The position numbers and the translations under genes are program-made. The notes under the pieces were generated by a model, which saw nothing but the letters and a program-made list of their open reading frames with translations, was not told the origin of the DNA and made no database searches. A stretch of 64,000 nt of DNA, taken from positions 523,001 to 587,000 of the forward strand of contig NZ_BSDR01000001.1 of NCBI RefSeq assembly GCF_027925305.1, given 5' to 3'. The DNA is from Desulforhabdus amnigena (GTDB lineage Bacteria; Desulfobacterota; Syntrophobacteria; Syntrophobacterales; Syntrophobacteraceae). Of this stretch, positions 1-64,000 are shown in pieces; position 1 is the stretch's first letter, and every line of letters begins with the position of its first letter.

Positions 1-119
1 ACATGGGGATGATCTGGGGAACCGGATTCCCTCCCGATAAAGGTGGACCTCTGATGTGGGCGGACCTGACAGGGCTCAGCAAGCAACACTTCGGAAGAAC
101 CTTCTACGAGACAAAGTAA
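1..119 (+). CDS. 3-hydroxyacyl-CoA dehydrogenase / enoyl-CoA hydratase, C-terminal end only (partial)
   Basis: The reading frame enters from the left edge and stops at TAA 117-119. The visible 38 residues contain GTGFPPDKGGPLMWAD, which matches the conserved G-x-GFPP-x-x-GGPL-x-x-AD segment near the C-terminus of the FadB/FadJ multifunctional beta-oxidation proteins. In that family this part belongs to the second 3-hydroxyacyl-CoA dehydrogenase C-domain. The rest lies outside the window, so domain content, start and operon cannot be judged. The call rests on this one motif. Confidence 0.7.
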   Translation, partial: MGMIWGTGFPPDKGGPLMWADLTGLSKQHFGRTFYETK

Positions 120-158
120 GTACCTGAGCATATATTTCTTAACATTTTGTCTTGCTGT

Positions 159-224
159 CCGTTCGCCCTGAGCCTGTCGAAGGGCATGTCTGGTTGTGCC
201 CTTCGACAGGCTCAGGGCGAACGG
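159..224. repeat. Perfect 28-bp inverted repeat, dispersed palindrome / possible terminator
   Basis: Arms 159-186 and 197-224 are exact reverse complements separated by a 10-nt loop, with a T-rich stretch after the right arm. The core (TTCGCCCTGAGCCTGTCGAA) is a palindromic repeat found between genes in many bacterial genomes. It lies 40 nt after the stop of the upstream beta-oxidation gene, so it could end that transcript. Confidence 0.7.
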
Positions 225-344
225 TTTGTTTTGTTAGAAAACTTTTTCTGATGTTTGGCTAGCGATTTTGCGGCGGTTTCCACGAGACTCGATCTGAGCC
301 CGTTCCCGGAGGAGTCGTCAAGAGTAAGGGGTTAGCCGATGCAT

Positions 345-489
345 GTAGACATCGCTCAGATCGACCAGATTGAGCATGCGGCCTCCAGCCCCGACCAATT
401 CGCCCCGGATGCGCCACCCGGTACTGCACGCGGCCGTCACGAGGGGCCTTGAGATCGCTGTCGGCAATGTCTGCCTTATCACCCTCCAT
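345..489 (-). pseudogene. HlyD-family secretion/adaptor protein fragment, frameshifted
   Basis: Two overlapping minus-strand frames together read like the barrel/lipoyl end of HlyD (YhiI-like) adaptors: [20 protein letters not shown] in one frame and [20 protein letters not shown] in the other. The switch is at a run of four C (plus strand 403-406), where one base fewer would restore frame. Homology ends after the DVYM motif and no start or remainder is visible, so this is debris from an adaptor gene. No partner permease is adjacent. Confidence 0.55.
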
Positions 490-519
490 TCAACTCCCGG
501 GTTTCTCGCAAGGCATCGT

Positions 520-1176
520 TCATTCGTATTCAGCCATAGGACTCTGGCACGACTGACGGAACACCAGTCCATTTAAAAAAATATCCAAAATGGTTTCAGT
601 GACTTCCGGGTCAGGATGGATCTCGGGCATATCCAGATGGAGAAGGAAAAACGCATCGAGAACACTGTCCAGCGCAACGGCCAAATGGAACGGATCGGCG
701 ATCATCTTGAATCGTTTGTTTTTGATTCCGCTTTCAAAGATCGCGGTTAGTTTTTTGAGAAAGGTGTAATGGCGTTTTCGCAACTCGTCGTCGAGGCCCG
801 CATTGATATTGAAGCTAGCCCCTTTGCACTCCGCTAGAAAAAGGCGGATGAAGGGAAGATTTCCGTGGAAACTCTTTCTCTTGGTACGGATGAAATTTCG
901 CAGCTTTTCAACCTCATCATCCGGTTCCTCAATCGCATGCGTGATCGTTTCCTCGAACTTGTCGCATTGATCCAGAACAAGGGCCTTATAGAGATCCTCC
1001 TTGTTCTGGAAGAGCTTGTAGAGTGTTCCGATAGCAAATTCGGCCGTCTTTGCAATCTCGTGCATGGATACTCCGTGGTATCCTTTCTCCGAGAACAGAT
1101 CGTATGCCGCCGCCAGTATCTCCCTTCGCTGCCGCAGCTTCTCTCTTTCTCGCCTTGGGAGTGTCTCTTTTCCCAT
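520..1176 (-). CDS. TetR/AcrR family transcriptional regulator
   Basis: Protein of 218 residues when started at ATG 1174-1176 (MGKETLPRRERE), which has an AAGGTGG ribosome site 11 nt upstream; the frame is open further upstream but that part overlaps a decayed gene. The N-terminal helix-turn-helix (ILAAAYDLFSEKGYHGVSMH, then IGTLYKLFQNKEDLY) is typical of TetR. The C-terminal ligand domain gives no clue to the inducer. A fragment of a close paralogue lies at 17423-17572, in both places downstream of a small-protein gene, so the pair was once one module. Confidence 0.85.
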   Translation of the reverse strand: MGKETLPRREREKLRQRREILAAAYDLFSEKGYHGVSMHEIAKTAEFAIGTLYKLFQNKEDLYKALVLDQCDKFEETITHAIEEPDDEVEKLRNFIRTKRKSFHGNLPFIRLFLAECKGASFNINAGLDDELRKRHYTFLKKLTAIFESGIKNKRFKMIADPFHLAVALDSVLDAFFLLHLDMPEIHPDPEVTETILDIFLNGLVFRQSCQSPMAEYE

Positions 1177-1249
1177 GGAATAAGCTTCCACCTTCTGTTC
1201 TCGAATAACCGCGGTTACGGAAATGGCCTCGCAGTTGCGCAGTGCACCG

Positions 1250-1345
1250 GTGATCATTCCTGGGCCGCCGATTCGACCCAAAGGGAATGATGGACAAACC
1301 CAAGCCTCCTCGAGGGGCAGGAAAGCCGTTGTCCCAGCGTACAGG
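1250..1345 (-). pseudogene. Remnant of the small-protein family gene (C-type)
   Basis: Read on the minus strand with small frame corrections, this stretch gives HHSLWVESAAQE and stop (TGA at 1254-1256), closely matching the C-terminus YHSIWVEVAAME of the intact gene at 17582-17869. Upstream LGQRLS and GLGL also match it. Only the last third survives. It directly precedes the TetR gene at 520-1176, mirroring the order at 17.4-17.9 kb. Confidence 0.55.
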
Positions 1346-1368
1346 TGTTGGTAGGTTGTTTTTGTCGC

Positions 1369-2688
1369 TTATACTTCTATGAGGCTGGAAGACAACTGTT
1401 CCCATACGGTCACCATACCGTCGTTCCATCTGACAAGCTGCGCTGTTCCATCCTGAGAGACTACCACCACCACAACGTTATGCAACGCATTGCACAAACT
1501 GTAAGCCGAGTGATGGCGGGAGCCGACGCAGTCGGTTTGTTCCTGCAGAATCTCCCATCCTTCCGGGTCCAGAGCGTGCGCCACTGCATCGACACGCTCC
1601 AGTTTGCCGGATATTTGGGCTCCAAACCCGACCAGTTCCAGTCTTTGTGTTATCACTACGGCGCCGTCCACCTGCGTCATGCCGGCTACTAAATGAGCCC
1701 ACTCGAATAATGATTCATCCAGTTTGGAAAGAGTTTGATTTTTACTGGCCAGGTATTCCGTCCAGCCTACCGTTCTTTTGGGAGCTTCAAGAGAGCCGTA
1801 GAATTCCGCCAACGCATTGGCTATTTTGACAATAAGGGTTCGAAACCGTTTGCACGGTTCTTCCTCAACGAATCTGTACTTTAATTTTACGTAAAGGTTC
1901 TCTGACAAAAACTCCTCTTTGAGCTCATCGGGGATGCAAATCAGGGCGCCGCCATGCCTCGAGGAGCGAATCCTGCCCAGGAGTCTCATTGAGATCTGTT
2001 TTTTTATTGTCCTGAAGAAATCAGGATCAACTGCCGCCCAAGGTTTTTTCGCATGCCTTCGAGCCTCCATGTGCAATGCAAGTTCCTCATCTTCTATAGC
2101 GCCGAATGCTGAACGTACCCACATTGAATCAAAAACCGCCGAGGATGGGCCAACAATTTTTCCGGAATTGAGCGTGGCGATTTCGGTCGATCCGTTGCTC
2201 ACGGTTATGCGACCCGGATTTGTAACACTTACCACTAGAGCGTCGGGAAGCGGTTGGAACTCTTTCCCGCCTCCATGAAGGCTTTGTGCCCACCGTGGTC
2301 CGGAATGCACAATTCCCCAGATGGATAATCCACTTTTCCCATCGTGCCACAGTCCAATCAGGGAGCCGTAGAAATCCACTGATGGCGAGAGTTTTCGCAA
2401 TTCACGCTCGGTAAATGGCAGTCTATCTCTGAATAGAAGCCTGTGGAGGCCGGCCAGCGGCCCATGATTGGGCGAAAGTCGGTCAGGGGCCAGAAAGATG
2501 AGCCGAAATCTCACCGGCCGCTCCTCCTCTCGAAGTAGACTGGCTTGGAAACAGACGGAAAGTATGTTTTCCAATACCGAGAGGCCAGGCAGTAATGCAC
2601 ATTCCACGGCGCTCCCCGTTTGCAGGCGGTCTCGAACGAAAGAGGCAAGATCCCTTGGGTAAGCCCTCACTTGAGATTCAGAAGCCAT
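1369..2688 (-). CDS. DisA_N (DAC) domain protein, DACNV-like putative cyclic-dinucleotide synthase or sensor
   Basis: About 439 residues from the ATG at 2686-2688, chosen because AAAGGAGAGG sits 5-8 nt upstream; two further in-frame ATGs at 2704-2709 lack such a site. The C-terminal third has the hallmarks of the diadenylate cyclase fold: VDGAVVI (the DGA motif) and GSRHHSAYSLC (in place of the usual RHR-[ST]-A), followed by the VVVVVSQDGTAQL strand. The N-terminal ~290 residues are probably the sensor part found in DACNV-type proteins described in comparative genomics. If active it would make c-di-AMP or a related nucleotide; RHH for RHR leaves this open. It stands alone. Confidence 0.65.
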   Translation of the reverse strand: MASESQVRAYPRDLASFVRDRLQTGSAVECALLPGLSVLENILSVCFQASLLREEERPVRFRLIFLAPDRLSPNHGPLAGLHRLLFRDRLPFTERELRKLSPSVDFYGSLIGLWHDGKSGLSIWGIVHSGPRWAQSLHGGGKEFQPLPDALVVSVTNPGRITVSNGSTEIATLNSGKIVGPSSAVFDSMWVRSAFGAIEDEELALHMEARRHAKKPWAAVDPDFFRTIKKQISMRLLGRIRSSRHGGALICIPDELKEEFLSENLYVKLKYRFVEEEPCKRFRTLIVKIANALAEFYGSLEAPKRTVGWTEYLASKNQTLSKLDESLFEWAHLVAGMTQVDGAVVITQRLELVGFGAQISGKLERVDAVAHALDPEGWEILQEQTDCVGSRHHSAYSLCNALHNVVVVVVSQDGTAQLVRWNDGMVTVWEQLSSSLIEV

Positions 2689-2873
2689 ACCGGCCTCTCC
2701 TTTCATCAATAGCGTGCCTGATACAAACCAACACAGCGCGCACAGCCAGCTGCGGAGTCTACGTCAAAGAAAAGCCTAGCAGCATTCTTCTTCCAGGAAT
2801 TTCTCATAACATCCTGTATCTTTTGTGCTGTTGCAACGAATTGTGTCCTTGTTGCAGTTAAAGTTCTTCTTGC

Positions 2874-3125
2874 TCATTCCATAGGGAGTGGCAGATCTGC
2901 CAAGGCCAATCTTAACTCCCTGCTCAAGACGCTCCAGGCCCCAGGATCGGACTTCCACTGAAGATGAATGAGGATATCGGTTGCATGCCTTGCGTTGCAA
3001 AATACGCTCATCTTCAGGAGCTTCTCGCCGGCAACGGATTGATGCGCCTGCCTGCAGATCTCCAAGATTTTTTCGGCCTCGACAATCCCAGCCGCACGGG
3101 TGCTTATCATCTCAAGCCATATCAT
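2874..3125 (-). pseudogene. Small conserved protein, copy A (C-terminus frameshifted)
   Basis: Encodes MIWLEMISTRAAGIVEAEK and onward, very similar to copy B at 14933-15211 and distantly to copy C at 17582-17869. Start taken at the ATG at 3125, matching the family start. Compared with copy B, about 11 nt are missing near 2895-2905, so the last residues become LPLPME and stop early; in the other frame the original ending LWNEQEEL is still readable. Predicted strand-helix-strand-strand-helix-strand order suggests a small ferredoxin-like (ABM-like) fold, which is inference. Function unknown. Divergent from the sigma-54 activator at 3447. Confidence 0.6.
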
Positions 3126-3446
3126 GTTGCTCTCCGTTTTCATTCCAGACCCCCAGGAGTGCCTGGACTCTTCTATGCCGGTGAGGCTTTGTGCATCGGC
3201 CCTGCCTGAACGTCAAGGCAGAGGAGGAATGGAGGGGAGAACCGATGCACGCAGCCTCTGGGAGCACAGATAGCCATATCCATGCCGGCTGCCTTCCCCC
3301 TGATGTATTCACACATAGGAAAATATCTGTGCCAAAGATCCACGAAATGTGATAAAAGTCTTACTAAATACCGTGTTATTGTCAAATAGCGCAAGAGCAG
3401 GACAGCATCCCTTTGCCTTGGGCATGGGTTGCCAGGGGAGATGACC
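3126..3446. promoter_or_regulatory. Divergent intergenic region between small-protein gene and sigma-54 activator
   Basis: No gene is supported here. The stretch about 3337-3400 (AGATCCACGAAATGTG onward to AAATAGCGCAAG) is conserved in the second copy at about 15412-15472, so it was duplicated with the flanking genes and probably holds their promoters. No convincing GG-N10-GC sigma-54 promoter was found by eye. Confidence 0.4.
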
Positions 3447-4994
3447 ATGGAGCTTGATAGGAATGCATTTTTCCGGCAGGCTGCGCTCAGAATCTGCGGC
3501 AGCCTGGATATCGATAAAGCCCTGCTGAGTTTCATGGACTACATCCGGTTATTCATTCCCGTGTCCGTCGTCACTCTCAGCATGTTCGATCCGAGCACCG
3601 GGATTCTCAGCAACCTCGCAAACGTTGATCAGGCCGGCAAGAAGAAAACCTTGCCACCCCTTCCCCTGTCGAGGTCAGCCATCCAGGAGTTGGAATCCGC
3701 ACTGAAGGCTGGCGCCGCCAGCCTAAGTTACTGGAATGGACAAAGCGAATTAGTGAAGATCCTTCGCCCCGATTTTGACCTTTCGAACCGTTCTGTTCTC
3801 GCTGTAGATCTGGCTCTGGAGGGCAAACGTTTGGGGTTTTTGGCTCTGTATGCAGATGGGAATACAGGCTTTACCCAGGAGCACATGGAACTGGTCTCTC
3901 TCTTGAGAGAACCCTTCTCGATCGCCATGTCCAATGCCCTTCGCTATGAGGAGCTCGTGAAGCTCAAAGAGATAGTGGATGCAGAAAATCGGGAGCTCAG
4001 CCGGGAGCTGCGGAGGTATTCCAGTTCCGAGATTGTTGGCGCAGACTTTGGCCTGAAGGACGTAATGGAGATGGTGCGGCAGGTGGCCCCTCTCAGCAGT
4101 CCGGTCATTCTCCTTGGGGAGACGGGTACAGGAAAGGAGCTCATCGCCAACGCAATCCATTACACTTCCTCCAGGAGATCCGGTCCGCTCATAAAGATCA
4201 ATTGCGGCGCCATCCCGGACAGTCTGGTTGACAGCGAGCTCTTCGGGCATGAGAGGGGGGCGTTTACCGGAGCCATCACTCAGAAGAAAGGGCGTTTCGA
4301 GCGGGCCGATACGGGAACGATCTTTCTCGATGAAGTTGGGGAATTGCCCTCCCAGGTACAGCTCAGGCTCCTGCGCGTACTCCAGGAAAAAGAGATCGAA
4401 CGGGTGGGCGGGACCAGACCCATTCCAGTGGACGTCCGGGTCATTGCCGCAACCCACAGGGATATGGCGGAGTTGGTGCGAACAGGTGTGTTTCGGGAGG
4501 ACCTGTGGTTCCGGCTCAATGTGTTCCCAATCACTCTTCCACCGCTGAGGCAGCGAAGGGAGGATATCCCGGCCCTGGTCCATCACTTCTTAGAGAAAAA
4601 ATCAAAAGACCTCAAAATCTATCCCCCGCCCACAGTTTCCATCGAGGAGGTCGAGCGACTGAAGGCATACCACTGGCCGGGAAATATACGGGAGCTTGAG
4701 AACCTGATCGAGCGTGAACTTATCCATACGCGAGGCAAACGAAGGGGTGAGCGGCTGACGTTTGAGCCCCTGGAGGTGCTGGAGAATAGCAAAGCCTCGA
4801 GTCTGGAACCGGAGAGGGAGGATAACCTTCTCACCCTGGATGAAGCCATGTCCAGGCAAATCCGTCAGGCGCTTCAAAGGTGCAACGGAAAGGTAAGCGG
4901 CCCCGGAGGAGCGGCTCGGCTCCTTGGAATCAATCCCAATACCCTCAGAAGCCGGATGAGAAAGCTCGGTATTTCCCTAAAGATTTCGTGCTAA
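3447..4994 (+). CDS. Sigma-54-dependent transcriptional activator (GAF - AAA+ - Fis HTH)
   Basis: 515 residues from ATG 3447, preceded by AGGGGAG at a 6-nt gap; this start aligns with the paralogue remnant at 15525. N-terminal GAF-like sensor (about 20-170), AAA+ domain with Walker A GETGTGKE, the sigma-54 contact loop GAFTGA, Walker B GTIFLDEVGEL, and a C-terminal Fis-type helix-turn-helix (GGAARLLGINPNTLRSRMRK). Such proteins use ATP to open sigma-54 promoters. It is divergent from the small-protein gene, which may be its target. Paralogues: 20662-22221 (intact) and 15525-15590 (fragment). Confidence 0.92.
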   Translation: MELDRNAFFRQAALRICGSLDIDKALLSFMDYIRLFIPVSVVTLSMFDPSTGILSNLANVDQAGKKKTLPPLPLSRSAIQELESALKAGAASLSYWNGQSELVKILRPDFDLSNRSVLAVDLALEGKRLGFLALYADGNTGFTQEHMELVSLLREPFSIAMSNALRYEELVKLKEIVDAENRELSRELRRYSSSEIVGADFGLKDVMEMVRQVAPLSSPVILLGETGTGKELIANAIHYTSSRRSGPLIKINCGAIPDSLVDSELFGHERGAFTGAITQKKGRFERADTGTIFLDEVGELPSQVQLRLLRVLQEKEIERVGGTRPIPVDVRVIAATHRDMAELVRTGVFREDLWFRLNVFPITLPPLRQRREDIPALVHHFLEKKSKDLKIYPPPTVSIEEVERLKAYHWPGNIRELENLIERELIHTRGKRRGERLTFEPLEVLENSKASSLEPEREDNLLTLDEAMSRQIRQALQRCNGKVSGPGGAARLLGINPNTLRSRMRKLGISLKISC

Positions 4995-5183
4995 GCTGCG
5001 CCTCTGAAATGAGCTGCAAGATGAGCTCAAGGATGTCCCGGAAAACTAGCCGGTCCCTTTCAAATCTACGGACTCATCTTGCCATGGCGGCTTTCGTCTC
5101 GGAAGGTGTACTTGCCAAGACGCTTACCTTTCAAATCCATCTGACATGGGACGAAGCTATTCAATTCCGTCCAGCTTGAGTCC

Positions 5184-5998
5184 CTAGGTTCTGTTGACAT
5201 TTGGGTTCTAATTAATAGATGTCAACAGCACTACTACAAGATGAAACATGGTTGAAGATCCTCCAATTCCTTCGCTCCTGTGTGGATGTTTACGTAGGAG
5301 AAGAAGGTGATTGCCGTCTTTTCATTGAGGCACTCCTTTGGATTACACGAAGTGGTGCTCAGTGGAGACTGCTCCCGGAGAAATTCGGTAACTGGAACAG
5401 TGTCTATAAACGATTCGCCCGCTGGTGTAACAAGGGTATCTTCTCCAGAATGCACGAGCACTTCATAGATGATCCCGATATGGAGAACTTCATGTTTGAC
5501 AGCACCATTGTTCGTGCCCATCCCTGTGCTGCCGGAGCCCTCAAAAGATCCGGTGGACAAGAGACACAGGCTCTCGGGCGCAGCCGAGGAGGTTTTTCCA
5601 CCAAGATCCACGTAGCGGTAGATGGCTTGGGAAATCCCCTGAGGTTCATTCTCACTCCCGGTCAGAAGAGTGACATCGAACAGGGACCGGCTCTTATCGA
5701 GGGCTTCACCTTCGCTCATGCACTGGGAGACAAGGGCTATGATTCGGATGCCTTCGTCCAGGCGATCACCCAATCTGGAGCTACTGCTGTGATTCCACCC
5801 CGGTCCAATCGCAAAGAGCCCCGCGAATACGACCAATGCCGCTACCGCGAACGACATCTGATCGAGTGCTTTATGAGCAAGATCAAACATTTCAGACGCA
5901 TTTTCTCCAGATTCGACAAGCTCGACAGAAGCTTCTTGGGCTTTCTTGGCTTTGTCGCAGCTCTCATCTGGTTGAGGTGAAATGTCAACAGAACCTAG
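5184..5998 (+). mobile_element. IS5-family insertion sequence, complete copy 1 (815 bp)
   Basis: Bounded by inverted ends CTAGGTTCTGTTGACAT (5184-5200) and ATGTCAACAGAACCTAG (5982-5998). One transposase gene fills it. CTAG appears at both junctions, consistent with the TA/CTAG target of the IS427-like group of IS5; because the ends are symmetrical the duplication could be read as TA or CTAG. Apparently identical to the copy at 57562-58376 in the same orientation. Removing the element restores CTC-TAG as the stop of the minus-strand gene at 5995-6276, so it inserted exactly at a stop codon. Confidence 0.93.
5219..5980 (+). CDS. IS5-family transposase (DDE), single ORF
   Basis: 253 residues. 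N-terminal DUF4096-like region ([19 protein letters not shown]) followed by the DDE catalytic part: first Asp in FDSTIVRAH, second in GDKGYDSD, and the Glu in the [19 protein letters not shown] region. Carries out cut-and-paste movement of its own element. The start codon lies inside a short inverted repeat (5191-5200 with 5219-5228), so read-through transcripts could fold over the start. Single-frame, full-length and identical to the product of copy 2, so both are probably recent and active. Confidence 0.95.
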
Positions 5999-6276
5999 AG
6001 GTATTCGTCAATGTCCTCATACGCCCTGTTGACGATGATCGTCTTGATACTCGCGTAGCCAATCACCACTCTTCCCCGGTCAAGATCAGGAAAAGACGAG
6101 CGGAAGGCAAGCGTGGTGCCGATAACGAACTCCTGTGAGCCCAGTCCGGTGATCCAGCTCTTCGTTTTGACAGGATCTTCCGGGAGCCTGTTCCCATAGG
6201 TGTCCATGAAGCGTGTATGAGCTTCGGGAAGCCGGATACCGAGGGACTGTGAAGCGTATTCAGCAAAATGTCTCAT
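5995..6276 (-). CDS. Small SUKH (SMI1/KNR4)-like protein
   Basis: 93 residues. LGIRLPEAHTRFMDTYGNRL at the start and IKTIIVNRAYEDIDEYL at the end resemble the SUKH fold, whose members include immunity proteins and cytosolic binding proteins; it is shorter than the usual ~130. GAGAGGAG lies upstream of the ATG. It begins 20 nt after the RND/TolC gene and is probably the last gene of that operon. Its TAG stop is formed by the CTAG target of the IS5 element, and reconstruction of the empty site gives the same stop, so the protein is intact. Family assignment is moderate. Confidence 0.6.
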   Translation of the reverse strand: MRHFAEYASQSLGIRLPEAHTRFMDTYGNRLPEDPVKTKSWITGLGSQEFVIGTTLAFRSSFPDLDRGRVVIGYASIKTIIVNRAYEDIDEYL

Positions 6277-6296
6277 TGAAGTGCTCCTCTCCCTTC

Positions 6297-9200
6297 TCAG
6301 CGCTGAAATGTTCCCGCGATGCGATTGAGTTCTGCGAGGGCAAAGTCGTAGGCCAGGCGCGCCTGGAGCTCGTCTGATTCCGCCTTTTTCAGTGCCGCCG
6401 CTACTTCAGCATATTTTGCAGAGCTGATGGTGGAGGCCTTGAGCTGGTCAGACGTCAGGCGCAACCTTTCCTGCTGAAGTGCGAGCGCCTCCCGGGCAAC
6501 ATCCATCATGCTTTTTGCATCATCAAGTTTCCTGTATGCCTTGTCCAGTTCGACCGTCACCTGCTCATTTAACCTGTGCAGGTTCTCACTGGCTTGTGAG
6601 AGCTGGGCCCTGCGCTCGCAGACAACGGCTCCGCGTTTGCCCCAGTCCCAGATATCCCAGGACATCATGAGCCCAAATGCGCCGACATCATCCTTCGCAA
6701 AGGACATACCATCCTGGTATGTATTTGCAGCAAAAAGAGTTACATCGGGAATATACTCGTAGCGAGCAGCACTCACCCCGCCCTGGGCCTTTCTCACCGT
6801 GGCTTTGGCGGATTCAATCTCCGGGTTACCGGAAAGCGCCGCCTGCAGGTAGTAATCACGACTTTGAACAGGCCCCTTGGCGGGACCAGGATCGGATAGC
6901 TCTAGTTCCGTCTCGAGAGGCAACCCAAGCAGATGGTTCAGTTCGGAATTGAAGTCCGCTATCCGGATATTTGCCGCCAGAAGGGATTGCTTGTTTTGCA
7001 GGACGGCAGTGCGGCTCTCGGTTACCGCCACCTCAAGCAGGTTCCTGGCAAGGACCGCATTTTCGGCCTCGCGCAGGCTTTCCTGGGCCGCCGCCAGCCC
7101 GGCCTCCGCGGCCTCCTTCTGTTTCCGGGCCACAAGAAGGCCGTAGTAGAGTTGGTGTACGGCAAGAATGATGTCATTTTCCGCCTTTCTTGCGTCCGCC
7201 TCCGCCACCCTCTGGTCAGATCGCGCAATTCCAGTGGCTTCATGAATCTTTAGGAGCTGCGTCAACGGTTGACTGAGAACCGTACTGTTGACGAAAAAAG
7301 ATGAAGAACCCTGATTTGGAGAGGGTGTATTATTGATTGGAAATGCGCCAACATTCGGGATAGGTACGGTCACCAGTTGTGACTCGGAAAGCCCCACGAC
7401 CGCGGAATAGTTGGACAGGCGTGGATAATAGTCGGCCGATGTGGCAGCCACCCTCTTCCCTTTCTCGTCCACTTTGAAGCGGGCAATCTTGACTGCTGAA
7501 TTCCCTTTCAGCGCCAGTTCGACCGCCTCGGGCAGGGTGAGGCGCTTTGTTTCCGCAAATGCCGGATTCGCCGCGAGAATCAATCCCGCGATGCACATGG
7601 CCGCCACGGCAGCGGAAGAAGGCTTTACGGCTCGCGACTTGGCTATTACGAACAGCACCGGGACGACAAGCAGAGTCATGAACATGGACCAGATCAGCCC
7701 GACTGCGAGAACACTTGCCAGGGGGCTCCACAGGCTTGACCCGGAAAGGATCATGGGCGTTACTCCCGCAGCTGCGGCCATGGTTGTCAGAAAGATCGGC
7801 CGAAGTCGGCGCTCCCCCGCCTCCGTTGCGGCCTGCTCAAGCGAGTGCCCCTCGCGGATTCTCTCGTTAATGTAATCGACGAGAATGATTGCGTTTCGCA
7901 CCACGATCCCGCACAAGCTGATGAGCCCCATGAAAGCGGTGAACCCGAACGGGTTGCGTGTAATGATCAGTCCCAGGACAGCACCTGGCATTGCGAGAGG
8001 AATCGAGATCATGACGATCAACACCTCCGTAACTCGCCTAAACTGTATAAGCAGGGTGAGGAAAATGGCGACAAGGCTTATGCCGAGCGCAGTCAGCATC
8101 TCGGGCATGGTCTCCTCGGTGTTGAACTTATCCCCACCGTATTCAATCCTGTACCCCGGCGGAAGCGGCAGCGCCTCTATGCGTGATTGGACCGCATTGA
8201 GGAGCTGCGATGCATAATGGCCATCCTCCACGAAGGCTCTAACCGTCAGGGTCCTCACTCCGTTGCGGCGCACGATCCTGCTGGTCTGCCATTCGGGCTC
8301 CAAAGTAGAGATAGCGCGGAGCGGCACCCTGGCCCTGGTCAACTGAGAGCTGATGTAGGCATCACTCACGTCGCTGAAAGAGGAGCGGGACGCCTGTGCG
8401 AGACGGAGCAGGATGGTGACCGCCCTGTCGCCTTCCCAGAACGTGCTCACAGGGACCCCGTCGAATGCTCCGTCCACTTGCTTCGATATTAAGGAATGGG
8501 TTATTCCGAGTCGGTTTGCCAGTTCCTCGTTGACGTTTACGTCCACCATGCAGGATTCGTTGAAGTAATCACGGTGGACGAAAACCGAAAAGGGGACCTC
8601 AACGAGCAGTTCCTCTACCTGGGAGCCAATGCGTTTTAATTCCTGGATCTCCTCACCCACGATTCGCACCTCGACAGGAGCCTCCAACGAGCTTCCCTGC
8701 TGCAGTTCCTTCACGATGACCAGCGCTTCGGGGACCAGCGATGCAAAGGATTTCCGGAGATCTTCCACCAATGCCGGGGTTTGCTTTGCGGAGTGCGTGT
8801 TGACGACGAACTGCCCATATGCGGCATCCGGCTGCTGGGGATTGACGTTATAGTAAAACCTCGGTGCGCTCTGGCCGACAAAGGTTGCAAAATGCTCGAT
8901 TTCCTTTCTCCCCTTCATGTACGCCTCCATCCGGCGCATCACCGCGTCCGTGGCCTCGATGCGAGCTCCCTGGCCCATCCATACGTCGACCACGAACTGG
9001 TTGCGTTCCGCCGATGGGAAGAACTGCTGGGGCACGAGTGTGGAGAGGAGGAGCCCGGCCGCGAACGCCCCAACCCCCAGCGCCATGGCCGTGACCTTAT
9101 AGCGCATGAAAAAGACAATGATCGCCCTGTAGACGGACTGGATCACATTCAGGATGCTGAATTTTTCCTTGCTTCCGCCCTCCTTGCCGCCGCTGGTGTC

Positions 9201-10688
9201 ATGGAGCCCTTTCCTGATGAAGAATTTGCAGAAAATCGGTGTGATGAAGATAGCCACAATGAAAGACACGGCCAGGGCTATGGCGACCGTTACCGGGAGT
9301 GCAAAGATAAACTCGCCGGATGATCCCGAGAGGATCACCAGGGGCAGGAAAGAAAAGATGATCGTCGCGGTTGCGGCAAGGACCGGAACAATGACTTCGG
9401 AAACGCAGCGCCAACCGGCCTCCTCCCTCGGGACCTTGCGGTCGAGAAGATCGATGTAATTGTCGGCAATCACAATCGCATCGTCCACGACGATTCCTAG
9501 GACCACAATGAGCGCAGCGATAGAAACCTGATGCAGCGCGATTCCCACTGCATTCATTGCCCCCAGGGTTATGCAGAGCGTTATGGGAATGGCGAGTGCC
9601 GCGATCACCGCCACCCGAATGGGCAGCAGTATGATCGTAACAAGAACAACGGATGCTATGGCCAGCATGAATTCATGGCCGAGATGCGTTATTCGCTCCT
9701 TGACGACCTCAGGCTGATTGGCGATGAGATCGATCCGGATATCCGGCGGCAGCAGGGATTTCAGGCGGGTAAAAACCTCCTCGATTCGAACGCCGAGCTC
9801 TACTATATTCTTCCCCTTCTGCATCTCAACGGACAGCAGCAGGCACGGCTCGCCGTCGTAGCGCACAACGAACTGCGGGTCCTGGTATCTCCGCTCCACC
9901 TCGGCAAAATCGCGAATGTAGACGGGCTCCCCTGTTCGGGAGACGTCCACGAGCACACTCCTGATATCTTCTTCCTCATTGAAGAGGCCTGTGGTGTGCA
10001 GGGGAATCTTCGTGCGGTCGGCCTCGAAATGGCCGGAGCTCTCTATGGTATTGCGCTGTTTCAGTGCCTGGATCACGTTAAGCGGGTCCAGGAAATACTG
10101 CGACAACCGCTCCAGGTCGCTCGTTATCCAGATTTGTTCCTGCTGCTGGCCATACATGGCCAGCTTGCCCACTTCACGAATTGTGCGAAGCTCATCTTGA
10201 ATTGTGTCCACGTAGTCACGCAACTCACGGTAGCCATAGCGCTCACCGTGTATTGCGAGAAGCATCGCCACGGTGTCGCCGAAGTCCGAGTTTACGATGG
10301 GCCCCTGGACGCCGTCCGGTAGCTCGGTTGCGCGGGTCTCATTCATCTCGTGACGGATTTTGGCCCACACGAGGTCGGAGTTTTTCACGTAATTTTCAAG
10401 TTCCACGTTGATGATGACCAGACCGGGGCGGCTGGTTGAATACGTTTTCTCCTTGCGGATTTCGGGAAACTTGAAAATGTGTTTTTCCAGGGTTTTTGTG
10501 ACCTGCTTTTCGACTTGCTCGGAAGTTGCACCGGGATAAAGTGCGATGACCAGGCCGGTGCGAATGGTGATGGTGGGGTCTTCGGTGCGCGGCATGTACC
10601 GTAAGGCATAAAGTCCGACCGCAACGGCCATGGCGGTAAGGATCAAAAAAACTATCGGGTAGCGCAGAGATGCCTTTGCCGGGTTCAT
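6297..10688 (-). CDS. RND efflux permease fused to TolC-like outer-membrane protein
   Basis: 1463 residues. Residues 1 to ~1015 form a complete AcrB/MexB-type permease: N-terminal membrane helix, periplasmic porter domains, and VVDDAIVIADN with the paired Asp used for proton relay in TM4, ending in PVLFVIAKSRA. Then comes PSSAAVAAMCIAGLILAANPAFA followed by ETKRLTLPEAVELAL and ~420 residues of an outer-membrane efflux protein (TolC, two OEP repeats). The junction looks like a signal peptide with an A-x-A cleavage site (about residue 1043, nt ~7555). Overlaps the adaptor gene by ATGA. Normally these are separate genes; processing at the internal site may release TolC. Substrate unknown. Confidence 0.9.
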   Translation of the reverse strand: MNPAKASLRYPIVFLILTAMAVAVGLYALRYMPRTEDPTITIRTGLVIALYPGATSEQVEKQVTKTLEKHIFKFPEIRKEKTYSTSRPGLVIINVELENYVKNSDLVWAKIRHEMNETRATELPDGVQGPIVNSDFGDTVAMLLAIHGERYGYRELRDYVDTIQDELRTIREVGKLAMYGQQQEQIWITSDLERLSQYFLDPLNVIQALKQRNTIESSGHFEADRTKIPLHTTGLFNEEEDIRSVLVDVSRTGEPVYIRDFAEVERRYQDPQFVVRYDGEPCLLLSVEMQKGKNIVELGVRIEEVFTRLKSLLPPDIRIDLIANQPEVVKERITHLGHEFMLAIASVVLVTIILLPIRVAVIAALAIPITLCITLGAMNAVGIALHQVSIAALIVVLGIVVDDAIVIADNYIDLLDRKVPREEAGWRCVSEVIVPVLAATATIIFSFLPLVILSGSSGEFIFALPVTVAIALAVSFIVAIFITPIFCKFFIRKGLHDTSGGKEGGSKEKFSILNVIQSVYRAIIVFFMRYKVTAMALGVGAFAAGLLLSTLVPQQFFPSAERNQFVVDVWMGQGARIEATDAVMRRMEAYMKGRKEIEHFATFVGQSAPRFYYNVNPQQPDAAYGQFVVNTHSAKQTPALVEDLRKSFASLVPEALVIVKELQQGSSLEAPVEVRIVGEEIQELKRIGSQVEELLVEVPFSVFVHRDYFNESCMVDVNVNEELANRLGITHSLISKQVDGAFDGVPVSTFWEGDRAVTILLRLAQASRSSFSDVSDAYISSQLTRARVPLRAISTLEPEWQTSRIVRRNGVRTLTVRAFVEDGHYASQLLNAVQSRIEALPLPPGYRIEYGGDKFNTEETMPEMLTALGISLVAIFLTLLIQFRRVTEVLIVMISIPLAMPGAVLGLIITRNPFGFTAFMGLISLCGIVVRNAIILVDYINERIREGHSLEQAATEAGERRLRPIFLTTMAAAAGVTPMILSGSSLWSPLASVLAVGLIWSMFMTLLVVPVLFVIAKSRAVKPSSAAVAAMCIAGLILAANPAFAETKRLTLPEAVELALKGNSAVKIARFKVDEKGKRVAATSADYYPRLSNYSAVVGLSESQLVTVPIPNVGAFPINNTPSPNQGSSSFFVNSTVLSQPLTQLLKIHEATGIARSDQRVAEADARKAENDIILAVHQLYYGLLVARKQKEAAEAGLAAAQESLREAENAVLARNLLEVAVTESRTAVLQNKQSLLAANIRIADFNSELNHLLGLPLETELELSDPGPAKGPVQSRDYYLQAALSGNPEIESAKATVRKAQGGVSAARYEYIPDVTLFAANTYQDGMSFAKDDVGAFGLMMSWDIWDWGKRGAVVCERRAQLSQASENLHRLNEQVTVELDKAYRKLDDAKSMMDVAREALALQQERLRLTSDQLKASTISSAKYAEVAAALKKAESDELQARLAYDFALAELNRIAGTFQR

Positions 10689-11821
10689 TGCCGCACCTCT
10701 TCTTTTCTTAGCGGGTTTTGTGGTCCTCCAGGGGCAGTTTCATCCACCAATGAGACGATGGTTCCGTCCCGAAGCTTCTCCTGGCCCGCAAAAACGATGG
10801 TCTCGTCCCCTGAAAGGCCGCTTTGTATCGCAATCTCACGTCCGTAAACGGCTCCCCTTTCGACCCGCTTGGCATAGACACGCTGCTGCTCGGGGTAGTA
10901 AACAAAAACAATCGTGGCTCCCTGCGGGTCCCGCAGGATGGTCTCGGCCGGAAGGGTCATGAGCTCGATCGTCCTGTCCCCCTCGATCCTGGCCTCGGCA
11001 ACCATCCCGACCCGGAGGATATGAGCGGGATTGGGAACCAGGATCCTCGTCATGTACGTTCGGGTATTGGGGTCCGCCGAGACGTTAATGACCCGCACCT
11101 TCCCCTCGAACGATTCCGTAGGCATAGCCGGGATCGTGACCGCCGCCGTCTGGCCGACCCTGACGAGATGAATGTCGGTTTCCGGTACACCGACGTTGAT
11201 CTCCACGGGATCGAGCTTCACGATCTCGAAAACAGGGTTCCCGGAGCTTGCGGTCTGGCCCGGCTCGATGGATCGCTTCGAGATGAAACCGTCGGCGGGA
11301 GCGTAGAGCGATGCATCTGTAAGGCGCTTTTGGGCCAGCTTTTGATTGGCGATGGCCTGATCCACCTGCTCTTTGGCGCTCAACCAGGCCGCCCTGTATT
11401 TTTCAAAGTCGTTTTGCGCGAGGCTCCTGGACTCATACAGGAATTTCATCCTGGCGTACTCGTCCTTACTGCGAGCGAGGGCGACTTTTGCCTGTCCGGC
11501 CTGCGCGGATGCGGCCTGTAGCGAGAGCTTGTAGTCAACCGGGTCAATAGCTGCGAGGAATTGTCCCTTTTTAACGTAATCGCCCTCCCGAGGCCCCACT
11601 TCGATCACTTTCCCCGAGACCAGAAAAGAAACCGGCACCGGATCGTCAGGCGACGTCACCGTACCGCTCACCGACACGAATTCGCGCTCTTGCACGTGCC
11701 GCACCTTCCCCGTTTTGATCGGGGTCGGTTTGGCCGCGGGCGGCTCCACACTTTTGTCCTGGGAACAGGCGGTCAACACAAATAGGATTGAAACGAAGCT
11801 TACGGCAGATAAGAATCGCAT
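10685..11821 (-). CDS. RND efflux periplasmic adaptor (membrane fusion protein), lipoprotein
   Basis: About 378 residues from ATG 11819-11821, supported by AGAGGA upstream; the frame is open to 11950 but without a better start. N-terminus MRFLSAVSFVSILFVLTACS is a lipoprotein signal with lipobox LTAC, so it is anchored in the inner membrane facing the periplasm. Lipoyl half-motifs (KVIEVGPREGDYVKKGQFLA and the LYAPADGFISKRSIEPGQ side) flank a coiled-coil hairpin, followed by beta-barrel (GMVAEARIEGD). Links the permease to the TolC part encoded by the next gene, with which it overlaps by 4 nt. Confidence 0.92.
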   Translation of the reverse strand: MRFLSAVSFVSILFVLTACSQDKSVEPPAAKPTPIKTGKVRHVQEREFVSVSGTVTSPDDPVPVSFLVSGKVIEVGPREGDYVKKGQFLAAIDPVDYKLSLQAASAQAGQAKVALARSKDEYARMKFLYESRSLAQNDFEKYRAAWLSAKEQVDQAIANQKLAQKRLTDASLYAPADGFISKRSIEPGQTASSGNPVFEIVKLDPVEINVGVPETDIHLVRVGQTAAVTIPAMPTESFEGKVRVINVSADPNTRTYMTRILVPNPAHILRVGMVAEARIEGDRTIELMTLPAETILRDPQGATIVFVYYPEQQRVYAKRVERGAVYGREIAIQSGLSGDETIVFAGQEKLRDGTIVSLVDETAPGGPQNPLRKEEVRQ

Positions 11822-11849
11822 TGCAGGAGTCCTCTCATTGTTGTGTGAT

Positions 11850-12551
11850 TCATTCTCTCTTAAAAATCGCAGACAAGAGATCGAGTTGGATTTCCTGTAT
11901 CTGCGCAAGCCGATCCCACTGATGCGAAAGGAGGTGATCCAGCTTCTCATGGAGATTGCGAATTTCGAGCTCTGCCTTGAGATTGATCAGGTAATCGTTC
12001 TGTGAGCGCAGCCGGTCTTTTGCCTCCTGGCGATTCTGACTCATCATGATAACGGGTGCCTGGATTGCAGCGAGACACGAAAGAAGAAGGTTCAGCAGGA
12101 TGAATGGATACGGATCCGGGGGGTGCAGACCGAGCACCAGGGTATTCATCACGATCCAAAGCGCAAGGAAGGCGCCAAAAGACAATATAAAGGTCCAACT
12201 CCCGCCAAATCTTGCAAACCCATCCGCCAGTCTCTCGCCGAAAGACCGCCCGCTCTCGAACTCTGTGTCGATGTTCCTTGCGACCAGTTCATGCTCCCGG
12301 ATGCTGTGCAGGATTTGCTCCTCAATGTTTGTGAGCTCCCCCTTTTCGGACTCGAGGAGGGAATGGACATGATCAACCCCGTACCTTATGAGGTCCTGTT
12401 TACAGATGAAGCCGTCCTGTGTCCAGGTGCGGTGATCGCGGGTAATCCGATTCACAATGCCGTCTCTCACGGCAGCGCATGGAAAAAGATCCACTCGAGG
12501 GAAGCTCTTTCCGCAGATCACGCATGCATGCCAGTCATGTCTATCAGTCAT
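11850..12551 (-). CDS. DUF1003 membrane protein with N-terminal Cys pair
   Basis: 233 residues. The N-terminus carries CVICGKSF, a possible metal-binding knuckle. The DUF1003 core has two membrane segments (FGGSWTFILSFGAFLALWIV and PFILLNLLLSCLAAIQAPVI) followed by MMSQNRQEAKDR and a long coiled-coil tail. Function of DUF1003 proteins is unknown. It lies 28 nt upstream of the RND adaptor and 43 nt downstream of the DUF3141 gene on the same strand, so all may be co-transcribed. Confidence 0.85.
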   Translation of the reverse strand: MTDRHDWHACVICGKSFPRVDLFPCAAVRDGIVNRITRDHRTWTQDGFICKQDLIRYGVDHVHSLLESEKGELTNIEEQILHSIREHELVARNIDTEFESGRSFGERLADGFARFGGSWTFILSFGAFLALWIVMNTLVLGLHPPDPYPFILLNLLLSCLAAIQAPVIMMSQNRQEAKDRLRSQNDYLINLKAELEIRNLHEKLDHLLSHQWDRLAQIQEIQLDLLSAIFKRE

Positions 12552-12594
12552 AAGTTAACCTGTTGATTGTGTTAAGGCAAATTTCGCATCCTAC

Positions 12595-14847
12595 TTACAT
12601 CATTCTCAGTGGTGGAGTTTGATCGCTCGAGATGCTCACGCCCAGGATCTCTTCGATCTTTCTGAACCTGACCTGCTGTGAATCCTCCAGCTTGCCGGTC
12701 CTTGCAGTGGCGATCCTGTAAACAAGTTCAAGCGCCAGAGCGCGCCGGTCGGGATCGGGCAGCAGTTTCGGCAAAGCGTTTATTGCCCGCTCCTCATCCA
12801 TAAGCAGAATGAACCACTGCCTCTTTAAGGCTTGTTTCAACTGTGCGAGGGTCGGCCGCTCGTCGGCGGGAGCCTCGCGGATGAGCTGCTGGGCCAGGCG
12901 GAAGGGACGCTCGTCCACCACCTGGATGTCGCGGTCCTGGTAAAGCAGCATCCGAACAGCCGCCTCGAGCAGATCACCCTGTTCAATAAAGGACTCGTTC
13001 TCCAGCTTCTTTAGACGCTCCAATTCATTGCGGAGCCAGTCTTCGTACCGCGGTGCTCCCTGTTGTGCGCTGCCGCCTTTAAGTCCAACCATCGAAGCCA
13101 TCCAGGGTGATTCATAAATCAATTTAAAGATGCGTTCGCACCATGCGTCCCTAGTATCACGGTAGGTGTTGAGTGAATCCATAATTCTTTCCGAGACGTG
13201 CCCTTCGAGCTCGAGGAAGGGGTTGTCGGAAGAAACCGGTTTGCGCTGTTTGCGAACAATTTCCGCAACTGCCCTTAACGGCCACATCGCAGGATTCATG
13301 TCGGAACACATGTAGCGTTGCAGGCGATCCGGCTGTAGCATGCGCCACCAGTAGGCGGTCATCTTATTTGACATCGCCTGCACCCAGGGCGAGAGGAAAG
13401 TATCATAGAGGCCCTGGTTTATTTCGGCGACTCTCTTTACGACCTCGAAAGGCCGTTCGTGAGCGCGCCCATCGCCAAGGGCGAGGATATCCTCGATGGT
13501 GCGCATCTCGAATCTGACCAGATATCGCCCGTCGATCAGCTCATGATGCGGCATGTCGGGTTTAGTATCTTCTATTATGGCTTCGTAGAGCCCCGGCGGC
13601 AGTGCATCTATCAAATCCACTGCGGTGATCAGCTCCGTATACTCCCGGTCGGCCACTGCGGCCGAAACGAAGATCCCGAGATGGCCGGCCTTCTCATGGA
13701 GGCAGTAGATGATTGTCTGCTCGTGTGCGCGGATCTCGTCCACACTCCTGTAGAGGTCCGGGATCCAGTTCAGAGCCTGTTGCGGCGGAGTGATATTGTC
13801 GCCCCAGGAAGCGAATACGACAATCGGCGAGCGAATGTTGTAAAGATTGACGATGGTCTTCCCATCGGCCGAGGTAACCTGGTTTGCGGAGAGCTTGTTG
13901 CCCACGAAAAGGTTCTGGACGATCCATTCGATTTCCTGCTTGTTGAGGTAAAAGTATCCGCCCCACCATTTTTCGAAATCGAGAAAGCGCTCGGCCTCGG
14001 TATCTATTTTCGAGTAAAGATTGTATTGTTTGCCCCAAAGCGTATTCGAAGGATTGAGGTTTTCAAAATTCCGAACGAGGTAGCTGCCGTCAAAGATGCC
14101 GTTTCCAAGGTCGCTCGCAAAAGAAGAAAGCCATGACCCGCCAAGGAGCCCCCCGCTGTAGCGCATGGGATTTTCTCCTTCCACACCTGCCCAGTATGAG
14201 ACTGGAGATCCCGCGAGCAGAATCGGGCCGAACAGTTCCGGCGCCACGGCCGCGAGAATCATCAGCGCCCAGCCGCCCTGGCAGTTGCCGATCACGAACG
14301 GCTTGCCTTCGGCATGGGGATGCAGCTCGTTAACCTTCTCCAGGAACACGGCCTCGGCTCTTGTCACCGATTCTATGGTCTGTCCCGAGCATGGCTTAGA
14401 AAAGAACATTACAAAATAACAGGGGTGCCTGGAGCGAAGGGCTATACCTATTTCGCTCGCTATCTTGGATCCGGCGACACCCGGTCCATGGCCCGCCCTC
14501 GGGTCGATCACCACAATCGGGCGCTTCACGGGGTCTGTGGGATGCTCAGCGGGAGGAACGATTCGAACAAGCGCATAGTTGGCGGGCCGGTCGAGAGTGC
14601 GTCCATCCACAACCGTTTCATACTTGAACACGAGGACGGGCGGCTGTCCTGCCTTTTCATGTTCGATACAGATATTGCCGCGTCGGCGCATCACATCGCA
14701 GAATAGTAGACTCCGCTGCCAGGTGTCAACCAGGTATGAGAGGGCCTGGCCTGGGAGATCGGGAGTCGGCCATTGCCAAGCAAGATTCCTGGATGCTGTG
14801 GCTGAAGCATCTGAGGCAGAAGACGGGGTCTTGGTTTCCTTTGTCAT
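12595..14847 (-). CDS. DUF3141 protein, alpha/beta hydrolase related to polyhydroxyalkanoate synthase
   Basis: About 750 residues from ATG 14845-14847 (MTKETKTPSS), with GGAG 6-7 nt upstream; the longer frame runs into the duplicated segment. The nucleophile elbow is GNCQGGW, i.e. cysteine as in PHA synthases rather than the serine of lipases. PIVVIDPRAGHGPGVAGSKI and the RYSGGLLGGSW region follow the DUF3141 pattern, and a long helical C-terminus (about 500-750) is family-typical. Biochemistry is not established; a thioester or polyester role is inference. Upstream gene of the apparent DUF1003-adaptor-RND run. Confidence 0.8.
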   Translation of the reverse strand: MTKETKTPSSASDASATASRNLAWQWPTPDLPGQALSYLVDTWQRSLLFCDVMRRRGNICIEHEKAGQPPVLVFKYETVVDGRTLDRPANYALVRIVPPAEHPTDPVKRPIVVIDPRAGHGPGVAGSKIASEIGIALRSRHPCYFVMFFSKPCSGQTIESVTRAEAVFLEKVNELHPHAEGKPFVIGNCQGGWALMILAAVAPELFGPILLAGSPVSYWAGVEGENPMRYSGGLLGGSWLSSFASDLGNGIFDGSYLVRNFENLNPSNTLWGKQYNLYSKIDTEAERFLDFEKWWGGYFYLNKQEIEWIVQNLFVGNKLSANQVTSADGKTIVNLYNIRSPIVVFASWGDNITPPQQALNWIPDLYRSVDEIRAHEQTIIYCLHEKAGHLGIFVSAAVADREYTELITAVDLIDALPPGLYEAIIEDTKPDMPHHELIDGRYLVRFEMRTIEDILALGDGRAHERPFEVVKRVAEINQGLYDTFLSPWVQAMSNKMTAYWWRMLQPDRLQRYMCSDMNPAMWPLRAVAEIVRKQRKPVSSDNPFLELEGHVSERIMDSLNTYRDTRDAWCERIFKLIYESPWMASMVGLKGGSAQQGAPRYEDWLRNELERLKKLENESFIEQGDLLEAAVRMLLYQDRDIQVVDERPFRLAQQLIREAPADERPTLAQLKQALKRQWFILLMDEERAINALPKLLPDPDRRALALELVYRIATARTGKLEDSQQVRFRKIEEILGVSISSDQTPPLRMM

Positions 14848-14932
14848 GCTATTCTCCAGTCCTGCAGAATGTTCCCCTCCACTATCCTGAGATAGGGGAC
14901 ATCCGTTGCTCCGAATTGTGTACTTGTTGCAG

Positions 14933-15211
14933 TTAGAATTCTTCCTGCTCAATCCATAGTGTGTGGCTTATGAGTCCGAGGCCTGCTAAGGCCGAACTCA
15001 ACTCTCTGCCCAAGACGCTCCCGTTGCCGGGATTGGACTTCCATTGAAGATGAATGCTGATATCGGTTGCATACCTTGTGTTGCAAAATACGGTCATCTT
15101 CAAGAGCTTTTCACCGGCAATGGACTGATGCGTTTGCCTACAGATCTCCAAGATCTTTTCGGCCTCGATAATCCCGGCCGCCCGAGTACTTATCATCTCA
15201 AGCCATATCAT
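14933..15211 (-). CDS. Small conserved protein, copy B (intact)
   Basis: 92 residues from the ATG at 15211 (MIWLEMISTR), with AAGGGGAG just upstream; an ATG 18 nt earlier is also possible. Intact version of copy A, ending LISHTLWIEQEEF. Alternating strands and helices suggest a compact ferredoxin-like fold; no catalytic motif is recognised. The DNA past its stop (TTGCAGTTA onward) is also shared with copy A, so a block larger than the gene was duplicated. The divergent neighbour at 15525 is the stump of the sigma-54 activator paired with copy A. Confidence 0.7.
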   Translation of the reverse strand: MIWLEMISTRAAGIIEAEKILEICRQTHQSIAGEKLLKMTVFCNTRYATDISIHLQWKSNPGNGSVLGRELSSALAGLGLISHTLWIEQEEF

Positions 15212-15524
15212 GCCGCTCCCCTTTTTCATTCCAGACCTCCAGCAGTGGCTGGATTCCTTGTGCTGGTGAGGCTGTGCGCATCGGCCCTGCTTTGAACGTC
15301 ACGGACTGAATGAGGGGGAGAACCGATGCCCCAGCCTCTGCGAGCACAAACAACAATATCCATGCCAGTTGCCTTCCAACTGACTTCTACCTGCACTGGG
15401 AAACAGCTGTGCCAAGATCCACGAAATGTGGTACATGCTTCTGCCAAATATCGTGTTATCGTTAAATAGCACAAGATCAGGACGTTATCTCTTTACCTCA
15501 CATGAGGTGCCAAGGGGAAGGAAC

Positions 15525-15689
15525 ATGGAGCTTGACAAGAACGAGTTTTTCAGGCATGCCACGCTCAGAATCTGCAGCAACCCGGATATTGGGGCGTATC
15601 CTCGAGAAGCAAAACTCTTTGCAGCGCCTGTTACTATTCTCATTCGTCAAGTGGAAGCACTGGACCGACCAAGTAGACTGATAGACTGA
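15525..15689 (+). pseudogene. Truncated N-terminus of sigma-54 activator (third copy)
   Basis: Starts ATG 15525 after AAGGGGAAGG and reads MELDKNEFFRHATLRICSNP, nearly the same as MELDRNAFFRQAALRICGSL of the gene at 3447. Similarity ends about 15590, after which the frame continues with unrelated residues to a stop at 15689. AAA+ and DNA-binding parts are missing. It is the dead regulator half of the duplicated small-protein/activator module. Confidence 0.75.
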
Positions 15690-15911
15690 CAGTCGAAATA
15701 CCGGATACAGGAGGAATTGTAGTAAGAGGTACCGCGGTTCCGATTGAGGCAGCGTTGAGTAATTTCAGTGGACGATTGTGAGCAAGTGCAAATGGAATCT
15801 GAAAGAGCCACCCCAAAACCCCTTGCTCCGGAATCTCGGAGGGCCGTTCACGTCTTACTTGCAAGCGGCTAACCGGACGCTGCTGGTATGAGCCGTTTTT
15901 AATTGTGGAAA
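15590..15911. other. No gene recognised between activator stump and PAS protein
   Basis: This stretch follows the break in the duplicated segment. Short frames on both strands show no family resemblance. It probably holds the promoter of the gene at 15912, but no clear -35/-10 pair was identified. Confidence 0.3.
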
Positions 15912-17147
15912 ATGGAGAATCTCGTAGTGGAAAAAAATCTAACCTGCAAAGAATTGGAATCAAGGGTTAAGGAGTTAGAAGAAGAGATCGAGAAGTGCAA
16001 AAGAGCTGAGAAAGATTTGCTGAAAGAGAAGAGTTTTTCAGAAGCGCTAATTAAAAGCCTACCAGGTGTTTTCTACGTCTTTGATCAAGAATTGAGAAAT
16101 GTTCGATGGAATGAGAATCTTGAACAGGTGACGGGGTATTCTTCCGAAGAACGATCGCGAATGGGTCCTCTTGATACTTTTGAAGGAGAGGACAAGAGGG
16201 TTGTCGCAGAGGCGATTAATGAAGTCTTGATTAAAGGTGAGGGCTTTGTAGAGGCAAATATTGCATCAAAAACCGGGAAGAAGACCCCTTATTTTTTCAC
16301 CGGAGTCCGAGCTGAGATTGATAATTCCACATATGTAGTAGGAATGGGAATAGACATCACCGAGCGCAAGCGGGCCGAAGAAGAGCGTCGGCAGCTTTCT
16401 CGCCAACGCCTTCAAACCTGCAATGTTATGGCTCATGAACTTCGAAATGCCCTAGTAAAACTTGGTTTTGTCTTTTCGGCCATCAATTCGGTTATGGGGT
16501 TTCTTCGGGAACAGTGGGAAATGGAGCTGCGAAAAGCCTTTCCGGGTCTGGAAGACAAAAGCGCCATTCTCATGCGGCTAGGGGAGTTGATCGTCTTGAA
16601 GCAGGCTCTTCTTGGCGACCAAAAAGAGTTGAGGCAATTGAGTGAAGAACTCATGGCTGAGCAGGTGGCAGTGGCCAACCTCTATCTTTTGCCTGAACAG
16701 GAAAAGAGCTGGCTTCATAATAAGATTCGCCCGAAGTGGCGTCGTCTATTGGCTGAAAGCCGAGCCTGGGAGGAAGACAAAGAGGAGGTGTGGGAGCTAT
16801 TGAGTCGTCTGGAGAATGCTATCCGGATTGTGCAGGATGAAGATCTCGCCCAAAAAATGGCACACCTTCCCGAAGATCTTCGGATCAAATGGCAGAAGCT
16901 TGCCTGCACCCAGTTTTCGGCAACCAATCTTTCCCTGCTGGAGGATGTTTTGCATCTTCTCGATCATCCCGGGATGAACATTCGATATAAAGTTCAGCTT
17001 AAGAAGCTAATTACCTTCCTGAAAGCTCTTGCGGACATTTCCTTCGTAATAGAAGACCGAATGAATCAGTTGCTTTTTTCTTTGAAAAGCGGAGAGCAGC
17101 AGGAAGGGTTTTGGGGTACTGATGATCGTAATTACGCCGCTGATTGA
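15912..17147 (+). CDS. PAS-domain protein with histidine-kinase-like H-box but no ATPase domain
   Basis: About 411 residues from ATG 15912 (MENLVVEKN); an upstream TTG is less likely. An N-terminal coiled coil (KELEEEIEKCKRAEKDLLKE) leads into a PAS domain (about 45-160; LPGVFYVFDQELRNVRWNEN, closing VVGMGIDITERKRAEEE). Then MAHELRNALVKLGF resembles a HisKA H-box with a candidate phospho-His. The remaining ~230 residues are helical, with no N, G1 or G2 boxes, so it cannot phosphorylate itself in the usual way. It could be a degenerate kinase, phosphotransfer or scaffold protein. Lower GC and AT-rich codons compared with neighbours suggest foreign origin. Confidence 0.65.
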   Translation: MENLVVEKNLTCKELESRVKELEEEIEKCKRAEKDLLKEKSFSEALIKSLPGVFYVFDQELRNVRWNENLEQVTGYSSEERSRMGPLDTFEGEDKRVVAEAINEVLIKGEGFVEANIASKTGKKTPYFFTGVRAEIDNSTYVVGMGIDITERKRAEEERRQLSRQRLQTCNVMAHELRNALVKLGFVFSAINSVMGFLREQWEMELRKAFPGLEDKSAILMRLGELIVLKQALLGDQKELRQLSEELMAEQVAVANLYLLPEQEKSWLHNKIRPKWRRLLAESRAWEEDKEEVWELLSRLENAIRIVQDEDLAQKMAHLPEDLRIKWQKLACTQFSATNLSLLEDVLHLLDHPGMNIRYKVQLKKLITFLKALADISFVIEDRMNQLLFSLKSGEQQEGFWGTDDRNYAAD

Positions 17148-17422
17148 TCTCAGCAGCGACGCATGCATTCAGGGGTAAAACTGGCCGCGCATTTAGGATT
17201 CTGTGTCCTAGTACTACAACGAGAGATTATTGGTCGAGCAGCCAAGTGTCACACCCAAAGGCCTCGTCGCCTGCTGAATTTCACCCTTTCACCTCCCTGG
17301 TGGATTCCGTTTTCTCCCTGAGGCGTTTCAAAAGGTTCTCGAAGGACTCGCCGTTCAAAATGGAGGCAAATTGCCCACGGTAATTGCTAACCAAACTGAC
17401 TCCCTCGAACGAGGCGAGTTAG

Positions 17423-17572
17423 AGGAAGGTCTTCACGCAGCCTTCCGCCTTTGATCCGGATGTAGCACCGCAGCTTTTCGATTTCATCCCCCGGCCCTTC
17501 GATGGCTTGTGCGATGGCACTCTCGCACCTGTCGCATTGGTCAAGAACAAGAGTCCTGTAAATGATTGCGTT
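17423..17572 (-). pseudogene. TetR regulator fragment, paralogue of the gene at 520-1176
   Basis: The minus strand reads IYRTLVLDQCDRCESAIAQA followed by GDEIEKLRCYIRIKG, aligning with LYKALVLDQCDKFEETITHA and DDEVEKLRNFIRTKR in the complete TetR gene. The helix-turn-helix and C-terminal half are missing. It starts 10 nt after the small-protein gene at 17582, the reverse state of the 0.5-1.3 kb locus where TetR is intact and the small gene is eroded. Confidence 0.65.
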
Positions 17573-17581
17573 CCCCGGTGG

Positions 17582-17869
17582 TCATTCCATGGCCGCAACT
17601 TCCACCCAGATGGAATGATAGAGCAACCCCAGCCCCTTGAGAGCATATGAAAGCTGCTGCCCAAGAGGGCTTTCGCTCGGGTGTTGCGCCCCATTTTCCC
17701 AGTGGATGTGAATGCTCAAATCGGTCTCCACAGTGGGATGATGATAGACCCTGATCGAGGCAGCAAGCCCGGATTCCTTTTGCTTGAAAACCTGGCTCAA
17801 CAACTCGTCGACCATTTGCCTGTTCGCTTTCACCAGAGAGCGCAGTGTGATGACCTCTATCCATTTCAT
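17582..17869 (-). CDS. Small conserved protein, copy C (divergent)
   Basis: 95 residues from ATG at 17869 (MKWIEVITLR) with AGGAG 8 nt upstream; an in-frame start 33 nt earlier would overlap the YitT gene end. Shares the pattern of copies A/B: a first strand with W-[IL]-E, a DLSIHIHWE strand, S-x-LGQQLSYALKGLGL helix and a final H-S-IWVE strand. Function unknown. It follows YitT by 29 nt and precedes a TetR fragment, so it may be transcribed with YitT. Confidence 0.7.
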   Translation of the reverse strand: MKWIEVITLRSLVKANRQMVDELLSQVFKQKESGLAASIRVYHHPTVETDLSIHIHWENGAQHPSESPLGQQLSYALKGLGLLYHSIWVEVAAME

Positions 17870-17898
17870 GGTAATTCTCCTCTTCGGGTCGAGCAGGA

Positions 17899-18816
17899 TC
17901 AAATGTCCTGCATCGATCCGTGGCGCTTGCCTATGACCTCCAGGGTGTCGTTCACGACCATGAATGCGTGGGGGTCGATGTCAAACACCAGCTCCTTCAT
18001 CTTTGAGAGCTCCGTCAGGGTGATGATGCTGAAGATGACTTTCTTGCTGCTCCCGGTATAAGCTCCCGTGCCTTCGAGAAGAGTGGCTCCGCGATGCAGC
18101 CGGTTCAGGATCTGCGCGGTAATGGCATCGGCGCAGTCCGTTATGACCAGGATCGCCTTTCGCTGGTTGAAGCTGGTAAGGATCGAGTCCATGACCTTCC
18201 CGCTGACAAACATGAAGATCAGGCTGTACAGCGCCCGCTCCAGGCCGAAGAAATGGGCTGCGACCGCAAGCACCAGGGCATTAGAGAGAAAGCTCATTGC
18301 CCCCATCCGCAGTCCGAGCTTCTTTCTCAAGTAGACCAGCAGGATTTCCGTCCCGCCGCCCGAGCCCTGAGAGCGCAGCGTGATTCCGACGCCGGCTCCA
18401 CAGATTATCCCGCCCAGAATGGCTGCCAGGATGGGGTTCTCGATGTGCGGGAGTTTTGGGAAGATGAGCCCGGTCGCAGTGGAGAACATGACCATGCCCA
18501 ATACAGTGTAGAGCATGAATTTCCGGCTTACCCCGAACCAGCCGAGCAACATGAGAGGGATGTTCAAGACGAGGTAGGCGAGTCCAATGTTGAGCCAGGG
18601 GAAGAGATAATGCCCGATTAAGGAGATCCCCATGATCCCTCCGCTCAAGAATCCCTGAGAGACAATTACTCCATTAATGCCGACGGCGTAGACGATGCTG
18701 CCCGCACTGATCAACAGCACGTTCACGAGCACGCGTCTCCAGGGATTCGGCATTCCTGTCGAGCAGGCTCGAGACCCAGGCTCCGAATGTGTCTGCATTC
18801 CCGAATGTGTTTGCAT
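17899..18816 (-). CDS. YitT-family membrane protein (DUF161 + DUF2179)
   Basis: 305 residues. Five to six membrane helices (e.g. VLLISAGSIVYAVGINGVIV, GLAYLVLNIPLMLLGWFGV, AAILGGIICGAGVGITLRSQ) with the family motif GSGGGTEI, then a cytoplasmic DUF2179 domain (KKVIFSIITLTELSKMKELV ending in DPHAFMVVNDTLEVIGKR). YitT proteins are proposed transporters or sensors with unclear substrate. The N-terminus contains a small direct repeat (MQTHSGMQTHSE), so the true start could be later. Lies 85 nt downstream of the glycogen phosphorylase-like gene, same strand. Confidence 0.88.
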   Translation of the reverse strand: MQTHSGMQTHSEPGSRACSTGMPNPWRRVLVNVLLISAGSIVYAVGINGVIVSQGFLSGGIMGISLIGHYLFPWLNIGLAYLVLNIPLMLLGWFGVSRKFMLYTVLGMVMFSTATGLIFPKLPHIENPILAAILGGIICGAGVGITLRSQGSGGGTEILLVYLRKKLGLRMGAMSFLSNALVLAVAAHFFGLERALYSLIFMFVSGKVMDSILTSFNQRKAILVITDCADAITAQILNRLHRGATLLEGTGAYTGSSKKVIFSIITLTELSKMKELVFDIDPHAFMVVNDTLEVIGKRHGSMQDI

Positions 18817-18900
18817 AGATACTGAGATCCTTCTTCAGTTTCAGACGTGCCGGGCACAAGTGTTCCGTTTTTCAACTCGGCTTTCAGCCGCTCCCACGCA

Positions 18901-20409
18901 TCAATCCAAAGCGACGGGGACCGGTTTGGCGTTCCAGATGTCCCTGCAATACTCTCGGATGGCGCGATCCGAGGAGAACTTGCCCATACGGGCGGTGTTC
19001 AGGATAGACATGCGTGTCCACCGATCCCGGTCGCGGTAGGCCGCATCGACCTGTCCCTGCACATCGACGTAGGACGCAAAATCGGCAAAAAGCATGAAGG
19101 TGTCATGGAAAAGAAGCGAGTCGACCAGGGGTTTGAACAACTCCCGATCGCCGTTGGAAAAATCGCCCGAACGGATACGCTCGACGACCCCCTGGAGCTC
19201 CGGGTTCCTCGAGTAGTATTCCATGGGCTGGTATCCGCCCTTTTGAAGCGAGCACACTTGCTCGGCCGTGAGCCCAAACAGGAAGAAGTTTTCCGCGCCC
19301 ACTTCCTCTCTGATTTCAACGTTGGCCCCATCCAGGGTCCCGATGGTCAAGGCGCCGTTCATGGAGAGCTTCATGTTCCCGGTTCCCGAGGCCTCCTTGC
19401 CGGCCGTCGAGATCTGCTCCGACAAGTCGGCGGCGGGGTAGATGAATTTCGCGTTCTTGACGTTGAGATCGGGGAAGAAGACGACCTTGATGCGTCCGGC
19501 CACGTCAGGGTCGTGGTTGACCACCTCGGCCACGGAGTTGATCAGCTTGATGATCCGTTTGGCCATGAAATAACCGGGGGCGGCTTTCCCCCCGAATATA
19601 AAGGTCCTCGGGCACATGTCGTACGCCGGGTTCTCCTTGATGCGGTTATAAAGGGCAACAATGTGCAGAACGTTCAGATGCTGGCGCTTGTATTCGTGGA
19701 TCCTTTTCACCTGGATATCGAAAAGCGATGACGGATCAACTTCGATCCCGGTGCGTTCGCGGATGAGTCCGGCAAGAGTCTTCTTGTTCTCGTGCTTCAC
19801 CCGGCGCCATTCCTCTCGAAAAGCGGTGTCGTTGACAAACTTCTCGATCTGCCGAAGCTCTTCCGACCTGCTGATCCAGGTTTCGCCGATCTTTCCCGTA
19901 ATGAGACGGCTCAAGCCGGGATTGCTCAAAACCATGAACCGGCGCGGTGTGACCCCGTTGGTCTTGTTGCTGAATTTCTCCGGCATCATCTCGAAGAAGT
20001 CACGCAAAACGTCTTGCTCGAGCAGCCGCGTGTGGAGCTCCGCGACACCATTGATGGCATGGCTGCCCACGCAGGCCAGGTGCGCCATGCGCACATAACG
20101 TCCCCCGCTTTCGTCGATGAGGGACATCCTGGCCACGCGGGCTTCGTCTCCCTGGAACCTGTTCCTGACCTCATCGAGGAAACGACGGTTGATCTCGTTG
20201 ATGATCTCCATGTGCCTGGGGAAGAGAGCCATATAGAGGTCGTTTTTGCCGGGGCCTTCCAGGCCTTCCAGAAAACGTCCCTGGGTGTAGAAGAGGTGCT
20301 CGCGGAACGTGCGTCGCAAGCCCTCGATGCTCATGTCTGAACGAGCGGCCATGGAACCGATCCCCGCGGATTCCCCGAGATTCATTTTATTTACTGTTTT
20401 CTTTGCCAT
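18901..20409 (-). pseudogene. glgP: Glycogen/alpha-glucan phosphorylase with large internal in-frame deletion
   Basis: About 502 residues from ATG 20407-20409 (GGAGGA 4 nt upstream), against ~830 in the family. The extreme N-terminus is normal ([28 protein letters not shown]), then it jumps straight to [20 protein letters not shown], normally ~330 residues later. The C-terminal half is complete, with [36 protein letters not shown] and [20 protein letters not shown], where the Lys after GTGNM carries PLP. The missing part builds the N-terminal half of the catalytic cleft, so glycogen phosphorolysis is unlikely. No frameshift is present; junction near nt 20225-20230. Confidence 0.75.
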
Positions 20410-20661
20410 CTTGTCCTCCATCGTGCTTGTGACCCAGCGACTTCAACCCGGTCGCGCTTGCATCCCGACATTTCGATAGAGCAGTAATCATGCCAATCTA
20501 AATTATGCTATAAAATCCATTAATTAAATAGAATGATCTTGTCGTGCCCGAACGTTTCGTCCTATGGGACGAAATTCATTGCCCTATGGTCCGAATGCGT
20601 GCTATGTTCCGGGAAGATGGTGACTTATGCCGCCAATGGCGGAGAAGAGGAGGGAATGAAA

Positions 20662-22221
20662 ATGACAAACGTGGACGAGGACCTTTTTTTTCGCGAGGCA
20701 ACGCTGCGTCTTTGCAGCAGCCTTGATATCCAAGTGGCCCTGAATCGCTGTTATGAATACATCAGGGCTTTCATTCCTGTGATGCAGGCTCACCTGCACA
20801 TACTGGATTTTGAGCAGAATGTGCTACGACTCGTGGCATTGGTCGGCGCCGTCTTGCCGGAAGGCGAAGAGCACATCCTGCATTTGCCCGAGAAAGGGCG
20901 CCGTGAGGGAGCAGCCTTCTGGAAAACCGGAGAAGTCATCCGGATCGTGAACCAGCCGGATCCAATCAAGGTGAACCCGGAGATACTCCGAAGGCTTGGA
21001 TTCAGAGAGAACGTTTCATATATGAGCATGGTCCTGGAGCTCGAAGGGAGCCGGATCGGGAACCTTGGATTGATGGCGGACGGTGTGAATCAGTATACCG
21101 ATGAGCATGCCCGGCTGCTCAGGCTGCTCCGGGAGCCGATGTCCATTGCCATGTCCAATGCGCTGGAGCACCAGGAGGTCATCCGGTTCAAGCAGATGCT
21201 GGCTGACGATAATAAATACCTGCTGGATGAACTGCGCTCGGTTTCGGGAGATGAAATCATCGGTGCGGACTTTGGCCTGAACATGGTCATGAGAATGGTA
21301 GAACAGGTGGCCCCCCTTGACAGTCCCGTGCTCTTGCTCGGTGAAACCGGTACGGGAAAGGAGCTTATCGCCAACGCGATCCACAGCTCCTCCCCACGCA
21401 AAGACGGGCCGTTTATAAAGGTGAACTGCGGCGCCATCCCTGAAACGCTTCTGGATAGCGAGCTATTCGGTCATGAGAAGGGTGCTTTCACCGGTGCCAT
21501 CAGCCGGAAGAGAGGGCGCTTCGAACGTGCCGACAAGGGTACCATCTTTCTTGACGAAATAGGAGAGCTCCCAGCCCAGGCCCAAGTGAGGCTTCTGCAC
21601 GTCCTGCAGAGAAAAGAGATCGAACGGGTGGGTGGAACCAGTTCCATACCCGTGGATATCCGTATCATATCGGCCACCCACAGGAATTTGCAGGAGATGG
21701 TGGGTTCGGGGCAATTCAGGGAGGATCTGTGGTTCCGCATCAATGTCTTTCCCATCATGATCCCGCCTTTGAGGCAAAGAAGAGGCGACATCCCATCCCT
21801 GGTGCACCACTTCATCCATCGGAAATCCATGGAGCTTAAGCTCAAAGAAAGGCCCAGGCTCGCCCCCGATGCCATGGACACGCTCACCGCCTACGACTGG
21901 CCGGGCAACGTACGAGAGCTCGAAAACACGATCGAGCGAGCTCTCATACAGCACCGTACCGGTGGACCGCTCTCATTCGAAGCGCTTCTTCCCCTGGCAG
22001 CTCCCGACAAGGTCGTCCAGAGCCAAAGTAGTCAAAATGAGCCTCTCGTGCCGCTGGATGAGATGAACGCCCGGCATATCAGGAGAGCCCTGGAGAAAGC
22101 AGGCGGCAAGATCTATGGACCGGGTGGGGCAGCGCAGATCCTGAACATCAATCCAAGTACTCTACGCAAGCGCATGAACAAGCTGGGAATTTCCTATGGC
22201 AGGAAAAGCTGGCGTCTTTGA
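20662..22221 (+). CDS. Sigma-54-dependent transcriptional activator, paralogue 2
   Basis: 519 residues from ATG 20662, which lies 8 nt after AGGAGG; the ATG at 20656 is too close to that site. Same build as the gene at 3447: GAF-like sensor (EDLFFREATLRLCSSLDIQV to about 170), AAA+ core with GETGTGKE, GAFTGA and GTIFLDEIGEL, and a Fis-type helix-turn-helix (GGAAQILNINPSTLRKRMNK). Activates sigma-54 promoters on an unknown signal. Divergent from the phosphorylase gene and convergent with the MerR-TetR gene; targets not evident. Confidence 0.92.
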   Translation: MTNVDEDLFFREATLRLCSSLDIQVALNRCYEYIRAFIPVMQAHLHILDFEQNVLRLVALVGAVLPEGEEHILHLPEKGRREGAAFWKTGEVIRIVNQPDPIKVNPEILRRLGFRENVSYMSMVLELEGSRIGNLGLMADGVNQYTDEHARLLRLLREPMSIAMSNALEHQEVIRFKQMLADDNKYLLDELRSVSGDEIIGADFGLNMVMRMVEQVAPLDSPVLLLGETGTGKELIANAIHSSSPRKDGPFIKVNCGAIPETLLDSELFGHEKGAFTGAISRKRGRFERADKGTIFLDEIGELPAQAQVRLLHVLQRKEIERVGGTSSIPVDIRIISATHRNLQEMVGSGQFREDLWFRINVFPIMIPPLRQRRGDIPSLVHHFIHRKSMELKLKERPRLAPDAMDTLTAYDWPGNVRELENTIERALIQHRTGGPLSFEALLPLAAPDKVVQSQSSQNEPLVPLDEMNARHIRRALEKAGGKIYGPGGAAQILNINPSTLRKRMNKLGISYGRKSWRL

Positions 22222-22238
22222 TTCGATGTAATACCTCT

Positions 22239-23114
22239 TCATTTATCAAGGATGAAGCCATTGGTTATGAAGTCAAAAATGAACGGTTCGATTTGCTCGT
22301 AGGTGTATTTTCCACTTATCGTGGTTCTCAAGCACATGATTTCGATGATTCCGGTCAGCGTGTATGCTGTGAGGTCTGGATCGATTTTTCGAAATATGCC
22401 TTCCTCAATTCCTTTTTCTATGTCCCGGATGACGGGTTGGGTAAGAGCATGATAGGCCTTCTTGATCTTCTCGTGGGGCCACTGGTCTTCGCCGACCATT
22501 TCAGCACGCAACTGATTCAAGATCTCATTGTATTTCAAGTAGTTTTCATAAAAGATCCTGCCCCGGATCGACAACCTTTTAACGATGTTCTCCTCCTGCT
22601 TCAAGGCTTCCCTTGCATCGCCGATGATAGCCCGTATCACCGCATCCACGACATCGACGAAGAGCTCCTTCTTGTCTTCAAAGTAGATGTAGAACGTACC
22701 GGTCGAGATACCCAAGGAGGCGGTTATGTCTCTGACTTTGACCTTTTGGTAGCCTTTTTCGGAAAAAACCTTGATGGCCGCGTTGACAATCTCCTGCCTT
22801 TTCTTGTCCTTCGCCTTTGTGGTGTTAGTAATCTCTCTGGCCGCAGGTTCGTGTGAATCCCTGTTCTCGCCGTCTCTTTCCTCCAGCTCCGCCAGGCTCT
22901 CTTTGAGAAACGAAAGCGGCATCCGGCCCGCAGCCTTGATTTTTTGAATGTTTTGAAGCCTTTTGAGATGACTCTCGTCGTAGTAGGCCATCGTTCGGCC
23001 GCTCTTTACAGGCGGATGGAGCAAGCCTTGTCTCATGTAGAAGTGTATGGTCGTCCTTGGGACGCCCGCTCTCTTTTCCAGCTCATTGATCCGCATGAAC
23101 CCTTTATTGCTCAT
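22239..23114 (-). CDS. MerR-TetR fusion transcriptional regulator, copy A
   Basis: About 291 residues from the ATG at 23114 (GGAGAG 6 nt upstream). Residues ~4-75 are a MerR-type winged helix (RINELEKRAGVPRTTIHFYM, LLHPPVKSGRTMAYYDE); residues ~105-290 are a full TetR unit with its own helix-turn-helix (VRDITASLGISTGTFYIYFE) and ligand domain. Two different DNA-binding domains in one chain is unusual. Very similar to copy B at 41804-42709. The upstream region has a TetR-like operator overlapping its promoter, suggesting autoregulation. The gene it should control divergently is truncated here. Confidence 0.85.
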   Translation of the reverse strand: MSNKGFMRINELEKRAGVPRTTIHFYMRQGLLHPPVKSGRTMAYYDESHLKRLQNIQKIKAAGRMPLSFLKESLAELEERDGENRDSHEPAAREITNTTKAKDKKRQEIVNAAIKVFSEKGYQKVKVRDITASLGISTGTFYIYFEDKKELFVDVVDAVIRAIIGDAREALKQEENIVKRLSIRGRIFYENYLKYNEILNQLRAEMVGEDQWPHEKIKKAYHALTQPVIRDIEKGIEEGIFRKIDPDLTAYTLTGIIEIMCLRTTISGKYTYEQIEPFIFDFITNGFILDK

Positions 23115-23136
23115 CATCCGCTCTCCATTTTGGTAA

Positions 23137-23150
23137 TGAATGTTCATTCA
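23137..23150. promoter_or_regulatory. TetR-type operator downstream of the copy A regulator promoter
   Basis: TGAATGTTCATTCA has perfect 6-bp arms around TT and resembles TGAATGA-type sites bound by fatty-acid TetR regulators. It sits just downstream of a minus-strand promoter: -35 TTGACA at 23183-23188, 17-nt spacer, -10 TAGTCT at 23160-23165. The same promoter-operator order occurs in copy B (42910-42961). Confidence 0.65.
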
Positions 23151-23237
23151 TCACTATATAGACTACTGGAGGCAACCGCGGATGTCAAGCTCTCCACCAG
23201 TGCCTCCGTGCTTCCTTCATCACCCCCTTCACACGCT

Positions 23238-23268
23238 GGACTCTATAGAGTAGAATTCTACAGAGTCC
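23238..23268. promoter_or_regulatory. Long near-perfect palindrome in the divergent region
   Basis: GGACTCT at one end and AGAGTCC at the other close a 31-bp near-palindrome centred on GAATTC. The equivalent place in copy B (43015-43039) has CTCTATAGA and TCTATAGAG arms. Position between the two divergent promoters fits a second regulator site, possibly for the MerR domain, but no T-run suggests a terminator. Confidence 0.4.
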
Positions 23269-23392
23269 AGGCGTTTCTTTTTGCGTCCGAAGCGAATCAG
23301 TCTGCTGAACGCCTTTTCTCATAGAAATAACAGTAGCTAATCCAGTCTCTTACAGCTGTTCACCCGATTTTGGGTTGCAGAATGTTTATCCG

Positions 23393-23442
23393 TTGACAGC
23401 CACAACACTGTCTAGTAACTATAGTCACGAATGTTCGTTCGA
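23393..23442 (+). promoter_or_regulatory. Forward promoter and operator of the truncated thiolase gene
   Basis: -35 TTGACA 23393-23398, 17-nt spacer, -10 TAACTA 23416-23421, followed by CGAATGTTCGTTCG (23429-23442), a degenerate version of the TGAATGTTCATTCA operator. The same elements precede the intact thiolase operon in copy B. Confidence 0.6.
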
Positions 23443-23557
23443 ACTATGTAGACTAATGAAAAGAGATCTCAACAGCATCCCGCAGAGCTGAGCCAATGGG
23501 GTTCCCGAAACACAGGCATGGTGCAACTAAAGCTTCGGCTGCGAAAAAGGGGTAAAG

Positions 23558-23641
23558 ATGAGTAAGAGCAAAATCGCGATCGTCGGCATTGGAGAAGTCC
23601 CCACGGGAATCTATCCACAGCGATTGCCCTGAGAAATCATT
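23558..23641 (+). pseudogene. Truncated start of the thiolase-like gene (duplicate of 43337)
   Basis: ATG 23558 reads MSKSKIAIVGIGEVPTGIYP then QRLP, identical to the first 24 residues of the gene at 43337, followed by TGA (23630-23632) where the intact gene has TGG (Trp). The homology runs on for a few bases and then meets the IS5 end remnant at about 23642. Promoter, operator and ribosome site are preserved, so a short dead transcript is likely. Confidence 0.85.
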
Positions 23642-23695
23642 TAGTAGTGCTGTTGACATCTGTTAATTAGAACCCAAATGTCAACAGAACCTAGC
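23642..23695 (-). repeat. IS5 left-end remnant (about 54 bp, inverted)
   Basis: Reverse complement of the first ~54 bp of the IS5 element at 5184, including the outer end CTAGGTTCTGTTGACAT and the inner ATGTCAACAGCACTAC copy. The transposase body and right end are absent. It marks where the thiolase gene copy was cut. Confidence 0.85.
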
Positions 23696-24120
23696 GTAAT
23701 TCTCATCTAAATGAAACGGAGGCAGATGGTTTTTCTTGGATTGTATCCAGGATCTCTTTAATCCCCAATTGTTTTGCTTCCGCCGGAGCCACTTTTCTCT
23801 TGGATGTCCCCCGCTGAACCTTACATAGCGGCCTTCAGCTTCGAGAAGGGCTGCACCGTCTCGTCACTCCATCCGTGTCAGGCTGCATCACCTTGTGTCC
23901 CAAGCAGCAAATCGTTGCTACGACACTCTCTGCATGGTTCCTATACGATTGTTATCCCAAATTTTCACGGTCTTGAGCATGATTTCCCAACCAGGAGCTA
24001 TCATCGGAAATACCGCTCTTCAACTTGACTTTAATCATGTCTGGTGAATACTGTCCCCGAACACATAACTTCAAAGTTGGCAGCCCGCCGGGTCTTATCC
24101 TCCATTTTTACAGATGGAGC
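23696..24120. other. No supported gene; decayed sequence
   Basis: A minus-strand frame ending near 23703 reads like a protein tail (AKQLGIKEILDTIQEKPS) but has no start and matches no family I know. The rest shows no coding pattern. It looks like debris between the IS remnant and the nuclease gene. Confidence 0.3.
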
Positions 24121-25176
24121 TCATTCTTCCCTCTCACCGACCAACAATCGCCGCCGAGCAATCTCTATGGACTGATGCAGTTTGGCTTGCAGAAGCTCAC
24201 GGGGAGGCAGTACAGTCAGGTAATCCGCCACGCGAATATTGCTTCGGTCGAGCTGCAGCAACTCCACATGCTCTTCGTTTTTGCCGGCACACAAGATGAG
24301 GCCGATGGGCGTGTTCTCTCCCTCCACCTGTTCATATTTTTCCAGATAGCGAAGGTAAAGCTCCATCTGCCCTTTATAGGCAGCTTCAAATTCGCCGATT
24401 TTGAGGTCGATGGCCACGAGGCTCTTCAGCCGACGGTGGTAGAATAAGAGATCAATGTAATAATCACGGTTGTCGATGGTGATGCGCTTTTGCCGGGCCA
24501 GAAAGGCGAAATCACTACCCAACTCGATAAGGAATCGCTGCAGTTCGGCTACAATGGCCGACTCCAGATCCCTCTCGGAGTAGCAATCCGCCAATCCCAG
24601 GAAATCCAGCACATACGGATCGCGGAAAGCTAGATCACAAGAGAGCCTTCCTTCCTCCCGCAGCAGATACAGGTCCTGGCGTATGGTTTCCTCCGGCTTC
24701 CTCGATATGGCAGTGCGCTCAAAGAGCATGGACTTGATGCGTTCTTGTAACTGACGAACGCTCCAGTGTTCGAGACGGCAGATTTGTATGTAGAAGTCCC
24801 GTTTGAGCGGGTCGTCGATAAACATCACGGTTCGCAAATGCGACCAGGTCAATTCTCTACACAGTGTGTAGAGATTTTGCTCGTCCGAGAAAATCTCCGC
24901 AAATCGAAGACAATGCCACAAATGCTTTTCGCCCCAGCCCCTTCCATATTCGCGAGTCAGTTGTTTTGCCAATGTTGAGACAATCTGCTTGCCGTATTCA
25001 GCCCTCTCGCCCCTTAAGACCTCCGCGTTGATCCGCCATCCAATCTGCCAGTAGAGAAGAGTCAGCTCGGCATTGATCGTGGTTGCCACTCGTGCACGGG
25101 CAGCGTCGATCAATTGCCGAATGTCCTCCACCAGCGGCGTATGAGAAGGTAACGACACTTTGTTTTCAGTGCTCAT
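24121..25176 (-). CDS. YhcG-family PD-(D/E)xK nuclease domain protein (DUF1016)
   Basis: 351 residues. N-terminal DUF1016 region (ELTLLYWQIGWRINAEVLRG, RELTWSHLRTVMFIDDPLKR) and a C-terminal nuclease-like fold whose core is YYIDLLFYHRRLKSLVAIDL followed by K-x-GEFEAAYKGQMELYL, giving the Asp and the D-x-K pair of the PD-(D/E)xK fold. Members are found on mobile islands and near restriction systems, but their role is not settled. It stands alone among IS remnants, which fits horizontal arrival. Confidence 0.88.
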   Translation of the reverse strand: MSTENKVSLPSHTPLVEDIRQLIDAARARVATTINAELTLLYWQIGWRINAEVLRGERAEYGKQIVSTLAKQLTREYGRGWGEKHLWHCLRFAEIFSDEQNLYTLCRELTWSHLRTVMFIDDPLKRDFYIQICRLEHWSVRQLQERIKSMLFERTAISRKPEETIRQDLYLLREEGRLSCDLAFRDPYVLDFLGLADCYSERDLESAIVAELQRFLIELGSDFAFLARQKRITIDNRDYYIDLLFYHRRLKSLVAIDLKIGEFEAAYKGQMELYLRYLEKYEQVEGENTPIGLILCAGKNEEHVELLQLDRSNIRVADYLTVLPPRELLQAKLHQSIEIARRRLLVGEREE

Positions 25177-25626
25177 GTAAGCGTGATCCTCCCATTTCTA
25201 CAGTATTCCTGCATTTGATTCCCTGATCTTGAGGGCGTGTGTCTTGTCGTGGCAAGCTTTCAGAACGGCGATTTCGGCGTCCGGTTACTCCTACTATCAC
25301 AGAGGACTATAAACGCCATTCCGACGATCCTGACAAGAAGATATTTTGCATGGATCAGCCATAGGAAACAAATTTTGGATATAGGAGTCAAGTTTGCGTT
25401 TCTGAGGAATACCTCAAAGCTATCCACACGTTAGGGTGTGCAAAAAGGGAGGAACGGTGTGAAGGCAATGATGATGTGTATGGCAACTCATACGGCGCTG
25501 ATTCTGATGAGACAAGCAAAATTGGAGTTGTTTACCGCGTCTTAAAGACGTCGCGGCGATGGCTGAAAGTTTTGTTGGAGGATAGAGAATGATTCACAGA
25601 GTAGAGTCCCGCATAGTAAGTCAACA
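25177..25626. other. No supported gene
   Basis: Includes a short frame after GGAGGAACG (about 25457-25546) starting VKAMMMCMATHTALILMRQA that ends after 28 codons; it might be the stump of an oxidoreductase gene but cannot be assigned. Remaining frames look random. Confidence 0.25.
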
Positions 25627-26400
25627 TCATTTGTGCATTTTGGACTCCGCATGAAGGATAAAGCGAGATGTCGGGCCGTTTTGGACCGCATCCAAAGGTC
25701 GTCGGTCCAGCTCTTGCAAAGAGTGCACAAAACCTGAAGGCTGGTTTCTGAACCGAGCAGGCTGATCGACTTCGTCGCCACTGGAAGTACATGATCTTCT
25801 GCCGTTGGTAATAATGAGATCAACCGCATTCACGTAGTGGTGAATACTCAATCTATTCGGGAATAAACCGCCATCCACCGGAGCTCTCTGAATGCAGCGG
25901 AGCATTCCCGTAATGAGCAGAAGTATGCTTTGCAGGTCCTTTTCAAAAATTTCTCCGTCCCCGACGCCACGACGTAAGATGTCGCTGAGAATAGCTTCTT
26001 CAAACCAGCTGCATCCGTAGAGCTCGCAGCAGGGAGTCTCTGATCGCGGGCCGAACAGGAATCCGTTTACCAGCCGGACCACGTCAGGATGATCGTGAAC
26101 AAGGCCTTCGATACCGTAAAAAAGGGAACGGAGACCCGTTCTCATGTCGGCAGATGGAGGCACCGAAAGATTCAACCTGTCATGAAAGATCCTCATGGCT
26201 TCGCCAAGGATGGTCAGGTACAAGTTCTTCTTGCTTTTGAAGTAGTAGTAGAGTGTGGGCTTGGTGACACGCGCTGCCCTTGTGATCTCGCCGGTCGATG
26301 TCCCTGCATATCCTTTGTGCGCAAAGAGGGCTGCTGCCACATGAAAAATCCGGTCCCTCGCGTTATCATCATTCTGCCTCGCAAAAGCTTCTTCTTCCAA
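25627..26400 (-). CDS. TetR/AcrR family transcriptional regulator
   Basis: 257 residues from a TTG start at 26398-26400, supported by GAGGAGGAGAG about 7 nt upstream. The helix-turn-helix is clear (IFHVAAALFAHKGYAGTSTG, VTKPTLYYYFKSKKNLYL). The last ~60 residues (from about SCTSSGDEV) look atypical and may be read-through after an old frameshift, since another frame stays open there. Same strand as, and just downstream of, the malic enzyme gene (38 nt), so it may be co-transcribed. Confidence 0.82.
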   Translation of the reverse strand: MEEEAFARQNDDNARDRIFHVAAALFAHKGYAGTSTGEITRAARVTKPTLYYYFKSKKNLYLTILGEAMRIFHDRLNLSVPPSADMRTGLRSLFYGIEGLVHDHPDVVRLVNGFLFGPRSETPCCELYGCSWFEEAILSDILRRGVGDGEIFEKDLQSILLLITGMLRCIQRAPVDGGLFPNRLSIHHYVNAVDLIITNGRRSCTSSGDEVDQPARFRNQPSGFVHSLQELDRRPLDAVQNGPTSRFILHAESKMHK

Positions 26401-26438
26401 TGCGGTCTCTCCTCCTCATTGACAGACCCCCTCCACGA

Positions 26439-28712
26439 TCAGTGCTCTCCCATGACACACTGGTGGTCTTGTGCATCGATAACCGCAAGAGAAGCTGTAT
26501 TGACGATATCTTCGACTTCGCAGTCACGCTGCAGAACATGAATGGCCTTGTTGGTTCCCATCAGAATGGGACCGATCGCTTTGGCCCCCCCTAAACGGGC
26601 CATGAGCTTATAGGCGATGTTTCCAGACTCGAGGGATGGAAAGACGAGGACGTTCGCCTTTCCTTTCAACTGATTAAAGTCATACACAGAGTTGAGGATT
26701 TCGGGATCCACGGCCGTATCGGCCATCATCTCCCCATCAATGGCCAGGTCCGGACGCCGTTCCTTGACGATCTGGGTTGCACGGGCAACTTTTTCCGTAT
26801 GAGGATGGCGAGTGCTTCCGAAGTTGCTGAACGAAAGCATGGCAATGCGAGGCTCGATGTCCAGATGCTTTACCGTATCGGAAGCGCAGATCGCAATTTC
26901 CGCAAGCTGCTCGGATGTCGGCTCTATGTTGACCGTGGTATCGGCAAAGAACATGACGTCGTTCTGGAAGACCATCATGTACAGACCGGCGATGACAGAA
27001 GTCTTCTTGTCGAGAGGAAGTGTCTGCAGGGCAGGCCGAATGGTTTCCGGATAATGCTGGTTGACACCTCCCACCAGCCCGTCGGCGTCGCCCACCTTTA
27101 CCATCATGGCACCAAAGTAATTGGGATCATGCTGAAGCAGATGCCGGGCCTCGCGACGCGTGATTCCCTTGCGGCATCGGAGCTTGTAGAATTCCTCGGC
27201 GTAGTCATCGAGATGCTCGAACGTCTTCGGCTCGATGATCTGGACTCCATCCAGCTCCAGGCGAAGCTTTTTGATTTCTCTTTCGATCTCCTGTTTGGGT
27301 CCCAAAAGGATCGGACTGGCAATGCCTTCGTCCAGGATAATCTGACAAGAGCGCAGAACTTGATGATTCCCGCCCTCGAGAAACACAATCCTCTTGGGCT
27401 CCCGTTTGGCCTTTTGCATGATTCGATGCATAATCTCGTGGGATCGCCCCAGACGGCCTTCCAGGTTTTGCCGGTAGGCATCCCAATCGTAGATGGGCTT
27501 TCTGGCCACCCCGGTTTCAACCGCCGCCCTGGCCACCGCTGTGGATTCCCAGATGAGGACGCGTGGGTCGAAGGGCTTGGGGATAATATATTGTGGCCCA
27601 AATTGGAGGGACTGCCCGCCATAGGCCTTGATTACCGAATCGGGCATATCTTCTTTCGCCAGCGCGGCAAGTGCGTACACCGCAGAGATCTTCATTTCAT
27701 CGTTGATGGCGGTTGCGCTGACGTCCAGTGCGCCGCGAAAGATGAAGGGAAAGCCGAGCACGTTATTGACCTGATTCGGGAAATCCGAACGTCCCGTAGC
27801 CATGATCAAATCACTGCGTACCTCCAGGGCGTCTTTGTATCCAATTTCCGGATCAGGATTGGCCATGGCGAAAATAATGGGTTTATCTGCCATGCTTTTT
27901 ACCATTTCCCTGGTAACCAGGCCCGCAACGGATACCCCGGCAAATACGTCCGCGCCTTTCATGGCATCCGCCAGGCTCATCGGTTCGGAGCCGTTGGCAA
28001 GCCGCTCCTTGTATGGATTCATGCCCTCTTTTCTGCCCTTGTAGACAACGCCTTTTGAATCCACCAGGTAGACGTTCTCCCGCCTGACGCCCAGCTTTAT
28101 ATAGAGCTCCGCACAAGCGATACCTGCAGCACCCGCTCCTGAGAAGACCACTTTGACTTCGTTGATCTTCTTTCCCTGCAGTTCGAGTGCATTGAGCAAA
28201 GCCGCCCCGGAGATGATCGCCGTCCCGTGCTGGTCATCATGAAAGACGGGAATATTCAGGATCCCTTGCAGACGCTCTTCGATGTAGAAACATTCGGGAG
28301 CCTTGATGTCCTCAAGATTGATCCCTCCAAAAGTCGGCTCGAGTACCTTCACGACACGGATGATCTCGTCTGGATCCGTCGAATTCAGCTCGATATCGAA
28401 GACGTCGATATCTGCAAAGCGTTTGAAGAGCACGCTTTTTCCTTCCATGACCGGCTTTCCGGCAAGCGGTCCGATGTGCCCGAGTCCTAGCACGGCCGTT
28501 CCGTTGGTGATCACAGCCACGAGGTTGCCTTTGGCAGTGAATTCAAAAACCCGGTCCGGATTCAATTCGATCTCGCGGCATGGTTCGGCCACACCGGGGG
28601 TATAGGCCATGGCCAGATCTCTTTGGGTGGAACAGGATTTGGTCGGCTGGACCTCGATCTTTCCCGCACGCCCCTGGCAATGGTACTGTAGGGCATCTTC
28701 TCTTCGAATCAT
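26439..28712 (-). CDS. maeB: NADP-dependent malic enzyme with C-terminal phosphotransacetylase-like domain
   Basis: 757 residues, normal for MaeB. Residues ~1-430 form the malic enzyme: [33 protein letters not shown], the metal/substrate stretch FHDDQHGTA, and the NAD(P) fold [16 protein letters not shown]. Residues ~430-757 resemble phosphate acetyltransferase ([16 protein letters not shown] at the end), usually a regulatory, non-catalytic extension. Converts malate to pyruvate plus CO2 with NADP(H), or the reverse under anaerobic conditions. GGAG precedes the ATG. Followed by a TetR gene. Confidence 0.95.
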
Positions 28713-28786
28713 GTGAGCTCCATATTGGGCAATCGGACATCAATACAAAACAATCAGCCGGTTTGGTTCGCCGGGCTCCGGTCCTC

Positions 28787-28984
28787 CTAACCGATCAGAC
28801 TACACCGGAAAGGTTTAATGACGCCATGGACATCCTGCTTGGGCCGATTTCTGTCCACCAGCAGGTCGTTGATGCGGTTCCACCGGGCGTTGCTGTAATA
28901 CCTGCAGCCCTTTCCTCCATTAAAGAATTCGCAGTGATAGGCGCTCACATACTTCTCATACTTTCCGCAGTATTGGATGATCAT
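28787..28984 (-). CDS. Small Cys-containing hypothetical protein
   Basis: 65 residues from ATG at 28984, chosen because GGGGGAGAG sits 8 nt upstream; the frame is open further but without a good start. It contains CGKYEKYVSAYHCEFFNGG followed by KGCRYYSNARWNRIN, with Cys/His spacing that could bind metal. No family recognised. It ends 74 nt before the malic enzyme start on the same strand. Confidence 0.4.
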   Translation of the reverse strand: MIIQYCGKYEKYVSAYHCEFFNGGKGCRYYSNARWNRINDLLVDRNRPKQDVHGVIKPFRCSLIG

Positions 28985-29592
28985 AGGCTTCACTCTCCCC
29001 CACTCGCTCTCGACCATTGGGCAGCCAGCTAAGGCAACAGCACGTCCGAACCCAAAGCACCTTCTCCAATCACTTTCCTTTGGTGTCTCAACAGTGAATG
29101 CTCTGCAGCAGGCGTCATCAATAGCAACAGTGGATACGGAAAAGATAAAAACACCTAATAGTGACACTAAATGGTGAAAATACTAAATGCGTGTCAAGCT
29201 GTTTGTCAAGCAATTTTTATCAGGGCTTTTTTAACGTTGGAGACTACATTGGAGTGCTCGATGTAGCCCAGATTCCTCCGGCCCACGGATTTCCTTGTCG
29301 AGTGGTGTTGATAAACGGAGCAGGCGGAACGGGTGCTACGGCTTGAGGACAGAAAAACGGAAAAAAGGACTTGACAGAGAATCCGAAGCGCATATAAATG
29401 TCACTTATCGGTATCACTTAAAAGTAACACGATATAGATAAACATTGATCGCGATCAGGTGACCCCAAAGCTCAGTTCCTCCGGAGAGCTGTTGCCTCAG
29501 GTTCGAGCTGGCATCCGAGTTTGCTGACATTTTCCCACCCCCTCGATCGAAAGAGCTTGCCTGCTGCGCGTACCCAAAAACGCTGGAGCTGA
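28985..29592. other. No clear gene; AT-rich intergenic
   Basis: Contains several short AT-rich repeats of the type TAGTGACACTAAATGG and CACTTATCGGTATCACTT around 29150-29430, possibly promoter or operator sequence, but nothing that can be assigned. No terminator with a T-run was identified. Confidence 0.25.
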
Positions 29593-29763
29593 TATCCAAC
29601 AGCTGTTTCGTCGGTCAGGCAGATCGAAGAGCTGGGTTTGGATTTTTCAGAGTTTACGTTTGAAAAGACCAAGACTCGGTTCGTTACCCTCGAAATGCAT
29701 CCAGAAAGTAAACCGGGGCGTATTATCGGCGGCGGCCTGGATACCGCAGGCATGGCCAAGTAA
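29593..29763 (+). pseudogene. C-terminal protein fragment, unassigned
   Basis: A plus-strand frame opened after TGA 29590-29592 reads VRQIEELGLDFSEFTFEKTK then TRFVTLEMHPESKPG and RIIGGGLDTAGMAK to TAA 29761-29763. Composition looks like real protein and it ends cleanly, but there is no start and no family was recognised. Probably the surviving tail of a deleted gene. Confidence 0.35.
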
Positions 29764-29941
29764 TGGATAAGAGCGCCGCGTGAGGAAGTGAACAAGCGAG
29801 CAGCTGCCGGATGCATGAGCAATGGGGTTTCATTCGCCATTGAACGTCGCGGTTCCCAATCGGAGGGAATGAAAATGGCACCGCGAATTCCTGAAACTCA
29901 TCCGTGAAGCGGCCGTACGAAAAGAAAGGGGAGAAGGACTT

Positions 29942-31218
29942 ATGGAGCGAGTGTTTAGAACCTTGATGACAATATGCATGATTGTGATGCTGCCTGATCT
30001 TGCCGTGGCAGCAACGAATGGCACGCAACTCATAGGGATTCGTCCCATTTCCAGATCAATGGGCGGCGTTGGCATCGCCTACCCAATGGATGCAATCAGC
30101 GCTGTTTTCAGCAATCCTGCCGCCATGTGTTTCGGTCCCTACTGTCCGAATTCTCAGGTTGATTTCGCCGTCTCATTTTTGGCGCCCAACAGCAGCGCGA
30201 GCGTGACGGGACCTGGTGTAGGAGGAACGATCAAAGCCGACCCCAATAACAATGTCTTTATGATTCCCGCCATCGGGCTATCCATACCACTAACACAACT
30301 AACCAAAACGATGCCGTTATGGCGATTCGGTCTGGCGGCCTACGGCACATCCGGCCTGGGTGCTGATTATCGAGGTACAGACTTGGACCAGCCCAATTTT
30401 TTCGGCCCCGGGATACCCCTCATTACCGGTGCGTACACCAATCTGCAGACCGTCAAAACTGCTCCGGCCATCGCTTTTCGCCCCTTTGATTGCTTATCAT
30501 TTGGTCTCGCCTTTCACTTGGACTATGAGAGCCTCGATCAAAGGTACGGCTCTTCTTACGATTACGGATTTGGTGCTCAAATAGGGGGGCATCTACAATC
30601 CTACAGATAATTTCTCTCTCGGCTTGACCTACATCTCCCCGCAGAATGTGACACACGATAATGTCACGGACCTTGACGGAGACGGAAAGCTGGACGACAT
30701 TGAAAACGAGTCCCCCCCAGCAAGTCGGCTTCGGTGCGGCCTATCACCTGCTGGGTGACAATCTGGTGGTGGAGAGCGATGTCAGGTGGCTCAACTGGTC
30801 AAATGCCAATGGCTATGAGGACCTTGATTTTGAGAACCAGTGGGTGTTTGCGCTCGGCCTGCAGTACAAGCCAATCTCCAAACTGGTTCTCAGGGCAGGT
30901 TACAATTACGGCAACAGCCCCCTGGATGACCACAATGGTTTCATCGGCACCGGCCTATCCAATATTCAAGGCCATCGCCTGCCCACTTACTACTACGAAA
31001 CCTACAGGACCATAGGATTTGCCGCCATCCCCAAGTACCAAGCGACATTCGGCGTCGGCTATGAATTCTCTCCACACTTGGCGGTTAATATAGGATATGA
31101 GCATTCCTTCGAAAACACCTTGAAAGCGACAGGCACGGATCTTACCGGCCAACCGGTCACCCTGGAAAACAACCTGAGCGGCAATACCTTCGACACAGGG
31201 ATCATCTTTCGATTTTAA
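29942..31218 (+). pseudogene. fadL: FadL/OmpP1-type outer-membrane porin, two homopolymer frameshifts
   Basis: Signal peptide MERVFRTLMTICMIVMLPDL with cleavage after AVA, then SMGGVGIAYPMDAISAVFSN followed by PAAM, the conserved N-terminal plug motif of FadL-type hydrophobic-substrate channels. The first frame stops at 30610. Removing one G from the run at 30584-30589 continues IGGIYNPTDNFSLGLTYISP; removing one C from 30712-30718 then leads into VGFGAAYHLL and a complete barrel ending DTGIIFRF. Restored length ~425 residues is normal. Either a pseudogene or two sequencing errors. Would take up fatty or aromatic acids, fitting the acyl-CoA genes nearby. Confidence 0.8.
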
Positions 31219-31272
31219 GGCTCACTGTGGGCAGCCCAAGAAACTAAATTTACTACAAAATACTGGAATGAG

Positions 31273-32094
31273 ATGAACGTTAGAGAGGCTGAAGAAAACA
31301 TATCAGCGGAAAGGGTTACCCCGGCCATGGCCTGGGTTTACGACAGGTCCGGCCGGGGATCTGCACGGCTCCAGTCGGTGATCGTCGAAAAGCCTTTCAC
31401 CTTGTACTTGAACGGAAAAGAAGTGGTCACGCTACTCTGTGCAGGACGTTATCTAAAAGAACTGGCGGTGGGATTCTTTCATGCTGAAGGTTTTATAAAT
31501 ACACCCGACGATCTGATAGGCGTACGGATCCATGAAACCTCTGGCAAGGTGGAATTGCACACGCGTACCGATACGGCCCTTATAGAACGAATTTGGTCCA
31601 AGCGAACCATTACCTCGGGATGCGGCAAAGGCTCCTTGTTTTACAACGCCCTTGACGCCCTCCTGAGCAAGCCCGTTCTGAGTGAACTTAAAGTCTCTCC
31701 CGGTCAGATCTTTGATCGAGTGGAGGATCTCAACCGAATGAGTGAGACGTATCGGCTCACCCGTGGAGTACACAACACAGCCCTGGCCACTCCCGATGAG
31801 ATCATTCTCTTTCGGGATGACATAGGACGGCACAACGCCGTGGATATGATCGTCGGCCATTTGTTCCTGCGACATATCCCATTGCAGGACAAGATTCTTC
31901 TCACCACCGGACGCCTCACTTCGGAGATTCTCATCAAGGCTGCCAAAGTGGGGATTCCTGTTCTGGTCAGTCGAAACATAAGCACCTCACTCGCAATCGA
32001 ACTGGCAGGCTCCCTCGGCATCACGCTCATCGGCTTTGCCCGCGGAGGAAGATTCATCGTTTATACCGGCAGGGAAAGGTTGACAGAAGCTTGA
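31273..32094 (+). CDS. fdhD: Formate dehydrogenase accessory sulfurtransferase FdhD
   Basis: 273 residues. EKPFTLYLNGKEVVTLLC near the start, TSGCGKGS in the loop that carries sulfur-transfer cysteine(s) in the family, and the C-terminal ILFRDDIGRHNAVDMIVGHL and TTGRLTSEILIKAAKVGIPV, which bind the cofactor. FdhD passes sulfur from IscS to the molybdenum cofactor of formate dehydrogenases. Only one cysteine is present in the loop instead of C-x-x-C, as in many homologues. No formate dehydrogenase is adjacent; the molybdopterin enzyme at 53.8 kb is a possible client. Confidence 0.92.
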   Translation: MNVREAEENISAERVTPAMAWVYDRSGRGSARLQSVIVEKPFTLYLNGKEVVTLLCAGRYLKELAVGFFHAEGFINTPDDLIGVRIHETSGKVELHTRTDTALIERIWSKRTITSGCGKGSLFYNALDALLSKPVLSELKVSPGQIFDRVEDLNRMSETYRLTRGVHNTALATPDEIILFRDDIGRHNAVDMIVGHLFLRHIPLQDKILLTTGRLTSEILIKAAKVGIPVLVSRNISTSLAIELAGSLGITLIGFARGGRFIVYTGRERLTEA

Positions 32095-32335
32095 CAGCAT
32101 CCAGGCACAGTTCGCAACAGCTGGGCGGTTTCTGCTCTACCCGCTGGAGGTCGAAGCAAAAGTCTCCTGAAATCTCCGGAGATGGCTCCTGCCTGCTACC
32201 GATGCCTACCCGTTACTATCTTCCAATTCGCTGCATTCACACGCTTTGTAGGGCACTTCGTGGCAAGGACAGAGACGAGCCATGCAACACGTAAAATGCA
32301 GAATCATTTCCTGCCGCCAGGCTGAACACCATCAT

Positions 32336-32545
32336 GAACCAGTCCTGATCAGCGTTCTGGTCCAAGGAACGGTCAGATTGCTCAAGGCATCACTTCCTTC
32401 CGCGATTGAGGTTCACCAAGACATCCATATTTCTCCCAATGTTGGAATGGGCATGGCATTGGCAAATCCGAGCCAGATCCGTCAGTTGTTGATGAATCTG
32501 TGCATCAATGCTGTCCAGGCTATGAGGAAAATTGTCAGGGGGAGG
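32336..32545 (+). pseudogene. Histidine kinase ATPase-domain fragment
   Basis: Reads EPVLISVLVQGTVRLLKASL and, later, ANPSQIRQLLMNLCINAVQA, which is the start of a HATPase_c domain with its N-box (QLLMNLCINAVQAM). Sensor, H-box and the G-boxes are missing, and the frame then runs into transposon-derived DNA. The preceding 32095-32335 shows no gene. Confidence 0.6.
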
Positions 32546-32740
32546 GTAGGGCGTCCAAAAATGGCCTCTGAGGCCCGGTTTTAGTGCTCGGGATTTGGAC
32601 CACAGAAGTACTGGATAGGTTGTGCTCCACAGTTGTACGATAACCTGGATTTTATCAGCCATAATCCGGGAGGTAAGTACAATGATGAAAATACACATTC
32701 TCAGCGGCAGCGGGGGCGCATCTCTGTGGGCGGGTGCGCT

Positions 32741-33066
32741 ATGAGTCCGGAGACCAGATACAAAAGGAGCCGGGATAACTGGAAACAGAAAGCCGCGTGC
32801 AGAGCTGAGAAGAACCGCTACCAGAGTAAAGAGCTGGCCCGGGTCAAGACGGAGCGTGATAAGTTCAAAAAAGAGCTCAAGGAGAGCCGCGCTCGTATAC
32901 ACCAACTGGAGAGCCAGGGGCAGGTATTTGTCATCCAGAGCAAGGTGGATGTGGTCTTTTTGGCCCTGCAGCTGTTTGTGGTGGCTCGCATCGGGTTCCG
33001 GGCCGTGAGCCGGGTGTTGGGCATAGTGATGGGAGCCCTGGGTTTAAAAAAAAGTCCCTTGTCCAC
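32741..33066 (+). pseudogene. Transposase N-terminal fragment (unclassified IS)
   Basis: ATG 32741 begins MSPETRYKRSRDNWKQKAAC followed by a charged coiled coil (ELARVKTERDKFKKELKESR) and LALQLFVVARIGFRAVSRVL, a layout I know from the N-terminus of a long transposase family with a basic coiled coil and a C-P-Q-T motif. After a run of eight A (33046-33053) the frame shifts; the other frame gives KVPCPQT before a stop. The catalytic part is missing and the end abuts the IS21 remnant. Confidence 0.55.
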
Positions 33067-33074
33067 AGACAGGT

Positions 33075-33132
33075 GCGATAGGTTGAGCGCCTTCAAATTC
33101 TCCTTTAAGAGTATCTCTGTGCAGGCTTTCAT
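33075..33132 (-). pseudogene. IstB N-terminal stub of the IS21 remnant
   Basis: ATG 33130-33132 overlaps the end of istA and reads MKACTEILLKENLKALNLS, like the first residues of IstB helper ATPases. The homology ends within about 20 codons where the other transposase fragment begins, so the IS21 element has lost its right half. Confidence 0.5.
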
Positions 33133-34626
33133 GACAGGCCTCCAAGTTCAGCGTACACGGAAACGTCCGCCGGTTCGGTCGCAGGCCAGCCCTTCACAGG
33201 CTCAAAGCTTTCGCCGCCACCGGATGGCAGCAACAGGTGTTTTACGCCGGCGCTGGAGCTCACGCCATTTTGTACCGCCCGTTCCACCGCCGCCTCCACA
33301 TCTTCGGCCCGGTGATCCCGGTAGAGCATCAGCACCAGGATAAATTCCCGGGTCCCATCGGTTTCACCGTGACTTACCACAAACTTATCCCAGAGCCGCT
33401 CCAGGGACTCCGGCCAACTCTTGCGCCACTCTCTTATGGGCCTGGCCGAATCGAAAGCCCCGGGCCTTTGATGAAGCAGATCCAGGTAATGGTCGGGCTC
33501 AAGCCGCCATTTGTTGTTGCCAAACACCCTCTCATGGGTCGCTATTTTCTTGCCCCTCTGAAAAACCTCCACCCGGTCCACTCCGAGGATCGCCTCTACC
33601 CGAAACCCCACATAGCATGTGGGCACCGAATAGCGGTTTTTGTCCAGGATCACGGTTGCATAAGGATTTACCTTGCTCTCCACCGTCTCTATGTTGCTGA
33701 AAGGATGCGTCGGGAGTGCCAATAAATGAGCCTTCTCCTCTTCAAACAGTTCATCGACGCTTTTTTCACGGCCCTCTATCCGATGAGCTCCGTAGTTGAG
33801 ACACTCTCGCAGTATCTTTTCGTTAAGTTCTTCAAGACTCTCCGCTCTCAGGACGGGCACCATGTAGTTGCGCCGGGCAAAACCCACCAATCCTTCCACT
33901 CCACCCTTTTCGTGGCCGCTCGCCACGTTACAGAACCGGGCCGTGAAATTGTAGTAGCTTTGAAACTTCCTGAAAGCCTCCTGTTCCCTGCGATCTTTGC
34001 CCTTCAACACCTTTTCCACGGCGCTGGTTAGATTGTTGTAGACCGCCGTCCTGAAAACACCACCAAAGAACGAAAATGCCCGCATGTGCGCATCAAAAAA
34101 GGCTGCCTGCCTCTCACACGGGTAAAACCGCACATAATGCTTCCCTGAATACTTGGAGCGCATGCAAAAAAAACTTGAGCCGTCTCTCCTCTCCCCCGAT
34201 GATCGCCACAGCCCCTCCCCAGTCTGCTTCCGCTTCCTTGCCACAATCGGGCTCCGGGGGAACAAAAGCCTTGCCGCCTCCTACTCCCAGACGTATCCTG
34301 GCTTGCCGCACATATTGGCGAACCGTTGTCGCGCTACCTTCATAGCCTTCTTCGCTCACCAGCCGATGATAGATCCTCGTCGCGGTGTGACGCTACTTTC
34401 GTGGAGCATCCTTGTCCCCTTCCAACCAGGAATCGATCAGACTCAAGCAGGGACCGAGCACCGGGTAGGGCTGAAACCGCCTCCGCCCGTAACCGCTCGG
34501 CTCACCTCTTAGAACCTTACGGATCGTCTTCCTATCATGGCCCGTTTCCCGTGCAATCTCTCGTATGCTTTTGCCATAAACCCGATGCGCTGTCCGAATG
34601 TACTCATACTGATCCATGTTGATCAT
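33129..34626 (-). pseudogene. istA: IS21-family transposase IstA, interrupted
   Basis: Three blocks rebuild a ~500-residue IstA. Start near 34617-34626 (AGGAGGA upstream): MDQYEYIRTAHRVYGKSIRE with its helix-turn-helix; TAG at 34393-34395 replaces a Gln codon (RK-Q-RHTATRIYH); then EADWGGAVAIIGGEERRLKF; then a frame change in eight A (34167-34174) to the C-terminal block SKYSGKHYVRFYPCERQAAF through LLPSGGGE. The DDE residues include the Asp of the DWG motif. Two lesions make it inactive as read. Direct GGTGGGGGAATTTT repeats at about 34696 and 34731 resemble IS21 terminal repeats. Confidence 0.85.
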
Positions 34627-34719
34627 TCCTCCTGTCCTCCGATAACTCTGGCTGAGTTTTCTATCACCAGATCTTGCTACCAGATGACTGTGGAGGGTGG
34701 GGGAATTTTCGACCGTCAT

Positions 34720-35311
34720 TTGCCTCTTAGGTGGGGGAATTTTAGGCTATCAAAATCAGGTGTCGTCCCGATCAGATTGTCCGGATGCCTAAAACGCTCT
34801 AGGAGGGCCATGGCAAGAGGAGTGAGCTCCGAGCCTCGCCTCCACCATGGCTGCCTCCGGCTCGTTTCGATAGCAAAAGAACTTGACATAGCGGCTATGA
34901 CTCGCTAAATATATACACTATATAGTGGCACCTTAAAGTACTACCGTATTTTATCGCCTGGTGCTATACAACGTCGAATAGTCAAAGAGGATGAGTAGTG
35001 TGCGTTTTTCCCGGGCACCCATATCGATGGAACGAATCTCAGAAGAAGAAAAAGAGGGATGACAGGAGACAGGCTCCATCCATTTGACCGGCTGGTTCCT
35101 TGGAGCTGCAAAGACAGCAGCCCCTCAGGGCCTGTCCGAAAGGATTTTATAACATGGCCGCCGATTGCGGCTGTAACCGACGATCGGGCCAAGGACCTTG
35201 TGCACATTTGCCTTGTGGATGCCATTGAGCTTCCGACTCCAAAGTCGTTGACTCCCGCTGTTTCCGCGGCAGGTTCCCGCGCCTTGAAGAACGGAATCAG
35301 GAGGACGAAGA
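34720..35311. other. IS21 end and long leader of the PadR operon
   Basis: Begins with the IS21 terminal repeats, followed by a strong promoter at 34883-34911 and an operator at 34916-34927 (entered separately). The remaining ~380 nt to the PadR start contain no supported gene; a plus-strand frame at 35059-35331 overlaps the start and looks random. The leader is long enough to hold an RNA control element, but I recognise no riboswitch class. Confidence 0.4.
34883..34927 (+). promoter_or_regulatory. Promoter and palindromic operator of the padR-radical SAM-ABC operon
   Basis: -35 TTGACA 34883-34888, exactly 17 nt, -10 TAAATA 34906-34911. Overlapping the start-site region is the perfect 12-bp palindrome CACTATATAGTG (34916-34927). 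It is well placed to be the site of the PadR repressor encoded downstream, which would make the operon self-repressed until a ligand is sensed. Confidence 0.6.
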
Positions 35312-35725
35312 ATGCCCGTCGATCTGGATGAGTGCCCCTGTTCGGGGAAGAATATGAGTACGCTGTTGGCGCCGTGGATTCTCCTGACTCTTTACCGCCA
35401 CGAAGGGACCCATGGATATGAAATCCAGAAGATGATCCAGCAAAGGCTCTGCGAGCTGGGCCTGGGATCGAATATTGCCGGACTCTATCGCCACCTGAAG
35501 ATGCTTGAAAAGCGCGGGTTGGTCAAGCCCATCTGGGATACCGGCGAGACGGGACCGGCGAGGCGCACCTTTTTTCTCACCGAGGCCGGCAAGGAGTGTC
35601 TTGCTCGATGGATGAAAACCCTGAGCATTCAGATGTCCCTGATCGGCAAATTGTTGGACGAAGCCAACCGGACCTTTCTCCCGCTTACGAGTTCAGCTGA
35701 TATTGCCCATAAGGATGATCTATGA
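35312..35725 (+). CDS. PadR-family transcriptional regulator
   Basis: 137 residues; AGGAGG 7 nt before ATG 35312. The N-terminal winged helix is typical of PadR (LLAPWILLTLYRHEGTHGYE, IAGLYRHLKMLEKRGLVKPI, then RRTFFLTEAGKECLARWM). An N-terminal CPCSGKN with two cysteines is unusual and could sense thiophilic metals or redox, which would suit the ArsM-like partner (inference). The stop overlaps the next gene's ATG (ATGA), so translation is coupled. First gene of a five-gene operon. Confidence 0.88.
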   Translation: MPVDLDECPCSGKNMSTLLAPWILLTLYRHEGTHGYEIQKMIQQRLCELGLGSNIAGLYRHLKMLEKRGLVKPIWDTGETGPARRTFFLTEAGKECLARWMKTLSIQMSLIGKLLDEANRTFLPLTSSADIAHKDDL

Positions 35726-38700
35726 GTGTAAACTCGAAACATGCAGGTGTGGATCAGAACCGCCGCGAGCGATTCCCCTGGCGCCGCCTGCTCTTTGATA
35801 AGACCCCGATCTATCTCGGTGAGAACGAGCCGAATTGGTTCGTGCCGAACACTGCCGGCGATCGGGTGCTCATGGGGATTGCACAGGGCGGGACACCCGA
35901 TGGCGATCACAACACCTTTAAGTTTCTGTCGCGATTACCCCTGAACAAGCCTTTAGATTATGCGGGAAGATACTCGGTATTGGATCTTGAACGAATCGGT
36001 GAGCTCTGGTTTCATCTGACCAATCGCTGCAACATGTCGTGCGCGCACTGCCTGTTCTCGTGCTCTCCGGCTGGCCATTCGGAGCTGCCCGCCGAACGGC
36101 TGCAAGCCATCGCAAACGAGGCTTACGGGACGGGTTGCAGGTTGTTTGCGCTGACGGGCGGCGAGCCTCTCGTTCACCCTCAAATCAGAGAAATCGTAAG
36201 GCAGCTTCTCGATCTCCAAGGGAGCCACGTTGCACTTCTCACCAACGGCCTGGAGCTGGTGCCGTTTCTCGATCACCTGCGACCGGACCCCACCTGTTTC
36301 CATTGTCAAATCAGTCTGGACGGATTGGGGGAGACCCATGACCGGCTTCGCGGCCGCGGCAGCTTTGAAAGGCTTTCAACAACCTTGAGGCTCCTGAAGT
36401 CTCAAGGCATGCCGTACACTCTTTCCATGTGCGTCACGGCCCGGAACGTCCATGAAATGGCGCCGTTGATCGACTTTGCAGGGAGCGTCGGAGCCGCCAA
36501 CGTCCATTTCATGTGGTATTTCGTGAGCGGCCGCGGCACCAAAGAGCTCTTTGCCCCCATCGAGACCATCTTTGAGAATCTCCGGAGCGCTGCGGAGCGT
36601 GCGAAGCAATACAATATTACCATCGACAATCTCGAAGCGCTCAAAACCCAGATTTTCGCTCCCGCGGGGACCATTCACGATGGAGGAACGGCCGGCTGGG
36701 AATCGCTGGCGGTCGGCCCGGACGGGCTACTGTATCCTTCGGCCGCTCTGGTGGGCCGGCAAGAGCTGGCAAGCAGCCTCGATGGAGGTCTCAAGCACGC
36801 CTGGCACCACAGCCCCGTTTTGATGTCTATACGCCAAAGCTCGGCCGGCAGCCAAGGCTCTCCTTTCCGTTTCCTGTTGGGGGGCGGAGACATCGACCAC
36901 AGCTACCTCCACAACAAGAGCTTCCTCGGCGATGATCCCTACCACTCCCTTTATGAGAGGATGGCTCTATGGCTCATAAGCAATGAGGCCTCAGGACAAG
37001 AACAGCGGCCTGAGCCGGGGCTGCTGCTTCGCATGGGCGAAGTCCTGCACAGCTGCGGCGCGCACGGCAAGGTGGCGCTGGTCCATTCCAACTGCCTCCT
37101 TGCCACCGCGCAGAAAGACAGCCTCACGATTGTCAAGGAATTCTATTCAGGGGCCGGAGGCGATAAGAAAGAGCATATCTTGAACCCCGTGAGCTACGAT
37201 CTCTCCTTGATCGACCATATTCCTCGCCAGTATCGGTTTCGAGGCTATGGCTGTGGCAGCCCGGTGCTGGACGCAGCCATCCATGAAGGTGAGAAGATAG
37301 TGGATCTCGGGTGCGGCAGTGGGGTCGAATGCTTCATTGCCGCGCGTTTGACCGGCAGAGCCGGAATGGTGACCGGAATCGATATGCTCGATGACATGCT
37401 TGATCTGTCCCGGAAGGGTATGGTCAAAGTTGAGAAGGCCCTTGGCTACAAGAACCTCGAGTTCAAGAAAGGGTACCTGGAGCAGCTCCCGCTGGAAAGC
37501 GATTCGGCCGATGTGGTGATTTCAAACTGCGTCATGAACCTCTCCGTCAACAAGCGCCGCGCTTATGGCGAAATCTACAGGGTTCTTCGTTCCGGGGGGA
37601 GGCTCGTGATTTCCGATGTCGTTTGCGAAACCGAGCCCGACCCCGCTATCCGAAACGATGAATCCCTGCGGGGGGAATGCATCGCGGGGGCGTTGACCGA
37701 ATCGCATTTGATGGCAATCCTCGAGGAAACAGGCTTCGAGAACGTGCTGTTGATCAAAAGGTTCCCTTATCGAACGGTTCGCGGCCACCATTTCTTTTCT
37801 CTGACCTATTCGGCATTCAAACCCCAGAGATCTGAACGAATCAAGGTGATGTACAGGGGGCCGTTGCCATACCTGGTGACTGAGAGCGGCGATCTGCTTT
37901 TGAAGGGGATTGTCGGGCATATGGAGCGCCATCAGGCGAATTCCCTGGGAGAGCAGGTCTTTCAACTGGATGAGCCAGGCAACGTCACGAACATAGCGGC
38001 GGAAAACAGTTGCTGTTGCTATACCGCTCCCGAGGATACCGCTCCCCCGGATAGCGCTGCGCTTCAAACCCCGAATCGGCTCTTGACGCCCTCCGCAGCC
38101 GCGAAGCAACCGTCCGGCTGCATGGTGTGCGGAGCGCCTCTGGTCTATACGGTACGGGAAATGGAGCATCGATGCTCCTTCTGCGGGATGGTCTTCTCAT
38201 CCAACAGCGCCTGCGGGCACGGACATTATGTCTGCGACCGCTGCCATGCCGAAGACGCCGTGGAGATCATCCGCCATATTTGCCTCCATACCGAAGAAAC
38301 CGACATGATCAAGCTCTTCGAGCAAATCCGGCTCCATCCGGCCGTTCCCATGCACGGTCCCGAGCACCATCCCCTGGTTGCAGCCGTTATTCTGGCCACC
38401 TATAGAAACTTGGGCGGCGACGTCGGGGCGGAGACTCTCTTATCCGCCATTTCGCGAGGCATGAACATCGCCGGGGGAGCGTGCGCCTTCTGGGGGGTAT
38501 GCGGAGCAGCGGCGGGTGTGGGAATCGCTTTCAGTTTGCTGTTGCAGGCCACTCCCGTCAAGGCAAAAGAACGCAAGATGGTTCAAAGCGTCACTCAATC
38601 TGTGCTCAACGACATTGCAAAACTGAAGGCCGCGCGCTGCTGCCAGAGGGACGGGTGGATAGCGCTGACGAAATGTGCCGAGTTGTCCAAAGAGATATTG

Positions 38701-38799
38701 CCCATCGGCCTGAAGGCTGATCATGAGCTGGTCTGCCGTCAGGCGAACCGCAACGCCGAGTGCCTTGGGAAAGCATGTCGCCTGTATCCCAAGGATTGA
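35722..38799 (+). CDS. Radical SAM - ArsM-like methyltransferase - DUF5714 fusion protein
   Basis: 1025 residues, three modules. (1) Radical SAM: CNMSCAHC with C103, C107, C110 binding the [4Fe-4S] cluster, and TGGEPLVHPQI, to about residue 330. (2) Class I methyltransferase at ~500-700 with motif I VDLGCGSGVECF (from ~528) and cysteines placed as in arsenite methyltransferase: GYGCGSP (C511), ISNCVMNLS (C603), CIAGAL (C653); a CCC triplet at 764-766 follows. (3) DUF5714 at ~800-1020 with C-x-x-C pairs (CMVCGAP, RCSFCGMVF, YVCDRCH). No membrane part. Substrate unknown; thiophilic metalloid or thiol chemistry is inferred from the cysteines. Overlaps padR and the permease gene. Confidence 0.82.
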   Translation: MSVNSKHAGVDQNRRERFPWRRLLFDKTPIYLGENEPNWFVPNTAGDRVLMGIAQGGTPDGDHNTFKFLSRLPLNKPLDYAGRYSVLDLERIGELWFHLTNRCNMSCAHCLFSCSPAGHSELPAERLQAIANEAYGTGCRLFALTGGEPLVHPQIREIVRQLLDLQGSHVALLTNGLELVPFLDHLRPDPTCFHCQISLDGLGETHDRLRGRGSFERLSTTLRLLKSQGMPYTLSMCVTARNVHEMAPLIDFAGSVGAANVHFMWYFVSGRGTKELFAPIETIFENLRSAAERAKQYNITIDNLEALKTQIFAPAGTIHDGGTAGWESLAVGPDGLLYPSAALVGRQELASSLDGGLKHAWHHSPVLMSIRQSSAGSQGSPFRFLLGGGDIDHSYLHNKSFLGDDPYHSLYERMALWLISNEASGQEQRPEPGLLLRMGEVLHSCGAHGKVALVHSNCLLATAQKDSLTIVKEFYSGAGGDKKEHILNPVSYDLSLIDHIPRQYRFRGYGCGSPVLDAAIHEGEKIVDLGCGSGVECFIAARLTGRAGMVTGIDMLDDMLDLSRKGMVKVEKALGYKNLEFKKGYLEQLPLESDSADVVISNCVMNLSVNKRRAYGEIYRVLRSGGRLVISDVVCETEPDPAIRNDESLRGECIAGALTESHLMAILEETGFENVLLIKRFPYRTVRGHHFFSLTYSAFKPQRSERIKVMYRGPLPYLVTESGDLLLKGIVGHMERHQANSLGEQVFQLDEPGNVTNIAAENSCCCYTAPEDTAPPDSAALQTPNRLLTPSAAAKQPSGCMVCGAPLVYTVREMEHRCSFCGMVFSSNSACGHGHYVCDRCHAEDAVEIIRHICLHTEETDMIKLFEQIRLHPAVPMHGPEHHPLVAAVILATYRNLGGDVGAETLLSAISRGMNIAGGACAFWGVCGAAAGVGIAFSLLLQATPVKAKERKMVQSVTQSVLNDIAKLKAARCCQRDGWIALTKCAELSKEILPIGLKADHELVCRQANRNAECLGKACRLYPKD

Positions 38800-39698
38800 T
38801 GGAGCTGTTTGTGTTGAATCTGCCGTATGGAAAGAGGAAGATCACTTTGGGGATTGTTGCCGCAATGTTAACACCTGGACGGACCGATGTGACGAAGAGA
38901 AATGGAGGCGGACGACTTGTCCGCCCAGCTTATTCCCTTGCGGCATGGGTGTTCGGGATCGGTCTCTGGCAGATCGTCGCCTGGGTGGTAACGGCCGCAC
39001 GCGGCGTGCCCTTCCCGACTCCCCTTGAATGCGCCCTGGGACTATGGAATCTGCTTGGAGGTTCGCCGTTCCTGGATCATAGCATCTATCATCATGTTTC
39101 TGTCAGCCTCATGCGCTGGATGGAGGGTTTCTGCCTAGGGCTGAGTGGAGGACTGGTCTACGCGCTCGTCGCCGGGTGGGCCCCGTCTTTGAGAAATGTG
39201 ACGATGCCGACGGTTGAGGTTCTGCAGCTCATTCCGGGGCTCGCCTGGATTCCTGTAGCCATCCTCCTCTTCGGCTTGAACCACACTGCAACGGTGGCGT
39301 TGATCGCCCTCACGGCATTCCCCGCCGTGGCCATCGCCGGCGTAATGGGCGTGCGCAGCGTCGATATGCGCTACGTGAGAGCCGGCCGCATGTGTGGAGC
39401 CGGTCCCGTGACTCTCTTCGCCACCGTCTTTCTTCCCGGCGCCTTGCCGCATATCTTGAGCGGTCTGCGCATCGCCCTGGGGGCAGCATGGCGAGTTCTG
39501 GTAGCGGCCGAAATGATTGTCGGGTCCGGTGACGGGCTCGGCTATGCCGTCATTCAATCGCGATGGACAATGGATTATGTGTCGGCGTTTGTCTGCATTG
39601 CGATCATCGCCGCTCTGGGGCTGGGGCTGGAGCGCCTGGTGCTGACGCCGCTCGAACGGCGCACCGTCGGATGCTGGGAGGTAAGAGATGAGCACTGA
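38799..39698 (+). CDS. ABC transporter permease, SsuC/TauC/NitT type
   Basis: About 299 residues if started at ATG 38799, which overlaps the preceding stop (TGATG); a later ATG at 38865 is possible. Six membrane helices (e.g. YSLAAWVFGIGLWQIVAWVV, LIPGLAWIPVAILLFGL) and the EAA-type loop ARAGRMCGAG-x-x-x-LFATVFLPGALPHIL that docks on the ATPase. Belongs to importers for sulfonates, nitrate, taurine and pyrimidine precursors. Its placement behind the radical SAM gene suggests it imports that enzyme's substrate or a precursor. Confidence 0.85.
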   Translation: MELFVLNLPYGKRKITLGIVAAMLTPGRTDVTKRNGGGRLVRPAYSLAAWVFGIGLWQIVAWVVTAARGVPFPTPLECALGLWNLLGGSPFLDHSIYHHVSVSLMRWMEGFCLGLSGGLVYALVAGWAPSLRNVTMPTVEVLQLIPGLAWIPVAILLFGLNHTATVALIALTAFPAVAIAGVMGVRSVDMRYVRAGRMCGAGPVTLFATVFLPGALPHILSGLRIALGAAWRVLVAAEMIVGSGDGLGYAVIQSRWTMDYVSAFVCIAIIAALGLGLERLVLTPLERRTVGCWEVRDEH

Positions 39699-40506
39699 AA
39701 TCGCATTCGAACTGCGACAGGTGCGGAAAGTATTCCCCGGCCGGGGGGGACGCCGGGATGCCGTTGTGGCCCTAGATCGACTCGACCTTGTGGTAGGCGT
39801 GGGGGAATTCGTGGCCGTAGTGGGGCCCAGCGGGTGCGGCAAGACGACGCTCATTGACCTCATTGCCGGTTTCACCCGTCCCACCGAAGGGAGTATAACA
39901 GCCGGCGGACAGCCGGTGCGCTCGCCGGGGCCCGACCGCGTTGTAGTATTCCAGGACCACGCCGTATTTCCCTGGTACACCGCTTTGGAAAATGTAGCCT
40001 ATGGACTGCGCCGGCAGGGGATGGGACGAGACCGGGCCCGGCAATGCGCCCGCGAGGCCCTGAACCGGATGGGACTGGGCAAGTTCGTACACGCCTATCC
40101 GGGGACCCTTTCCGGGGGGATGCGGCAGCGGGTGGCGCTGGCGCGGGCCTTGGTTTTGAAACCCGATATCTTGTTGCTGGACGAACCTTTCGCCGCTCTG
40201 GACGCCGTCACCCGCGTCCGATTGCAGGATGAGCTGGTGATGCTTTGGCAGGACTGCGGCTGGACAGTGCTCTTCGTGACGCACAACCTGGCCGAGGCCA
40301 TCTACCTGGCCGACCGTGTCGTTGTGCTCGACCGGCCGCCGACGGGATTGCGCAAAATCAAACCCATAGTCCTGCCGCGTCCGCGCCGCCGCAGCGATGC
40401 AAGGCTGGGAGAACACGCCGAACATCTGAAAGTGCTCATGGGCGGCTGCTTTGATAACGCTGACAGTGAGGAGAGTGTTTCTGCTCAACACGATAATTTG
40501 GGGTGA
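39688..40506 (+). CDS. ABC transporter ATP-binding protein, SsuB/TauB type
   Basis: 272 residues. Walker A GPSGCGKTT, Q-loop VVFQDHAVFPW, signature LSGGMRQRVALARAL, Walker B ILLLDEPFAALD, and the H-loop FVTHNLAEA, all intact. The FPW after the Q-loop is typical of the nitrate/sulfonate/taurine subgroup. Overlaps the permease gene end by 11 nt and is followed after 4 nt by the binding-protein gene, so the three form one importer. Confidence 0.93.
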   Translation: MSTEIAFELRQVRKVFPGRGGRRDAVVALDRLDLVVGVGEFVAVVGPSGCGKTTLIDLIAGFTRPTEGSITAGGQPVRSPGPDRVVVFQDHAVFPWYTALENVAYGLRRQGMGRDRARQCAREALNRMGLGKFVHAYPGTLSGGMRQRVALARALVLKPDILLLDEPFAALDAVTRVRLQDELVMLWQDCGWTVLFVTHNLAEAIYLADRVVVLDRPPTGLRKIKPIVLPRPRRRSDARLGEHAEHLKVLMGGCFDNADSEESVSAQHDNLG

Positions 40507-40510
40507 TGCC

Positions 40511-41494
40511 GTGAATTCCAAAAAGATGCATGCTTGTATCGTATACACCGTCCTATTCGCCCTTGCCGTTATTATGGCGAAGGGATTTGTCGAAGAATGC
40601 CGCGCCGGCGACAGTCCCATCGTCTGTCGACTCGCCTATACTCCAAAAGGGTATTATGCGCCACAGTTCCTCGCATTCCGAAAGGGCTGGTTCGCGGTGG
40701 ACGGTGTGACCATCCAGGAAGTCAAACTGGGGATGAGCGCCGGCATCGCCGCAGCCGAAGCTCTGGTGAGCGGCAGCGCCGATGTGGCGGTCATGGGCGA
40801 CGTGCCCACCCTCATTGCCCTTGCAAGCCCTCGCAGTTGCGTTCTCGTTGCGGCTTACGGCGGCGGAGAGCGGATGCATTCCATCGTCGTCGCCGGGGAA
40901 TCGACCATCACCAAACCGTCCGATCTGGCGGGAAAACGTCTCGGCGTTCAGTTCGGATCCAGCACCCACGGTGCCGTATATCTTTATCTGGAACATTCCG
41001 GCGTTGATCCGGCGACTGTACATTTAGTCAATCTGCCGCAGAAAGACCTCATTGAAGCGCTCATCAGCGGATCCATCGATGCGCTTGCCGCATCGGAACC
41101 CACGCCTACCCTTGCACAGAGCAAGGTTCCCGGCGCGCGGGAGCTTGCATGTCTGTCGGGCCTGGGCAATGACTATCCCCTGCTCATCGTTGCATCGAGT
41201 GCTTTTGCCGCCGCCCATCCCGAAGCCGTCCGAGCCGTTGTCGCCGGCACACGTAAGGCCGTCGAATGGATTAATGCCGATCCGGATGCGGCTGCAATGG
41301 AGACGGCTGCCGTCACCGGCGCCCCTGCCTCTCTGGAAGCCGCCATGTTCCGGAAGATGGAATGGCGAGTCCGACTGGACGAGAAGACGATCGAGAGCAT
41401 GACTATGACGGCTGAATTCCTACATCGCATTGGAAAGCTAAAGGAAGTGCCCGATGTGAAAGCGCTTTCGAGACAGGATTTGGAGCAACCCTAA
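40511..41494 (+). CDS. ABC transporter substrate-binding protein, SsuA/NMT1-like
   Basis: About 327 residues from GTG 40511, which has GGGGTGA just upstream; a longer frame overlaps the ATPase gene. N-terminal signal (MHACIVYTVLFALAVIMAKG) for export. Core YYAPQFLAFRKGWFAVDGVT and AEALVSGSADVAVMGDVPTL are characteristic of NitT/TauT periplasmic binding proteins, with lobe-2 motif SDLAGKRLGVQFGSSTHG. Ligand cannot be deduced. Last gene of the PadR-controlled operon. Confidence 0.88.
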   Translation: MNSKKMHACIVYTVLFALAVIMAKGFVEECRAGDSPIVCRLAYTPKGYYAPQFLAFRKGWFAVDGVTIQEVKLGMSAGIAAAEALVSGSADVAVMGDVPTLIALASPRSCVLVAAYGGGERMHSIVVAGESTITKPSDLAGKRLGVQFGSSTHGAVYLYLEHSGVDPATVHLVNLPQKDLIEALISGSIDALAASEPTPTLAQSKVPGARELACLSGLGNDYPLLIVASSAFAAAHPEAVRAVVAGTRKAVEWINADPDAAAMETAAVTGAPASLEAAMFRKMEWRVRLDEKTIESMTMTAEFLHRIGKLKEVPDVKALSRQDLEQP

Positions 41495-41803
41495 CGGATG
41501 GGCTGTTCATGATTTCGGAGTGCAATAGCTTTCGCCATTGGGTGCGGCTCTTTTAAAGCGACGGTCAAACTGGGAAGGCTGTCTTTCTGCTTTTGGTCAC
41601 GCTTCATTTGTCGTGGATTTTCTTGGCCGGCGCCCAGGAAATCAAGAAAAGTCTCCTCTTTGCGTTCACCAATCCGGCCAATCAGAAGACGGCTCTACTG
41701 GCCAGCAGCCTGGACATGTGCGGAACCAGGCCCTGACTTCCCATAAAAGGCAGTGCCCCGAGCACTGCAACCCCCTTTGCCCGGAGTGGAATGCATTAGG
41801 CCC
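41495..41803. other. Intergenic, no gene seen
   Basis: Lies between the importer operon and the convergent MerR-TetR copy B. No coding frame with family support on either strand. No strong hairpin-plus-T terminator was found by eye. Confidence 0.3.
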
Positions 41804-42709
41804 TTATACATTTCTTGTATCTATATCTGAACGGTTATCATCAGGCTTCATTCCGTTGGTTATGAAGTCAAAAACGAACGGCTCGATCTGCTCGTAGTTG
41901 TATTTTGCGTTTATCATTGTTCTCAAGCACATGATTTCGACGATGCCGGTCAGCGTATATGCTGTGAGATCAGGGTCGACGTTTCTGAATAGGCCTGTCT
42001 CGATTCCTTTTTCTATATCCCGGATGACGGGCTGTGTAAGAGCATGATAGGCCTTCTTGATCTTCTCGTGGGGCCACTGGTCTTCTCCAACCATTTCAGC
42101 ACGCAACTGGTTCAGGATTTCATTATACTTCGAGTAGTTTTGGTAGAAGATCCTGCCCCGTATCAACAGCCTTTTGAGGATGTTCTCCTCCTCCTTCAGG
42201 GCTTCCCTGGCATCACCAATGATGGCCCGTATCACCGCATCCACGACATCGACGAAGAGCGCCTTCTTATCTTCAAAGTAAATGTAGAACGTGCCGGTCG
42301 AGATGCCCAAGGTGGCAGTTATGTCTCTTATTTTGACACCATGGTAGCCTTTTTCAGAGAAAACCTTAATGGCCGCATTGACAATCTCCTGCCTTCTTTT
42401 GTCTTTTGCTTTGGTGGTGGTGACAATCTCTCTGGCCGCGGATTCGGGTGAATCCCTGTGCTCGCCCTCTCTTTCCTCCAGTTCTGCTAAACTCTCTTTG
42501 AGGAACGATAGCGACACCCGGCCTTCAATCTTGATTTTTTGAATGTTTTTAAGCCTTTTGAGATGACTCTCGTCGTAGTAGGCCATCGTTCGGCCGGTCT
42601 TTACAGGCGGATGAAGCAAGCCGTGTCTCACGTAGAAGTGTATGGTCGTCCTTGGAACGTCTGCTCTCTTTTCCAGTTCGTTAATCCGCATGAATCCTTT
42701 TTCGTTCAT
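41804..42709 (-). CDS. MerR-TetR fusion transcriptional regulator, copy B
   Basis: About 301 residues from ATG at 42709 (GGAGAACAAG upstream). Same build as copy A: MerR-type winged helix (RINELEKRADVPRTTIHFYV) followed by a TetR unit (IRDITATLGISTGTFYIYFE). Ends with a longer tail (MKPDDNRSDIDTRNV). Divergent from the intact thiolase operon, which it most likely represses through TGAATGTTCATTCA-type sites; an acyl-CoA inducer is plausible given the pathway. Confidence 0.87.
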   Translation of the reverse strand: MNEKGFMRINELEKRADVPRTTIHFYVRHGLLHPPVKTGRTMAYYDESHLKRLKNIQKIKIEGRVSLSFLKESLAELEEREGEHRDSPESAAREIVTTTKAKDKRRQEIVNAAIKVFSEKGYHGVKIRDITATLGISTGTFYIYFEDKKALFVDVVDAVIRAIIGDAREALKEEENILKRLLIRGRIFYQNYSKYNEILNQLRAEMVGEDQWPHEKIKKAYHALTQPVIRDIEKGIETGLFRNVDPDLTAYTLTGIVEIMCLRTMINAKYNYEQIEPFVFDFITNGMKPDDNRSDIDTRNV

Positions 42710-43336
42710 CACTTGTTCTCCATCCAACAGACCGTAGCTTTATAGGTAAGGAAACGCCGATCACTCAGCGTACGCGGATCGGCCGACCGAACCAGGATCA
42801 GCAGCCCAGTAGTATCTCGTAATATTCATGACTTATTCCTGTTCGCTCCATTTGCACTATTCCGCCACTATCCTTTGACAGCCACCAGACTGTTTAGCAA
42901 GCACAGCAATGAATGTTCATTCATAGATGTATAGATTAGTGGAGGTGACCGGAGATGTCAAGCACCCCAAATGGGGCATGACCAGCTTCCTTCTCTAATC
43001 ATCCCTGTTGCCGACTCTATAGACTATAAATCTATAGAGTAAGCACATCTCGTTACCTGCCTGGAGCGGCTTATCCTGCTGAACGCTGTTTCTTGTAAAA
43101 AATATAGTAACTATAATGAATACTTACGTCGGTTCATTCGATCTTGCACTGTAGAGTGTTTATCCGTTGACAGCCATAAAACTATTGAGTATGTCTAGTC
43201 ACGAATGTTCGTTCTAACTATGTAGATCGTTTCGGATGAGGATTGTAGCAGCATCCTGCAGAGCTGAGCCAATGGGGTTCCCGAAACACAGGCATGGTGC
43301 AACTAACAAAGCTTCAGCTGCGAAAAAGGGGTAAAG
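42710..43336. promoter_or_regulatory. Divergent control region between regulator copy B and thiolase operon
   Basis: Minus-strand promoter: -35 42956-42961, 17 nt, -10 TAATCT 42933-42938, operator TGAATGTTCATTCA 42910-42923, then a ~200-nt leader to the regulator start that copy A lacks. The leader contains a second TTGACAGCCAC promoter-like block (~42877). Plus-strand promoter: TTGACA 43167-43172, 17 nt, TATGTC 43190-43195, then CGAATGTTCGTTCT 43202-43215. A palindrome CTCTATAGA/TCTATAGAG spans 43015-43039. Layout is consistent with one regulator controlling both directions. Confidence 0.65.
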
Positions 43337-44521
43337 ATGAGCAAGAGCAAAATCGCGATCGTCGGGATTGGAGAAGTTCCCACGGGAATCTATCCCCAGA
43401 GGTTACCATGGGAAATCATTTACGAGACCTGCACGCAAGCGGTGCAGGATTCGGGGCTGGACAAGAACGACATTGAAGCGGTCGTCACAGTCGCGCCGCA
43501 GGCGCAGGCCAGGCTGAGCGCTGAAATCTCCTTCGGAAAGATTCCCGAAGAGTTGGGACTCAAAGGCTGCAAAGACGTCTGCATCTGCAACGCGGGAGGC
43601 GCCTCCACTTCCAACTGCATTCGCCTCGCCGAGCATTTGATCGATACCGGGGCTGCACGTACAGTCCTTATCCCTCACGTCACGGTCCACTCCTGCATCC
43701 AGCAGGACGAGCTGATCGAGTTCTTCGCCCAGGCCGGCATGGACCTCCAGTGGGAGTATCCTTTCGGAACGACCTACAATGCCATCATCGCCATGCTGAC
43801 CCGGCGCTATATGCATGAATCGGGCGCCACCCCGGAAGAGATGGCCGCGATTGTCGTGTCGATGCGCAAGTGGGCCGCCCTCGATCCGAATTCCATGTTC
43901 TTCAACAAGAAAGTCCCCTCCATAGAAGAAATCCTCGCATCCCCCATGGTTGCGGACCCGCTCCACAAAAGGGAGTGCAACATGCTGGCCGACGGCGGCG
44001 CCGCTATGGTGGTGACCTCGGCCGAGCTTGCACCGAAAGTGACTGCGACCCCTGTCTACAAGCTTGGCGAAGGCTCTGTCTTTTTCACAGCATGCCCCGT
44101 GCTCAGAGATAACGACATGATGATTCGCGGCTTCAGGGATTCCGCGGCAAAAGCCCTCTCCGAAGCCGGCCTCACCAAAGAAGACATCGATATCTGGAAC
44201 ATCTACCTGGCCTATCCGGTGGGCCACCCGCTCATGATGGAAGCCCTCGGGCTCTGTGAGCCGGGCCAGGGATGCAAGCCCTTTATGGAAGGCAGCACGT
44301 CGCCCGGGGGAAAAATGCCCTGGTCCACCATAGGCGACGCCATTGGACGGGGACACACCGGCTCCGGTGTCAGCACCGCGACCTACGTGGACACCGCCCG
44401 CCAGCTCATGGGCAAAGCCGGAAGCCGCCAAGTGCAGGGAGCCCGGTTCGTCTTTCAGAATACGTCCGGGGGATCCGGCATGAACAACATCGCTACCGTA
44501 TGGGGAAAGGAGCTGATATGA
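43337..44521 (+). CDS. Thiolase-like protein (SCP-x/Ltp type) lacking the nucleophilic Cys
   Basis: 394 residues; AAGGGGTAAAG precedes the ATG. Thiolase fold with N-terminal KIAIVGIGEVPTG and C-terminal GRGHTGSGVSTATYVDTARQ. Where classical thiolases have C-G-S-G or C-A-S-G, this reads NAGGASTSNCIRLAEHL, so the nucleophile aligns with glycine, and the second C-G-G-G cysteine is replaced by NTSGGSGMNN. Related Cys-less proteins such as the Ltp2 aldolase cleave beta-hydroxyacyl-CoA by retro-aldol reaction with a DUF35 partner. The next gene, overlapping by ATGA, carries that DUF35 domain. A true thiolase (BbsB-like) is the alternative. Confidence 0.82.
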   Translation: MSKSKIAIVGIGEVPTGIYPQRLPWEIIYETCTQAVQDSGLDKNDIEAVVTVAPQAQARLSAEISFGKIPEELGLKGCKDVCICNAGGASTSNCIRLAEHLIDTGAARTVLIPHVTVHSCIQQDELIEFFAQAGMDLQWEYPFGTTYNAIIAMLTRRYMHESGATPEEMAAIVVSMRKWAALDPNSMFFNKKVPSIEEILASPMVADPLHKRECNMLADGGAAMVVTSAELAPKVTATPVYKLGEGSVFFTACPVLRDNDMMIRGFRDSAAKALSEAGLTKEDIDIWNIYLAYPVGHPLMMEALGLCEPGQGCKPFMEGSTSPGGKMPWSTIGDAIGRGHTGSGVSTATYVDTARQLMGKAGSRQVQGARFVFQNTSGGSGMNNIATVWGKELI

Positions 44522-45792
44522 CAGAACAATACACCAAACCGATTCCTGTGGTCCAACCCTGGAGCGAAGCGTTCTGGAAGGCGACCAAAAAGCACACTCT
44601 TCTGATCCAAAAGTGCGAGACGTGCGAAAGCCTGATTTTCTATCCGAGGAAGCGCTGCCCCGACTGCTGGTCGTCCGAACTGGGATGGCAGGAAGCCTCC
44701 GGCCGGGGCAAAGTGTACACCTTCACCGTGGTCAGAGACATGGTCGAGACCAAATTCATGCCCGACCTTCCCTATGTACTGGCCATGGTGGAGCTCGATG
44801 AATCCATCCGCATGATGACCCGGATCGTCGAGTGCGATCCCGCTGTGGTCAAAATCGGCATGGAAGTCGAAGTGGTTTTCGAGGACATCACGGAGCAGCA
44901 TGCCTTGCCCCTTTTCAGGCCCGTGGATGAGAGCCTGAGAATCGCTCCGAAGGATAGCGGGCAGGCCGCCAAGGATTCCGAGCCCACCCTCTTCATGAGC
45001 CCCGACGATTACCAGACGATTCTCTACGAGGTCAGCGGACCGAATGGTGCGGTATGCCGCATCACGTTGAACCGGCCCGAGAAGAGGAATTCCATCAACA
45101 GGCGCATGGCTGTGGAGCTGCGAGATGCCTTCCGAAGAGTCAGGGAAGACCGGGCTGTCGGCATCGTGGTTCTTTCTGGTGCTGGCGGGCAGGCCTTTTG
45201 CTCGGGTGGAGACCTGGATGTTTTCCCATCCCTGACCGAGCATCAAACGTGCCTCAACTGGCTTGCCCACGAAGGCCTTGATGTGCAGAAGGCCATCACG
45301 GACTGCGAAAAAGTGGTCATCGCCAAAATTGACGGCCACTGCCTGGCCGGCGGGCTCGAGCTTGCCCTGTGCTGCGACCTGCTCTACGCCAAGGAATCGG
45401 CCAAGATGGGCCTTACGGAGATCAATATGGGGATTCTCCCCGGATGGGGTGGAACGGCCAGAATCGTTCGAAGCATGCCGATCTTTCGCGCTCGGGAAAT
45501 TCTCTACAGCGGCCGCAAGGATTATACGGCTCGCGAGATGTTTGAAATGGGTCTTCTCACACGGGTTTTCAAGGACGAGGAATTCGAGGAGCAATTCGAT
45601 AAGGCCGTCGCCCTGCTCGCTGCCAAGAAGCCGATCGCTCTGCGGATGGGCAAGGAGATCATGGCCAAGTCGGCCGATGGAGGCAGCATTGATGCGGCTC
45701 TCGCGGTCGAGCGAAACGGCATCCAATGGCTGACCTACGCCCCGGACGTCCAGGCCATGATGGATCAATTCCGCAAGAGTGTGAAGAGCTAG
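44518..45792 (+). CDS. DUF35 Zn-ribbon/OB-fold domain fused to enoyl-CoA hydratase
   Basis: 424 residues from ATG 44518 (AAAGGAG upstream; overlaps the previous stop). Residues ~1-140: DUF35, with CETCESLIFYPRKRCPDC giving two C-x-x-C zinc pairs and an OB-fold (GKVYTFTVV). Residues ~165-424: crotonase, with GAGGQAFCSGGDLDVF and HCLAGGLELALCCDLLYAKE providing the oxyanion hole, and the following MGLTEINMGILPGWGGTARI loop. Would hydrate an enoyl-CoA and hand it to the thiolase-like partner held by DUF35. In steroid degradation ChsH2 carries DUF35 on a MaoC-type hydratase; a crotonase version is unusual. Confidence 0.88.
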   Translation: MTEQYTKPIPVVQPWSEAFWKATKKHTLLIQKCETCESLIFYPRKRCPDCWSSELGWQEASGRGKVYTFTVVRDMVETKFMPDLPYVLAMVELDESIRMMTRIVECDPAVVKIGMEVEVVFEDITEQHALPLFRPVDESLRIAPKDSGQAAKDSEPTLFMSPDDYQTILYEVSGPNGAVCRITLNRPEKRNSINRRMAVELRDAFRRVREDRAVGIVVLSGAGGQAFCSGGDLDVFPSLTEHQTCLNWLAHEGLDVQKAITDCEKVVIAKIDGHCLAGGLELALCCDLLYAKESAKMGLTEINMGILPGWGGTARIVRSMPIFRAREILYSGRKDYTAREMFEMGLLTRVFKDEEFEEQFDKAVALLAAKKPIALRMGKEIMAKSADGGSIDAALAVERNGIQWLTYAPDVQAMMDQFRKSVKS

Positions 45793-45804
45793 AGGGGGAC
45801 GGCA

Positions 45805-46965
45805 ATGGATTTCAATTTCAGTGAAGAACAAGAGATGTTGCGCGAAACCATCCAGAAGTTCTGCCGCAATGAGTTGAGCAAAGAAAAAGTGCGCTGGATG
45901 GATGAAAACTGCAATTTCGTCCCGGATGACATCTGGAACGGACTGGTGGATCTCGGGGTGCACGGCCTTTGCATTCCCGAGCAGTATGGCGGACTCGGGC
46001 AGGGGCACGTCGATCAGATGGTTGTGATGGAAGAGCTGGCTACGGCTTCGGCTGCCGTCGCGCTCGGCGTCGGAGCGACCCTGTCGTTTGGGGCCACTCC
46101 CCTCGTGCACTTGGGGACGGAGGAGCAGAAAGAGCGCCACCTGCCCCGCATTGCGCAGGGCAGCGAGAAATGGGCCATGGCCTTGACCGAGCCGGAGGGG
46201 GGCACGGACATTCTGGGCGCGATGCGCACCCGGGCCGAGGACAAGGGAGATCACTGGCTGCTAAACGGCCGCAAGATCTTCATTACCGGCGCTCACGTGG
46301 CCGACTACATCATGACCGTCGCCATCACCGATCCCGAAGCGAAGCGAGCCAACGGATTGAGCGTCTTTATCGTCCCGCGCGAAACCGCAGGACTTGAAAC
46401 CCGCCTCATCCCCAAACTGGGCTGCCACGCCTGCGGAGCAAACTTCGTCTACTACGACGATGTGCGCATCCCCAAGGAAAACCTGCTCGGCACGCTCAAT
46501 GACGGCTGGCGGGGGCTGCTCAATGTCCTCAATCCCGAGCGCATAGGCACTGCCGTCCTGAGCCTTGGAGTCGCCAAGGCAGCTTTCAGAGATGCCTTCG
46601 AGTACGCCAAGGAGCGCAACGCCTTCGGGGGCCCCATCGCCCGTTTCCAAAGCCTTCAGCACTATCTGGCCGATATCGCCATCGAAATCGAAAACGCACG
46701 AAACCTCGTCTACAAGTGCGCCTGGCTCGCCGATCAGGGAAAGCCCATGCACATCGAGGCCTGCATGGCAAAGATCGTCGCCGCACGGGCCTCCGAGAAG
46801 GCTGCGATCTGGGGCATGGAGATCCTGGGCGGGTACGGCTACACCATGGAATACGACATGCAGCGATATTTTAGAGATTACAAGCAGATGGTCTTCTCGC
46901 CCATCTCCGATGAGATGGCAAAGAACATGATCATGCAGTTCATGGGCTACCCGAAGAGCTGGTGA
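45805..46965 (+). CDS. Acyl-CoA dehydrogenase
   Basis: 386 residues, standard length. N-terminal MDFNFSEEQEMLRETIQKFC; FAD-binding WAMALTEPEGGTD and KIFITGAHVADYIM; C-terminal FGGPIARFQSLQHYLADIAI and QRYFRDYKQMVF. The catalytic base is probably the Glu of MEILGGYGYTMEYDMQRYFRD. Oxidises an acyl-CoA to the enoyl-CoA used by the hydratase encoded 12 nt upstream. Electrons would go to ETF, not encoded here. Substrate range unknown. Confidence 0.93.
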   Translation: MDFNFSEEQEMLRETIQKFCRNELSKEKVRWMDENCNFVPDDIWNGLVDLGVHGLCIPEQYGGLGQGHVDQMVVMEELATASAAVALGVGATLSFGATPLVHLGTEEQKERHLPRIAQGSEKWAMALTEPEGGTDILGAMRTRAEDKGDHWLLNGRKIFITGAHVADYIMTVAITDPEAKRANGLSVFIVPRETAGLETRLIPKLGCHACGANFVYYDDVRIPKENLLGTLNDGWRGLLNVLNPERIGTAVLSLGVAKAAFRDAFEYAKERNAFGGPIARFQSLQHYLADIAIEIENARNLVYKCAWLADQGKPMHIEACMAKIVAARASEKAAIWGMEILGGYGYTMEYDMQRYFRDYKQMVFSPISDEMAKNMIMQFMGYPKSW

Positions 46966-46979
46966 CAAGGAGGCATGAA

Positions 46980-48527
46980 ATGTACACACTGGGCGACATT
47001 CCACGCTGTTCGGCCAGGAGTTTTCCCACTCGAACCGCAATTTCCTTCGAAGGAACGTCCCTGACCTACGCCGAGCTGAATCAGCGCGTGAACCGGCTCT
47101 GTAACTCACTGAGAGTTCAAGGTATCGGCAAAGAGGACCGCTTGGCAGTTCTTTCCGAAAACACTTACAAGTACCTTGAAATCTACTTTGCGGCCGGAAA
47201 GCTCGGCATAAGCGTCACTCCGCTCAACTTTCGGCTGGCCGACCCCGAGATCATCCATATCATCAATGATTCTGAGTCCACCGTGCTCTTTGCAGGCGAC
47301 GGTTATGAAGAGCGAGCCATGCAAATGGCCGGCAGCCTTCCCGGTATCAGGCAATGGATTGCCATGGATAACCGGGCCGCGGGTTTTGACTTTTACGAAG
47401 ATCTCCTTGCCAGTGCATCCGTAGATGAGCCAGAGAGCGATACGAACGAAGAAGACATGGCGATCCTGATGTATACCGGCGGCACTACCGGTCTTCCCAA
47501 GGGAGTCATGATGACCCACCGGGCACTCGTGACCGGATTTATCAGTACTGCATTGACCTTCTCTTTCTCGAAGCAGGACATCACCTGCTTCGTCCTGCCG
47601 CTTTTTCATGTCTCCTTCTGGCCCGCCTTCGCCCATTTGCTGGTCGGGGGCAAGGTGGTCATCATGCGGAGGCCCGAGGTCGCGGGAGTTCTCGAGCTGA
47701 TCCAGGACCAAAGATGCACTCACATCAACGCCGTGCCGACGCTCTACAACTGGATGCTCCAATTGGTCCATCAGGGCGCCTACGATCTTTCCAGCCTCAG
47801 GATCATGACCTATGCCGGAAGCCCCTTTCCCCCCGAACTGCTCAAGAAGTGCATTGAGCGGTTTGGTCCCATCTTCATGCAGGCCTATGGCATGACCGAG
47901 TGCATCGGGGGTACGAGCTTATCCATGGAAGACCATTGCCTCGAGGGCGAGCGTTCTCGGCTTCTGGCCAGTGCCGGCAGGCCGATTATCGGAGTGGACG
48001 TGGCGGTAACCGGAACCGATGACAAGCCGCTTCCGCCCGGCGAAATAGGTGAAATCATCCTTCGCGGCAAGTGCGTCATGAAGGGCTACTGGAAGAACCC
48101 CGACCTCACCGCCGAGACGCTGCGGGGCGGTTGGTATCACACGGGCGATATGGGCTACCTGGACAAGGATGGATACCTGTTTCTCGTTGACCGCAAGGCC
48201 GACATGATCGTGACTGGGGGGGAAAACGTCTACCCCAAGGAGGTGGAGGACGTTCTCTATCAGCACCCCGCAGTATCGATGGCCGCCGTGGTGTCGGCAC
48301 CGGATGAAAAGTGGGGCGAGCGGGTTCAGGCGGTGGTGGTGCTCAAACCGGACCAGAAGGTCAATGAAGAGGAACTCATCGCCCACTGCAAGAGCCTGCT
48401 GGCAGGGTATAAATGCCCAAAAGCCATAGACTTTCGGGACTCCCTGCCCACAACGGCCGTCGGCAAGATCCTCCGCAAGGACATCAAGAAGACGTTCTGG
48501 CAGGGGTATGAACGCACCATCAACTAA
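46980..48527 (+). CDS. AMP-dependent acyl-CoA synthetase/ligase
   Basis: About 515 residues from ATG 46980 with AAGGAGG 6 nt upstream; an earlier in-frame ATG overlaps the previous stop. Signature motifs of the ANL superfamily: YTGGTTGLPKGVMMTHRAL (P-loop), MQAYGMTECIGG, GWYHTGDMGYLDKDGYLFLV, RKADMIVTGGENVYPKEVED hinge, and the C-terminal catalytic Lys in LPTTAVGKILRK. Activates a carboxylic acid to its CoA thioester with ATP, the likely entry step of this operon. Substrate not predictable by eye. Confidence 0.93.
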   Translation: MYTLGDIPRCSARSFPTRTAISFEGTSLTYAELNQRVNRLCNSLRVQGIGKEDRLAVLSENTYKYLEIYFAAGKLGISVTPLNFRLADPEIIHIINDSESTVLFAGDGYEERAMQMAGSLPGIRQWIAMDNRAAGFDFYEDLLASASVDEPESDTNEEDMAILMYTGGTTGLPKGVMMTHRALVTGFISTALTFSFSKQDITCFVLPLFHVSFWPAFAHLLVGGKVVIMRRPEVAGVLELIQDQRCTHINAVPTLYNWMLQLVHQGAYDLSSLRIMTYAGSPFPPELLKKCIERFGPIFMQAYGMTECIGGTSLSMEDHCLEGERSRLLASAGRPIIGVDVAVTGTDDKPLPPGEIGEIILRGKCVMKGYWKNPDLTAETLRGGWYHTGDMGYLDKDGYLFLVDRKADMIVTGGENVYPKEVEDVLYQHPAVSMAAVVSAPDEKWGERVQAVVVLKPDQKVNEEELIAHCKSLLAGYKCPKAIDFRDSLPTTAVGKILRKDIKKTFWQGYERTIN

Positions 48528-48540
48528 TGGGGAAATAGCC

Positions 48541-49557
48541 ATGAGTGCAGAATTCAAAAAGGACCCTTTCTTCAAAATAGACCCGGAGCCTCATTTGGTC
48601 GGCAATATGGAGCATGTGATCCATTTCCCTGGCGTTCAGATGTGGTGGAGGGCTATTGAGGGGATCCGTCGCCCCCTGCTTTCGGGCATACCGCAGGAGG
48701 CTTTGATGGGTATTGAGCCGTGGGAGATGGAGAAAAGTGCGGACCCAGCCAAATTGATCGAGGCGATGGACAAGTACGGAGTGGACGTAGCTTGTCTTTT
48801 GCCGGAGTCCATGATGGACACCACGGGCTACACAAGCAGGTGGTGCACCAATGGAGAGATGGCCAAGATCGTCGAGACCCATCCCGACCGGTTCATGTAT
48901 CAGCCCAACCTCTCGCCGATAAAGCACAAAGGTTTGAAGAACACCATCTGGGAGCTCGAGTATTGGGTCAAGGAAAAGGGAGCCAGGATCTTCAAATACT
49001 ACCCGCCCGAGGACACCTACATCAACGATGAAGAGCTTTGGCCTTTTTATGCAAAAGCCGAAGAGCTGGGAATCGTGCTCGATATACACACCGGTTTCTC
49101 CTGGGTTCCTCCCGGAAAAAGCAAGTACGCTCTTCCCATCTATCTCGATGATGTGGCCAGGGACTTCCCCGAGCTCAAAATCAACGCCTTCCATATGGGC
49201 TATCCCTATTGCGACGATCTCAACATGGTGGCCATGGGCCATCCTAACGTACACTTGTGCCTGAGCCTGCTGGTTCCCTGGGCCCTCGGCGCTCCCAGGA
49301 AATTTGCCACAATCATTGGAGAAGCCCTGCGGTGGGTTGGACCGGACAGGATTATCTGGGGCACCGATTACGCCGGGTTCGGTGTCCAGATACGCTGTGC
49401 CGTCATGGGACTGCAGACCTTCCAGATTCCCGAGGATATGCAGAGGGATTACGGCTATCCGGCTATTACCGATGAGGACAGGGCCAAAATGTTCGGAAGC
49501 AACCTCGGGAGGCTTCTGGGAATCGATACATCCAGGAGAAGAGCCGCAGGGGAATGA
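48541..49557 (+). CDS. Amidohydrolase-2 (ACMSD-like) family hydrolase
   Basis: About 338 residues from ATG 48541 (GGGGAA upstream). TIM-barrel metal-dependent family: KYGVDVACLLPESMMDTTGY, FKYYPPEDTYINDEELWPFY, VLDIHTGFS with the metal-site His, INAFHMGYPYCDDL, and IIWGTDYAGFG with the conserved catalytic Asp. The N-terminal H-x-H of classical members is not obvious. In the aromatic side-chain pathway of Rhodopseudomonas an amidohydrolase cleaves beta-ketoacyl-CoA, so C-C bond cleavage or decarboxylation is plausible here; this is inference. Confidence 0.8.
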   Translation: MSAEFKKDPFFKIDPEPHLVGNMEHVIHFPGVQMWWRAIEGIRRPLLSGIPQEALMGIEPWEMEKSADPAKLIEAMDKYGVDVACLLPESMMDTTGYTSRWCTNGEMAKIVETHPDRFMYQPNLSPIKHKGLKNTIWELEYWVKEKGARIFKYYPPEDTYINDEELWPFYAKAEELGIVLDIHTGFSWVPPGKSKYALPIYLDDVARDFPELKINAFHMGYPYCDDLNMVAMGHPNVHLCLSLLVPWALGAPRKFATIIGEALRWVGPDRIIWGTDYAGFGVQIRCAVMGLQTFQIPEDMQRDYGYPAITDEDRAKMFGSNLGRLLGIDTSRRRAAGE

Positions 49558-49596
49558 TGAATACGGAATGATGAATGATGAACAAAGGAGAGAAAA

Positions 49597-50988
49597 ATGA
49601 GCTTCGATAGACTGTTTGAACCAATCGAGATCGGCGATGTAAAGATCAAGAACCGCATTGCCATGGCCCCCATGAACCCCGGAATGTCGGCTCCCAATGG
49701 CTACCACGGCGACGCAAACCTGGCATGGTATGCCATGCGGGCCCGAGGAGGCTTCGGGTTGATCATCACCGAGTGCTGCGTGATGAATCCCTATCGCTGG
49801 AACGGCTCGGAGGTATTGAATCCTGCACTCTTTACCGATTACCGCTACTACCGCTATCACAGTGAAACCGTCAAACTGGTGCACCAGTACAACGGCTGCA
49901 AAATCTTCATGCAGCTCAGCCCGGGGTGGGGCAGGCAGGGTCACCCGCACGTGCAATCCCCCGACTGCCCCGCTGGCTCTCCATCGGCCATTCCCTATGA
50001 AATGGACATGAGGACCTTCACAAAGGGGTGGGAGAAGCAGTTCAAATCGGCCTATCCAAAACTCAAGGAACTGATGCCTGATTTCGACGTCATCCGAAAC
50101 ATGAGCGATGAGGAGTATGAGGCTTTCAAGTCCGCAGGCATGGAGATCCTCATGAAAGCGGCTCCCGACCTGTTCCATCTCATCCATGGGGATACCCCTC
50201 GCGAACTGACGATTCCGGAAATAGTCGATCTTGAGGAACGGTTCGCCGTTCAAGCCCTTGCGGCCTTCAAGCTGGGCTACGACGGCGTGGAAGTTCACTC
50301 TCCACACGGATACCTGATCCACTCTTTCCTGTCACCACGCTCGAACAGGCGCCACGACCAGTATGGGGGAAGCCTGGAAAACCGCGCACGATTTCTTCTG
50401 AACATCATTGAGAAGACCAGGAAGCTCATTGGACCCGACAAGGCTTTTGGGGTCAGGCTCTCAGGCGATGAGCTGATGCCGGGAGGAATCGATCATGAAG
50501 AGATGAAGCAGGTGGTCGGCTGGTGTCGGGACGCCGGGGCAAACTTCTTCAATATTTCGCAGGGCTCCTATGAGAATCCCGGAGTGTCCTTTGCTCCTGA
50601 CGGTGAGAATGACTTCACCCGATGGGCGCCCGGCTTCAAGGAGGCTTCTGGCGGCCTTCCGGTGATCACCCCCAACTTTATTAATCCCGAAGTTGCCGAA
50701 AATGCGATCAAAACGGGACATACCGATCTCATCTCCCTGGGGCGTCAGTCCATTGCCGATCCCTTTTGGCCCAGTAAGGTAAAGGAAGACCGCGTGGATG
50801 ACATTGTCAAATGCATACGATGCCAGCGTTGTTACATGAACCTGATAACGTGCCAGTGGATGGATTGCACAGTGAACCCCACGGCGGGCAGAGAGAAGCT
50901 CTACCCCGAGCTCTGGCTCGATACACCCGAGATAGAAAAGAAGATCGGCAGATTCAAGCAAAAGGCGCAGGGCTTGCCCCAAATTTAA
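49597..50988 (+). CDS. Old-yellow-enzyme family FMN oxidoreductase with Fe-S cysteines
   Basis: 463 residues; AAAGGAGAG precedes the ATG. TIM-barrel flavin domain: FEPIEIGDVKIKNRIAMAPM, DGVEVHSPHGYLIHSFLSPR then N-x-R-HDQYGGSLENRARF, and ISLGRQSIADPFWPSK. A cysteine cluster CIRCQRCYMNLITCQWMDC follows, like the 4Fe-4S site of 2,4-dienoyl-CoA/2-enoate reductases, but the C-terminal NAD(P)H/FAD domain (~250 residues) is missing. Probably reduces or oxidises a C=C bond, with electrons from another protein. Spacer to the previous gene is full of ATGATGAAT repeats. Confidence 0.87.
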   Translation: MSFDRLFEPIEIGDVKIKNRIAMAPMNPGMSAPNGYHGDANLAWYAMRARGGFGLIITECCVMNPYRWNGSEVLNPALFTDYRYYRYHSETVKLVHQYNGCKIFMQLSPGWGRQGHPHVQSPDCPAGSPSAIPYEMDMRTFTKGWEKQFKSAYPKLKELMPDFDVIRNMSDEEYEAFKSAGMEILMKAAPDLFHLIHGDTPRELTIPEIVDLEERFAVQALAAFKLGYDGVEVHSPHGYLIHSFLSPRSNRRHDQYGGSLENRARFLLNIIEKTRKLIGPDKAFGVRLSGDELMPGGIDHEEMKQVVGWCRDAGANFFNISQGSYENPGVSFAPDGENDFTRWAPGFKEASGGLPVITPNFINPEVAENAIKTGHTDLISLGRQSIADPFWPSKVKEDRVDDIVKCIRCQRCYMNLITCQWMDCTVNPTAGREKLYPELWLDTPEIEKKIGRFKQKAQGLPQI

Positions 50989-51501
50989 GCTCCTGAGCAG
51001 AAGTTCTCTGGCATGTGGAACACGAACCAATGGTTCGTGCTGATGCATAGAAGCACGAACGGGAGAAGTGCCACCCGATCACCGCAATACCTCGTCCCCG
51101 GCAATTCCCGTTCACCCTTTCTATAGATCAGGGTGAACGGGTTGGGTGGTACATGGCAAGGGCAAGAAAATTTTGCTCTGGTGCTTAACACCCATTGGGG
51201 CTGAGTGGCAAGATTCGTCAGCCTGCCCATGGCTATAACCTGATATATCCACAACCATGCAGCGCCGTAGGGTGGTGGAGCGAAGCGCAACCAAACGCAG
51301 GCCTTTCCTGATAGTTTACGCTCCACTCAAGTTCCAGGCCGACATGGGTATCCTGCTTTCCTTCATGTTCCTGTGGAATATGCTCGGCACTCTGATCCTT
51401 CTGCCGGCCCCTGCTCGATTCATGCTGGTAGTCAAGGAAAAAGCTCCATTAGACTGCCTGACTAAAGATTGGAAGTACTAAAGCTAAGCAACGAGGTACA
51501 A
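50989..51501. other. Intergenic region with operator-like palindrome, hairpin and dispersed repeat
   Basis: CACGAACCA-A-TGGTTCGTG (51021-51039) is a perfect palindrome with 9-bp arms, with a further half-site CACGAAC at about 51054. A 12-bp stem (51107-51118 with 51130-51141) could end the upstream operon, though no T-run follows. GTAGGGTGGTGGAGCGAAGC (about 51266) resembles a widely dispersed bacterial intergenic repeat. No gene supported. Confidence 0.45.
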
Positions 51502-53454
<1,953 letters not shown>

Positions 53455-53764
53455 ATCGTGAACGGAGATCAGGATTCCCTGTAAGACAACGCTGGCTTAC
53501 CGAGGATTCGAGGACACAGCCGGGGAACATCTTCGTTCAATAGAATTCGAAAATAGAACTCGGGGTCCGGACTACACATTTGAGAGAACGGTGGGTCTTT
53601 GTTCTGTCAATTGTGCAGGACTGACCCTCTTAGAGCCTATCCAAAAACCTACCTCGGCAGCGGACACCCCCCTTTAATTCCCCCCTCAAGGGGGGACCAA
53701 GGGGGGTGTCGCAAAGTCCACAGGTGGTTTCTGGATAGGTTCTTAATAGCCGGAGTGATTGGTT
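53455..53764. other. Intergenic between acetoacetyl-CoA ligase and molybdopterin enzyme
   Basis: Apart from the MITE-like element (53632-53743), I see only a weak inverted repeat near 53530-53560 around ATAGAATTCGAAAATAG. No gene is supported. The promoter of the downstream gene must lie here, or transcription comes from the ligase gene. Confidence 0.35.
53632..53743. repeat. MITE-like palindromic element (~110 bp)
   Basis: Ends GAGCCTATCCAAAAACC and, inverted, GAACCTATCCAGAAACC form imperfect terminal repeats. Inside lies a strong hairpin of ACACCCCCC with GGGGGGTGT around a second CCCCCCTC-AAGGGGGG stem. No coding capacity. It resembles short non-autonomous elements mobilised by an IS with matching ends, which is not present in the window. 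It sits just upstream of the molybdopterin enzyme gene. Confidence 0.6.
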
Positions 53765-55906
53765 ATGGGAAAAGTCAAACGAATCGTACGTTCTGCATGC
53801 CGCATGTGTCATGGCGTGTGTCAGGTGCTGGTCCACATGGAAGGGGAGCGTGTCGTAAGGATTACTGGAGATCCTGAAAGCCCGATCAGCAGAGGTTACT
53901 TATGTCCGAAAGGGGCCGCCTCTCCGGAGCTCCTATACCATCCGGATCGATTGATCTATCCCCTCCGGCGCGCGGGAAAGCGAGGAGAAAACAAGTGGAA
54001 GCGTATCTCCTGGGAAGAAGCTCTCGATGAAATCGCCCACCGTTTCGCCGCAATAAAGGCCGAAAGCGGGTCGGAATACGTGGCCATCTGTCAGGGAACC
54101 GGCAGGCCGTTGATCGAGTTCACCGTTCGGTTCGCCAACGCCTTTGGGACCCCCAATTTCGTGTCTGTCGGCCACGTATGTTATCTGCCCAGGGTGGCGG
54201 CGAGCAAAATCACCATGGGACAGCTTCCGGTCACCGACGTTTACGGATTTGGTGGAAAGGACCCGGAGTGCATGGTGATCTGGGGCTGCAACATCACCCA
54301 TTCCGGATCGGCGGACGGCATGTGCGGCGGTATGATCGAGAGGGCATTGAAAAGAGCCGGGAAGGTGATCGTCGTTGACCCGAGACGGACCAAGCCGGCA
54401 ACAGACGCGACGCACTGGCTGCAAATCCGCCCGGGCACGGATGGCGCCCTTGCGCTTGCGTTGATCCATGTAATCATCACCGAAGGCTTGATAGATCAGG
54501 ATTTCGTTCATCATTACACGGTCGGCTACGAGCAGCTCGCAGAGCACATCAAGCCCTTTACCCCGGAATGGGCGGCTCCCATTACCCGCATTCCCCCCGA
54601 AGAAATTCGTGCAGCCGCAAGGACTTATGCAGCTTTATCGCCCGCCTGCATGCTCTGGGGCAGCGCGACGGATGCAAGTGCGTCCAATTACCAGACGGCT
54701 CGAAGTCTGCTCATCTTGCGCGCCCTTACCGGCAACATCGACTGCCCCGGAGGCGATGTCCTCTGGGTGCCGCCAAAAGGCGTGCAGCAGAAGTCCATTT
54801 TCATGAGCTACGAACAGGATGGTGCTCAGTTCCTTCCCCCGGACAAGATAGGCCGTGCTGTCACCCTGGGGAAATATCCATTGGAGAGATCCATCCATCC
54901 GCCGACTTTCTGGAAATCCGTCGTTACCGGAGACCCCTATCGAGTCCGGGCCATGTGGATAGCCGCATGCAACCCGCTTCTGTCCCAAACGCATCCCCTT
55001 GTTATCGAAAAAGCGCTGCGGGACCACCTTGAATTCACCGTGGTCTCCGAATTTTTCATGACGCCCACGGCCGCGCTCGCAGACATTGTACTCCCGTCCG
55101 CCATGTGGCTCGAGACGGATGATGTGGTGAACCTCCACAAGATTTGGTGTGTGCTTGCACGCAAGAAGGTCGCTCAAATCGGTGAAGTCCGGGATGATCG
55201 GGAAGTCATCCTGGCGCTCGCCAAACGCCTCGGCCTGGAAGCTGCTTTTCCCTGGGAAGATTACCGTGCATACCTTGAATGGGTCCTCAGGGACAGCGGA
55301 ATGACCTTTGATGAATTCAGCGATCGCGGGATACTTCAAGGAGAAATGCGCTACTACAAGTACAAAGTAAATGGATTCGACACACCCTCAGGAAAATTCG
55401 AATTCTACAGCAGCATCTCCGAAGCGCTGGGATTATCGCCCCTCCCGCAATACCGTGAACCGGCCCTTTCGCCCCTATCTTCGCCTCAAGCGGCCGAGCA
55501 ATACCCCCTGATACTGACCACGGGAGCTCGAAGCAGGGTTTTCTTTGTCAGCGAAGGAAGGCAGATAGACTCTCTTCGCAAGGCAAATCCGGATCCCATC
55601 GTGGAAGTCCATCCGGCGACTGCGCAAAGCTTGGGGATCGCGGAAGGGGACTGGGTCTGGATTGAAACGATGGAAAACCGGATCAAAATGCGCGCCAAGC
55701 TTTTCGACGGCATCGCCCCCGATGTGGTCAGTGCGCAACATGCCTGGTGGTTTCCCGAAGAAGGCCCTCCGGAATACGGGTGGAAGAGATCGAATGTGAA
55801 TCTTCTCTTTGGCGATACAGCCGGATATGATTTTGAAACCGGATCTGAATGCCTGCGCAGTTCCCTGTGTAAAATCTACAAAGTTGAAATGACGATGAAT
55901 TCATAA
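53765..55906 (+). CDS. Single-subunit molybdopterin oxidoreductase, acetylene-hydratase-like layout
   Basis: 713 residues from ATG 53765 (GGAG 9 nt upstream). No Tat signal, so cytoplasmic. A 4Fe-4S site at C12, C15, C19 and C47 (CRMCHGVC, GYLCPKG), then LIYPLRRAGKRGENKWKRIS, VIVVDPRRTKPATDATHWLQ, and the C-terminal cap LILTTGARSRVFF. C139 in SVGHVCYLP fits the metal-ligand Cys of acetylene hydratase and related enzymes. The catalytic Asp that follows the second cluster Cys in acetylene hydratase is His16 here, so another reaction is likely. No Fe-S or membrane subunit is adjacent. Mo or W cannot be told. Confidence 0.85.
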   Translation: MGKVKRIVRSACRMCHGVCQVLVHMEGERVVRITGDPESPISRGYLCPKGAASPELLYHPDRLIYPLRRAGKRGENKWKRISWEEALDEIAHRFAAIKAESGSEYVAICQGTGRPLIEFTVRFANAFGTPNFVSVGHVCYLPRVAASKITMGQLPVTDVYGFGGKDPECMVIWGCNITHSGSADGMCGGMIERALKRAGKVIVVDPRRTKPATDATHWLQIRPGTDGALALALIHVIITEGLIDQDFVHHYTVGYEQLAEHIKPFTPEWAAPITRIPPEEIRAAARTYAALSPACMLWGSATDASASNYQTARSLLILRALTGNIDCPGGDVLWVPPKGVQQKSIFMSYEQDGAQFLPPDKIGRAVTLGKYPLERSIHPPTFWKSVVTGDPYRVRAMWIAACNPLLSQTHPLVIEKALRDHLEFTVVSEFFMTPTAALADIVLPSAMWLETDDVVNLHKIWCVLARKKVAQIGEVRDDREVILALAKRLGLEAAFPWEDYRAYLEWVLRDSGMTFDEFSDRGILQGEMRYYKYKVNGFDTPSGKFEFYSSISEALGLSPLPQYREPALSPLSSPQAAEQYPLILTTGARSRVFFVSEGRQIDSLRKANPDPIVEVHPATAQSLGIAEGDWVWIETMENRIKMRAKLFDGIAPDVVSAQHAWWFPEEGPPEYGWKRSNVNLLFGDTAGYDFETGSECLRSSLCKIYKVEMTMNS

Positions 55907-55997
55907 TAATGAGATGATGTACACTATCCATTAATGGCAGAGACGGCTCTCAACTTGAACATTCCGGCTGCTTCTCAACTGAGGAAAACAGAAAATA

Positions 55998-56712
55998 CTA
56001 AATTGCCGTTTTTGGCTGGGTAAGAATATCATACAGCGGCAGTTTTAGGGAGCGTTGCAAACGTTGCTCAAGGGCCGCCTTCTGCTTCTCGCAAGGCTTA
56101 ACGCCTTTTTCATAAATGCCGGTCATCAGATTCGCCGTGGCATGATGACCTTCCAGACAACTATCGTATCCATACTGATTCGCAAGGTTGCTGGATCCGC
56201 ATCGGCGTCCCTGTTCACCTCTCTGACGTTTTCGAAGATCGCGTCGGTGTTCGCCGTTTTTTTGAACCTTGCTCTTTTCAATCGTGCGTAACCGGTAATC
56301 GTGGCGCTCCAAAATGTTGGAAATCGTCCACATGGTCGGCAATGCCTCCTCGGACTAGCCTCTTTCCAACAAAGCAGTATATACCGCTTTTGCCGTCATG
56401 TTCGTATACAACAGCGTCGTTCGCAAATGGGGATCCTGATTGGCAATGAGGCTCCATGATTTCACGAATATCAGCCAGCAATCTTGGTTCTTTCTCCTCG
56501 GACTTGGGCTTTTGCCGTTTAAAGAGGTCATGCAGGCACATTAGCCCCGTTCGCAGTTCATTCATCCCCAATTCGACCATGGATCGTCCCCAGCCAAACA
56601 CGTCTTCGGCGACACGCTGCTTGCCGTTGAGCAGCGATAGGGCCACATCCGCCATTGCTTGCCGTCGCAGGGGCCAGGGAATCAAGCCAACCAAACGAGA
56701 AATTAAGGCCAC
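55998..56712 (-). pseudogene. ISAzo13-like (Rhodopirellula-type) transposase remnant
   Basis: Minus-strand pieces in different frames: MADVALSLLNGKQRVAEDVF through EPRLLADIREIMEPHCQSG, then (shifted) LRTTLLYTNMTAKAVYTALL with a TAG, then MPTMWTISNILERHDYRLRT followed by IEKSKVQK before coherence is lost near 56240. Order and motifs match the N-terminal half of ISAzo13-family transposases. The DDE region is not recognisable. Several indels and stops make this an old remnant. Confidence 0.65.
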
Positions 56713-56902
56713 GACCTGTTCAGAAACCTTGTTTTGCGCTAATATCTATGTCTTCATGCGTAACACATCCTGATGGTGATTTATTTGCATGAAAATATCA
56801 TAAACGTTAATTTAGTAATTATCCAAGTCCCTTAGAAGTGGAAGGAAAAGAAAACTCGCTGCTCGACCGGGTTTAACTGCTACCATGACAGTTTGTGGAC
56901 TT

Positions 56903-57319
56903 TCAAGGTTCCTTTTCCCCGAATTTCATCTGAAGTTCACAGATCATATTTTCCATCTGCTTGAGCTTCTTCTTTTCCGAAACGACGGATCGGATATCTC
57001 TAATGGCGGCCTGATCCAGCTCGTTCAGCATCATGATGATCTCTCCGGCCAGGGCATTTGTTTCCTCGTCTCCCATACGATATTTCCATTCACTCACCAC
57101 ATTTGACCTAAAGATCTCTCCTTCACCGAGCATGAGCCAGGTGGGATCGATGTCTTTTAGGTCTTCCAGGAGATGGATGATCTTGTCGGATCCTGGGACC
57201 TGCTCCTGCTTTTCGTACTTCCGATAAACCCGCTCGGTCACACCCATTTTTTCAGCCATTTCTCTGGGATGAAGAGACAATCGGGTTCGCAGTCTTGTGA
57301 GCCTCTCAGCAAGAGACAT
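56903..57319 (-). CDS. XRE-family helix-turn-helix regulator
   Basis: 138 residues; AGGGGA 4 nt before the ATG. N-terminal lambda-repressor-like domain (LTRLRTRLSLHPREMAEKMG, VTERVYRKYEKQEQVPGSDK). The C-terminal half is charged and helical (IRSVVSEKKKLKQMENMICE), probably a dimerisation coiled coil. Such genes are common in phage-derived or mobile DNA. A palindrome between its start codon and promoter (57328-57349) suggests autorepression. No partner gene is evident because IS sequences lie on both sides. Confidence 0.82.
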   Translation of the reverse strand: MSLAERLTRLRTRLSLHPREMAEKMGVTERVYRKYEKQEQVPGSDKIIHLLEDLKDIDPTWLMLGEGEIFRSNVVSEWKYRMGDEETNALAGEIIMMLNELDQAAIRDIRSVVSEKKKLKQMENMICELQMKFGEKEP

Positions 57320-57327
57320 GTATCCCC

Positions 57328-57349
57328 TTTTTGATTTTTAAATCAAAAA
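57328..57349. promoter_or_regulatory. Palindromic operator upstream of XRE regulator
   Basis: TTTTTGATTT-TT-AAATCAAAAA has perfect 10-bp arms with a 2-nt centre, directly before the ribosome site of the minus-strand XRE gene. AT-rich DNA further upstream (57360-57400) could hold the promoter. It is the likely self-binding site. Confidence 0.55.
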
Positions 57350-57561
57350 AAGCTTGACTTCTGAACTTTGGATCAATATATTGTATTGTATTATGCAAAA
57401 AATGCTATCATGTAACGGCTTGACATTCAAGATCTAAAGGACAATCTGCATATTACTGCTCCATGCTTTTGATTGCTGGAAAACATATGCTCTTGCAGGG
57501 AAATGGAAGATCTCAGCATGGTCGTCCCGGTGAATGATCATGCGAAATCTGTGAGTGGTCC

Positions 57562-58376
57562 CTAGGTTCTGTTGACATTTGGGTTCTAATTAATAGATGT
57601 CAACAGCACTACTACAAGATGAAACATGGTTGAAGATCCTCCAATTCCTTCGCTCCTGTGTGGATGTTTACGTAGGAGAAGAAGGTGATTGCCGTCTTTT
57701 CATTGAGGCACTCCTTTGGATTACACGAAGTGGTGCTCAGTGGAGACTGCTCCCGGAGAAATTCGGTAACTGGAACAGTGTCTATAAACGATTCGCCCGC
57801 TGGTGTAACAAGGGTATCTTCTCCAGAATGCACGAGCACTTCATAGATGATCCCGATATGGAGAACTTCATGTTTGACAGCACCATTGTTCGTGCCCATC
57901 CCTGTGCTGCCGGAGCCCTCAAAAGATCCGGTGGACAAGAGACACAGGCTCTCGGGCGCAGCCGAGGAGGTTTTTCCACCAAGATCCACGTAGCGGTAGA
58001 TGGCTTGGGAAATCCCCTGAGGTTCATTCTCACTCCCGGTCAGAAGAGTGACATCGAACAGGGACCGGCTCTTATCGAGGGCTTCACCTTCGCTCATGCA
58101 CTGGGAGACAAGGGCTATGATTCGGATGCCTTCGTCCAGGCGATCACCCAATCTGGAGCTACTGCTGTGATTCCACCCCGGTCCAATCGCAAAGAGCCCC
58201 GCGAATACGACCAATGCCGCTACCGCGAACGACATCTGATCGAGTGCTTTATGAGCAAGATCAAACATTTCAGACGCATTTTCTCCAGATTCGACAAGCT
58301 CGACAGAAGCTTCTTGGGCTTTCTTGGCTTTGTCGCAGCTCTCATCTGGTTGAGGTGAAATGTCAACAGAACCTAG
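57562..58376 (+). mobile_element. IS5-family insertion sequence, complete copy 2 (815 bp)
   Basis: Same ends (57562-57578 and 58360-58376) and length as copy 1, same orientation, no difference noticed along its length. Again CTAG at both junctions. Flanks differ (GTGGTCC before, AAAAGTT after), so it is an independent insertion. With copy 1 it brackets 51.6 kb, so recombination between the direct copies could delete that interval, or they could move it as a composite. Confidence 0.93.
57597..58358 (+). CDS. IS5-family transposase (DDE), single ORF, copy 2
   Basis: 253 residues, identical to the product at 5219-5980. DDE residues in [16 protein letters not shown] and the [17 protein letters not shown] region are all present. 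As in copy 1, the start codon lies in an inverted repeat with the outer end. Probably functional; its 3' end lies ~70 nt upstream of the next gene and could provide read-through transcription. Confidence 0.95.
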
Positions 58377-58428
58377 AAAAGTTATATTAGCGCGAACTTC
58401 ACCGTGAGCATGCGTATCTTTTGCCATG

Positions 58429-59537
58429 ATGAATCGGCTTCTGGAACACCTGGAACAGTTCCCTCATTCAGTTCTCAGCGAAAGCGAACTCCACACCCTT
58501 TTGACTCCTCAAGAGAGTGAAAACCTGATGCAGCAGCGCATTCTCATGGATTGCGCTGAAGCCCATGGATGCACATTTTCCGCCGGTTGCAGCCATGCCT
58601 GTCCCATGTGCTCTTACCCCCACGAAGACTGTATCGAAGCCGGTCCTTTGGCTCATGAAAAAGAAGACGCCCCGGTGCCTTGTGAAAACGGCATGCGCCG
58701 TTATGTAGTGTGCCTACGGCAGTTTCTCTCCTCGCTGCACAGGATCAACGGTCTTCATGGCCGGGTGCACCGCCTGGACCGAGACGGATTTTACCTGGGG
58801 CGTCGGGTTTACGGAAACCGCCGAGTGGGATTTGTATTTCTCCGCCGCGTGGACGAAAGAGAATTGTTGAAACTGGCAGGGCTCCGGCATCTGTGTCGGG
58901 AGGATGAATTCCTCGTTCTTCTGAATCCATCCATCACCATTGAAAACCTGTTTACCCGCCACCTCCTGCATCTGGAGCACATGGTCCAAAAGCCCCTGGC
59001 CCAGTGCCTCGATCCCAAGACACTGGAAATTCCTTGGAAGAAATGGTCTCGGAATTCCTGCAACCGGAGCAAAGCGAAATACTTCGGTCTGCCCCTCTCT
59101 CCAAAGCCCAGGCGTTGGATTACCAAAGGTTCGAATTTCTCTGCCATGACCGGATGCATGTCCCCGGCACCCTTCCGACCAAACGTAGCAATCTCATCCA
59201 TCTCAATGATAACCCGCTCCGTTTGGGGGATGCGCTTTTCGTGCTGCTCCTGTATCTGGCCGTGGAACTCAAGAAAGGAGAAGGGGGTTGGGTGGACAAG
59301 ATCACCTTGTGGGAAAAGGAACTGGTCTCGAGCCCCGACTCCTATCAGGCTTACAGCAACTTGCGCAACACCCTTACCGGCTCTCTGCTGAAAAAAGATG
59401 CTGCCGCCTTCATTCAAAACGATGGCTCCAAACGCTACCGAATTTCCACCCACCCCGATTGCATTAGCTATGACAAGGCGAAACTCCTGGATCATGCCGA
59501 CCAGAGAGTGAAGGCCTTGGCGCGGGAGCTTCCCTAA
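58429..59537 (+). pseudogene. Unknown Cys-rich protein, one homopolymer frameshift
   Basis: Not recognised. First frame (from ATG 58429) begins MNRLLEHLEQFPHSVLSESE and contains CSHACPMCSYPHEDC, a possible metal or Fe-S site. Around 59027-59029 (three A) the meaningful frame changes; one more A would join it to LEEMVSEFLQPEQSEILRSA and a helical C-terminus ending VKALARELP at 59537, for ~370 residues. Whether the gene is broken or the base miscalled cannot be told. The IS5 copy ends ~50 nt before the start, so its native promoter may have been displaced. Confidence 0.5.
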
Positions 59538-59711
59538 TTCGCGCGCATTTTCCTCTTTGTATTGATCGCATCCCAAACCGAAACAGATTTCTCGGCTTTT
59601 TCGGGGGCGTCGGCTTTTCTATCCTGACCATCTGCCAGAACTATAACTCCGAGTTTTCAATCAGATGGTGAGCGTGAAGTATGCTAGAAATAAGCTAGAA
59701 GAAAACGAAAA

Positions 59712-59737
59712 GGGTTAGCTAGAAAACTAGCTAACCC
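59712..59737 (-). terminator. Rho-independent terminator after tRNA-Thr
   Basis: GGGTTAGCTAG (59712-59722) and CTAGCTAACCC (59727-59737) form a perfect 11-bp stem with a 4-nt loop. On the minus strand it is followed by TTTTCGTTTTC. It lies 12 nt past the tRNA 3' end, so it ends that transcript. Confidence 0.85.
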
Positions 59738-59748
59738 CTTGAATTTCC

Positions 59749-59823
59749 TGGAGCTGGCGATGGGATTTGAACCCGCAACCTGCTGATTACAAATCAGCTG
59801 CTCTGCCGTTGAGCTACGCCAGC
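59749..59823 (-). tRNA. tRNA-Thr (anticodon UGU)
   Basis: On the minus strand the acceptor arms GCTGGCG (59817-59823) and CGCCAGC (59753-59759) pair, followed by an unpaired T and encoded CCA (59749-59752). D-arm TAGCTCAACGGCAGAGC, anticodon stem-loop CTGATTTGTAATCAG with TGT as anticodon, and T-arm GCGGGTTCAAATCCCAT are all normal. Reads ACA/ACN threonine codons. Confidence 0.95.
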
Positions 59824-60047
59824 CCTTTCGATATTTGAGCTGCTTCTTATAATATTTTTCATGAATTGATGCAAGCAAAAATCAGGTTGTTTTCTTTTGC
59901 GACCTGGCGTTTGAAGGGGGCGATTCCGATGAGGCTGCTCTTTGATTAGAAAAATTCCTCGATCCAATTTGAGGATCGATAAGAGCTTGTCCAAAATCAT
60001 ATCTGGATCGAAGAAATTCAATCCCTCGCAGAGGCATGGGGGAGGCT

Positions 60048-61811
60048 CTAAAAAATTCCAAGCTTTTTCAGCCCTGCGATAAACATCTTGCAAAGGGAAT
60101 GGGATGTTTTGTGTGTGTAAACTTCACCCTCCGGGCTGACTCCTCTGATGATTCCGTCATGAAGAAAACTTTGCAGGAGAATTCTTCCTTTTTCCATTCT
60201 GTCGACAATGCCGCTGAGGTTTTGAGTCTGTAAAGGGGAGGGTGCGATGGGGCTGTTTTCTGTAGACTGAAGCAGCTTGATGAAATTGAGAATCCTTCCG
60301 AGCCTCAGCAGGGTGACGGATTCCTCCCGCGTTGTGGTGTGCGAGATGGGAATGGCGGTGGATCGCATGAGGGAGAGCCTGGAAGGGAGGATTCCTGCTT
60401 CCTCGCACTTTTTGAAATCCACACTTCCGGGCGACGGATAGTAGACGGAAACTCCCGCCAGGACCCGCCTCGAGGCGAGAAACAAAAGGTCCGAAATGGA
60501 ATCCGCGGCTGTCTGGCCTGGTGCGCCCACGATGATGTATCCCACAGCCTCGAGGCCGTATTTCTCCGCATGGGAGAGGGCCGCATCGAAGGCTCTCACG
60601 ACGTCGGGTCTTCGAAAGCTTCGAAGCTGTTCCTGTGAAGTCGTCCCCAGGGAGAGGTTCAATGTCTTGAAGCCAGCCTCCTTCATGGTCTTAACCACCT
60701 CTTCATCCAGGGTGGGAGGGAAAAGCCCGTTCATGGCTCTCAGTTCAGGTGTTATGAAACTCTGTGAAGAGTCTTTACCTAGACCCTCTCCCCAGCAGGG
60801 CGAGGAAGGTTTTGGATCGGGCGCAGTGTCATGCCCAAAGGTCAAATGCGGTATGAGCCGATGAGGCAGGTTTGAGGAAGAGCCCTGGTGATGCTCCGCC
60901 CCGCGGCGGCAGAGTTCTCTTATTCCTTTCAGGAGTTCCAGAAACCAATCCTTTTGCAGGGATATATTTTCATCTTCGAAGTCGATGAAGCCTGCACCTT
61001 GCTGAAGCACGGCTACTTCGATTTCGTGCAGAACCCGGTCGACGCTTCTGCGGCGGTAGCTGATGCAGGAGGATGCTCCCATGGAACAGTAGGTGCACTG
61101 CATGGGACAACCCCGGCTCGCCATCACCACCGTGCCGGCCTTTCGGGATCTCTGGTAATGCTTTTGCTGAATCAATGACATGGCGGGCAGAGGATAGAGA
61201 TCCAGGTCTTCCATGAGGGCGGGTGGGCTGAGCCTGATAGATCGGTCGATTTTCCGATGGACGATTCCGGGAACGGATTCCAGGGAGGTTTTTTCCCGCA
61301 GGGCCCGGGCAAGTTTCGGCATGGAGACCTCGCCTTCTCCACGAAGGACGAAATCTACGGCTCCGCATTGAAGGACCCTTTCCGGCATTTCCGTGGCATG
61401 GTGGCCTCCCACGACAATTCTGCAGTGGGGATGAGCGGCCCTGACGGCTTCCGCCGTCTGCAGAGCTTCCGTACTGTAGGCGGTGAAAAGAGAAGAAATG
61501 CCCACGAGAAACGCGCCCGACCTTTTGGCCGCTTCTCCCAGGTGCTGGAAACTGTATCCGAAGTGTTTGAAGCTGTGGAAGAGGGCAAAGGGTGAGAAGT
61601 CGGCTTTTCCGTAGTATTCCCGGAGATAAGACATCTCTTCGGGCCAGGGGATGATTCTGGATTTTGAAGTAGCCAGTCCGTCGAGGATTTCCACGGAAAA
61701 GCCCTCTTTTATGAGCGATGCCGCGATGCATGCCAACCCATAGGGAATGGTCCGCTTGGCTGTGAGATAAAAGTCGCGAATGGGAGGTTGTATGAGAAGG
61801 ATATCGGCCAT
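60048..61811 (-). CDS. B12-binding domain / radical SAM protein
   Basis: About 587 residues from ATG at 61811 (GGAG upstream; GTG 9 nt earlier is an alternative). N-terminal cobalamin-binding-like fold (ADILLIQPPIRDFYLTAKRT, VVGGHHATEMPERVLQCGAV, FVLRGEGE), then radical SAM with CPMQCTYC for the 4Fe-4S cluster and IDFEDENISLQKDW. Between about residues 305 and 355 an insert (nt ~60765-60905) looks like a translated intergenic repeat rather than part of the fold; the sequence resumes at ELRAMNGLFPPTLDEEVVKT. Likely acts on an unreactive carbon or in a methyl transfer; substrate unknown. Confidence 0.82.
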   Translation of the reverse strand: MADILLIQPPIRDFYLTAKRTIPYGLACIAASLIKEGFSVEILDGLATSKSRIIPWPEEMSYLREYYGKADFSPFALFHSFKHFGYSFQHLGEAAKRSGAFLVGISSLFTAYSTEALQTAEAVRAAHPHCRIVVGGHHATEMPERVLQCGAVDFVLRGEGEVSMPKLARALREKTSLESVPGIVHRKIDRSIRLSPPALMEDLDLYPLPAMSLIQQKHYQRSRKAGTVVMASRGCPMQCTYCSMGASSCISYRRRSVDRVLHEIEVAVLQQGAGFIDFEDENISLQKDWFLELLKGIRELCRRGAEHHQGSSSNLPHRLIPHLTFGHDTAPDPKPSSPCWGEGLGKDSSQSFITPELRAMNGLFPPTLDEEVVKTMKEAGFKTLNLSLGTTSQEQLRSFRRPDVVRAFDAALSHAEKYGLEAVGYIIVGAPGQTAADSISDLLFLASRRVLAGVSVYYPSPGSVDFKKCEEAGILPSRLSLMRSTAIPISHTTTREESVTLLRLGRILNFIKLLQSTENSPIAPSPLQTQNLSGIVDRMEKGRILLQSFLHDGIIRGVSPEGEVYTHKTSHSLCKMFIAGLKKLGIF

Positions 61812-61841
61812 GGTCTCCACTCTAAAAAATTGGATGAGGAT

Positions 61842-64000
61842 TCATACGCTCATCATGGGGTCCCGATCTACGGACAGCTGGACACGACGTAGCGCGGGAT
61901 GATTCTTGCCGCGGTTTAAAACCGTCTCTGTGAAAAGCTGCATCTCCCGGTTGGTCCACGCCTTGATGAAGAGATGCCAGCGGTAGCGGCTCTTCAGTTT
62001 TGCCAGGGGAGCGGGGGCGGGGCCAAGGACCGCCACATGACAGTCCTTGTCGCGCAGTTCCAAAGCCACTTCCCTGCAGAGCACTCCCAATTCCATCGCT
62101 GCCAGGCGGGTTGTCGTTTCATCGGACGCCGTGACCAGAAGCTTCAAAAAACGGGTAAAGGGAGGGTACTGGAGCTTTTCCCGCGATTCCAATTCCCTGG
62201 CGCAGAAGGAGGAGTAATCCATCCGGACGACGGATTCAATGGTGTAGTGGGTGGGATTGTAGGTCTGAAGAATGACCCGGCCCGGCTCTTCTCCCCTGCC
62301 GGCCCTGCCCGCCACCTGCATGAGAAGCTGCACCATGGTTTCTCCCGCGCGAAAGTCCGCAATCTGCAAGGCCGTATCCCCATTGATGATTCCAACGAGG
62401 GTGATGTTGGGGAAATCGTGGCCCTTGGCGATCATTTGAGTTCCGATGAGCACATCGGCTTGCCGCTGCCGGACGGCATCGAGGGACCTGACCATGTCCA
62501 GGGGGTGATTCACCGTGTCACGGTCGATGCGAACGATCCTTGCCGAGGGAAGGAGTTTCCGGACCTCTTCTTCCACACGTTCAGTACCGAATCCATGAGG
62601 GGTCAAAATAGTGTTTCCGCACTGGGGGCAGGCTTCCGGCACGGTCTGTTCCCATCCGCAATAATGACAGCGCAGCCGATCCGCCTTCTGGTGATAGGTG
62701 AGGCTCACACTGCAGGCGGTGCACTGGGGCACGTAGCCGCAGGAATTGCATAGATAAAAGGTCGCGAAACCTCTTCTGTTGAGAAAGAGAAGAGCCTGGC
62801 GGCCGTTCTGCTTGGTTTCCTCGAGGGCTTCCCGGAGCGGTTTTGAAAGAATTCTGTTTCCCCTCATTTCCCTGCGCATGTCCACCACCTGCAGGTCGGG
62901 AAGGGGACGGTCGAAAATGCGTCCGGGAAGTGTGAGCGTTGTATATCGGTTGTTTTGGCTATGATGAATCGACTGCAGAGAGGGGGTTGCAGAACCCAGC
63001 AGAATGGGAATTCCGAGCATGCTCGCCCTCATGAGTGCTGCATCCCGGGCGTGATAGCGGAGCCGGTCGTCCTGCTTGTAGGATGCGTCATGTTCTTCAT
63101 CCACAATGATGAGGCCGAGTCGCGGGATGGGCATGAAAATGGCGGAGCGGACTCCCAATACGACGTCTCTTTTGCCGCTCAGGATTTCGCTCCACTGGTC
63201 ATAGCGTGCCCCCGCCGGCAGCCCGCTGTGCCAGATGGCCAGGCGTGAGCCGAACCTTTGCCGGAAAAACGCTTCCATCTGTGTGCTGAGGGCGATTTCC
63301 GGGACGAGAATGAGAGCTCCTTTGCCCGCCGCTACGGTCTTTTCCACCAGTTGAAGATAGATTTCCGTTTTTCCGCTTCCCGTGACCCCGAAAAGCAGGA
63401 ACGGCTGAAAGCTTGACTGTTCGATGTGAGGCAGGATGGCCTCGAACACCTTTTTTTGATGTGGTGTGAGGGTGGGGGCGGGTGAGGGAGGAAGCGACTG
63501 TGCGCATTGGAATTCCCGGAATTCAACCGTTTCCAAGACTTGAACGGCGCCTTGTTTTTGCAGCTTTCTCACCCAGTAATCCAGGTTAGGGACGGTTTGG
63601 CGCAGAACCCGCAGGGGAAGCGTTCCTCCCGCATCGTCGAGAAGCTGCACCAGGAGTCGCAGAGGGACGCTGCGTTCCATCTGTTCAGATTCCGGGGGGG
63701 CGAGCAGCTGAAGGCTCTTGATTTTTTTCGGGCCCGGCTGAGGATTCTGCCATCTGAAGATGCGTTCGATGAGGGATTTTTCTTCCAACACCTTGAGTTT
63801 ATGGCGAATGTTTTTCTCGGAGGGAAGGGCCCGGGTGATCTCTTCAAGGGAAGTAGCGTCCCTTTCCGCCAGCAGTCCGAGAAGTGTGGAGTCTTTTTCC
63901 GCGGTGCACTTTTCTTTTCCTGTTGAAGTGAGAGCGAAAAGGGTTTGCGGAGAGCTTCCGGTTCCGGAGGGGAGGGCCGTCTGGAGCACTTCGCCGAGGG
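61842..64000 (-). CDS. priA: Primosomal replication protein N' (PriA helicase), N-terminus beyond window
   Basis: At least 719 residues are visible; the frame is open to the right edge, so the true start lies outside. Helicase motifs: GVTGSGKTEIY (Walker A), IVDEEHDASYK (DEEH box), LGSATPSLQS, and GTQMIAKGHDFPNITLVGII with QVAGRAGRGE. The zinc-binding insert has CNSCGYVPQCTACSVS and RCHYCGWEQTVPEACPQCG, with four C-x-x-C pairs. PriA reloads the replisome at stalled forks. Core gene; it lies 30 nt upstream of the radical SAM gene, same strand, so possibly co-transcribed. Confidence 0.95.
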   Translation of the reverse strand, partial: LGEVLQTALPSGTGSSPQTLFALTSTGKEKCTAEKDSTLLGLLAERDATSLEEITRALPSEKNIRHKLKVLEEKSLIERIFRWQNPQPGPKKIKSLQLLAPPESEQMERSVPLRLLVQLLDDAGGTLPLRVLRQTVPNLDYWVRKLQKQGAVQVLETVEFREFQCAQSLPPSPAPTLTPHQKKVFEAILPHIEQSSFQPFLLFGVTGSGKTEIYLQLVEKTVAAGKGALILVPEIALSTQMEAFFRQRFGSRLAIWHSGLPAGARYDQWSEILSGKRDVVLGVRSAIFMPIPRLGLIIVDEEHDASYKQDDRLRYHARDAALMRASMLGIPILLGSATPSLQSIHHSQNNRYTTLTLPGRIFDRPLPDLQVVDMRREMRGNRILSKPLREALEETKQNGRQALLFLNRRGFATFYLCNSCGYVPQCTACSVSLTYHQKADRLRCHYCGWEQTVPEACPQCGNTILTPHGFGTERVEEEVRKLLPSARIVRIDRDTVNHPLDMVRSLDAVRQRQADVLIGTQMIAKGHDFPNITLVGIINGDTALQIADFRAGETMVQLLMQVAGRAGRGEEPGRVILQTYNPTHYTIESVVRMDYSSFCARELESREKLQYPPFTRFLKLLVTASDETTTRLAAMELGVLCREVALELRDKDCHVAVLGPAPAPLAKLKSRYRWHLFIKAWTNREMQLFTETVLNRGKNHPALRRVQLSVDRDPMMSV

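Follow-up and report, generated by a model that had tools for sequence, protein, structure and literature searches.

A radical SAM/ArsM-like/DUF5714 fusion protein of Desulfobacterota as a candidate carbon–arsenic bond-forming enzyme

The window, a 64,000-nucleotide stretch of Desulforhabdus amnigena DNA, encodes a 1025-residue protein in which a radical SAM domain, an ArsM-like methyltransferase and the Cys-rich domain DUF5714 are joined. This fusion is a real family and not an oddity. We judge it an evenly balanced proposition that the protein is a single-polypeptide enzyme that forms carbon–arsenic bonds and takes the place of ArsM and ArsS in arsenosugar-type pathways. We propose this because of the ArsM-like domain, the partner families shared with ArsS, the co-occurrence with TIGR04283, the exclusion of ArsS, and the known pairing of radical SAM enzymes with ArsM.

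The gene lies in a tight run of five genes (35312–41494; ORFs and junctions were read from the sequence). The features are as follows:

33129..34265, minus strand: remnant of an IS21-family transposase, ahead of the operon (NF033546, E 1e-41)
35312..35725, plus strand: PadR-family regulator, 137 aa (PF03551, E 7e-12; N-terminal CPCSGKN)
35722..38799, plus strand: triple fusion of radical SAM, ArsM-like methyltransferase and Zn-ribbon plus DUF5714, 1025 aa
36001..36477, plus strand: radical SAM core, residues 94–252 (PF04055; CNMSCAHC)
36478..37110, plus strand: SPASM/twitch-like continuation, residues 253–463 (PqqE alignment; fold matches to PqqE, anSME, SkfB and SuiB)
37165..37821, plus strand: ArsM-like methyltransferase, residues 482–700, with C511, C603 and C653 (PRK11873, CmArsM alignment, fold)
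37822..38019, plus strand: ArsM-type C-terminal domain, residues 701–766, ending in a CxC, C764–C766 (NF040538 matched to its end)
38119..38268, plus strand: Zn-ribbon-like cysteine cluster, residues 800–849, the metal being presumably zinc (seven invariant Cys; MbdU match over 759–1023)
38269..38787, plus strand: DUF5714, residues 850–1022 (PF18978, E 1e-60)
38799..39698, plus strand: SsuC/TauC/SaoP-like permease (NCBIfam/Pfam), apparently a private neighbor outside the conserved system
39688..40506, plus strand: ABC ATPase, NtrD/TauB/SaoA-like, likewise apparently private
40511..41494, plus strand: NMT1/THI5 (SsuA-like) substrate-binding protein (SsuA_fam, E 3e-42)

The junctions are an ATGA overlap (PadR/fusion), a TGATG (fusion/permease, with the permease ATG at 38799), an 11-nt overlap (permease/ATPase) and a 4-nt gap before the binding protein, which begins with GTG at 40511. 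They agree with the preliminary description, as does the PadR regulator with CPCSGKN ahead of the fusion; at 34883, where it placed the start of the locus, there is upstream sequence and no supported gene. The fusion ORF is intact, with neither a stop nor a frame problem. A selenoprotein version of the gene was considered and ruled out, as there is no in-frame TGA. Consensus promoters and terminators in the sequence were not more numerous than in shuffled sequence.

Several other features of the window were recorded. In an ORF of 1463 aa (6297–10688, minus strand), residues 5–1016 match an AcrB-type RND pump and residues near 1280–1459 a TolC-like outer-membrane efflux protein (OEP); such a union of inner-membrane pump and outer-membrane channel is topologically odd. 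Two regulators of about 300 aa (22239–23147 and 41804–42727, both on the minus strand) combine an N-terminal MerR HTH with a TetR HTH in one protein; their starts are very similar, and the second is directly downstream of the operon. Another ORF (18901–20421, minus strand) matches positions 273–712 only of a carbohydrate phosphorylase model and is possibly a truncated or variant enzyme.

The fusion of these three domains, as first described, was confirmed by Pfam and NCBIfam models and by an alignment of 51 full-length members. Matches were obtained to Radical_SAM (E 3.5e-18), to the arsenite methyltransferase model PRK11873 (E 8e-60) and to DUF5714 (204 bits, past the Pfam gathering score of 26.2), and the protein contains CNMSCAHC, GYGCGSP, SNCVMNLS and CIAGAL. 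The radical SAM cysteines C103, C107 and C110 and the methyltransferase cysteines C511, C603 and C653 are invariant in 51/51 members, which puts the fusion far beyond chance. Equally invariant are C445, C458 and C537 and seven Zn-ribbon-like cysteines ahead of DUF5714 (C800, C803, C818, C821, C831, C838 and C841), all of which had gone unremarked before, and seven cysteines of DUF5714 itself, whose conserved features are HGPEHH, GGxC..GxCGAA, RCC and three C-terminal Cys. A CCC triplet reported earlier is present in the window protein, but the family conserves the CxC alone (C764 in 46/51 and C766 in 49/51, the middle C765 in just 14/41). The literature consulted contained no paper on DUF5714.

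The assignment of the methyltransferase as ArsM-like is supported by its sequence, by three predicted arsenic-ligand cysteines and by the predicted fold. In a phmmer alignment, C511, C603 and C653 are equivalent to C72, C174 and C224 of CmArsM, in line with the initial claim that they are placed as in arsenite methyltransferases; by this alignment, they may converge near the SAM pocket. The domain scored 205 bits with the ArsM model versus 83 bits with DVU_1556. It should be noted that the curated cut-off of PRK11873/NF008823 (263 bits) was missed by both the whole protein (202.7) and the domain alone (205.4), and that the arsinothricin ArsM model was matched nearly to its last position but at 176 bits versus a cut-off of 500. 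An AlphaFold model of the fusion was computed from 51 sequences (pLDDT 86.5, pTM 0.73); its best 13 PDB matches were all ArsM or human AS3MT, over about 280 columns that include the ArsM C-terminal domain. The next matches, SkfB, anSME, PqqE and SuiB, were to the radical SAM part. When modeled alone, DUF5714 reached a pLDDT of 92.5, and in a fold search against the PDB it had no solved relative (best match E 2.3). The earlier suggestion that a single protein combines radical chemistry with methyl transfer was a fair guess.

The radical SAM domain belongs to the SPASM lineage, is closest to ScmF, AlbA, PqqE and SkfB, and is not ArsS-like; the best ArsS (TIGR04167) match of the genome has an E value of 6.6e-12, far below the 300-bit cut-off. 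The positions of the SPASM cysteines of PqqE are filled by other residues, and C445 and C458 are the only invariant cysteines in residues 253–463, a region that alignment and model predict to be a SPASM-shaped domain whose cluster ligands are lost. The same folds, together with matches to AlbA and StsB models, would suit a RiPP-type maturase that acts on a peptide or on the Cys-rich tail of the fusion itself, the methyltransferase serving as an additional tailoring domain. We consider such a maturase very unlikely, as no recurrent small precursor gene was seen among the listed neighboring ORFs (at least 60–80 aa), the SPASM cysteines are missing, and the methyltransferase is ArsM-like rather than of the peptide type.

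A scan of the genome collection gave 30 loci, the majority of them encoding full-length fusions that are 44–74% identical, and the fusion was found in 32/395 sampled genomes of the phylum, a count that includes two split genes (L099 and L100) and two genes cut by contig ends (genomes G307 and G036). The broken ORFs in L021, L026 and L099 are different-frame overlaps or possible sequence errors, while L100 appears to be truly split, with a short overlap, into a radical SAM–ArsM protein and a separate DUF5714 protein. In the nearest relative (L002), the fusion is 74% identical and the PadR gene, 67% identical, is kept beside it. A full-length fusion was also seen in a metagenome bin on a contig titled Candidatus Anammoximicrobium (L030, Planctomycetota); it groups with the Desulfobacterota sequences, so that either horizontal transfer or mis-binning may account for the label.

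The locus looks horizontally acquired, since an IS21 remnant lies upstream, the G+C content of the operon is higher than that of its flanks, and presence in the genus and family is patchy. Indeed, a same-genus genome (G001) lacks DUF5714, which was found in 1/25 other genomes of the genus or family of the window. The IS21-family transposase is in pieces over 33129–34719 (minus strand), and this decayed element, shortly before the PadR operon, is consistent with horizontal arrival. A 23-nt imperfect direct repeat lies at 34696 and 34730, by the remnant.

The preliminary description had credited the fusion with its own SsuABC-type importer. When co-occurrence was checked, this importer was not conserved, the outcome that the description itself had named as its refutation: homologs of the permease, ATPase and binding protein followed the fusion at none of the other fusion loci examined, the importer was absent beside the fusion also in a check of 44 relatives, and a search at 1e-45 through 389 other genomes of the phylum gave no match to the binding protein. 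In the nearest relative, a convergent ORF begins 159 nt after the fusion, with PadR retained and the importer absent, and the genome of that relative (G023) contains no binding-protein match at 1e-20. The ABC importer thus appears to be an accidental or lineage-private partner, given that it stands beside no other fusion locus and that the locus is patchy and IS-flanked. As to its type, the binding protein matched the NMT1/THI5 fold family and scored below the SsuA-family cut-off (144.8 versus 163.5 bits), and the Sao-type cut-offs were missed as well (SaoP 119.7/295, SaoA 211.7/360, SaoX 33.4/300 bits); a Sao or sulfonate type was rejected, being below every cut-off. The neighborhood comparison across fusion loci likewise led us to reject the importer as a system component. 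A PadR-controlled route in which a dedicated importer would take up a metalloid, sulfonate or C1 compound for radical modification and then methyl transfer is accordingly the least probable of the readings considered here: the tight overlaps suggest co-transcription in this one genome, but as a general system it is already contradicted by the co-occurrence data. The relative that retains PadR without an importer and the scores below the sulfonate and Sao cut-offs also speak against it. The case illustrates that an operon-like run in one genome can mislead.

Other genes recur near the fusion elsewhere. In a clustering of the neighbors and a Pfam tally of 106 of them, the commonest were VTT/TVP38, DUF2064, pyridine-nucleotide reductase and glycosyltransferase 2. 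With NCBIfam models, the tested neighbors were named TIGR04282 and TIGR04283, all over the curated cut-off, and PRK06370, a MerA-like reductase; "arsenosugar biosynthesis glycosyltransferase" is NCBIfam's name for the first two families. TIGR04282, TIGR04283, TVP38 and the MerA-like reductase are therefore the recurrent partners. These glycosyltransferases are near the fusion in about 10 loci, most fusion loci having none adjacent. Both are fused in one protein 47 nt after the fusion gene in L091, a similar gene follows 13 nt after the fusion in L095, and in L003, a member of the 9-row clade of the window, TIGR04282 overlaps the end of the fusion. On the tree of the fusion, it takes 7 separate changes to account for the loci with an adjacent glycosyltransferase, so that the link is not due to one lucky lineage. 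Moreover, in 8/27 fusion genomes that have TIGR04283, it is no more than about 10 kb away from the fusion, versus about 1% expected (rough binomial 8e-10). In L092 (3646–5949), a 767-aa protein that joins a TVP38/TMEM64 membrane domain to a MerA-like FAD reductase is encoded directly upstream of the fusion gene.

TRAP transporters directly 3' of the fusion in L023 and L031 could import organic substrates, and could point to a radical SAM domain that cleaves or rearranges C–As bonds, in organoarsenical demethylation or recycling, instead of forming them. This conjecture is quite unlikely to be correct, since the chain also contains a methylating domain and the partners include glycosyltransferases, both of which argue for synthesis.

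In L104, a stand-alone DUF5714 gene (from about 9477) directly follows a TrsS radical SAM gene (8177–9472), and a DVU_1556-like methyltransferase is nearby on the opposite strand, so that the three functions of the fusion are met there from different families. At least two unrelated arrangements hence combine radical SAM, methyltransferase and DUF5714, suggesting that DUF5714 serves both enzymes, perhaps as a substrate carrier. The fusion might be a fused cousin of the uncharacterized TrsS/DVU_1556-type systems of radical SAM, methyltransferase and Cys-rich proteins, its substrate being a soft element other than arsenic or a metal-thiolate (antimony, selenium, tellurium or mercury) or else a small thiol. 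The L104 arrangement, the match of the DUF5714 region to the metal-binding selenoprotein MbdU and the MerA-like reductase neighbors all favor such a substrate; we nevertheless consider it unlikely, because the ArsM score well exceeds that for DVU_1556, the As-binding triad is kept, and the particular families found as partners are the ones that accompany ArsS.

At ArsS (TIGR04167) loci, all four partner families of the fusion also adjoin ArsS; in 20 other genomes, picked for ArsS and TIGR04283 on one contig, TVP38 was at 11 ArsS loci and the MerA-like reductase at 8. These recurrent neighbors tie the fusion to the ArsS/ArsM arsenosugar pathway, and the initial statement that no characterized pathway has such a set was too strong. 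Among the 395 genomes, TIGR04283 was over the cut-off in 27/32 fusion genomes versus 140/363 others (p = 7e-7), and ArsS was found in 1/32 versus 118/363 (p = 2e-4); these are per-genome Fisher tests on sampled genomes that are not independent. Three of the five TIGR04283-negative fusion genomes (G026, G032 and G034) have matches at E 1e-50 to 1e-52, just under the cut-off. ArsS and TIGR04283 co-occur in 99/119 ArsS genomes, and G036 is the sole genome with ArsS and the fusion together. The TIGR04283-positive genomes (167 or 166 in total, owing to borderline scores) divide into 1 with both enzymes, 98 with ArsS only, 26 with the fusion only and 42 with neither (exclusion p = 4e-11). When collapsed by family, the exclusion is weaker (p = 0.009), as 4/17 fusion families also contain ArsS. 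Within such families the enzymes are swapped: in f47, three genomes have the fusion without ArsS and G344 has ArsS without the fusion, and in f40, the fusion is present in G125 and ArsS in G410. Together with the near-exclusion, these swaps are the pattern that two enzymes with a single slot to fill would give. The 42 TIGR04283 genomes with neither leave room for yet another enzyme there.

The genome of the window has no TIGR04282 or TIGR04283 match over the cut-off. Its nearest TIGR04282 match (87 bits, at 499581) was rejected as an arsenosugar gene, as its neighbors look by eye like molybdenum/tungsten cofactor genes. A canonical stand-alone ArsM (357 bits) is encoded at 2,530,191, near genes that by eye resemble ArsR, ArsC and Acr3. 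The fusion is thus not simply the detoxification ArsM, and a plain detoxification role for it is unnecessary. Several points count against a carbon–arsenic synthase: the glycosylation link is absent exactly in the genome of the window, the radical SAM domain is not ArsS-like, the PRK11873 score is below 263, the exclusion of ArsS weakens by family, most fusion loci have no adjacent glycosyltransferase, the arsenosugar label of these transferases comes from NCBIfam, and neighborhoods of the TVP38/MerA type would suit other metals too.

To our knowledge, carbon–arsenic bond formation has been characterized for only two radical SAM enzymes, ArsS and ArsL. ArsS and ArsM start arsenosugar synthesis, ArsS adenosylating arsenic, while ArsL transfers the 3-amino-3-carboxypropyl group of SAM to As(III); each works with an ArsM (PMC8552651, PMC12159101). 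For a carbon–arsenic-forming fusion, we infer the substrate, the order of steps, the radical fragment and the role of DUF5714 as follows. Trivalent arsenic would be captured by the ArsM-like domain through C511, C603 and C653 and would receive a methyl group from SAM. The resulting methylated As(III) would be handed to the radical SAM domain, probably via the cysteines of the CxC, Zn-ribbon and DUF5714, and there a second SAM-derived fragment would be attached, most likely 5'-deoxyadenosyl as with ArsS. In many relatives, TIGR04282/TIGR04283 glycosyltransferases may then elaborate the product; these being missing in the genome of the window, the pathway there probably ends earlier, at a simpler organoarsenical.

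We advance more tentatively, as somewhat short of evenly balanced, that anaerobic Desulfobacterota have a third, independently evolved radical SAM carbon–arsenic synthase, made of a cysteine-stripped SPASM domain, ArsM and the new Cys-rich DUF5714 fold, which would make, without oxygen, organoarsenical natural products of a class not seen so far. There is in any case a real chance that the fusion is a third radical SAM route to carbon–arsenic bonds. If so, the synthesis of organoarsenicals has arisen more than once and takes place in anoxic sediments, which are not a usual place to look for arsenosugar producers. The fusion is widespread in sulfate- and sulfur-reducing bacteria, nearly excludes ArsS and retains the ArsS partners, and DUF5714 gains a testable role.

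Among known systems, the selenoprotein fusions NF041536 (ArsM-DUF2284) and NF041537 (ArsM-AhpD) likewise join ArsM to an extra domain; they have no radical SAM domain and depend on selenocysteine. The metal-binding double selenoprotein MbdU (NF045648) has a homologous CxC–Zn ribbon–DUF5714 region (134 bits, far below the cut-off of 600), whereas the fusion has no selenocysteine and joins this region to other domains. In the TrsS/DVU_1556 methyltransferase/DUF5714 neighborhood (e.g., L104), the same three functions are partners, but as separate genes, with a Tes-like radical SAM protein and another methyltransferase family. The ArsQML arsinothricin cluster of Burkholderia gladioli also relies on cooperation between a radical SAM enzyme (ArsL) and ArsM for C–As bonds; it differs in having separate genes and a dedicated exporter, ArsQ, and in an ArsM whose model the fusion matches at 176 of 500 bits. 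Finally, compared with the ArsM + ArsS pathway (Synechocystis; NF038099, TIGR04167, TIGR04282, TIGR04283), the fusion has one chain, another radical SAM lineage and an added Zn-ribbon/DUF5714, and the genome of the window is without the glycosyltransferases; both systems likewise pair a methyltransferase with a radical SAM enzyme, in relatives the glycosyltransferase, TVP38 and MerA-like partners are the same, and the fusion and ArsS nearly exclude each other.
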